DNA of 32,012 nt from Spirochaetes bacterium RBG_16_49_21 (GTDB lineage Bacteria; Spirochaetota; UBA4802; UBA5550): positions 1-32,012 of the forward strand of contig MIBJ01000078.1 of NCBI GenBank assembly GCA_001829495.1, given 5' to 3'. Positions 1-32,012 of the stretch are shown here, one piece after another. The translations under genes were made by a program, and so were the position numbers. The notes under the pieces were generated by a model. The model had not been told where the DNA came from and did not search any database. It saw nothing but the letters and a program-made list of their open reading frames with translations. Every line of letters begins with the position of its first letter. The stretch's first letter is position 1.

Positions 1-1578
1 GGTCATCTTCCGGAGGCTCTCGCCGGTGTCGCCGGCGGTATGGAGAATGTTCCGGATGCTCTCCTCCACCTTCACGCTCTCCTGTATCAGACCCTTCTGG
101 GCTCTGTTCAGCTCCTCCGCGAGATTCTTCGACTTCTCCCCTTCCTCCTTCTGAGTGATGGTGGACTGGTATATCATGTCGACCGAAGAAGTGAGCTCTT
201 CATAGGTCGCGGACATCTGCTCGCTCGTGCTCGCCTGCTCCATGGACAGGCCGGAAAACCGGCCGGCGATCTCTTCAAGCTGGCCGCTCACCCTGATGAA
301 CTCCTGCGTAAGCCCGGTGGCCGTGCCCACGATCCCTTGAAGACGTGAGGCGCGCTCCTGTGCAAGCCTCTCGCTCTCCCGCTGATCGGCGAGCGCTACT
401 TTGAGCTCCTTCTGCATGACGTTGATCTTATCGGCCAGGGCCAGGGAGAAGAGCACGACCACCAGGGCCGAGCCGATCTGTATCCCCCATTCGGTGATGA
501 ACATCTCCGGCAGCACACCGAAGGTCTTGAGCACGTACAGGACAATGCCAATCATGAGCCCGACGGAGCCGATGTTCAGGAACACGGCCGGCCGGGAGCG
601 GTAAAAGAGCGGGATCACACTGAATATGAAATAAGAAACGTTTATGACGCCGGAGAGCAGGGTGGCCACCTGGATGGCAACGGAATACTTAACCAGGAGG
701 CTCATCACCGCCCAGAAAAGCGCCACGGGTAACAGTCCCCATACGAATATTTTGTGAATAACCTTGAATTTTCGGCGCAATTCAAGGATGTCCCACATGA
801 ATACTCCCCAACAGAAAACCGACAGGCACATGAACAGGGGGAGGGAATTGGACCCCCACCAGATTGCGTTGGGCCAGAGGTACTGGAACGAATAGCCGTT
901 GAGCGTCATCTGGAACAGAATATAAGAAGCGATGAACAGAACATAGAACAAGTAGCTCCGGTCCCGGCTCGATACGAAGATCACAAAGTTATACACGATC
1001 ATTATTATCATGAAGCCGTAGTAAATCCAGATAACCGGAAGCTTCTCCTGGTTCCTGATCAGATAAGCCTTCTGGGACATGAGCACGGGGATGAAATTCA
1101 TTGAGCTTGCGCTCTCGATTCTCAGATAGTATGTATGAGGTCCCGAACCGGTCCTGAGATCGAACACGAAATTCTTATCCTCGATGTCGCGATTGCCGAA
1201 AGGATACTTGTTGCCGGTTTTTATAGCCCTATATCCGCCATTGGCCGGGACATACAGGTCCACATAATTGAGCAGGGGATAGGTTATCTCAAAAAACAGG
1301 TCCAAGATCTCCGTGCCGGTATTGTTAACCGCAAAGCGGAACCAGTACGCGGATGGGGTAAACCCGAAATTCAGGGATTCCGATCGAGATACGGTCCATT
1401 CTGTCTCTTGAACTATCTGATCTATGGTTAAGGTTTTGGTTTTGTCCTCAAGGTATTCCAGAGATTCGCCGATCGATTTTGAGGTGAACGAGTCGCCGAC
1501 CGGAATGCCCTGCAGCGCGAACAGCGATGCAGGGGACGAAAGAAGCGATACTAAAATTATGATCTTTTTTAACATCAT
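1..1578 (-). CDS. 7TMR-DISM receptor with methyl-accepting-type tail, C-terminus cut by window edge
   Basis: Reading the minus strand from ATG at 1578 gives an open frame of 526 codons to the window edge with no stop. Residues 1-22 look like a signal peptide. Residues 30-170 resemble the 7TMR-DISMED2 extracellular domain (motif SAYWFRFAVNN at 76-86). About seven hydrophobic helices follow (182-385), as in 7TMR-DISM sensors. After a coiled-coil linker, residues 400-526 are polar and heptad-like (MEQASTSEQMSATYEELTSS), typical of the first part of a methyl-accepting chemotaxis signalling domain. The AGGA upstream of the ATG supports this start; a second ATG follows immediately. It lies 28 bp downstream of the membrane-protein gene on the same strand, so the two are probably co-transcribed. 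Ligand unknown. Family assignment is by motif and topology. The missing C-terminus prevents deciding between an MCP output and another effector. Confidence 0.85.
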   Translation of the reverse strand, partial: MMLKKIIILVSLLSSPASLFALQGIPVGDSFTSKSIGESLEYLEDKTKTLTIDQIVQETEWTVSRSESLNFGFTPSAYWFRFAVNNTGTEILDLFFEITYPLLNYVDLYVPANGGYRAIKTGNKYPFGNRDIEDKNFVFDLRTGSGPHTYYLRIESASSMNFIPVLMSQKAYLIRNQEKLPVIWIYYGFMIIMIVYNFVIFVSSRDRSYLFYVLFIASYILFQMTLNGYSFQYLWPNAIWWGSNSLPLFMCLSVFCWGVFMWDILELRRKFKVIHKIFVWGLLPVALFWAVMSLLVKYSVAIQVATLLSGVINVSYFIFSVIPLFYRSRPAVFLNIGSVGLMIGIVLYVLKTFGVLPEMFITEWGIQIGSALVVVLFSLALADKINVMQKELKVALADQRESERLAQERASRLQGIVGTATGLTQEFIRVSGQLEEIAGRFSGLSMEQASTSEQMSATYEELTSSVDMIYQSTITQKEEGEKSKNLAEELNRAQKGLIQESVKVEESIRNILHTAGDTGESLRKMT

Positions 1579-1606
1579 GGGAAATCCTCACTCTACAGAT
1601 CTGGGT

Positions 1607-2542
1607 CTATTTCAAAACATTTTTCTTAACCTGAACATAGAAAAACGACAGCACGTTGAAAAACAGCGATAAGACAAAGGACACCAGCACGGTCAGTGCG
1701 ATGCCGTAGGTTATATTCAGGACTGCTCCGAGCATCCTGATATAGTTGAACACGGCACTGCCGTACTGCTGCAGAGCAGCCGCCGGATCGGTGCGCGGCG
1801 CGATCTTAGTGATGATGTCGGTGATGTATGAAGGCTTCAGCACGGCGTTGAAGATCTGGGGATACGCCGGGCTGATGTTCCACTGCACGGCACGGGTCAT
1901 GCCAGCCGCATACCGGGCTATCATAAGAATCGGGCCGAGGAAAAGCACCAGGAGCGCGAGCGCCGCTGCCGTGTAGGCGATGATGAGAAGCCCCCTCTTT
2001 TTCACCAGTTCATAGAAATCGAAAGGCAGCTGCTTGAGGCCCCTCCCCTCGCCGATCATGGGCGGTGCGGCTATCCATATGAGGAGCGCCGCGGTTACGA
2101 CCGCGAAGTTGACGGCGAAGAGCGGCAGTGAGAGCAGGGTGAGGATCACCGGGCCTGCATAGGGAATGAAGCCGAACAGCGAAAATATCATCTGCGCAAG
2201 CGCCGTAATAAAAATAGCAACTATAGAGGCGAGCAGTATGCCGGCAATCTCCGGGCTCCGCCTCCCGGTGTACAGAACCAGGGATTTTAAATCATGATCT
2301 CCGGCCAGGGCATTTTCCCGGTGGATAGCGGCGTATATCAGGAGGATGCCGACAAACAGAAAAAAGAAGCCCGCATTCTGTAAAAAAGAATGCGTGTCCC
2401 CGCCCCTTTCAGGGATTTGCGCCAGGATCGAGAATAGAGCGAACAGGACCACGCCTGCTGACAGGAAGATGAGACTGACCAGGCAGTCCCGGATCATCTT
2501 TTTCATAGTGAAATAGGATTTTAATTCTTTGAAATCTATCAT
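1607..2542 (-). CDS. polytopic inner-membrane protein of unknown function
   Basis: A protein of about 311 residues with roughly six hydrophobic segments (near residues 20-45, 55-75, 100-125, 130-160, 185-210 and 275-305), so an integral membrane protein. I recognise no family or catalytic motif. The start is set at ATG 2542 because AGGTG sits six bases upstream; the longer GTG start at 2551 falls inside that ribosome-binding site. The gene is followed after 28 bp by the 7TMR-DISM receptor gene, which suggests a shared transcript and possibly a shared sensory or envelope role. That role is inference from position only. Confidence 0.7.
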   Translation of the reverse strand: MIDFKELKSYFTMKKMIRDCLVSLIFLSAGVVLFALFSILAQIPERGGDTHSFLQNAGFFFLFVGILLIYAAIHRENALAGDHDLKSLVLYTGRRSPEIAGILLASIVAIFITALAQMIFSLFGFIPYAGPVILTLLSLPLFAVNFAVVTAALLIWIAAPPMIGEGRGLKQLPFDFYELVKKRGLLIIAYTAAALALLVLFLGPILMIARYAAGMTRAVQWNISPAYPQIFNAVLKPSYITDIITKIAPRTDPAAALQQYGSAVFNYIRMLGAVLNITYGIALTVLVSFVLSLFFNVLSFFYVQVKKNVLK

Positions 2543-2639
2543 GTCATTCACCTGCCTGGAGAATAAATTATCGTGTCTTGATCAACGGATCGATTCAGGG
2601 ATTCCTTAAAGCGCGGAATTCTAATTCCACAGCAAATCT

Positions 2640-2667
2640 ATTATTTTTTTAGACAAATTTTTAGCAA
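2640..2667 (-). promoter_or_regulatory. candidate sigma70-type promoter for the membrane protein/7TMR operon
   Basis: On the minus strand, TTGCTA (2667-2662) and AATAAT (2645-2640) are separated by 16 bp in an AT-rich stretch about 100 bp upstream of ATG 2542. Each box partly matches consensus. AT-rich sequence gives such matches easily, so confidence is low. Confidence 0.25.
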
Positions 2668-2773
2668 CTGTTTTTAGGAGCTTAGTTGTGAAGTTTTTGT
2701 TTTTTCGGAAAAGCTTTAAAAAATTTGGGCGCGTCTCAAAAACCTAACCATATCATTTTCGACTCACTCACCG

Positions 2774-2866
2774 CTCAACTCATCCCCCCGGCCCCCTTCT
2801 CTTCAGGGAAGAGAAGGGGGAGATTTACGCAATAAGCTTCTTGTACCGACCCCCCTCTTTACGGAT
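2774..2866. repeat. degenerate copy of the TGACCTCA-ended two-hairpin repeat
   Basis: The stretch CAACTCATCCCCCC leads into a perfect 13-bp hairpin (CCCCCTTCTCTTC, loop AGG, 2790-2818). A spacer containing AATAAGCTTCTTG and a disrupted second C-rich arm follow. The same order of parts, including the AAGCTTATTG-like spacer, occurs at 30095-30207, so this is a decayed relative. It lies between divergent genes and has no T-run, so it is not a simple terminator. Confidence 0.6.
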
Positions 2867-2906
2867 CAGACAATTTTATTGACAAACATTCGGAGCAGAA
2901 CACTAA

Positions 2907-3992
2907 TTGATTGTTGTTATGAATATGAAACTGAAAAAAATCCTCATAATCTCCGGCATCGCCGTATTCGCCGTGACTGCGCTGCTTGTAACAACGGCGG
3001 CGATCGGCTACTCTATCGCCATACAGAAACCGAGCATGAGGTTTCTCCTGAGCAACTCAGGGTTCCGCACCCCGACGGACTACACGAAAAAAGAAATATT
3101 CATAGATGTCAGCGGCGAAAAGATCTCCGTCATGGCGTACCGTCACCCGCGGGTTAAGTCAAACAGATACTTCGTTCTCCAGCATGGGCTCACACCGGAG
3201 GCCAATAAGCATCCCCGGATCAACCTGTTCGCGGCCTCCCTCTGCGATGCGACCGGCATGAACGTGCTCATACCCGCGGTCAAGGGAAGCGTGGAAGGCG
3301 CCACGATCGAGAAGACCTATAATCGCATGTCGCAGATTTATGTTACGCTCGTTAAGAAATTCCCCGGCAGGTACCGGGCATTCGGCGCCTGCATCAGCGC
3401 AAACATTCTACTGGTGGCCCTGAACCGGGTGCCGCCTGAGATATACCCGGAGAAAATTTTCATGCTGGGCCCTTTTTTCAGCGGCAAGGGCCTATTCGAC
3501 TTCTTCAACAAGATTGCCAAGCCTGAAGACATCGATATCATGGTAAAAATGGCGCTCACCCTGAACATGGATATCTATACCGAAAAAGAAAAAAGCCTCA
3601 TCCGCAGGGCCATAGCAGCGTCAAAGCCGGGAACGACCGACCGGAGCGAGATGAAAAAGATCCTCGGCCGAAAGCTCTACAACGACATCGCGGTGGTGAG
3701 GCTCCATCACAGGGATTTCGAGGCCATCAGCCCGGGCGTCATGTTCGGGAAGAACCGGAGCGCGAACTGCAAATATTTCATCCTTCATTCAAAGACCGAC
3801 AACATCATTCCCTTTTTCGAAGGCAGGAACCTGTCGGACTTCATGAAGAAGAGCGGAATCAGCACCAATTTCCTCGGGTCCGAGTACCTGGAGCACGCGC
3901 AGAACCAGGTTTCCGTCACCGGATTCCTCAAGGAGATGAAATACCTGATCCGCTTTTTCGACGAGCTGTTCGAGGGGGACGTGGAGAGGTGA
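2907..3992 (+). CDS. membrane-anchored alpha/beta hydrolase-like protein with Cys in the nucleophile position
   Basis: A 361-residue protein with an N-terminal hydrophobic anchor (residues 11-37) and an alpha/beta hydrolase-like body. Seen: an oxyanion-type LQHG (91-94), a nucleophile-elbow-like G-A-C-I-S (160-164), an acidic residue in HSKTDNIIPF (Asp298) and a late His (EHAQ, His330). The normal G-x-S-x-G is replaced by G-x-C-x-S, so the triad would be Cys162-Asp298-His330, as in Cys-dependent members such as dienelactone hydrolase, or else inactive. The substrate cannot be inferred. The start is TTG 2907, with GGAG 11 bp upstream. ATG 2919 or 2925 are alternatives that keep the membrane anchor. 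It stands alone, divergent from the 7TMR operon. Confidence 0.65.
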   Translation: MIVVMNMKLKKILIISGIAVFAVTALLVTTAAIGYSIAIQKPSMRFLLSNSGFRTPTDYTKKEIFIDVSGEKISVMAYRHPRVKSNRYFVLQHGLTPEANKHPRINLFAASLCDATGMNVLIPAVKGSVEGATIEKTYNRMSQIYVTLVKKFPGRYRAFGACISANILLVALNRVPPEIYPEKIFMLGPFFSGKGLFDFFNKIAKPEDIDIMVKMALTLNMDIYTEKEKSLIRRAIAASKPGTTDRSEMKKILGRKLYNDIAVVRLHHRDFEAISPGVMFGKNRSANCKYFILHSKTDNIIPFFEGRNLSDFMKKSGISTNFLGSEYLEHAQNQVSVTGFLKEMKYLIRFFDELFEGDVER

Positions 3993-4124
3993 AAATGGGT
4001 ATTATGATCCAGAGATTGCACGATTTGTTACTCCTGAAAGACTATCATTATAAAATTATAGAAAAAAATGAAAAATTTATTATCGTATGATTTGTAGAAG
4101 CTTAGACTATACCTGACACTTCGA

Positions 4125-4155
4125 GACTGTTCGCTGAACTGTTAAAATTTTTTTT
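4125..4155 (+). terminator. weak candidate terminator after the hydrolase gene
   Basis: An imperfect stem around GTTCGCTGAAC (one internal mismatch) is followed by AAAA and an eight-T run (4148-4155), 130 bp after the hydrolase stop. The stem is short, so this is tentative. Confidence 0.3.
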
Positions 4156-4409
4156 CTGATCATACTTTTTCCCAAATTCCAACCGCAGAAAACGTGCCCT
4201 TTTTCGATCGATTCCCGAGCTTTTTTGTAAAAACTTTCCCAATGCCGTCATATTTCCGACAATAACGTGGGTCGCGGTTCGGGTGATGAGTAAGAAAGTA
4301 TTGCGTGTCGGGTGTCGAGTAAGCGTTCAGGCAACCCCACCTTCCCTTCTGCGGGGACGCTATGGAATAAGAACCACATCTCCCAGAGCATTTATGCCGA
4401 AAAAATAGG

Positions 4410-4440
4410 TTGATTTATTTACTATTAGTGATTTTATGCT
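4410..4440 (+). promoter_or_regulatory. candidate promoter for the DUF4160/DUF2442 pair
   Basis: TTGATT (4410-4415) and TATGCT (4435-4440) lie 19 bp apart in AT-rich sequence, 25 bp upstream of the GTG start at 4465. Spacing is slightly long; low confidence. Confidence 0.3.
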
Positions 4441-4464
4441 ATCTTAAAAAATAGGACCGGATAC

Positions 4465-4710
4465 GTGCCGAAGATTTTTGAATGGAATGGGTACAAGTTT
4501 TTGTTTTTTTCCAATGAAGGTGATCCGCTGGAGCCGTGCCATATCCATGTGCGGAAAGGCGGGAACCTGGCAAAATTTTGGGTCGCCCCCGAAGTGTATC
4601 TGGATTCGTCATGGGGCCTGACTACCAAAGAATTGCATACGTTGGAAAAAGTTATTGAGGAGCATAAAGATTTGATTATGGAGAAATGGGATGAGCACTT
4701 TAACCGTTGA
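4465..4710 (+). CDS. DUF4160 domain protein
   Basis: An 81-residue protein matching the DUF4160 pattern over its whole length: MPKIFEWNGYKFLFFSNEGD at the start, the histidine-rich PCHIHVRKGG (24-33), AKFWV, and a C-terminal helix ending in the usual EKWDEHF. The GTG start at 4465 is supported by AGGA eight bases upstream. It overlaps the next gene by 20 bp, so the two are translationally linked. DUF4160 proteins are commonly encoded next to DUF2442 proteins. The pair has been discussed as toxin-antitoxin-like, but no toxic activity can be read from the sequence. Confidence 0.85.
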   Translation: MPKIFEWNGYKFLFFSNEGDPLEPCHIHVRKGGNLAKFWVAPEVYLDSSWGLTTKELHTLEKVIEEHKDLIMEKWDEHFNR

Positions 4711-4945
4711 GGCGCGGGCGCAGAAGGTGTGGTTTGATGAGTTCAGCATGTGGATCATGTTCACTGACGGACGTCAGCTATCGGTGCCCCTGGCATATTT
4801 TCCGCGATTGCATAACGCGACTCCTGAGCAAAGAAATAATTTTGAGATGAGCGGCGGAGGAATCGGCCTTCACTGGGATGAATTGGATGAGGATATACAT
4901 GTTCCCGGCCTCTTGCTTGGTCGATACGCGAAACAAGCCGGTTGA
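4691..4945 (+). CDS. DUF2442 domain protein
   Basis: An 84-residue protein of the DUF2442 type. Seen are a short beta-rich N-terminus (VWFDEFSMWIMFTDGRQLSV), the conserved PLAYFPRL, the helix ATPEQRNNFEMSGGGIGLHW, and the acidic end DELDEDIHVPGLL. The start at ATG 4691 has GGAG seven bases upstream and lies inside the end of the DUF4160 gene. Small size, overlap and the fixed pairing suggest a two-component unit, with this protein the likely DNA- or partner-binding member. That role is inference. Confidence 0.85.
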   Translation: MSTLTVEARAQKVWFDEFSMWIMFTDGRQLSVPLAYFPRLHNATPEQRNNFEMSGGGIGLHWDELDEDIHVPGLLLGRYAKQAG

Positions 4946-4963
4946 TTCATGCATCTTAAAGCG

Positions 4964-5056
4964 GTCCAACACGCGACACTCGTTACCCGTTACGCGCCCC
5001 TCATCACACGTCACCCGCTACTCGTCACTCGACACACGTCACTCGATCATCAAATC
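4964..5056 (-). repeat. degenerate CGTGTCGAGTGA repeat array at the 3' end of the porin gene
   Basis: Read on the minus strand, the sequence runs through about eight variants of a 10-12 bp unit (CGAGTGACG, TGTGTCGAGTGACGAGT, GCGGGTGACG, CGTAACGGGTAACGAG). It begins at the porin stop codon (TGA at 5052-5050). Related arrays follow the FAD oxidoreductase (11850-11903) and the hydrolase (4267-4325). There are no constant spacers, so it is not CRISPR. Confidence 0.65.
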
Positions 5057-6567
5057 CTCATCCCGACCTCAATAATCGCGCTGTGATTCGTTCCGCCGTA
5101 CGAATAACCAGGATTCAAAAGGTAAGCCGGGAGCCAGTTTGTGGGATCGTTGAGCAGAGAGACGTTCCCGAGCTTGGTCGCGCTTCTCGGTACCAGATAC
5201 TGGTATTGATAGGACAGAATAATCACAACCTGGCCCCCGAGCCTCCACATTTGGGGTATGGTGAATTTCAGACCGAGGGATGCGAGGTGCTTGTCGTTGT
5301 CCAGGAAATTGTACATGCCGTAGATCAACTGGTTCGCGTTTGAGCCGGAGAGCTTTAACCCCAGTGCGCTGGTCGCGCTTTCAGGAACATACGAGGGAAC
5401 GTACGAATATCCCATCATGACCGAGAGCCAGGAGAGCGGGGTGTCGTATTTGACGCCCGCCTTGTGCGCGTAAACGTTCCGGTACTTGGGGATGCCGATA
5501 TAATTGCTCTTGATCATCTTTGAATGGCCCGCTTCGGACCATTGCTCCCAGGTTATGTCGTACGAAAGGGTGACTCCCCATCTGGAGTAGGCGATGCCGC
5601 CGGTCAGGGCGTTGGGAGAGTAGTAATCGTAGATCGCGAGGAGCAGGTTCATCTGGATGATGCCGCCTAAAATGGCTGCCGCGGTATCAAAAGGATCGAT
5701 CTTGAGATCGGTTTTCATGCGGTATGATCCTCCGATATGGAGTCCATCGAGCGCGCTCACCAGTTTTCCCGGGCTCAGGTACACGCCTGCCAGGGCGCCG
5801 GGCGAAAATCTCAGATCCATGGTGGACTGGCCGACCGGTATCTGCGCATTGCCGGTAAGCGCGGCGTCAAGAAAGACCCTGCCCTGGCCCGCGAACGACA
5901 GGTTCACTCCCACGCCGGCCCCCATGAGGTCGTTGAGGAAGCCCAGGCCCGCGCCGGCAAGGATCATGGCCCGCTGCGCCTCCCTGCCGTAGCTTAAGAA
6001 ATCGTGGGTGCGCGGGTCAACGTCGTAAACCTTAACCATGCTCCCGTCAGCGTTGATCGCGAGGCCCACGCCCAGGCGGGCGGATGAAATGAAGTCCGGC
6101 ATCTTGAACAGGACGTTGAGATCAACGGCTGCCCCGAGGGATATATAACCGTACGGATCGATCTTGGCTGCGTTGGTCTCCAGGGGAACATAGCTTCCGC
6201 CGCTCTGGCCGAAGCGCTGAATATTGAGCTCCAGCTTGGGAAAAGTATACATAAACCCTATGGCGATCTGGCTCGGATAAATCTTTTCCTTACCCGCATC
6301 CTGTCCCGGCTCCGGTTTCTTGAGCTTGAGATCCGCATCTCCAAACTTGGGCGCGGGTTTGCCGGTCAGATCGCGGGTCCTGCCCAGGCCGGCCATGTTG
6401 TACCAGACCGATGACCAGTCGCTCACGGTAGCGGCCATGGCGTTGCCGCGGCCGATCCCCTCTGCCGAGAAGCCGTAGGTCTCCGCCATGCTGGCTGCGA
6501 AGATATCCGCGGATGAAAAAACGAAAGAAAGAATGACTGAGAGAATGAGCAAATATTTTGACTTCAT
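5050..6567 (-). CDS. OmpP1/FadL-family outer-membrane transport protein
   Basis: A 505-residue exported protein. A signal peptide (about 1-25, ending IFA-AS) precedes the family's hallmark N-terminus, ETYGFSAEGIGRGNAMAATV, then SSVWYNMAGLGRT. The rest alternates polar and hydrophobic residues and ends in short strand-like segments (HSAIIEVGMRI), as expected of a beta-barrel. FadL-family porins carry long-chain fatty acids or other hydrophobic compounds across the outer membrane. A role in supplying the acyl-CoA synthetase and beta-oxidation genes at 14.5-23 kb is plausible inference. The start ATG has a GGTGAT site just upstream. The stop lies at the edge of a degenerate repeat array, so the last residues may vary between strains. 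Confidence 0.8.
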   Translation of the reverse strand: MKSKYLLILSVILSFVFSSADIFAASMAETYGFSAEGIGRGNAMAATVSDWSSVWYNMAGLGRTRDLTGKPAPKFGDADLKLKKPEPGQDAGKEKIYPSQIAIGFMYTFPKLELNIQRFGQSGGSYVPLETNAAKIDPYGYISLGAAVDLNVLFKMPDFISSARLGVGLAINADGSMVKVYDVDPRTHDFLSYGREAQRAMILAGAGLGFLNDLMGAGVGVNLSFAGQGRVFLDAALTGNAQIPVGQSTMDLRFSPGALAGVYLSPGKLVSALDGLHIGGSYRMKTDLKIDPFDTAAAILGGIIQMNLLLAIYDYYSPNALTGGIAYSRWGVTLSYDITWEQWSEAGHSKMIKSNYIGIPKYRNVYAHKAGVKYDTPLSWLSVMMGYSYVPSYVPESATSALGLKLSGSNANQLIYGMYNFLDNDKHLASLGLKFTIPQMWRLGGQVVIILSYQYQYLVPRSATKLGNVSLLNDPTNWLPAYLLNPGYSYGGTNHSAIIEVGMRI

Positions 6568-6594
6568 ATCATCACCCGTTGTTTCCTAAAAATA

Positions 6595-6628
6595 GATGAA
6601 GGCGAGGATGAGCATCCTCGCCTTCATC
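6595..6628. repeat. GAAGGCGAGGATG palindrome
   Basis: A perfect inverted repeat with 16-bp arms (GATGAAGGCGAGGATG at 6595-6610 and its complement at 6613-6628) and a 2-base loop, 28 bp upstream of the porin start. The same core recurs at 11802-11845 and 26033-26053, so it is a dispersed palindromic repeat rather than a gene-specific operator. It lacks a T-run. Confidence 0.75.
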
Positions 6629-6784
6629 CTGAATATGAGGGCATAAAGCTTCACCCATGCGCCTGCATACAGCAGTCGCCCCCTGTTTCCGCGGCAAGCT
6701 CTTCGAAGAACCCGGCTCACCTTAAATGTAACAGTAAAGGGAATGCGTGAGGATTACGCGGACAGGGCCGTCCGAAAAGAGCCC

Positions 6785-6836
6785 CCTAAATCCCACTTCG
6801 ACGGGCTCAGTGCGGCGCCCGGAGGGGGACTTAAGA
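6785..6836 (+). repeat. 52-bp direct repeat, copy A, downstream of the giant lipoprotein gene
   Basis: It matches copy B (11370-11421) at 50 of 52 positions in the same orientation, starting CCTAAATCCCACTTCGACGG and ending GGGGGACTTAAGA. The two copies bracket the 4.46-kb lipoprotein gene. The rest of the 6568-6885 gap holds the 6595-6628 palindrome and nothing else I can support. Confidence 0.8.
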
Positions 6837-6885
6837 CCTTCCCCTGAGAATATCCGCACAATCTTTTTTATTATATCTCCAATTC

Positions 6886-9800
6886 CTAATAATCGTTCGA
6901 CTGGAACCCATAGTGATCGTAAATCTCATACAACTGCACCCCGGTCGGGCACTGGGACACGACCTCCGCCATGCTGTTCAACAGCTCCGCCATCAGGTAA
7001 TAGAACTGCGTATTGGAGCCGCTGATGAGGGAGCTGTTCAGCCACAGGTACAGGTCGTTGATCAGGTCGCCGCTCGAGTAGGGCGCGATCGAGACCGAGT
7101 CGAATATGAACGGGATCAGGCCGCCGTCCTTTGAAGCCATCTGCATGCTGTGCAGCAGGGCGCGGTACACGGCGCCCTTGGTCATTCCGTTCGAGAAAGC
7201 GTACTGGCTCATAACGTTGTCTACGTTGGGAATCAGGGTCAGATCATAGAGCGTGGTAAAGCCCGATTCTCCTTGCAGCTTCCATGTTGATGCTGACGTA
7301 TCATAGTAGGCGAGCATCTTGCCCAGGGTGTAGAGGAACCCCTTGATCTGCTCCGGGGTCGGGTTGTGCCGTGCCACCACGTCTAATATGTCGAACAGGT
7401 ACTCGGATATGCCGTAGGGAGCCCCCTGGACCACGAATTTGTTCAGGAGATCGTTCAGGTCCGTTACGGTATCCGTGAGATCGTTCCAAACCAACGCTCC
7501 TGTATCATAGGCGCCATGGAACTGGTTCAGGCCTTTAGTCATATCGGTTCCGTCGGCACCGCCCACAACTTTATTAAGTATCTCGTCAAGGTCCAGGTCA
7601 ACATACGTGCCGGGATCATTCGGACGGACCCTCTTGGTAAATATCCACTCGGGCGGATCAACCTGTTTGGTGGCGATGCCGATGGTGCCGCCGGAATTGC
7701 TCATGTCCTCGTATATCTGGATCGCCTTTGACCTGGCCATCTTCATGCCGCTGGTCAGCTGCTCAAGGCCCTCTAAAAAGCTATTCACTGCGTCCATGTT
7801 GACCGGGTCCGGCGCGGCCAAAGTCTCATTAACAGAAGGCCGATCGAGCAGGGTGGGCGTCGACGGATCGCTGTCAGTATACTCGGTCAGCTTCGCGAGC
7901 AGGCCGTCTGCGGACCGGTATATTGTATTAGCCGGTTGATACTTCTCAGCCCTGTCCTGAGCTGTATTGGAATCGATCAGCACGGACAAAAACGTCGGTT
8001 TGTCTGCAGGCGAATAATAATTTCGCGCCGCGTCTCCGCCGTACCATCCTTTTTCACTCCCTGAACCACTCGTTGAATCTACAAACCCGCTGACATTACA
8101 GTCCGGTAAAAGCTCAGCAGAATGTGGATATCGATACCCACTAACGCCTTTGATCCGGGGGAGCCAGCAGTTTTTAGCAACTCCTGCCACATCGGTTATG
8201 TCGGACAGATCGTAGTTGAAAAATACGAGCGGCTTCACGAGCGGCTGCAGGCCGGCGAGCATCTTAGCAACCGCGTTGTTGCTTTCGCTCGATTTTATAT
8301 GGAGGTTCGCGATCAACGCAACCAGGATCGGAATGAGCGAGTTACGTTTTTTCCATACCTTGTCGCCCTGTGTCGACGTGCTCCAAGCGCTGAAACCTGC
8401 ATCGGTATTTTCACCGTCATTATCAATCCGCTGCGACCCAAGCAGGGAAGTCAGATATGATCTCCCGTTTGAAGTCAGCGTAAGGGTTGCGCTCCGCGGG
8501 AACGCAAGCCTTGAGAGCGCTACGATATTATGAGCCACAGCAGCGGGCGTGGCCGTTCCGTTTCCTATCGTACCATTATAAACCTTATCCGCGTCTATTG
8601 TTCCAAGTCCCAATGCAGTTTGAGTGGGAGCTGCCAGTATGGTTATACGGAAATCCCCTGGTATGGATGAAGAACCGGAGGTGTTGGCCTTCGCCCATAC
8701 ATTATTGTCCCTGTATTTGCGCGCCATGGAAAGGCCGGTGATGCCGTTTCCCTCAAGAATCTGATATACGCAAGATTCAACCGGCAGTATCTCACACACC
8801 CCGGCGATTCCGGCCATGACGTATAGCCACATGGGAATGACCAGCACCATTTTTTTCTCGTTCATGCCCCACTGGAAGTTGCGGAAAACGGCCTCCTCCT
8901 GACTCGCGCATTCCCGCTTGTCGTTCGGAATCGATATCTCATTATAGATAAGGCATCCCGCACCAGAGGCGTTGCCGCTCATATCGCTTGGTGTGTAAAT
9001 ATCCTCCTGACCATCATGATTTTTATTCGTGGCAGATTGAATCATATAGTAATCCGTATTCCATGAAGATTTAAACCTGTTCCACCGCTGGGTTGGGCTG
9101 TCCGGATCACTTACGTCATAGGAAGCGTTCGGGTCTGCTGGATATGTATACGCCCAAATCCCCCCAGATTTATCAACTTCCGCGTATATTGTACCGTCCG
9201 GCCGAAAGTATCGGTATTTATTGGTGCCTATAGATACCGCACCCTGCGTTGAGTAGTATGGCCCCTCACCCTCCCAGCATGCCCTGGCTATATGGGAAAA
9301 GGTCCATGAGGCCAGGTCCTTGGTCCCGATGCCGTTCGCAGTATAGGGAACGTATTCATCTGGATCGTTCCCTCCGCCACCACTTGTGTTTCCACCTGTG
9401 GAACTGCCGAAGTCGCCGGCGCTCGGTCCGCTTAAAAATTTGAGGACCGGATATTCCCAGGTATATGCGAATTTATAATTATCTTTATCGGCCCGGCCAA
9501 AACTTCTTTTGCTCCTGAACACCCTGTTGCGGCCGTCGCTCTGCCCTTTGTTCACGCCTCTATCGGCGCCGCTATCGTCGAAAAGCAGGTCGTAAGTGTT
9601 CTTAAATGATAAGCTATCCGAAACCGAGGTCATGGAGAAGAGCGAATCATTGAGAGTAAGATAACCGGTATGTTCGCCGTGCCCGTGCTTGTTTCCATTG
9701 CAAACGCCAGTCGTACACGACTCATTGGTATTGGTTCCCAATTCCCTCGCATTGTCTAGATGTTTGTATCCGAAATTACCGGTTATAGCGCCTAAATAGA

Positions 9801-11349
9801 GCAGATGCTCCAGATGGCTCTGCCGGTACGCGGACGACGTTCTCCGGTCGCGGCCGTACGCGTCGTAGCGAATCAGGTCGTATATCGATTCCTTGAGCTG
9901 GGTCTGGTCCCAGTTGATGTATATATCGTCTATGTGCTTTATGACATTGGTAAGGGGATAGTCCTGCGAGGCCGCTCCCATGGATGGATACACCATGGAG
10001 CTGTACCGGTCGTCGCGCTGGAACAGGCCGCCGGAAAGGGTGAGAAGCTCCCGCAGGGTTTCCCTGAGCTCCGAATTGGAAAAGAGATTGTCAGGATTAT
10101 CAGTATTATAGATATTCTGATTTATATCAGTATTGGAAGTGTTGACCGCAGTGCCGTATGCGGCGCTGCCGGTGCCGGCGGTGAAAAAGTTCGACATGTT
10201 CCAGATAAGCCGCTTGATTATTTCCTTGTCTTCAGCGCTGTCCAGAAGGCCGTTCAATTTATCAATCGTATCATACATGGATAAGCGGTCCACCGTCTCT
10301 CCGTTGAGAAGCTTGAACACGCCGTACATGAGGGAGTGCATACCCTTTGCCATGTTGCCGAGGTTTGAATTGACTCCGCCCGGCATGTCCCCGTAATTCG
10401 TTATGAGCGTATCATTGCCGGCATCAAGCGGCGAGCCGTTCAGATTGATCCACATGGGGTAATCCCCCAGAACCATAGGGGTCGCGACCAGCTTGGCCAG
10501 ATCGGTAAAATTGGTATTGTCCTTTACTATCTTCAATGAAGATATGTCGCCGAGGCCGCATCCGGTAAGATCCGCTTTATCGGAATCACATACCCATGAA
10601 GTCCCCCCGTAACCTGTGTTTTGATACATTGTTACCTTGTATCCGGACGGAACTTTTATTGAACTAATGCTATCATCAAGAAGACCAATGGCAGCGGCAT
10701 TGGAATAATTCCCCTCTTTCAGTTTCACCGTACTTCCGGTTTCGCCATAGTTTTTATCGGTATAAAACGCCGGCATGTACAGCTCTTCCATGAAATCCTG
10801 AATCTCCTGATCGTTCTTGAGCAGCAAATACGGCAGAACCTTGTTCAGTATTCCGATCACGCTCGAGCCCACCTTGGGCGTGCCTCCGCCCGCGTTTCTG
10901 GTGATCTCGTCAAGGAAGGCATAAAAGTTTTGAAGGTGATCCTCAGGGCTTCCGCCCAGCTCGGGATCTGAATAAAAAGTCTTGATGTTATTGTTGACGT
11001 AAAACCGTTCGCTCGGGTCGATCATAAGGCTCAGGGTTCCTTTGAGATTATCGAGAAGCCCCAGGCCCGGAGAGTTCGCGGACGATAGTAAATAGCCGAG
11101 AATGGACAAAAACTCGGAAGTACCCGGAATATCATCCCGCATCATGTCCGCGAGGACCTGGTTGCCGGTGGTTCCGGGCACGCTGTCCCACGCTGCTTTG
11201 AGCGCCGGATACCCGTCGAAAAGATGGAAGATATTAAACGGGGGATCGGGCTCGTTGGTCTGGAAATCGGGCAGGTCGCTCTTCGAGCACCCGGTTAACG
11301 CCGATATAATCAGGACGGCGCTGCATAAAAAGACATAAAGCTTTTTCAT
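6886..11349 (-). CDS. giant exported lipoprotein with a beta/gamma-crystallin-like domain
   Basis: A 1487-residue protein with a lipoprotein signal: positively charged start, hydrophobic core and lipobox L-T-G-C with the lipidated Cys at residue 21. Ser/Lys/Ser follow it, with no Asp at +2, so either the outer membrane or the surface is possible. Residues 207-276 look like a beta/gamma-crystallin double Greek key. They contain the calcium-site-like DDSISS (225-230), YQNTGYGG (242-249) and a second GDISSLKI (267-274). A Gly/Ser-rich stretch (NTSGGGGNDPDE) separates the halves. The rest is Asn/Asp/Ser/Tyr-rich with no motif I recognise. ATG 11349 follows GGGAGGA with six-base spacing. Function unknown; a surface or adhesive role is inference. 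The frame is intact over 4.4 kb, so it is clearly a gene. Confidence 0.8.
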   Translation of the reverse strand: MKKLYVFLCSAVLIISALTGCSKSDLPDFQTNEPDPPFNIFHLFDGYPALKAAWDSVPGTTGNQVLADMMRDDIPGTSEFLSILGYLLSSANSPGLGLLDNLKGTLSLMIDPSERFYVNNNIKTFYSDPELGGSPEDHLQNFYAFLDEITRNAGGGTPKVGSSVIGILNKVLPYLLLKNDQEIQDFMEELYMPAFYTDKNYGETGSTVKLKEGNYSNAAAIGLLDDSISSIKVPSGYKVTMYQNTGYGGTSWVCDSDKADLTGCGLGDISSLKIVKDNTNFTDLAKLVATPMVLGDYPMWINLNGSPLDAGNDTLITNYGDMPGGVNSNLGNMAKGMHSLMYGVFKLLNGETVDRLSMYDTIDKLNGLLDSAEDKEIIKRLIWNMSNFFTAGTGSAAYGTAVNTSNTDINQNIYNTDNPDNLFSNSELRETLRELLTLSGGLFQRDDRYSSMVYPSMGAASQDYPLTNVIKHIDDIYINWDQTQLKESIYDLIRYDAYGRDRRTSSAYRQSHLEHLLYLGAITGNFGYKHLDNARELGTNTNESCTTGVCNGNKHGHGEHTGYLTLNDSLFSMTSVSDSLSFKNTYDLLFDDSGADRGVNKGQSDGRNRVFRSKRSFGRADKDNYKFAYTWEYPVLKFLSGPSAGDFGSSTGGNTSGGGGNDPDEYVPYTANGIGTKDLASWTFSHIARACWEGEGPYYSTQGAVSIGTNKYRYFRPDGTIYAEVDKSGGIWAYTYPADPNASYDVSDPDSPTQRWNRFKSSWNTDYYMIQSATNKNHDGQEDIYTPSDMSGNASGAGCLIYNEISIPNDKRECASQEEAVFRNFQWGMNEKKMVLVIPMWLYVMAGIAGVCEILPVESCVYQILEGNGITGLSMARKYRDNNVWAKANTSGSSSIPGDFRITILAAPTQTALGLGTIDADKVYNGTIGNGTATPAAVAHNIVALSRLAFPRSATLTLTSNGRSYLTSLLGSQRIDNDGENTDAGFSAWSTSTQGDKVWKKRNSLIPILVALIANLHIKSSESNNAVAKMLAGLQPLVKPLVFFNYDLSDITDVAGVAKNCWLPRIKGVSGYRYPHSAELLPDCNVSGFVDSTSGSGSEKGWYGGDAARNYYSPADKPTFLSVLIDSNTAQDRAEKYQPANTIYRSADGLLAKLTEYTDSDPSTPTLLDRPSVNETLAAPDPVNMDAVNSFLEGLEQLTSGMKMARSKAIQIYEDMSNSGGTIGIATKQVDPPEWIFTKRVRPNDPGTYVDLDLDEILNKVVGGADGTDMTKGLNQFHGAYDTGALVWNDLTDTVTDLNDLLNKFVVQGAPYGISEYLFDILDVVARHNPTPEQIKGFLYTLGKMLAYYDTSASTWKLQGESGFTTLYDLTLIPNVDNVMSQYAFSNGMTKGAVYRALLHSMQMASKDGGLIPFIFDSVSIAPYSSGDLINDLYLWLNSSLISGSNTQFYYLMAELLNSMAEVVSQCPTGVQLYEIYDHYGFQSNDY

Positions 11350-11369
11350 GACGATCCTCCCTTCGGCCG

Positions 11370-11421
11370 CCTAAATCCCACTTCGACGGGCTCAGTGCAG
11401 CACCCGGAGGGGGACTTAAGA
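11370..11421 (+). repeat. 52-bp direct repeat, copy B, just upstream of the giant lipoprotein gene
   Basis: It differs from copy A (6785-6836) at two positions only (GCAGCACCC against GCGGCGCCC). It begins 20 bp upstream of the lipoprotein start codon, so it probably lies in the 5' untranslated region of that gene. Confidence 0.8.
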
Positions 11422-11499
11422 GCTTTCTTCAAATGGACATCGATTCTGGCCCCGCCGCATCAAGCGGCGTTAAAAAAGCACGTAATTTTATATAACAGG

Positions 11500-11519
11500 T
11501 TCAATGTTATAACATTGAA
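11500..11519. promoter_or_regulatory. perfect 20-bp AT-rich palindrome, possible operator
   Basis: TTCAATGTTATAACATTGAA is fully self-complementary and lies about 150 bp upstream of the giant lipoprotein start, in a gap whose only downstream gene is that one. Its form suits a dimeric regulator. Which regulator is unknown. The rest of the 11422-11800 gap is AT-rich and I see no gene in it. Confidence 0.4.
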
Positions 11520-11801
11520 TCCATTGATTAAGCAGCGTTAAAAGGCAGTATTTCCTGGGCTAAATTGAGATAATTTCCGTTAATAATACTCTCGATTGTA
11601 ACCAAAAGTGAAAATATTATTCTTTGTATAATTGGAATTTTGCATCGAGACGACATCAGCGAAACAAGCCGATAATTCAACTGCTCGCGGGCATTAAAAA
11701 TTGTCAATAAAAAAACTGAGAATTCAGTTTTTTTCTTAAAAAAATCAACGCTTTTCCTTAAAAATTCTTTATTATACAAAAATATATATTTGTATATTCC
11801 C

Positions 11802-11845
11802 CCTAATATGAAGGCGGGGATGCGCATCCCCGCCTTCATATTAGG
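11802..11845. repeat. GAAGGCGGGGATG palindrome, 21-bp arms
   Basis: A perfect inverted repeat, arms 11802-11822 and 11825-11845, with a two-base loop. The core AATATGAAGGCGGGGATG matches the palindromes at 6595 and 26033. It lies just past the 3' end of the FAD oxidoreductase gene (minus strand), where a hairpin could stabilise or end that transcript. Confidence 0.75.
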
Positions 11846-11849
11846 CATC

Positions 11850-11903
11850 TCGACCCTTGATTCTCGACACCCGACCCACGTCACTCGACACTCGTCAGAA
11901 TCA
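11850..11903 (-). repeat. degenerate CGTGTCGAGTGA repeat at the 3' end of the FAD oxidoreductase gene
   Basis: On the minus strand the units ACGAGTGTCGAGTGACG, TGGGTCGGGTGTCGAG and AGGGTCGAG follow one another. The first units encode the last residues (TSVE) and the TGA stop of the oxidoreductase. It is related to the arrays at 4267-4325 and 4964-5056. Confidence 0.6.
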
Positions 11904-13467
11904 CATCCGCGCACCGTATCCCGTCCACCGCCGAGCTCACGATCCCTCCGGCGTATCCGGCCCCCTCGCCCACGGGGAAAAGCCCTTTCACGGAAACCGA
12001 CTGGAGATCCGCTCCCCTGGTCACGCGCACCGGGGATGAGGTTCTGGTTTCAGCGCCGATCAGAACTGACTGGTCAGTTATAAATCCCTTCATGACCGCA
12101 CCGAAATGCCGCAGTCCCAATGCGAGCTCATCCGCGATCCAGTCCGGTAAAAAGGCTCTCAGGTCTGCGGGCCGCACGCCGGGCAGGTACGATACCGGCG
12201 GCAGATCCGGATCGATCCTGCCCTGCAAAAAGCAGGTGACCCGCTGAGCCGGAGCGGTAAAACGGCCGCCTCCCTCGGTAAACGCCTTTTGCTCGATCAT
12301 CCTCTGGAAGGCGATCCCTCCGGCAGCATCATGATCGTAATCTTCAGGCGCGACCGTTACCACTATTGCGGAGCTGGAAAAGGGAAGGTTTCGCCTGGAC
12401 GGGCTCATGCCGTTCACGCACAGCAGGCCGCTCTCCGAAGAGGAATTGATGACCCTGCCGCCGGGGCACATGCAGAAGGAGTACACACCCCGTCCGGTTG
12501 CGCGGTTGTTAAACGATAGCCGGTAATCCGCAGCCGGCAATATTTCCCTGAAGGGCGAATCCCCGTACTGGATGGCGTTTATCAGCTCAGCCGGGTGCTC
12601 GATTCGTACGCCCACGGCAAAGCCCTTTTTTTCAAGCGCTATCCCCTTTTCACGGAGCAGGGCATACGTATCCCGGCTCGAATGGCCGGCAGCCAGCACC
12701 AGGCGCGATCCGGCGAGCTCGTTCCCCTTTGAGGTGACGATGCCGGCAACCGCTCCGTTATGAATGATGATGTCCTCTACTGATTCATTGAAGCGGATCA
12801 GCGAGCCGCTCTCCAAAATCTTCTGCCTGATATTCCGCACTATCACTCTGAGCCGGTCGGTCCCGACGTGCGGCTTGGCGTCGTAGAGGATTGACGAGGG
12901 AGCGCCGAGCTCGACCAGCTTATCAAACAGCCACGCGATCTCCGGCCTTCCCGTGCGCGTGACGAGCTTCCCGTCGGAGTAGGCGCCTGCCCCTCCCTCG
13001 CCGAAGAGCACGTTGCTCTGCTCGTTCAATATCCCGCTTTTTTCAAGAATCTCAATATCCTTCATCCGCTCTTCAACCCGCTTGCCCCGCTCGAAAATCT
13101 CGACCCTGCACCCTGCCTCGATAAGCCGGAGAGCGCAGAAGAGGCCGGCAGGCCCCGCCCCCACGATAAGCACCGTGTCCTTCATGTCTCGTTTGACGAT
13201 TACAGGGAATTCAACCGCCTTATACACGGATATATCGTTATCTTGAAGAAGGACTGCAGCCTTGTCGTCCGGAACCTCGATTGCCACGCGATACCGGTAC
13301 ACTATTCTCTGTTTGTTCCGGGCATCAAGGGACTTCCGGAGGACGGTGCAGTCAAAATCAAAATCGATGCCGTACCGTTCTTTGATTGCCGCCGGTAGGG
13401 GCGATTCATGAATCGCCCCTACATCCTGGCCGGGGAAGAGGATAATGTTGTCGATGACGAGCTTCAT
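11881..13467 (-). CDS. FAD-dependent oxidoreductase, COG2509 type
   Basis: A 528-residue protein. The N-terminal ~90 residues form the small domain typical of this family (TVLRKSLDARNKQRIVYRY). The FAD-binding Rossmann motif VLIVGAGPAGLFCALRLIEAG follows at about 99-119, then EIFERG. Further family landmarks are NVLFGEGGAGAYSDGKLVTR and the late nucleotide-binding GLFPVGEGAGYAGGI before the C-terminal helix. Length is normal for COG2509 predicted dehydrogenases, whose substrate is unknown. One oddity: codons for residues 16-25 (VGAIHESPLP) coincide with a perfect 28-bp palindrome, apparently a repeat element read in frame. I see no strong ribosome-binding site at ATG 13467. The stop lies in a repeat array. 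Confidence 0.85.
   Translation of the reverse strand: MKLVIDNIILFPGQDVGAIHESPLPAAIKERYGIDFDFDCTVLRKSLDARNKQRIVYRYRVAIEVPDDKAAVLLQDNDISVYKAVEFPVIVKRDMKDTVLIVGAGPAGLFCALRLIEAGCRVEIFERGKRVEERMKDIEILEKSGILNEQSNVLFGEGGAGAYSDGKLVTRTGRPEIAWLFDKLVELGAPSSILYDAKPHVGTDRLRVIVRNIRQKILESGSLIRFNESVEDIIIHNGAVAGIVTSKGNELAGSRLVLAAGHSSRDTYALLREKGIALEKKGFAVGVRIEHPAELINAIQYGDSPFREILPAADYRLSFNNRATGRGVYSFCMCPGGRVINSSSESGLLCVNGMSPSRRNLPFSSSAIVVTVAPEDYDHDAAGGIAFQRMIEQKAFTEGGGRFTAPAQRVTCFLQGRIDPDLPPVSYLPGVRPADLRAFLPDWIADELALGLRHFGAVMKGFITDQSVLIGAETRTSSPVRVTRGADLQSVSVKGLFPVGEGAGYAGGIVSSAVDGIRCADVILTSVE
13395..13422. repeat. perfect 28-bp palindrome inside the FAD oxidoreductase gene
   Basis: The two 14-base halves (GTAGGGGCGATTCA and its complement) abut with no loop. 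The sequence is in frame and encodes VGAIHESPL plus the first base of the next codon. It lies between FPGQD and AAIKERYG, in the loop before the first helix of the N-terminal domain. It has the look of a small dispersed palindromic element tolerated in a coding sequence. Confidence 0.7.
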
Positions 13468-13484
13468 GGGAAATTTTATCAGGA

Positions 13485-13646
13485 TTAATTCTTTATCCTG
13501 CTCATTCTGTCAAATGATTCCCAATTTTTCGGGTTATCAATAATGTATTGCCTGATTCGATTTAATTCGTTTTCATCACGAATGACGTGTTCGTAATAAT
13601 TGCGTTGCCATAATTTCCCCATGTGTTTATTTTTCGATTTAAATAT
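13485..13646 (-). pseudogene. C-terminal remnant of a REP-associated tyrosine transposase (RAYT, IS200-like)
   Basis: Translating the minus strand upstream of the FAD oxidoreductase gives a 45-codon open stretch from ATG 13622 to a stop at 13487-13485. In-frame similarity extends to about 13646, where a stop codon blocks it. The peptide contains LWQRNYYEHVIRDENELNRI followed by RQYIIDNPKNW, the conserved C-terminal block of Y1_Tnp/RAYT transposases. The HUH motif and catalytic Tyr that lie earlier in these proteins are absent, so this is a dead fragment of about one quarter of the usual length. It is too short for ordinary gene calling. Its presence matters because RAYTs mobilise REP-type palindromes, which are abundant in this window. 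Confidence 0.8.
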
Positions 13647-13653
13647 TTATGGA

Positions 13654-14331
13654 TTATTCGCCCGGCGTGAATATTATCCTGCATTTCATCTCTTTAAGGC
13701 CATTTTCCTTTTTTATTCCGTCGAATATCAGATTGAACAACGGATCCACGCTTTCGACGGGCTTTGTTTTATCGTCAGGCGCACCTTTCATGAGCCACCG
13801 GACGACGATAAATTCAATGGTGCCGAGTATCGCCGATCGGACGAAATGCGGATTAATATCATTCTTAAATTCGCCGGATTCCATTCCCTCCTCGATAGTT
13901 TTAATTATTATCTGGTAATACTCGCGGAGATTGTTATATACCTCCGTTTCCATGAATTTCCGGTTCGTTCTGAGGATCATGAGCGATATTGCGGCGAATT
14001 CCGCATTATCCTGGTAATAGGACAACATATGATAAATTATTCCCCGCAGCTTGTTGCCCGCTCCCTTGATATAATGCAGGTGATCGTTCAGGATGTTTTT
14101 TGCATTCTCGATGTTTTCCCCCGGTATTGAAAAAAGCAGGTCTTCTTTTGAGGTAAAATATTCGTATATCGTTGCATCGGAAATCCCGGCCTGCTTTGCA
14201 ACATCGGATATGGTTGAGTTCTGGAAATCCTTTTTGGAAAAAACCTCCTCGGCCGCCTTGATTATCTGTTCCCTTCTGTTTTCTTTTTTTGTTTTGATTT
14301 TCATTTTTTCATTCCATCCACGTTCATCCAT
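13654..14331 (-). CDS. TetR/AcrR-family transcriptional regulator, FadR-like
   Basis: A 225-residue TetR-type repressor. The N-terminal helix-turn-helix is clear: RREQIIKAAEEVFSKKDFQN, then STISDVAKQAGISDATIYEY, FTSKEDLL (residues 20-66). The C-terminal ligand-binding half is helical. The pattern resembles the fatty-acyl-CoA-responsive TetR regulators such as Bacillus FadR. It sits beside an SDR dehydrogenase and a beta-oxidation operon, so control of those genes by acyl-CoA is likely but inferred. ATG 14331 has no clear ribosome-binding site. ATG 14304 (MKIKTKK) with GGA eight bases upstream is a good alternative and leaves the HTH intact. The antisense frame over this gene is a shadow. Confidence 0.85.
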   Translation of the reverse strand: MDERGWNEKMKIKTKKENRREQIIKAAEEVFSKKDFQNSTISDVAKQAGISDATIYEYFTSKEDLLFSIPGENIENAKNILNDHLHYIKGAGNKLRGIIYHMLSYYQDNAEFAAISLMILRTNRKFMETEVYNNLREYYQIIIKTIEEGMESGEFKNDINPHFVRSAILGTIEFIVVRWLMKGAPDDKTKPVESVDPLFNLIFDGIKKENGLKEMKCRIIFTPGE

Positions 14332-14363
14332 GACTAATTAAAATTCAGAAATCCGAAGTATTA

Positions 14364-14551
14364 ACTCGATTCAGGCGAATTTTATTATTATCTCTTACTC
14401 CCTCCCTCTACATGGGGGAGGGTTGGGGGTGGGGGTTGATAAATTTATGGCGAATAGGTGACTTGTATGCCCCAAACGCCTATTTCACCCTCCCCTAACC
14501 CCTCCCCTCAAGGGAGGGGAACTGCTTTGATTAAAAATCACCTAACTCAAG
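14364..14551 (-). repeat. 188-bp two-hairpin element (MITE/BIME-like), copy 1
   Basis: Read on the minus strand it starts with CTTGAGTTAGGTGATTTTTA. It then holds a CCCCTCCC/GGGAGGGG hairpin, TTAGGGGAGGGTGA, a variable AT-rich centre and a second G/C-rich hairpin (ACCCTCCCCCATGTAGAGGG). It ends in an inverted copy of the terminal sequence (AATTCGCCTGAATCGAG). The same parts in the same order occur on the plus strand at 21293-21480. No open reading frame. Confidence 0.75.
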
Positions 14552-14557
14552 TATTTA

Positions 14558-15325
14558 CTATTTCGGCGCCATTCTTAACGCGCCGTCGAGCCGTATCGTT
14601 TCACCGTTGATCATGGTATTCTCAATAATGCTCAGAACCATTAAGGCAAACTCGTCAGGCCGTCCCAGCCGTGAAGGAAAAGGAACGCTCTGGCCGAGAG
14701 ATATCCGGACGTTTTCGGGAAGCGAAGCCATCATCGGCGTATCAAAAAGGCCGGGCGCAATAGTTACGTTCCTGATGCCCAGGGAAGCGAGATCTCTCGC
14801 GATGGGCAGGGTCATGCCGACGATCCCGCTTTTTGAGGCTGCGTACGCGGCCTGGCCGATCTGGCCGTCGAAAGCCGCAACAGAAGCCGTATTGATTATG
14901 ACTCCCCGTTCGCCGTCCGGTCCGGGCGTATTATTTGATATTTCAGCGGCGAAAAGCCGGGCAACATTGAACGTGCCGACAAGATTGATCCTTATTACCT
15001 TTTCAAAATCCGGGAGAGGCATCGGGCCGTTTTTACCGGTCGTCCTTCCAGCAATGGTTATACCCGCGCAATTCACCGCAACATTTATTTTACCGAACTT
15101 TTTAATTGAAGCGCGCAGGGCATTCGATATGTCGGTTTCGCTGGTAACGTCAGTTTTTTGATATACGACGGATTCGCCCAGTTCCTTCTCCAGTTTTTTT
15201 CCTTTTTCATCATCGAGATCAAAAATAGCGGCTTTTCCGCCGTTGGAAATTAAAGCCCTCACCACTCCTTCACCAAGCCCTGATGCGCCGCCGGTAACAA
15301 TAGCTCTCACATCTGAAATTTTCAT
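14558..15325 (-). CDS. short-chain dehydrogenase, 3-hydroxyacyl-CoA dehydrogenase type 2 (HSD10-like)
   Basis: A 255-residue SDR protein, full length. The NAD-binding TGGASGLG (11-18), the acidic FDLDDE (35-40) that favours NAD over NADP, and NCAG (85-88) are present. The catalytic Ser148, Tyr161 and Lys165 (YAASK) are all there. The long segment AGITIAGRTTGKNGPMPLPD and the APGLFDTPMM region are features of the type 10/type 2 hydroxyacyl-CoA dehydrogenase group, which oxidises 3-hydroxyacyl-CoA, including branched short-chain intermediates. ATG 15325 has AAAGGA about seven bases upstream. It is divergent from the thiolase operon and would supply the third beta-oxidation step. It lies downstream of neither TetR nor thiolase transcripts, so it needs its own promoter. 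Confidence 0.88.
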   Translation of the reverse strand: MKISDVRAIVTGGASGLGEGVVRALISNGGKAAIFDLDDEKGKKLEKELGESVVYQKTDVTSETDISNALRASIKKFGKINVAVNCAGITIAGRTTGKNGPMPLPDFEKVIRINLVGTFNVARLFAAEISNNTPGPDGERGVIINTASVAAFDGQIGQAAYAASKSGIVGMTLPIARDLASLGIRNVTIAPGLFDTPMMASLPENVRISLGQSVPFPSRLGRPDEFALMVLSIIENTMINGETIRLDGALRMAPK

Positions 15326-15495
15326 GATTTTTTCCTTTAATGATTCATATTTAGAGACTGTCTGAAAAGCCCCTCAACCCTGCCGGAGGGGGCTGATATT
15401 AATTACTGGATATCATGTGCTATTTTTTAAACTTATTGTCCACCAATTTATTAGTTATAATAAGAAAAATCGATTAAAATTATTATTAATCTATA

Positions 15496-15525
15496 ATACT
15501 ATTATTCTAAATAAAATAATAGTAT
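15496..15525. promoter_or_regulatory. perfect 11-bp inverted repeat, candidate operator
   Basis: ATACTATTATT (15496-15506) and AATAATAGTAT (15515-15525) are separated by eight bases. The repeat lies just upstream of a promoter-like sequence in the control region between the SDR gene and the thiolase operon. The nearby TetR protein is an obvious candidate binder, but AT-rich DNA produces chance palindromes. Confidence 0.35.
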
Positions 15526-15530
15526 GTAAA

Positions 15531-15559
15531 TTGATGTATTTTATGTTTTATTATATAAA
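15531..15559 (+). promoter_or_regulatory. candidate sigma70-type promoter for the beta-oxidation operon
   Basis: TTGATG (15531-15536) and TATAAA (15554-15559) are separated by 17 bp, the best-spaced pair I can see upstream of the thiolase start. It would give a leader of about 215 bp and lies inside the MITE-like element. Confidence 0.35.
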
Positions 15560-15781
15560 AATAACTTGTAATTTATATTGATATTAAAAAATGTATCAAT
15601 ATATTTCTTAGCCCCCCTCTGGGGGGTTTGGGGGCATAAGAGAATGAAATGTGTGTAGTAGTAGTTAGCTTTGGGAGGTAGGGGAGGCCCTGGCCTAAAT
15701 TGTGGATAGAAATTAGCTCCGGGGGAGTCGGGGTGCCTTTCAGACAGTCCTTAGCTCGAGTAAATATTAAGGAGATATTTC

Positions 15782-16978
15782 ATGGATAATAAAGACGTAG
15801 TAATTGTATCGGGGTGCAGGACCCCGATCGGGAGCTTCGGCCAATCCTTGAAGGATATACGGGCATACGAACTCGGCGCCCTGGTGATGAAGGAAGCGAT
15901 CAGCAGGGCCGGAATTTCTTCCGATATGCTCGATGACGTTATATTCGGAGACTGCGTACAGTGCTGCGACGAGGCTAATACGGCCCGTACCGCCGCGCTC
16001 AAGGCGGGAATACCGGTGGAGGTTCCGGCGGTTACGATTCAGCGCCAGTGCGCCTCCGGTATGCAGGCCACGATATTCGGCTCCCAGCAGATCATCTCCG
16101 GCGATTCGGATATCGTGCTGGTGGGCGGGGTCGAATCCATGAGCAACGCGCCCTACGTTTTAAAAAAGGCCCGCTGGGGCGCCAGGCTTACGCACGCGGA
16201 AATGACCGATGCCATGTGGGAATTGCTTCATTCCGGCAGCGGATTGCTGGGCAATGCGTATATCATGGGAGTTACCGCGGAAAACCTGGCTGAAAAATAT
16301 AATATCACCAGGGAGGAACAGGACCAGCTTGCATTTGAAAGCCATAAAAAAGCCCTCGCGGCAATCGATTCCGGAAAATTTAAGGATGAAATAATTCCCG
16401 TGCCGATTCCTCAGAAAAAGGGCGAACCCAAAATGTTCGATACGGACGAACATCCGAGAAGAGACATATCACGAGAAGGCCTCGCGCTTCTGAAGCCCGG
16501 ATTTAAAAAGAACGGCACGGTAACGGCCGGCAACGCCTCCGGACTCAATGACGGGGCCGCCGCCATGATAATAATGTCGGCAAAAAAGGCGAAAGAACTC
16601 GGCGTGAAGCCCCTTGCGAGGATTGCCGCCAATGCGCTGGCGGGGGTTGAACCGCACCTCATGGGATACGGCCCGGTCCCCGCAGTCAAGAAGCTGTTAA
16701 AGAAGACGGGTAAAAATTTAAACGACATGGATCTCATGGAATGCAACGAAGCGTTTGCCGCCCAATACCTTGCCTGCGAAAAGGGACTCGGGCTCGACCG
16801 CTCGAAAGTCAATGTAAACGGGTCGGGCATAGCGCTCGGGCACCCCGTAGGATGCACCGGTGCCAGGCTCATCATATCGCTGATGAACGAGATGAAAAAA
16901 AGAAGGTCAAAGCACGGTATTGCAACGCTCTGCGTCGGCGGCGGAATGGGCGCAGCAGTGCTTATCGAAAATATATGA
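15782..16978 (+). CDS. acetyl-CoA C-acyltransferase (thiolase) 1
   Basis: A 398-residue thiolase of normal length. The acyl-accepting Cys90 sits in QRQCASGMQ. The C-terminal His354 is in [12 protein letters not shown] and the proton-transfer Cys384 in LCVGGGMG, so all catalytic residues are present. It either cleaves 3-ketoacyl-CoA with CoA or condenses acetyl-CoA; beside dehydrogenases the degradative direction is more likely. ATG 15782 has a strong AAGGAGAT site nine bases upstream. It is the first gene of a tight plus-strand operon with gaps of 56, 17 and 27 bp to the following genes. Chain-length preference cannot be read from the sequence. Confidence 0.92.
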
Positions 16979-17034
16979 GGATACGACGGCAGCGGCGTAA
17001 TTGCGGCTGAATCTGATTATCCCGGAGATAGTCC

Positions 17035-18906
17035 ATGGCAAGTCTGTTAGTCGATAAAAAAGATGTGGATTTTGTTCTGTTCGAACAGTTCGACATCATG
17101 GATCTGACGAAAAAACGAATGTTCGAAAATTTCTCGAAGGCCGAGTTCGACATGGTTCTCGACCAGGCTCTTAAATTCGCGGAGGACGAGCTTGCGCCCA
17201 CCAACAGGGACGGCGACCGCATCGGCGCACAGTGGGACAAGGGCAAAGTCACCGTCCCCCCGTCATTTCACAAACCCCTGAAACTTTATGCCGAGCAGGG
17301 ATGGGTTTCGGCATGCGACGCTCCCGAAGTGGGAGGGCAGGGGCTGCCGATCGCGCTATTCACCGCGGCGAATGAGATGTTCCATGCCGCGAACACCGCC
17401 CTCAATCTGTATCCGAGCCTCCCCCACGGCGCCGGAAAGCTGATCGAACTCTACGGGACCGAAGATCAAAAGAAAAAATATCTCGAAAAGCTGTATACGT
17501 ACGAATGGGCCGGGAGCATGTGCCTTACCGAGCCCGGCGCGGGCAGCGACCTCGCCCATATATCGACCAAAGCGGTTAAAATCGACGACACCCATTATAA
17601 AATCACCGGCCAGAAGATCTTCATAACCGGCGGGGACCATGACTTCACGGATAATATCATCCACCCGGTGCTGGCCAGAATTGAAGGCGACCCTGCCGGA
17701 GTAAAGGGCATTTCGATCTTCATCGTTCCCAAATACCGCGTGGACGACAACGGGAACGTGGGGGAATTCAACGATGTGGTCTGCCCGGGAATAGAGCATA
17801 AAATGGGACTCAGGGGCTCGGCGACGTGCCAGTTGAGCTTCGGGGACAGCGGCAGCTGCATAGGCGAGCTCCTCGGCGAACCGCGCCAGGGTATACTGAT
17901 CATGTTCCACATGATGAACGAGGAGAGGCTGAACGTGGGCGTGCAGGCGCTGGGGCTATCGTCGACCGCATACCTGCATGCCCTCCAATACGCCAGGGAA
18001 CGGCTGCAGGGAGCGGATATCGGCCAGAAAGGACACTCCACGGTCCTCCTTCCGATCATTAATCATCCTGACATAAGAAGGTCGCTCCTCTGGATGAAAT
18101 CATACGTCGAGGGCATCAGGGCGCTGAACTATTACGCCGCCCTGTGCATAGACAGGCGGAATGCCGAGCAGGACGAAACCCTTAAAAACGCGGCAGGGGC
18201 CCTGGTCGATTTTTTGACTCCCGTGAGCAAGGCGTACTCCAGCGACCGGTCCTGGGAGATCTGCGAGCAGGCCATTCAGGTATTCGGCGGATACGGGTAC
18301 TGCGGCGATTATCCGGTGGAGCAGTTCGCGCGCGACAGCAAGATAACGTCGCTGTACGAGGGCACCAACGGCATACAGGCAATCGATCTGCTGCAGCGGA
18401 AGGTCCCCCTGTTGAAAGGCGTGGTTTTCAAATACCTGACGGGCGAGATCGACGGAGCGATCAATGCCGCCATGGCCGTTCCCGATCTCGTCCCGCTTGC
18501 GGAGCGGGTAAGGGACGCGAAAAAGAGCTGCATCACCGCGGCGAATTACCTGACAAATATGATCACGGAAGGAAGAATTCAACAGGCATTTATAAGCGCT
18601 ACGCCGTTTCTCGAGGTCGTGGGCGATACCGTACTGGGGTGGATGCACCTGTGGCAGCTTACGATCGCTCATAAGAAATTCCAGGCGTTGTGCGGCGAAA
18701 AAAACGCGCGGACGCCGGGGGAACAAAAAAAACTGATCGGCGAGAATGCGGACGCCGCGTTTTATTCCGGGAAGATACACTCGGCACGTTTTTTCATCAA
18801 TAAAATACTGCCGATCGTGGAGGGTAAGGTAAAATCCATCATGGTGGAAGACTATTCGCCCCTGGAGATCGAAGATCGCGCGTTCGGTGAAGAGACAAAA
18901 AAATAA
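17035..18906 (+). CDS. large acyl-CoA dehydrogenase, DmdC-like subfamily
   Basis: A 623-residue FAD flavoenzyme, longer than the usual 380 residues. The N-terminal helical domain (about 40-160) leads to the substrate/FAD middle domain with CLTEPGAGSDLAHISTKA and GQKIFITGGDHD. The C-terminal dehydrogenase domain carries QVFGGYGYCGDYPVEQFARD. The catalytic base is Glu442 in LYEGTNGIQA. About 150 further residues form the extra C-terminal domain seen in the DmdC and long FadE-like group. DmdC acts on methylmercaptopropionyl-CoA, but most relatives are general acyl-CoA dehydrogenases, so the substrate is open. The start has GGAG in front of ATG 17035. Second gene of the beta-oxidation operon. Confidence 0.9.
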   Translation: MASLLVDKKDVDFVLFEQFDIMDLTKKRMFENFSKAEFDMVLDQALKFAEDELAPTNRDGDRIGAQWDKGKVTVPPSFHKPLKLYAEQGWVSACDAPEVGGQGLPIALFTAANEMFHAANTALNLYPSLPHGAGKLIELYGTEDQKKKYLEKLYTYEWAGSMCLTEPGAGSDLAHISTKAVKIDDTHYKITGQKIFITGGDHDFTDNIIHPVLARIEGDPAGVKGISIFIVPKYRVDDNGNVGEFNDVVCPGIEHKMGLRGSATCQLSFGDSGSCIGELLGEPRQGILIMFHMMNEERLNVGVQALGLSSTAYLHALQYARERLQGADIGQKGHSTVLLPIINHPDIRRSLLWMKSYVEGIRALNYYAALCIDRRNAEQDETLKNAAGALVDFLTPVSKAYSSDRSWEICEQAIQVFGGYGYCGDYPVEQFARDSKITSLYEGTNGIQAIDLLQRKVPLLKGVVFKYLTGEIDGAINAAMAVPDLVPLAERVRDAKKSCITAANYLTNMITEGRIQQAFISATPFLEVVGDTVLGWMHLWQLTIAHKKFQALCGEKNARTPGEQKKLIGENADAAFYSGKIHSARFFINKILPIVEGKVKSIMVEDYSPLEIEDRAFGEETKK

Positions 18907-18923
18907 GTCGTGAAGGGTAAGCC

Positions 18924-20108
18924 ATGTTAAAAGATACCGATGCCGTCATAGTCAGCGCCGTGAGAACGCCCCTCGGCTCGTTCGGCGGGAGCCTGTCGAA
19001 AATCAGCGCCACCGATCTCGGCGCGCTCGTCATACAAGAGGCGGTCGCCAGGGCCTCGATCGAAAAAAGAGACGTACAGGAGGTGATTATGGGCATGGTG
19101 CTCCCCTGCGGTTACGGTCAGAACCCGGGAAGGCAGGCGGCCATCAAGGCGGGCATCCCCATGGAAGCCGGCGGACTCACGATCAACAAGGTCTGCGGCT
19201 CGGGCCTCATGTCGATAGCCCTGGCCTCGGAGTTAATTAGATCAGGGTATACGGAGATCGCGGTCGCGGGCGGGATGGAGAATATGAGCATGGCCCCTTT
19301 CTACACGCCTTCCGCGAGATGGGGGGCGCGCATGGGAGACGTTAAATTGGTAGACCACATGGTGCACGACGGCCTCTGGGACGTCGTGAATGATTTTCAT
19401 ATGGGGATCAGCAACGATATCATATCCGAGAAATGGGGGATAAGCCGCGAGGACCAGGACCTGCTCGCTTTCAGGTCTTACGGAAAAGCCCTAAAAGCGA
19501 TTGAAGACGGAAAATTCAGGGACGAGATCCTGCCGGTGTCGGTGAAGGAAAAAAAAGGCGAACGGTTATTCGATACCGACGAGTGCCCGAGACCGACATC
19601 GCTTGAGGTCCTTTCCAAAATGAAGCCCGCGTTCCGGAAAGACGGGTATGCGACCGCGGCGAATTCCTCCGCCATAAGCGACGGGGCGTCCGCGGCGGTC
19701 GTGATGAGCTGCAAAGCCGCCAGGGAGCGGGGGATACGGCCGCTGGTCAAGATCATCGCCTCCGGGTCCGCCGGGATAGAGCTCAAGCACGTGCTCGCCG
19801 CCCCGATCAATTCAATCCCCAAAGTGGCGCGGAAGGCGGGCATTGATATCCAAAAAATCGATATTCATGAGCTCAATGAGGCGTTCGCGGGCTCTTCCGT
19901 ATGCGTCATGCGCGTGCTGAACCTCGACGAGGCGCGGGTAAACGTCAACGGCGGATCCATAGCCCTGGGGCATCCCATCGGCGCGTCCGGAGCGCGGGTG
20001 CTCACGACGCTGATCCATGAGATGAAGAGGAGAAACGCGGTCCTGGGCCAGGCGTCGCTCTGCCTGGGCGGCGCTGAAGCAGTTACCATGATTGTTGAAA
20101 ATGTGTAA
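18924..20108 (+). CDS. acetyl-CoA C-acyltransferase (thiolase) 2
   Basis: A 394-residue thiolase. Catalytic Cys91 (NKVCGSGLMS), His350 (ALGHPIGASGAR) and Cys380 are present. The glycine-rich loop after Cys380 reads CLGGAEA instead of the usual CxGGGxG, so two of the loop's conserved glycines are replaced. This may alter substrate choice. It is clearly divergent from thiolase 1 at 15782, so it is not a recent duplication. It lies 17 bp behind the large acyl-CoA dehydrogenase gene and 27 bp before the next, with AAGG before ATG 18924. Confidence 0.92.
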   Translation: MLKDTDAVIVSAVRTPLGSFGGSLSKISATDLGALVIQEAVARASIEKRDVQEVIMGMVLPCGYGQNPGRQAAIKAGIPMEAGGLTINKVCGSGLMSIALASELIRSGYTEIAVAGGMENMSMAPFYTPSARWGARMGDVKLVDHMVHDGLWDVVNDFHMGISNDIISEKWGISREDQDLLAFRSYGKALKAIEDGKFRDEILPVSVKEKKGERLFDTDECPRPTSLEVLSKMKPAFRKDGYATAANSSAISDGASAAVVMSCKAARERGIRPLVKIIASGSAGIELKHVLAAPINSIPKVARKAGIDIQKIDIHELNEAFAGSSVCVMRVLNLDEARVNVNGGSIALGHPIGASGARVLTTLIHEMKRRNAVLGQASLCLGGAEAVTMIVENV

Positions 20109-20135
20109 ACGGGATTTTCCATAAGGGACGCTCCG

Positions 20136-21269
20136 ATGAAACCGCTCTTAACGCAAGAACAGATGATGATACGGGAAATGGCGCACGAATTCGCACGCAC
20201 CGAAATCGAGCCGTTCGCGCAGGAATATAACCTGAAGGGTGAATTCCCCGAGGCGATAATCGGGAAGCTCGGCAGGCTCGGGCTGTTCGGAATGATGGTG
20301 CCCGAGCGTTACGGGGGCTCCGAGGCCGGAGCGGTGAGCTACAGCCTCGCTCTGCAGGAGATCGCTTATTCATGCGCCTCCGTGGCGGTGACGCTGAGCG
20401 TAACGAACCTGACCGCCGAGCCCCTTCTGAATTTCGCGACCGAAGCGCAGAAGGAAAAGTTTCTGCGTCCGCTCGCTTCAGGGGAGCACATCGGCGCTTT
20501 CGCGCTGACCGAGCTTGAGGCGGGATCCGACCCCTCCGCACTAAAGACATCCGCCGTAAAAAGGGGAGGCCGGTATATTGTAAACGGCGCAAAGCAGTTT
20601 ATCACGAACGGCGCGTATGCCGGGGTTATTATCCTCATTGCCCGGACCTCGCCCGAAAAAAACGGGCTTACCGCCTTTATCGTTCCGAAAGGCGCGAGGG
20701 GATTGAAGGTGGGGAAAGACGAAAAAAAGATGGGACTCAACGCGTCAAACACCGTGGAAATTTTATTTGAAGACTGCGAGCTCCCGGAGGACCTGGTACT
20801 GGGGAAGGAGGGCATGGGCCTGAAGATCGCGCTCAGCGCCCTGGACAGCGGAAGGATCGGCATAGCTTCCCAGGCCGTGGGGATGATACGGGCGTGCCTT
20901 CACGAGGCTCTGGAATATTCAAAGGAGAGAAAACAGTTCGGCAAGGCGATCATCAAGCACCAGTCAATCCGGAACATGCTTGCCGATATTGCCGTGGATT
21001 ACGAGGCGGCCGGCCTGCTTGTCTTGAACGCCGCATCGTTAAAGGACGACAGGAAGAGCCTCTCTATGGAGGCGTCCATGGCGAAGCTATTTGCGACCGA
21101 GGCGTTAAACAGGTGCGCATACAAGGCGCTGCAGGTGTTCGGCGGGTACGGGTACACCAAAGATTACAAGATTGAAAGAATATACAGGGACGCGCGGGTC
21201 ACGACCATTTATGAGGGGACGTCTGAAATCCAGAGAATGGTGATTGCGCGGGAGTTGGAAAAAATGTAG
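20136..21269 (+). CDS. short/branched-chain-type acyl-CoA dehydrogenase
   Basis: A 377-residue acyl-CoA dehydrogenase of ordinary length. It shows the middle-domain signature FALTELEAGSDPSALKTSA, GAKQFITNG, and the C-terminal RKQFGKAIIKHQSIRNMLAD. QVFGGYGYTKDYKIERIYRD and the catalytic Glu360 in IYEGTSEIQR follow. The Glu position is that of short-chain/butyryl- and 2-methylbutyryl-type enzymes rather than isovaleryl-type. Electrons would pass to an electron-transfer flavoprotein, whose genes are not in this window. It is the last gene of the 15782-21269 operon and is followed directly by a G/C-rich hairpin element. Confidence 0.92.
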   Translation: MKPLLTQEQMMIREMAHEFARTEIEPFAQEYNLKGEFPEAIIGKLGRLGLFGMMVPERYGGSEAGAVSYSLALQEIAYSCASVAVTLSVTNLTAEPLLNFATEAQKEKFLRPLASGEHIGAFALTELEAGSDPSALKTSAVKRGGRYIVNGAKQFITNGAYAGVIILIARTSPEKNGLTAFIVPKGARGLKVGKDEKKMGLNASNTVEILFEDCELPEDLVLGKEGMGLKIALSALDSGRIGIASQAVGMIRACLHEALEYSKERKQFGKAIIKHQSIRNMLADIAVDYEAAGLLVLNAASLKDDRKSLSMEASMAKLFATEALNRCAYKALQVFGGYGYTKDYKIERIYRDARVTTIYEGTSEIQRMVIARELEKM

Positions 21270-21292
21270 GTGTTTTATCGCAAATTTAATTT

Positions 21293-21480
21293 ATTCGACC
21301 TAGGCGAATCTTAGTCATGATATCCCCTCCCTTGATGGGAGGGGCTAGGGGAGGGTGAGATAAGTGTTTTTGCAATACAGAAATTATTTATTTGTCATAA
21401 ATATAGCACCCCCACCCCAACCCTCCCCCATTAAGGGGGAGGGAGAGGCCCGCATAATTGAAAAACGCCTAACTTAGGTA
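21293..21480 (+). repeat. 188-bp two-hairpin element (MITE/BIME-like), copy 2
   Basis: Plus-strand counterpart of the element at 14364-14551. It has a terminal CGACCTAGGCGAATCTTAG, hairpin CCCCTCCC-TTGAT-GGGAGGGG (21324-21344) and CTAGGGGAGGGTGA. A variable centre precedes hairpin CCTCCCCC-ATTAA-GGGGGAGG (21422-21442) and the inverted terminus AAAAACGCCTAACTTAGGTA. It separates the beta-oxidation operon from the acyl-CoA synthetase gene. Confidence 0.75.
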
Positions 21481-21510
21481 ATTTAAAAAATAGGGAAAGA
21501 GATACGATCT

Positions 21511-23166
21511 ATGAAAAAAAATGAGCACAACATGACGGATTACAAAGCGACCTACGATAATTTCAAATGGAATGTTCCCGAATATTACAATTTCGCCCTT
21601 GATGACTTTGATAAATGGACCGGCGATAAAACGAAGACCGCCCTGGTCACCGTTTCAGAGGATGGTACCCGGGCATCGAAACTTTCATTCTGGGAGCTCT
21701 CGATGCGCGCGGGCAAGTTTGCGAACGTCTTGAAAAAAATGGGCCTGAAACGGGGCGACAGGATTTTCCTTATGCTCCCCCGCTCAGAGGAATGGTATAT
21801 CGCGATGCTAGGGATGATCAAGTCGGGGGTAGCGGCCATGCCCACCCCGAACCTGGTGACAGGCCACGACATCGACTACCGGATCAACAGCGCCGGTGCG
21901 GTTATGGCCCTGACGGACGCCGAAGGCGCGGCAAAGGTCGACGCGGCCAGAGACAAGATCCCCGGATTGAAACACAGGATGGTTATCGGCCAGTCCCGTC
22001 CGGGGTGGGAGTCCTTTGAGAAACTGATGGATGAATCGCCGCGCGAATTCAATCCCGACGATTTCGGCGGCAAGACCAGGAGCACCGATCCTATGCTGAT
22101 CTATTTCACCTCAGGCACCACCGGCAACCCGAAGATGGTGCGCCATATCCAGGCGTACGCCCTTTCCCACATAGTCACGGCCAAGTTCATCCAGGACCTC
22201 CGGCCGACCGATATCATATGGGTGCACGCGGACACCGGCTGGGCAAAAGCGGCATATGGGAAAATATTCGGGCAATGGATCATCGGCGCAACCGTCATGC
22301 AGTGGAAGATGGGCGCCAAGTTCGAACCGAGGTATATACCTGAGATCATCCAGAGATTCGGGGTCACGGTCTTCTGTGCGCCCCCGACCGCGTACAAGCT
22401 TTTGATAGGCCAGCTTGACCTTGCGAAATACGACTGGAAGGAGCTCCGCCATTGCCTTTCAGCGGGCGAGCCGCTGAACCCGGAGGTAATCAAGTCGTGG
22501 AAAGAGAAAACGGGCCTGTACATATACGATTATTACGGGCAGACGGAAACCATCCCCCTGGTGGCCAACTATGCGTGCCTCCCGATACGGGCGGGAAGCA
22601 TGGGAAAGCCCACGCCGGGACATATAGTAGAGATACTCGACGACGACTGCAACCCCGTTCCGGTGAATGAAGAGGGACACATTGCCGTAAAGGTGAAGCC
22701 CGTCAACCCGCCGAGCATATTCGAGGGGTACTGGAAAGCCGAATCCGGCGCGTCTTTTGTAGGCGACTGGTATTTTACCGGGGACCGGGCCTATAAAGAT
22801 GAGGATGGATATTTCTGGTTCGTGGGCAGGTCCGACGACCTCATTAAATCGAGCGGATACCGTATCGGGCCATTTGAAGTGGAAAGCGCTCTTCAGGAAC
22901 ATAAAGCAGTGATGGAGAACGCCGTGATCGGCGTACCGGATGACTTGAAGGGGCAGATCGTCAAGGCATTCGTGGTGCTCAGACAGGGATATGCAGGCGG
23001 TCCGGAACTGGTGAAAGATCTTCAAGAACATGTAAAAAAAGTAACCGCCCCGTATAAATATCCGCGTGAAATCGAGTTCGTGAGCGAGCTGCCGAAAACC
23101 ATTAGCGGCAAGATACGGCGCGTTGAGCTGCGCAAGATGGAGAAAGAAAAAAAAGCGCGTGCTTGA
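21511..23166 (+). CDS. AMP-forming acyl-CoA synthetase, medium-chain (ACSM)-like
   Basis: A 551-residue adenylate-forming ligase that activates a carboxylic acid to acyl-CoA with ATP. Seen: the phosphate-binding loop YFTSGTTGNPKM (198-209), YYGQTETI, the hinge region TGDRAYKDEDGYFWFVGRSD followed by DLIKSSGYRIGP, and the catalytic Lys534 in PKTISGKIRR. The overall pattern (NFALDDFDKW near the start, HADTGWAKAAYGKIFG) matches the ACSM/medium-chain acid ligase group better than acetyl-CoA synthetase. A start at ATG 21511 is preceded by a GGGAAAGAG stretch; ATG 21532 is possible. It provides the activation step for the beta-oxidation genes upstream but is separated from them by a repeat element, so it may have its own promoter. 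Confidence 0.92.
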   Translation: MKKNEHNMTDYKATYDNFKWNVPEYYNFALDDFDKWTGDKTKTALVTVSEDGTRASKLSFWELSMRAGKFANVLKKMGLKRGDRIFLMLPRSEEWYIAMLGMIKSGVAAMPTPNLVTGHDIDYRINSAGAVMALTDAEGAAKVDAARDKIPGLKHRMVIGQSRPGWESFEKLMDESPREFNPDDFGGKTRSTDPMLIYFTSGTTGNPKMVRHIQAYALSHIVTAKFIQDLRPTDIIWVHADTGWAKAAYGKIFGQWIIGATVMQWKMGAKFEPRYIPEIIQRFGVTVFCAPPTAYKLLIGQLDLAKYDWKELRHCLSAGEPLNPEVIKSWKEKTGLYIYDYYGQTETIPLVANYACLPIRAGSMGKPTPGHIVEILDDDCNPVPVNEEGHIAVKVKPVNPPSIFEGYWKAESGASFVGDWYFTGDRAYKDEDGYFWFVGRSDDLIKSSGYRIGPFEVESALQEHKAVMENAVIGVPDDLKGQIVKAFVVLRQGYAGGPELVKDLQEHVKKVTAPYKYPREIEFVSELPKTISGKIRRVELRKMEKEKKARA

Positions 23167-23198
23167 AATAACATCCCTTGTCGTGGACGGCGGGTTTC

Positions 23199-23214
23199 TC
23201 GCCTAGGGCAGGCG
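23199..23214. repeat. small hairpin in the acyl-CoA synthetase to cimA gap
   Basis: TCGCCT and AGGCGA pair around AGGGC (arms 6 bp) in the 147-bp gap before cimA. No T-run follows. It may be part of a dispersed palindrome or a processing site; nothing more can be said. Confidence 0.3.
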
Positions 23215-23313
23215 ACCGGGCTGCATTCTCCACAGTATAAAAAATCCTTGCAATATCATCGGGCAGTTGCGCATATGCTGGTCTATCCATCGGATTGCCG
23301 GCCGGACGAGCCT

Positions 23314-24909
23314 ATGAGCGATAAAAAAATCACGATATACGACACGACCCTGAGAGACGGCGCGCAGACCGTGGGGATATCCTTTTCCCTGAACGACAAG
23401 CTCCTTATCGCCGGAGCGCTCGACCGGCTGAGGATCGATTACATCGAGGGCGGGTGGCCCGGGTCCAACCCCAAGGACGACCAGTTCTTCAAGGAGATCA
23501 GAAAAGAAAAATTGCGCCATGCGAAGGTGGTCGCCTTCGGCTCGACCCGGCACAAGAGCCTCGCCTGCGCGAAAGACAAGCTCATCCAGGCCCTGGTCGT
23601 TTCAAAGGCCGAGATCATAACCATAGTGGCCAAGACCTGGGACTTCCACGTCACCCACGCCCTGAACATCGGCTTACAAGACAACCTCAGGCTCGTGTAC
23701 GACACGATCGCCTACCTGAAGGACAAGGGGCGTGCGGTGTTCTTCGATGCCGAGCATTTCTTCGACGGATACAAGGCGAACCCCGACTATTCCCTTCAGG
23801 TAATCGACAAAGCCTTGAGCGCCGGCGCGGACATGATCGTGCTGTGCGACACCAACGGCGGCACCATGCCCGAGGAGGTGCGGCGGATCATTGAGGAGGC
23901 AAAGCAGGGCATACCGGCGCCGATCGGCGTCCACTTCCACAACGACGCGGGCATGGCTGTGGCGAACTCCCTTGCTGCGGTCCGGGCCGGAGCGGTCTCG
24001 GTCCAGGGCACGGCGAACGGGTACGGCGAGCGGTGCGGCAACGCCAACCTCATGACCCTTGTCCCGAACCTGGTCCTCAAGCTCGGGTGCAGATGCGGCG
24101 CGGAGCAATCCCTGATCCATCTCACCGAGGTGAGCAGGCTCATCAGCGAAACCGCAAACCTCGCCCATGACGAGAGGGCGCCCTACGTTGGCGTGAATTC
24201 CTTCGCCCATAAGGCCGGCTTCCATGTCTCCGGCCTCCAGAAAAACACAAAGACCTACGAGCACGTGGACCCGGACCGGGTGGGGAACCGCCGGAAGGTG
24301 CTCGTTTCAGAGCTTTCCGGCAAAAGCAATATCTTATTTAAGGCCAGGGAGCTGGGCATAGACCTGAAAAACCGGGTGGCGCTTCCGGCGGAATTATTGC
24401 AGAAAATCAAGGATCTGGAGGAGCAGGGCTTTCAATTCGAGGCTGCCGAAGGCTCATTCGAGCTTTTGCTCAGGGAGGCCGCGGGAGAGTACAAGCCGTT
24501 CTTCACGCTCAAGGGGTTCCGCGTTATAAGCGAAATGGCGGGATCGAAAAAGCTCCTGTGCGAGGCAACCATCAAGGTGGAGGTGGACGGGGTAATCGAG
24601 CACACGGCCGCCAACGGCTACGGCCCGGTAGAGGCGCTCGACAACGCGCTCCGGAAGGCGCTTGAGAAATTCTATCCGGAAATCAGGGAGATACAGCTTT
24701 CAGATTACAAGGTGCGGGTCCTGAATGAAAAGGGCGGCACCGGCTCGGCGGTACGGGTTCTCATCGATCAGAAAAGAAAAACCGAGCACTGGGGCACGGT
24801 GGGCGTATCAACCGACATTATCGAAGCCTCCTGGCAGGCCCTGGTCGACGGCATTGAGTACATGCTCTTTAAAAAGAAGGAAAAGACCACGAAGAGAAAA
24901 AAGTCTTGA
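23314..24909 (+). CDS. cimA: (R)-citramalate synthase
   Basis: A 531-residue enzyme of the HMGL-like/isopropylmalate synthase superfamily, joining pyruvate and acetyl-CoA to citramalate as the first step of the threonine-independent isoleucine route. The N-terminal TIM barrel opens with ITIYDTTLRDGAQTVGISFS, continues with YIEGGWPGSNPKD (citramalate-type, binding pyruvate), and has the metal-binding GVHFHNDAGMAVANS and GTANGYGERCGNANL. The C-terminal LeuA-type regulatory domain (about 375-520) suggests isoleucine feedback. ATG 23314 is chosen because homology begins at MSDKKITIYD; the frame is open to a TTG at 23248, but those residues look non-coding. It leads a plus-strand run of closely spaced genes to 29264. 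Confidence 0.92.
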   Translation: MSDKKITIYDTTLRDGAQTVGISFSLNDKLLIAGALDRLRIDYIEGGWPGSNPKDDQFFKEIRKEKLRHAKVVAFGSTRHKSLACAKDKLIQALVVSKAEIITIVAKTWDFHVTHALNIGLQDNLRLVYDTIAYLKDKGRAVFFDAEHFFDGYKANPDYSLQVIDKALSAGADMIVLCDTNGGTMPEEVRRIIEEAKQGIPAPIGVHFHNDAGMAVANSLAAVRAGAVSVQGTANGYGERCGNANLMTLVPNLVLKLGCRCGAEQSLIHLTEVSRLISETANLAHDERAPYVGVNSFAHKAGFHVSGLQKNTKTYEHVDPDRVGNRRKVLVSELSGKSNILFKARELGIDLKNRVALPAELLQKIKDLEEQGFQFEAAEGSFELLLREAAGEYKPFFTLKGFRVISEMAGSKKLLCEATIKVEVDGVIEHTAANGYGPVEALDNALRKALEKFYPEIREIQLSDYKVRVLNEKGGTGSAVRVLIDQKRKTEHWGTVGVSTDIIEASWQALVDGIEYMLFKKKEKTTKRKKS

Positions 24910-24941
24910 AATTTAACGGGAGAAGTCAGAGGATTAAGCAT

Positions 24942-26030
24942 ATGATAATCAATACCATAAAAAAATTATCGCTCGTTCTGGCCGCCGGCGCCCTGCTGCT
25001 GGCCGCCGGCTCCCGCGCGTATCCGTGGGAGCGGTACGACAGCGTTATCGCCGTGGTCAACGATAGTACGATCCTCGAGAGCGACGTTGACAACAAATTC
25101 GGCCAGCTTGTAAAATTCAAGCAGATACGCAAAGACCGGTACTCCCTTGAAAAGAGCAGGATCCTCGACAAGTTTATCGAAGACGCCCTCATACTGGAGG
25201 CCGCGACCGAGGAAGCCATAGTCGTGAACGACAAGCGCGTGCTTCTGCAAATCGAGGAGTTCATGCGGCAGTACTTTGCGCCGAAAATCCAGGATAAAAA
25301 AAAGCTCGATAAATTCATATCAAAAATGATAAGCAGGCTTGCAAAGAAGATCAACGACGAGCCGGTGATTATAGAGGATAAGGAGATCGACGCGCAGCTC
25401 GACGCGTTCATCAATTTCCTCGAAACGAAAAACCAGCTCCCGTTCAGGGACTCTTTTGAAGAAATACGCTCCCACATCAGGAAGGAGCAGGTCATGTCCA
25501 TAGCCATCGGCGTCACGCCGCCTTCCAAGGAAGAAGCCACGGACTGGTTCAAAAAAAACAAGGGCCACCTGGGAGACGAGGTCTGGATCAAGCATATCCT
25601 CATACGGCCTGCCGGGGGCTCGTTCACGGCCGAGCGTGACGCGAACCGGAAGATATCCGAAATCAGGGAAAAGATCGTCGCCGGCGGATCCTTTGAAAAT
25701 CTGGCCGGCAACTTATCGCAGGATTACGAGACTGCGGCAAAAGGCGGGGACGTCGGATGGAAAATGCTCGCGGAGATGGACCCCAATTTTGCCGGACACG
25801 TCAATACCATGAGAACCGTCGGCCAGATATCCCCGGTCTTTAAATCAGGGTACGGATACCACATCGTCAAGCTCATGGGCAGGCGTTCCCTCACCTACGA
25901 CAGGGTTGAGCGGCTGATCATGTATAAGCTCTACAATGAAAACATGCAGCACCAGTTCAGGAAATGGGTGATGAAGAAAAAAAAGGAATCCGATATTCTG
26001 ATATTCATGAAGGAATACATCCAGGTGTAG
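24942..26030 (+). CDS. SurA-like periplasmic peptidyl-prolyl isomerase/chaperone
   Basis: A 362-residue exported protein with a signal peptide (IKKLSLVLAAGALLLAAGSRA). The N-terminal chaperone region has the SurA-like DSVIAVVNDSTILESDVD and a long helical middle. A parvulin-type PPIase domain covers about 215-320: WIKHILIRPAGG, GGSFENLAGNLSQDYETAAK, GGDVGW, FKSGYGYHIVKLMG. Such proteins help fold outer-membrane proteins. ATG 24942 is supported by AGAGGA eight bases upstream. The longer TTG start overlapping the cimA stop would spoil the signal peptide. It lies 32 bp after cimA and 68 bp before the radical SAM gene, with a hairpin repeat in the latter gap. Confidence 0.85.
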   Translation: MIINTIKKLSLVLAAGALLLAAGSRAYPWERYDSVIAVVNDSTILESDVDNKFGQLVKFKQIRKDRYSLEKSRILDKFIEDALILEAATEEAIVVNDKRVLLQIEEFMRQYFAPKIQDKKKLDKFISKMISRLAKKINDEPVIIEDKEIDAQLDAFINFLETKNQLPFRDSFEEIRSHIRKEQVMSIAIGVTPPSKEEATDWFKKNKGHLGDEVWIKHILIRPAGGSFTAERDANRKISEIREKIVAGGSFENLAGNLSQDYETAAKGGDVGWKMLAEMDPNFAGHVNTMRTVGQISPVFKSGYGYHIVKLMGRRSLTYDRVERLIMYKLYNENMQHQFRKWVMKKKKESDILIFMKEYIQV

Positions 26031-26032
26031 AA

Positions 26033-26053
26033 GGCGAGGATGCCATCCTCGCC
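26033..26053. repeat. GGCGAGGATG palindrome between the SurA-like and radical SAM genes
   Basis: GGCGAGGATG and its complement (26044-26053) surround a single base, starting three bases after the SurA-like stop. It shares its core with the palindromes at 6595 and 11802. As no T-run follows, it may stabilise the upstream message rather than terminate it. Confidence 0.7.
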
Positions 26054-26098
26054 CTCATGTTGCGTATTCTCGCCTTCGGTGCAAGGAGATAGACCCAT

Positions 26099-27574
26099 TT
26101 GAATTCAAACATACTCATATACATAGAAAACGCCTCCGACGACCGGGATCTCACCTTTGCCGGCAGCTTCCTGGCGGAGAAGCTCTCCGCAGCGCTTAAG
26201 AAGCTCGACAACACGGGCGAGATTTTTTACTCAGCCCCTTCAGCATATTCCGGAAGGCTCTCCGGAGATAAAAACTGCTTTATCCGGACCGGGCTTGACG
26301 ACATCGGATTCTGGAAGGATATGTTTTCCCGCACCGGATCGGATCACCTGTGCAAGATCCATGCGGAATCGCCGTTTCTCGACGCTTCCCTGATCCGGGA
26401 GATGGTCGACCTGCATCTGAAATACCTCGCGGAATTCACCTTTTCGGAAAATCTTCCCCCCGGCTTTTCCGGTGAGATCATAGCCAAGGATCTCATCGCA
26501 TCGATACCGGAGCTCGCGGAGAAAACCCTTCCTTTAAATCAGGTGATCAAGTCGAACATCAATCAGTTCGACATTGAGCTCTACTATGCGGACCCGGATA
26601 TCAGAGACAAGCGCCTTTCGTTCCTCGCCGGCGACAAGCGGGACAAAAAAATCATGGAGAATATCTTCTCCTCGGTCAACAAGATCCCCGCCTATTCTGA
26701 AATCAGGGACGTGATTGAAAAAAATCCCGAGGTACTCTACATCGGGCCCTCATACCTTGAGGTGGAGCTCACCGGCGCGTGCGACCTGGACTGCCTCTAC
26801 TGCTACCGGAATACCCTTAAAAAGCCTCACCCGGACATGGACGCGGAGCTATTAAAAAAAATAATCGGCCAGATGCGGTCGTTCGATCTTCCCTACACCG
26901 TATGCTACGGCGGATCCGGCGAGCCGATGATGCACCCGGGGTTTTATGAGATACTCGGCTTTACCCAGGAGGAACCGCTCGTTGAATCGATCATCGTTGA
27001 GACGAACGGCCTGTATGCCGACGCCAACTACCGCAATTTCATCCTCAACCATGGATCGAAAATCAAAACCATCGTTGACATGAACGGTATGAACGCGGAA
27101 ACCTACCTGAAGCTCCACGGCAAGGATTGCTTCGACCAGGTACAAAGGAATATCCTCTCCCTTAATGAGGCAAGCGGCGATCGCCTCTACATCCAGGTCA
27201 TGAAGATCGGCGAAACCGAGCCCTTCCTCGACGCCTATTACGACTTTTGGGAAAAACAGAAGATATCGATCATCTTGCAGAAGCAGAACACGTATCTGGG
27301 AAGGGTCCGGGACCGGCGCTATTCGGACCTTACGCCCCTGGACAGGGTTCCCTGCTGGCACCTCCAGAGGGACCTGTTTATCCTTTCGGACGGGAGCGTG
27401 TCCTTCTGCAAGCAGGACGTCGACGGCGAGTGGTCGTGCGGGAACGCCGGCGCCGCAACCATACCCCTGCTCTGGGACAAGAAAAAAGAAAGCTTCGTCA
27501 AGGACTACAAAAGGGACTACGCCACGGCCCCGGACTGCAGATCCTGCGACGAGTGGTATACCTTTAATTTTTAA
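26099..27574 (+). CDS. spiro-SPASM radical SAM protein with degenerate nucleotidyltransferase-like N-terminus
   Basis: A 491-residue protein of the spirochaete-specific spiro-SPASM type. The radical SAM core starts at about 218 with the 4Fe-4S ligands Cys228, Cys232 and Cys235 (GACDLDCLYCYRN) and GGSGEP (271-276). A SPASM-like tail follows, with VPCWHLQRDLFI, DGSVSFCKQD and PDCRSCDEW, which would hold an auxiliary cluster. Residues 1-200 resemble the SpsF-type cytidylyltransferase encoded next door: HAESPFLDASLI matches TGDNPFTDPGFA, and the later ENLPPGF motif matches SNLPLGT. They lack the R-x-x-S-x-R-x-P-x-K nucleotide loop, so that domain is probably inactive. TTG 26099 is a well-supported start, with AAGGAGAT nine bases upstream. 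The substrate is unknown. Peptide or sugar modification is the usual scope of SPASM proteins. Confidence 0.85.
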   Translation: MNSNILIYIENASDDRDLTFAGSFLAEKLSAALKKLDNTGEIFYSAPSAYSGRLSGDKNCFIRTGLDDIGFWKDMFSRTGSDHLCKIHAESPFLDASLIREMVDLHLKYLAEFTFSENLPPGFSGEIIAKDLIASIPELAEKTLPLNQVIKSNINQFDIELYYADPDIRDKRLSFLAGDKRDKKIMENIFSSVNKIPAYSEIRDVIEKNPEVLYIGPSYLEVELTGACDLDCLYCYRNTLKKPHPDMDAELLKKIIGQMRSFDLPYTVCYGGSGEPMMHPGFYEILGFTQEEPLVESIIVETNGLYADANYRNFILNHGSKIKTIVDMNGMNAETYLKLHGKDCFDQVQRNILSLNEASGDRLYIQVMKIGETEPFLDAYYDFWEKQKISIILQKQNTYLGRVRDRRYSDLTPLDRVPCWHLQRDLFILSDGSVSFCKQDVDGEWSCGNAGAATIPLLWDKKKESFVKDYKRDYATAPDCRSCDEWYTFNF

Positions 27575-27615
27575 TCGCGCTCAACCTCGAACCCATCGGT
27601 TCCGATAATACAATC

Positions 27616-28371
27616 ATGAAACCAACGGTCACGGCAATAATCCAGGCGCGCATGAATTCGACCCGCCTCCCCGGAAAGGCGATGATGGACCTCGCGGGCA
27701 AGCCGATGCTTCGCCACGTGTTCGAGCGGGTTTTGGCCGTTGCCGGCGTCGACCGCGCGGTCCTGGCGACCTGCGACAGCGGCGAGAACGTGAAGATCAT
27801 CGATTTGGCCCGGTCCATGGGTATCCCCGTGTTCATCGGATCGGAGGATAACGTCCTGGAACGATTTCACCGGGCGGCGCAGGAGTTCGGCGGCGATTAT
27901 ATCCTCAGGGTAACCGGCGACAACCCCTTTACCGACCCCGGCTTCGCCGCCAAAACCATCGAGATAGCCCTCTCCGCTCGTGCGGACCTCTGCTACCTGT
28001 CGAACCTTCCCCTCGGAACCGGCGCGGGAATAATCAGAAAATCCGCCCTGGACGCTGCGTATCTGCACAGCGACGAGCCGTACCAGTTTGAGCACGTGTC
28101 GCCGTACATCAAAGAGCATCCGGAAATCTTCAAGATCATAACCCGTGAGATCGAGCTCGCTAATCCCTTCACCAGCCTGCGCCTCACGGTCGATACGCCC
28201 GAGGATTACGAGCTCGCGTCGATCATCTACCGCAATTTGTACAAAGGCGCGCCGTTCCCCTTCTCGGAAGTAGTGAAATTTCTGGAACAGAAACCGGGTC
28301 TTGCCCGTATTAACGCCCGCATCGATCAGCGCTCCATGACCCATTCAAGCATCCGATGCAACACCGCATAG
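27616..28371 (+). CDS. spsF: SpsF-like cytidylyltransferase (COG1861)
   Basis: A 251-residue nucleotidyltransferase. AIIQARMNSTRLPGKAMMDL (7-26) is the nucleotide-binding loop of the CMP-sugar-forming family, and GDNPFTDP (about 97-104) supplies the metal-binding Asp. The family activates acidic or modified sugars with CTP, as in spore-coat and nonulosonate pathways. Which sugar is used here is unknown. It follows the radical SAM gene by 41 bp and overlaps the next gene by 16 bp, so the three are probably co-expressed. No strong ribosome-binding site is seen before ATG 27616, consistent with translational coupling. Confidence 0.82.
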   Translation: MKPTVTAIIQARMNSTRLPGKAMMDLAGKPMLRHVFERVLAVAGVDRAVLATCDSGENVKIIDLARSMGIPVFIGSEDNVLERFHRAAQEFGGDYILRVTGDNPFTDPGFAAKTIEIALSARADLCYLSNLPLGTGAGIIRKSALDAAYLHSDEPYQFEHVSPYIKEHPEIFKIITREIELANPFTSLRLTVDTPEDYELASIIYRNLYKGAPFPFSEVVKFLEQKPGLARINARIDQRSMTHSSIRCNTA

Positions 28372-29264
28372 TTTCCATAGTAACCGGCTGGGGCAGCGGC
28401 CTCGGCACCGGCCATGTCCAGAGAATGGCAAGCCTCGCGAGTTTCCTGAACCGCAGCAAGGGAATTTCGGCTTTCCTTGTCGCAGGCCGGAAACCCGACT
28501 TCCTCCCTTTTGAACTGCACGACTGCTTCCTCCCCTCGATCAAACCGGGTACCGGATGCATAATCCGGGACATGCGGGATTCCTCCGAGGAAGAGATGCG
28601 GGAGCTGAAAAAGATCGGGAGCGTCGTAACCATCGACGACCGCGGCCCCGGGAGGCGGATGGCGGACGCAGCCATTGATCTTCTGCCGAATCCGGAGAAT
28701 AGGGATCATAAAAAAGAATCGTTCATATATGGGTATAATTTTATCGACTCTCTAAGGAAGCTTAATGAGGAGCATATTGAAAAAAACCTCGACGCGCTCC
28801 TTTACTGCGGCTATAAACCGGCAGCGGAGACAGTCGATTTTATCCATTCGCTTATCCCCCGGAATAAAATCTGCGCCGTTCTGCACGGCATGGAAACCTC
28901 TATTATTTCCGGCGGCATGGCGATTTCGCTCAGCCAATCATACGCCGAGACGATCCTGTCCGCCAGGGTATTGATCTCGCATTTCGGCATAGCCCTGTAC
29001 GAAGGATATGCGTGCGGGTGCAGGCTCGTTTGCGTCAATCCGACCGGATATCATTCCCAATTGGCCGATATCGCGGGAAACGATATCGATGCGGTGAATC
29101 TCGGGCTCCTGAGTGAAGTCGACCGCGGCAAAGCGCAGGAAATAATCAGCAATCTGATCGACAATCCTACAGCAGACAGGATTGATCCCCGTGCCGTGTG
29201 CGAAAAAATTGAAGCCGGCCTTGAGCGCTTCTATGAGGATATCAAGCCGTATCTTGACGGGTGA
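28356..29264 (+). CDS. spsG: SpsG/PseG-like sugar-nucleotide hydrolase or glycosyltransferase
   Basis: A 302-residue protein with the GT-B-like fold signature of PseG/SpsG. Near the start, GSGLGTGHVQRMASLA (about 13-28) contains the His20 that corresponds to the catalytic His of PseG, and VVTIDDRGPG and ISHFGIALYEGYACG follow. PseG removes UDP in pseudaminic acid synthesis, and SpsG is its spore-coat relative. The exact substrate cannot be told. Pairing with an SpsF-type enzyme is known from other bacteria (spsF-spsG). The 3' end overlaps the convergent alpha/beta hydrolase gene by 23 bp. Confidence 0.75.
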   Translation: MQHRIVSIVTGWGSGLGTGHVQRMASLASFLNRSKGISAFLVAGRKPDFLPFELHDCFLPSIKPGTGCIIRDMRDSSEEEMRELKKIGSVVTIDDRGPGRRMADAAIDLLPNPENRDHKKESFIYGYNFIDSLRKLNEEHIEKNLDALLYCGYKPAAETVDFIHSLIPRNKICAVLHGMETSIISGGMAISLSQSYAETILSARVLISHFGIALYEGYACGCRLVCVNPTGYHSQLADIAGNDIDAVNLGLLSEVDRGKAQEIISNLIDNPTADRIDPRAVCEKIEAGLERFYEDIKPYLDG

Positions 29265-30054
29265 CCAGCCCGGCGAACTCGCGCATTGCCTGCATGTATT
29301 CCGCAATACCCTTTTCGAAAATAGTGTTATGGTTTGCGCCTTTTATCGCAAGCATCTTTTTATTTTCAGACTTCGACGCCCCATACAGGACAAGCCCGTC
29401 ACTGTAGGGGATTATGTGGTCCTGGTCCGCGTGAATTATCAGGGTCGGCTTTGTAAACGTCTCTATCTTTGCGATATGGCTGAATCCCATTTCCTCGGTA
29501 ACCCCGATCCGCCGTGGATCCACGCCCAGGAGCCGGAGCAGCGGCGTAATGAACGCGAATCCGCTTTCAATCACGAGTCCGTCGATCCGCTCCGCATAAC
29601 CCGATGCCAGCTCCAGGGCTGAAGCGCTTCCGAGCGACCGGCCCATGACGATCAGGGGGCCGCTCATATTCTCTTTGTCCATGAAATTCCGCACAAAATC
29701 AAAGATTACGCGGCAGTCCTTCATCATTCCGGCCACCGTGGGACTGCCGGTCGATTTACCGTATCCCCGGTAGTCCACCGGCATGAACGATATTCCCCTG
29801 CGGTTGTAGAGCCCGGCAATATCGTCGTAATCCGCAACGATCTCGCCGTTGCCGTGAAAAAACAGTATGAGAGGAGCGGAATCTCCCGCGCCGTAGAACC
29901 GGCCGCCGATTATGATCCCCTCATCGACCGGAATCCGGATCTCCGAGAATCCGCCGCCGGTCTGTCCCCTTCCCTCCTTCCGCGGATAGAACAAGAACGA
30001 TAAAATCTCGGGCCGGTCAAAGGCCGAGTAGTCTGCCGTTTGGGGATCTTTCAT
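29242..30054 (-). CDS. alpha/beta hydrolase, ABHD17/BEM46-like
   Basis: A 270-residue serine hydrolase. The oxyanion motif LFFHGNGE (65-71), the DYRGYGKSTG signature, nucleophile Ser140 in GRSLGSA, Asp212 in ADQDHIIP and His242 in GANHNT form a complete triad. This group contains esterases and thioesterases with varied substrates. No signal peptide is seen, so it is probably cytoplasmic. ATG 30054 has GGAG seven bases upstream. It is separated from the upstream ctaB gene by a 113-bp repeat element and overlaps the spsG-like gene tail to tail. Confidence 0.82.
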   Translation of the reverse strand: MKDPQTADYSAFDRPEILSFLFYPRKEGRGQTGGGFSEIRIPVDEGIIIGGRFYGAGDSAPLILFFHGNGEIVADYDDIAGLYNRRGISFMPVDYRGYGKSTGSPTVAGMMKDCRVIFDFVRNFMDKENMSGPLIVMGRSLGSASALELASGYAERIDGLVIESGFAFITPLLRLLGVDPRRIGVTEEMGFSHIAKIETFTKPTLIIHADQDHIIPYSDGLVLYGASKSENKKMLAIKGANHNTIFEKGIAEYMQAMREFAGLVTRQDTA

Positions 30055-30094
30055 GCGATATCTCCAGCAATTTCACAGAATTATGAGACATGAT

Positions 30095-30207
30095 CTGACC
30101 TCATCCCCCCCTTCCCCCCTTCTCCTCAATAAGAGAAGGGGGGTGCATAAAGCTTATTGTTATAAGCTCCCCTCTCCAATTTGGAGAGGGGCCGGGGGTG
30201 AGGTCAG
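30095..30207. repeat. 113-bp two-hairpin element with TGACCTCA terminal inverted repeats
   Basis: The ends CTGACCTCATCCCCC (30095-30109) and GGGGGTGAGGTCAG (30194-30207) are inverted repeats. Inside are two hairpins: CCCCCCTTCTCxTC pairing with GAGAAGGGGGG, and CCCCTCTCCAA with TTGGAGAGGGG. A palindromic spacer containing AAGCTTATTG-like sequence lies between them. The right end contains the TGA stop of ctaB (30206-30204). Relatives are at 2774-2866 and at the right window edge (31996-32012). Confidence 0.8.
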
Positions 30208-31073
30208 GTCGCGAGCACGCAATCAAAAATCGCGATGCACATCACCCCCAGGGTCGTCGCGTTCAGATAATTGAAAAGCCTCCGGTATCTGCCGGCGCCT
30301 TCGGCCTTGTAGAGCAGTCTCAGAAAAACGAGCGGCACTGCAAGCGCGTTCACCAGCACAAACGCGGCGGACACGCCGCTTTTTATTATGCTGAAGGGCC
30401 ACACAAACAGCATCAGCACCGCGTAGGAAAGGGCCCAGAGAAAAACCAGCCGCTTCAATTGCCGTTCCGAAAACGTGTCCAGTATCATGGGGATCCCGGA
30501 ACGCCTGAAATCCGCGCTGTATGAAAGAAAAACCAGCCAGAAATGGGGAACCTGCCATGTTCCGAAAAAGGCCATGATATACCAGATCCGGGTCGACGCA
30601 AGGCCGCCGCCGGCTGCGAGCCATCCGATAAGAGGAGGCAGCATGCCGCAGATCACGCCCGGGATCAGCGCCAGCTGGGTCCTGAGCTTAAAAGGGGTAT
30701 AGAGCCCGTTATACAATATGACCGCAGACAAACCGGCGAGGGACGGCGCTATCGAGCGTGCAGTAAGGCAAAGGGCGGCAATCCCGCAGCAGATCAACGC
30801 CGACGACACAATCAGGGCTTCGAGCGGCGTAATGCGTCCGGCAGGAAGCGGCCTTTGCCGCGTGCGCGCCATAAGAGAGTCCGGCACCCTGTCCTGAAAG
30901 CTATTCAGGCCAGCCGCGCCTGCGGAAAGACAGAACACGCCGAGACCGGTCCAGAGCGCCGCGGGGCTGAGTATCCATGCATAGAGGGAAAATCCGAACA
31001 GGGCCGCGCATCCGCTCATCAGGCTGACCGGCATTTTTATAAGAGCGGCTCTGTCGCGAATCCAGTCGAACAC
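30204..31073 (-). CDS. ctaB: protoheme IX farnesyltransferase (heme O synthase)
   Basis: A 289-residue UbiA-family prenyltransferase with eight to nine predicted membrane helices. The first Asp-rich motif is N57-x3-D61-x3-D65 (GLNSFQDRVPDSLMARTRQR), followed by PLPAGR. YTPFKLRT and GMLPPLIGW match heme O synthases rather than quinone prenyltransferases. It makes heme O for the terminal oxidase encoded just upstream (17 bp from the subunit II stop). GTG 31073 is preceded by AGGA at eight bases. The stop codon lies in the terminal repeat of the following element. Confidence 0.88.
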   Translation of the reverse strand: MFDWIRDRAALIKMPVSLMSGCAALFGFSLYAWILSPAALWTGLGVFCLSAGAAGLNSFQDRVPDSLMARTRQRPLPAGRITPLEALIVSSALICCGIAALCLTARSIAPSLAGLSAVILYNGLYTPFKLRTQLALIPGVICGMLPPLIGWLAAGGGLASTRIWYIMAFFGTWQVPHFWLVFLSYSADFRRSGIPMILDTFSERQLKRLVFLWALSYAVLMLFVWPFSIIKSGVSAAFVLVNALAVPLVFLRLLYKAEGAGRYRRLFNYLNATTLGVMCIAIFDCVLAT

Positions 31074-31090
31074 GGCTACTATCCTGTTTT

Positions 31091-31684
31091 TTATTTTTTA
31101 TTCAGCCATTTCTGATACTCGGATTCGGGAACGATGCGCAGGGTGGCGGTCATGTCGGCGTGGCCGACGCCGCAGAACTCGGCGCACAAAATATGATAGT
31201 CCCCGGGCTTGTCGGCGTAGAACCAGGTGTATGTTTTCATGTTCGGAACCGCGTCCATCTTGATGCGGAATGCCGGCAGGTAAAAGCTGTGGATCACGTC
31301 CAGGGACGTCAGGTTCACCTTCACCGGTTTTCCCTGGGGAACCACCATGAGCCCTTCCGACTCCTTTTGGTTCGGATAGATAAAAACCCACGAGAACTGC
31401 ATGGCGTTCACGTCGATATTGATCGCGTCGGGCGGAACGGCGCGGAGACCGAGGAACGACTCCCATCCGAAATAGAACATGGAGAGCGCAATGATCGTGG
31501 GAAGGATCATCCACGCCAGCTCCAACTTCAGGTTGCCCCTGATGTCGGAAGCCTCGGGAGTCCTGCTCTTCCGGTATCTGACGGCAAAATAGATCATCGC
31601 TGCCGTGATCAGAACAAGCAGTATAAGGCAGAATACGATGATATAGATGAGCACATTGTCCGCATATTTCACTATATTCTCCAT
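31091..31684 (-). CDS. coxB: cytochrome c oxidase subunit II
   Basis: A 197-residue subunit with two N-terminal membrane helices (about 8-36 and 57-77) and a periplasmic cupredoxin domain. All CuA ligands are visible: His132 in HSFYLPAFRIKMDAVPN, then Cys167, Glu169, Cys171, His175 and Met178 in CAEFCGVGHADM. The aromatic electron-entry stretch MQFSWVFIYP precedes them. There is no C-terminal heme c motif (CxxCH), so this is not a caa3-type subunit II with fused cytochrome. ATG 31684 is chosen because GAGGTG lies five bases upstream; nine extra residues to 31711 would overlap the subunit IV gene. It accepts electrons from cytochrome c. Confidence 0.93.
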   Translation of the reverse strand: MENIVKYADNVLIYIIVFCLILLVLITAAMIYFAVRYRKSRTPEASDIRGNLKLELAWMILPTIIALSMFYFGWESFLGLRAVPPDAINIDVNAMQFSWVFIYPNQKESEGLMVVPQGKPVKVNLTSLDVIHSFYLPAFRIKMDAVPNMKTYTWFYADKPGDYHILCAEFCGVGHADMTATLRIVPESEYQKWLNKK

Positions 31685-31691
31685 ATTCACC

Positions 31692-31979
31692 TCACCGGAA
31701 TTCAATATCAAAAAATATGAAGCCGATAAAGATAGCCAGAATCGAGAGCGTCACGATAAAGGTGACCGCCACCGCCCTCCCCATCCGCCCGATCTGCATG
31801 AAAAAAATGAGCACGAGGGCGCTCTTCGCTGCGGAGATGAGAAGAGAAGCCCATATCTTGAAAGGGCCCAGGTCGATCCGCGAAACCGCGATCGTGAGCG
31901 CCGTAAGGCACAGGAGCGCGGCCAGGATAAGGGCAAGCCCGCGGTATGAATAAAAAGACTCTGTATTTTTATCGGACAA
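31692..31979 (-). CDS. cytochrome c oxidase subunit IV-like membrane protein
   Basis: A 95-residue protein with three membrane helices (about 13-33, 41-62 and 68-90). The second contains ISAAKSALVLIFFMQIGRMG, the typical motif of prokaryotic COX4/CyoD-like subunit IV. TTG 31979 is a confident start because GGAGG lies six bases upstream. It is followed by subunit II after eight bases. Subunits I and III would be expected upstream, beyond the window edge. Confidence 0.85.
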   Translation of the reverse strand: MSDKNTESFYSYRGLALILAALLCLTALTIAVSRIDLGPFKIWASLLISAAKSALVLIFFMQIGRMGRAVAVTFIVTLSILAIFIGFIFFDIEFR

Positions 31980-31995
31980 ATTATGCCTCCGTGCT

Positions 31996-32012
31996 CCGAC
32001 CTCACCCCCCGG
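31996..32012. repeat. start of another TGACCTCA-type repeat at the window edge
   Basis: CCGACCTCACCCCCCGG matches the right end of the 30095-30207 element read in reverse (CTGACCTCACCCCCGG). It begins 16 bp upstream of the subunit IV start codon; the remainder lies outside the window. Confidence 0.5.

What the first reader, a model, noticed from the sequence alone, without database searches (positions are those of the whole stretch)
26099..29264. Spirochaete trio: radical SAM-SPASM protein carrying a dead paralogue of its neighbour's nucleotidyltransferase, plus SpsF and SpsG/PseG relatives
Seen: the first 200 residues of the radical SAM protein mirror the SpsF-like protein encoded 41 bp downstream. 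HAESPFLDASLI aligns with TGDNPFTDPGFA, and the AEFTFSENLPPGF segment with ADLCYLSNLPLGT, at the same relative distance. The R-x-x-S-x-R-x-P-x-K loop is missing and the metal Asp is replaced by Glu. Known: SpsF/SpsG-type pairs work in CMP-sugar/nonulosonate pathways, and SPASM proteins use auxiliary Fe-S clusters. Inference: the degenerate domain could bind a sugar nucleotide or the SpsF partner and present a glycan or glycosylated peptide to the radical SAM core, giving an undescribed surface-sugar modification system.
Basis: partly seen in the sequence, partly recalled or inferred. Interest (0 to 1): 0.82.

Follow-up and report, generated by a model that had tools for sequence, protein, structure and literature searches.

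The report
Radical SAM protein tied to flagellin sugars
A spirochaete protein that joins a worn-out sugar-activating domain to a radical SAM domain sits beside nonulosonate genes, goes with flagella and flagellin-glycosylation genes, and in many lineages has lost the radical cluster while keeping its second iron-sulphur cluster.

Summary
Residues 2-214 of the radical SAM protein (NCBIfam spiro-SPASM) form a complete cytidylyltransferase-like domain (profile against SpsF E 3e-17; model matches PDB 6oew, TM 0.73) without the CTP loop (0 of 118 relatives). The Asp-to-Glu change is local: 80 of 118 keep Asp. The rest resembles BtrN. SpsF follows directly in 88 of 109 testable loci, with SpsG in 81.

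Spiro-SPASM is in 302 of 392 sampled spirochaete genomes. All 302 have flagellin and Maf-family proteins; 288 have NeuB. It is missing from 42 flagellin-less and 36 Borrelia-like genomes; SpsF is missing there too, save three weak partial hits. FlaA lies downstream in 35 of 121 loci. The trio most likely serves flagellin nonulosonate glycosylation.

New: the radical SAM cysteines are all present (69 of 117) or gone (45 none, 3 one), with at least 9-15 changes on a tree, while all 117 keep the four auxiliary-cluster cysteines. Radical catalysis cannot be the role kept everywhere. What the protein does with the sugar is inferred.

The parts
26099..27574 (+). spiro-SPASM protein (NCBIfam TIGR04321), 491 aa
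   Evidence: TIGR04321 375 bits, cut-off 250; the only match over the cut-off in this genome
26099..26740 (+). N-terminal degenerate cytidylyltransferase-like domain (residues 1-214)
   Evidence: hhalign to SpsF E 3e-17; 6oew by profile E 8e-11; Foldseek 6oew TMt 0.73, model pLDDT 94
26366..26368 (+). Glu90 at the position of the SpsF metal-binding Asp
   Evidence: alignment; Asp in 80 of 118 relatives; that this Asp binds metal is recalled
26780..26803 (+). radical SAM motif CDLDCLYC (Cys228, 232, 235), intact here
   Evidence: sequence; Pfam Radical_SAM; intact in 69 of 117 aligned proteins, otherwise lost
27335..27571 (+). twitch/SPASM domain with one auxiliary cluster (Cys419, 437, 480, 483)
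   Evidence: Pfam SPASM; the four Cys in 117 of 117; spacing 18 and 3; BtrN match
27616..28371 (+). SpsF-like cytidylyltransferase, conserved motifs intact
   Evidence: Pfam CTP_transf_3 E 1e-30; Q10 R12 S15 R17 K21 D102 N103 D193 D197 invariant in 31 rows
28356..29264 (+). SpsG/PseG-like GT-B fold protein
   Evidence: model pLDDT 94; Foldseek GT-B fold, PseG 3hbn E 2.6e-5 at rank 29; no Pfam or NCBIfam family over cut-off, weak Glycos_transf_1 E 0.063
24906..26030 (+). SurA-like peptidyl-prolyl isomerase upstream, possibly same operon
   Evidence: Pfam Rotamase; member of a cluster found in 41 of 121 loci, median position upstream

Best explanation
The trio is the spirochaete's CMP-nonulosonate module for glycosylating the periplasmic-flagellum flagellins. 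SpsG removes UDP from a precursor sugar, NeuB (elsewhere in the genome) makes the nonulosonate, SpsF activates it with CTP, and Maf proteins transfer it to FlaB. Spiro-SPASM holds the nonulosonate, its CMP form, or the SpsF dimer with its degenerate cytidylyltransferase domain and acts as a handling or adaptor factor for SpsF; this is the role kept in all lineages, and it needs the auxiliary Fe-S cluster. In lineages with an intact CxxxCxxC motif, including this window, it adds an optional radical step, most likely a BtrN-like oxidation or epimerisation of the bound sugar. Shown: homology, linkage, co-occurrence, motif losses. Inferred: pathway membership (well supported), adaptor role and radical step (weakly supported).
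For: Domain homology. Linkage: SpsF immediately downstream in 88 of 109 loci with at least 3 kb of sequence, SpsG too in 81, 38 of 50 families. Of the 21 unlinked loci, 20 genomes were searched and 20 encode SpsF elsewhere; the 21st (G193) has it 4 kb downstream. Of 90 genomes without spiro-SPASM, 80 were searched: 77 have no SpsF match, 3 only weak partial ones (E 6e-17 to 2e-11). Flagellin in 302 of 302 spiro-SPASM genomes, spiro-SPASM in 0 of 42 flagellin-less ones; Maf family in 302 of 302 and in 0 of 36 Borrelia-like genomes; NeuB in 288 of 302. flaA 4.2-7.5 kb downstream in 35 of 121 loci (one representative confirmed by Pfam). In one genome SpsF adjoins NeuB (G010). Literature: T. denticola FlaBs carry a glycan essential for filament assembly (PMC9481697, passages); B. 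subtilis spsF and spsG serve the CMP-legionaminate pathway (PMC7439481, passages); putative glycans on Leptospira FlaB1 lie at the core-sheath interface (PMC13144727, passages).
Against: No direct biochemical or genetic evidence. SpsG has no family match over cut-off and PseG is only rank 29 in Foldseek; the SpsG model finds a match in only 14 of 22 genomes. 14 of 302 spiro-SPASM genomes lack a NeuB match, most of them incomplete, but G045, G025, G267 and G347 are 91-98% complete. 7 of 42 flagellin-less genomes have NeuB and 4 of 42 a weaker Maf-family match, so those two families are not confined to flagellated species. Counts reflect shared ancestry in part. In this genome NeuB, flaA and the trio lie on separate contigs, and NeuB has no pathway gene beside it. 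12 flagellin- and Maf-positive genomes lack spiro-SPASM, two of them 93-96% complete (G315, G319).
Confidence: 0.55

Rival explanations
1. Spiro-SPASM is a radical SAM sugar-modifying enzyme whose radical step is its essential function, acting on the sugar that SpsF and SpsG handle; the N-terminal domain only presents the substrate, and motif-less relatives have changed function.
For: Best sequence and fold match is BtrN, crystallised with 2-DOIA; 69 of 117 aligned proteins, the window included, have the intact motif.
Against: 48 of 117 have lost the motif (45 of them all three Cys) in at least 9-15 changes, without loss of the auxiliary cysteines; SpsF is still encoded in such genomes.
Confidence: 0.2
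2. Spiro-SPASM is itself the flagellin nonulosonate transferase.
For: Co-occurrence with flagellin and SpsF; a CMP-sugar-handling type of fold at the N terminus.
Against: Every one of the 302 spiro-SPASM genomes already has Maf-family proteins, many with 3-4 matches; no glycosyltransferase family match in the protein.
Confidence: 0.08
3. The trio makes a cell-envelope polysaccharide, and its link to flagella reflects only the shared ancestry of motile spirochaetes.
For: Nonulosonates also occur on envelope glycans: Legionella lipopolysaccharide is named, and Leptospira has nonulosonate gene clusters (PMC3438082, passages). Neighbours include an amidase and a SurA-like isomerase, envelope functions.
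Against: The flagellin-less genomes fall in three families (f45 genus g96; f49; f50 genera g157 and g161) and all lack spiro-SPASM, with no SpsF match apart from three weak ones in f49, while f45 and f50 relatives with flagellin (G297, G244, G307) have spiro-SPASM; flaA linkage.
Confidence: 0.17

Closest known systems
TIGR04321 spiro-SPASM (NCBIfam)
   Same: The window protein is a member by score (375 bits, cut-off 250).
   Different: The model names no function; the degenerate cytidylyltransferase domain, the repeated loss of the radical cluster and the flagellin/Maf/SpsF association were found here; a search for the family name gave no held paper.
BtrN (PDB 4m7t, 4m7s)
   Same: Best sequence and fold match; radical SAM core plus one auxiliary cluster, last three auxiliary Cys align.
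   Different: The BtrN chain has 270 residues and no cytidylyltransferase-like part; substrate and reaction of spiro-SPASM are unknown.
Bacillus subtilis sps genes, CMP-legionaminate pathway (PMC7439481, passages)
   Same: SpsF and SpsG as members of one pathway.
   Different: No radical SAM partner is named in the passages seen; the target is the spore surface, not flagellin.
Shewanella sfmABCDE flagellin modification cluster (PMC3765264, section 5 and passages)
   Same: NeuB, SAM methyltransferase and ATP-grasp genes for a substituted nonulosonate on flagellin; spirochaete loci elsewhere carry ATP-grasp genes (37 of 121) and, in those scanned, a methyltransferase domain on SpsG.
   Different: No radical SAM, spsF or spsG in that cluster as described; the window has neither methyltransferase nor ATP-grasp gene directly beside the trio.

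Membership tests
TIGR04321 spiro-SPASM | Score over the curated cut-off | tested here: met
   375.4 bits against 250; best stretch residues 68-491 on profile 75-510 of 510
Radical SAM enzyme | CxxxCxxC cluster motif | tested here: met
   CDLDCLYC in the window; lost in 48 of 117 aligned proteins
Radical SAM enzyme | SAM cleavage activity | not testable with these tools
   needs reconstituted protein
Twitch/SPASM domain | Four Cys for one auxiliary cluster | tested here: met
   Cys419, 437, 480, 483 in 117 of 117; the seven-Cys, two-cluster SPASM form (recalled) is not indicated
SpsF/CMP-sugar synthetase (N-terminal domain of spiro-SPASM) | Fold and homology | tested here: met
SpsF/CMP-sugar synthetase (N-terminal domain of spiro-SPASM) | R-x-x-S-x-R-x-x-x-K nucleotide loop | tested here: not met
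   0 of 118 in the first 214 residues
SpsF/CMP-sugar synthetase (27616-28371) | Nucleotide loop and TxDN motif | tested here: met
PseG/SpsG (28356-29264) | GT-B fold with GxGH-x-x-R near the N terminus | tested here: met
   that this motif marks the family is recalled
PseG (TIGR03590) | Score over the curated cut-off | tested here: not met
   no match for the window protein; a treponeme relative reaches 49.7 bits against 153.55
Flagellin nonulosonate glycosylation pathway | Co-occurrence with flagellin, Maf, NeuB | tested here: met
   302, 302 and 288 of 302
Flagellin nonulosonate glycosylation pathway | Flagellin glycan changes on gene loss | not testable with these tools
   needs mutants and mass spectrometry

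The most novel reading that the evidence does not exclude
Spiro-SPASM is a double pseudoenzyme factor: a conserved flagellin-glycosylation chaperone or switch built from a dead cytidylyltransferase and a radical SAM fold whose only essential metal site is the auxiliary cluster, which may sense redox state or iron and gate flagellin glycosylation; radical catalysis is an ancestral function discarded many times.
Probability: 0.25. Interest if true: 0.9.

Novelty: new variant of a known kind. Interest (0 to 1): 0.7.

Why it matters
Spirochaete flagellins carry glycans that are essential for filament assembly in T. denticola (PMC9481697), and the genes that make them are, as far as the papers seen here go, largely unassigned; this places a phylum-wide gene set in that pathway and gives testable candidates. 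It also offers a natural experiment on radical SAM evolution: one protein family that repeatedly dropped the SAM-binding cluster but, in every complete sequence examined, not the auxiliary cluster, so the auxiliary cluster must have a role independent of radical catalysis.

Tried and rejected
1) Spiro-SPASM as the missing transferase: weakened, because Maf-family proteins occur in all 302 spiro-SPASM genomes. 2) Link between an intact radical motif and spsF linkage: 59/6 against 27/15, Fisher p 0.001, but not supported by independent pairs on the tree, which had few informative pairs; dropped. 3) Asp-to-Glu as a sign of a dead family: rejected, Asp in 80 of 118. 4) NeuB neighbourhood in this genome: no recognisable pathway gene beside NeuB, judged by eye from the translations. 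5) Family identity of SpsG by sequence: no PDB match up to E 10, no Pfam or NCBIfam family over cut-off; only the fold helped. 6) Rfam: nothing in the window at gathering thresholds. 7) A first motif scan gave empty results because loci on the minus strand were not turned; repeated on both strands. 8) Papers: the primary T. denticola glycan paper is not held; searches for the family name, for SpsF/SpsG with radical SAM in spirochaetes, and for radical SAM proteins lacking the motif listed no prior report, by titles and abstract starts. Rows dropped before counts: 3 of 121 short ORFs (L070, L075, L101); also L077, cut at a contig edge; 12 of 121 loci with under 3 kb downstream. Sampling: coordinates of 80 positive genomes, each of a different genus, came (15 further genera were left out to fit the limit of 80 handles); with places this gave 120 fetched neighbourhoods, mostly but not always one per genus. 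2 of 80 named loci (L170, L203, L219 among the longest or shortest) were not all used: 77 of 80 went into the alignment for structure prediction.
Full report
What is there. Three genes run on the + strand at 26099-27574, 27616-28371 and 28356-29264, 41 bp apart and then overlapping by 16 bp. The first is a member of NCBIfam spiro-SPASM (375 bits, cut-off 250), with Pfam Radical_SAM and SPASM domains; the second is a Pfam CTP_transf_3 protein of SpsF type; the third has no family match over cut-off but a confident GT-B model (pLDDT 94) with PseG (3hbn) among the structural hits, at rank 29 behind GT-B glycosyltransferases and epimerases.

The N-terminal domain. BLASTP of the first 205 residues with the neighbour as only subject gives E 2e-6, and no shuffle of 1000 reaches the local score. 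Family profiles align over 217 columns with E 3e-17 in a single comparison. The PDB profile search finds 6oew, a Leptospira borgpetersenii cytidylyltransferase, with profile positions 1-224, E 8e-11, and the AlphaFold model (78 sequences, pLDDT 94) matches 6oew with TM 0.73 by target length. The nucleotide loop R-x-x-S-x-R-x-x-x-K is in 0 of 118 spiro-SPASM proteins (first 214 residues) against 31 of 31 SpsF rows and 91 of 91 SpsF or fusion ORFs over 150 bits in the fetched loci. The first metal Asp is kept in 80 of 118 relatives; Glu in the window is one of two cases. So CTP activation by this domain is very unlikely, while sugar binding is possible but untested.

The radical SAM part. Best sequence and fold match is BtrN (E 3e-21; TM 0.72). 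The auxiliary cysteines have the spacing 18 and 3 in 117 of 118 sequences, the exception (L077) being cut at a contig edge. Of 117 aligned proteins, 69 have all three radical SAM cysteines, 45 have none and 3 have one; none has two. The four auxiliary cysteines are present in 117 of 117. On a tree built without the motif columns the label needs at least 15 changes, 9 of them forced by well-supported branches, against about 37 in shuffles (quick method with 37 of 114 inner branches open, so the exact number is unsure). The tree is unrooted and cannot tell gain from loss; independent regain of three cysteines is implausible, so I read these as losses. Motif-less proteins include those of a 1.14-Mb treponeme-like genome (G056, the size of T. 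pallidum), of genus g44 (2.8 Mb, T. denticola-like; L117) and of family f15 (Brachyspira-like). These names are my inference from genome size and sampling; the tool gives none.

Linkage. The 121 loci (120 fetched plus the window) come from 54 families. Of these, 109 have at least 3 kb downstream: 81 have SpsF and SpsG directly downstream on the same strand, 7 SpsF alone, 21 neither; 38 of 50 families show SpsF linkage. SpsF and SpsG are fused in families f8, f11, f21, f24 and f33. In 44 loci a glycosyltransferase-like gene lies mostly between spiro-SPASM and SpsF, and in the treponeme-type loci scanned SpsG carries a methyltransferase domain. ATP-grasp genes occur in 37 loci and FlaA genes in 35 loci of 21 families, 4.2-7.5 kb downstream on the same strand; 96 of the 121 loci hold at least 7.9 kb downstream. 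One FlaA representative was confirmed by Pfam (E 1.7e-82). In the two treponeme genomes checked, flaA and an amidase gene lie together elsewhere in the genome.

Co-occurrence. In 392 sampled Spirochaetota genomes spiro-SPASM is in 302 (E 1e-20 or better; 289 over the curated cut-off), flagellin (PF00669) in 350, NeuB in 305, Maf/MptE-like PF01973 in 318. All 302 spiro-SPASM genomes have flagellin and a PF01973 match; 288 have NeuB. Of the 90 without it, 42 lack flagellin, 36 are the small-genome family f39 (Borrelia-like by size) and lack PF01973, and 12 are flagellin- and PF01973-positive, ten of them assemblies of 71-89% completeness and two (G315, G319) of 93-96%. Of the 42 flagellin-less genomes, 7 have NeuB and 4 a weaker PF01973 match. 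SpsF: one search covered 22 genomes, namely 20 of the 21 without linkage, one that proved linked (G002) and the window's genome; 22 of 22 have it. One search covered 80 of the 90 genomes without spiro-SPASM (the 42, the 36, G315 and G319): 77 have no match, 3 genomes of f49 have partial matches at E 6e-17 to 2e-11, which I take for other cytidylyltransferases by analogy with the second matches. SpsG is found in 14 of the 22 genomes. Counts are not independent because genomes share ancestry, but the flagellin-less genera of f45 and f50 stand in families whose flagellated members have spiro-SPASM.

Reading. The simplest account is a CMP-nonulosonate module for flagellin. T. denticola FlaBs carry a 450.2-Da glycan essential for filament assembly and motility (PMC9481697, passages and section 7); that this glycan is a substituted nonulosonate of pseudaminic type is recalled from the primary paper, which is not held. 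Putative glycans on Leptospira FlaB1 lie at the core-sheath interface (PMC13144727, passages). SpsF and SpsG serve CMP-legionaminate in B. subtilis (PMC7439481, passages). That Maf proteins transfer nonulosonates to flagellin is recalled and agrees with a title and the start of an abstract seen (PMC4065374); that the PF01973 matches here are such Maf proteins rests on the family name and on frames of about 570-660 aa.

What spiro-SPASM does in it is less certain. Because the radical cluster is dispensable over evolution and the auxiliary cluster and the SpsF-like domain are not, I commit to a non-radical handling role, with an optional radical sugar modification where the motif is intact. Both steps are inference.

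Prior work. A search for spiro-SPASM or TIGR04321 found no held paper; searches joining SpsF/SpsG with radical SAM or spirochaetes, and for radical SAM proteins without the motif, listed no report of this system or of a radical SAM family that repeatedly lost the motif while keeping the auxiliary cluster (listings only). Subscription papers are mostly not held.

Noticed in passing
L055, L066, L079, L085, L115, L116, L117, L122, L132, L136, L138, L144, L145 (downstream of spiro-SPASM): SpsF and SpsG fused in one reading frame of 810-881 aa; for L138 Pfam also finds a C-terminal methyltransferase.
   Followed up: partly
L114:7073-8023 -, L138:9322-10425 +, L133:7064-8104 -: A conserved glycosyltransferase-like gene, in 44 of 121 loci, mostly between spiro-SPASM and spsF; no Pfam family for two of three scanned, a weak Glycos_transf_2 hit (E 0.04) for the third.
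   Followed up: partly
L060:9318-9731 +, L135:9344-9781 +: In two Brachyspira-like genomes spiro-SPASM is followed by a small hydrophobic protein instead of spsF; no Pfam match for the one scanned (L135).
   Followed up: no
G315 and G319 (no locus): Two genomes of 93-96% completeness with flagellin, NeuB and Maf but neither spiro-SPASM nor SpsF: true loss or an assembly gap at this locus.
   Followed up: no
window 24906-26030: SurA-like isomerase just upstream of spiro-SPASM; its cluster is found in 41 of 121 loci.
   Followed up: no
G010 contig C3:252027-253663: NeuB and SpsF genes side by side in a genome where spiro-SPASM lies on another contig.
   Followed up: no
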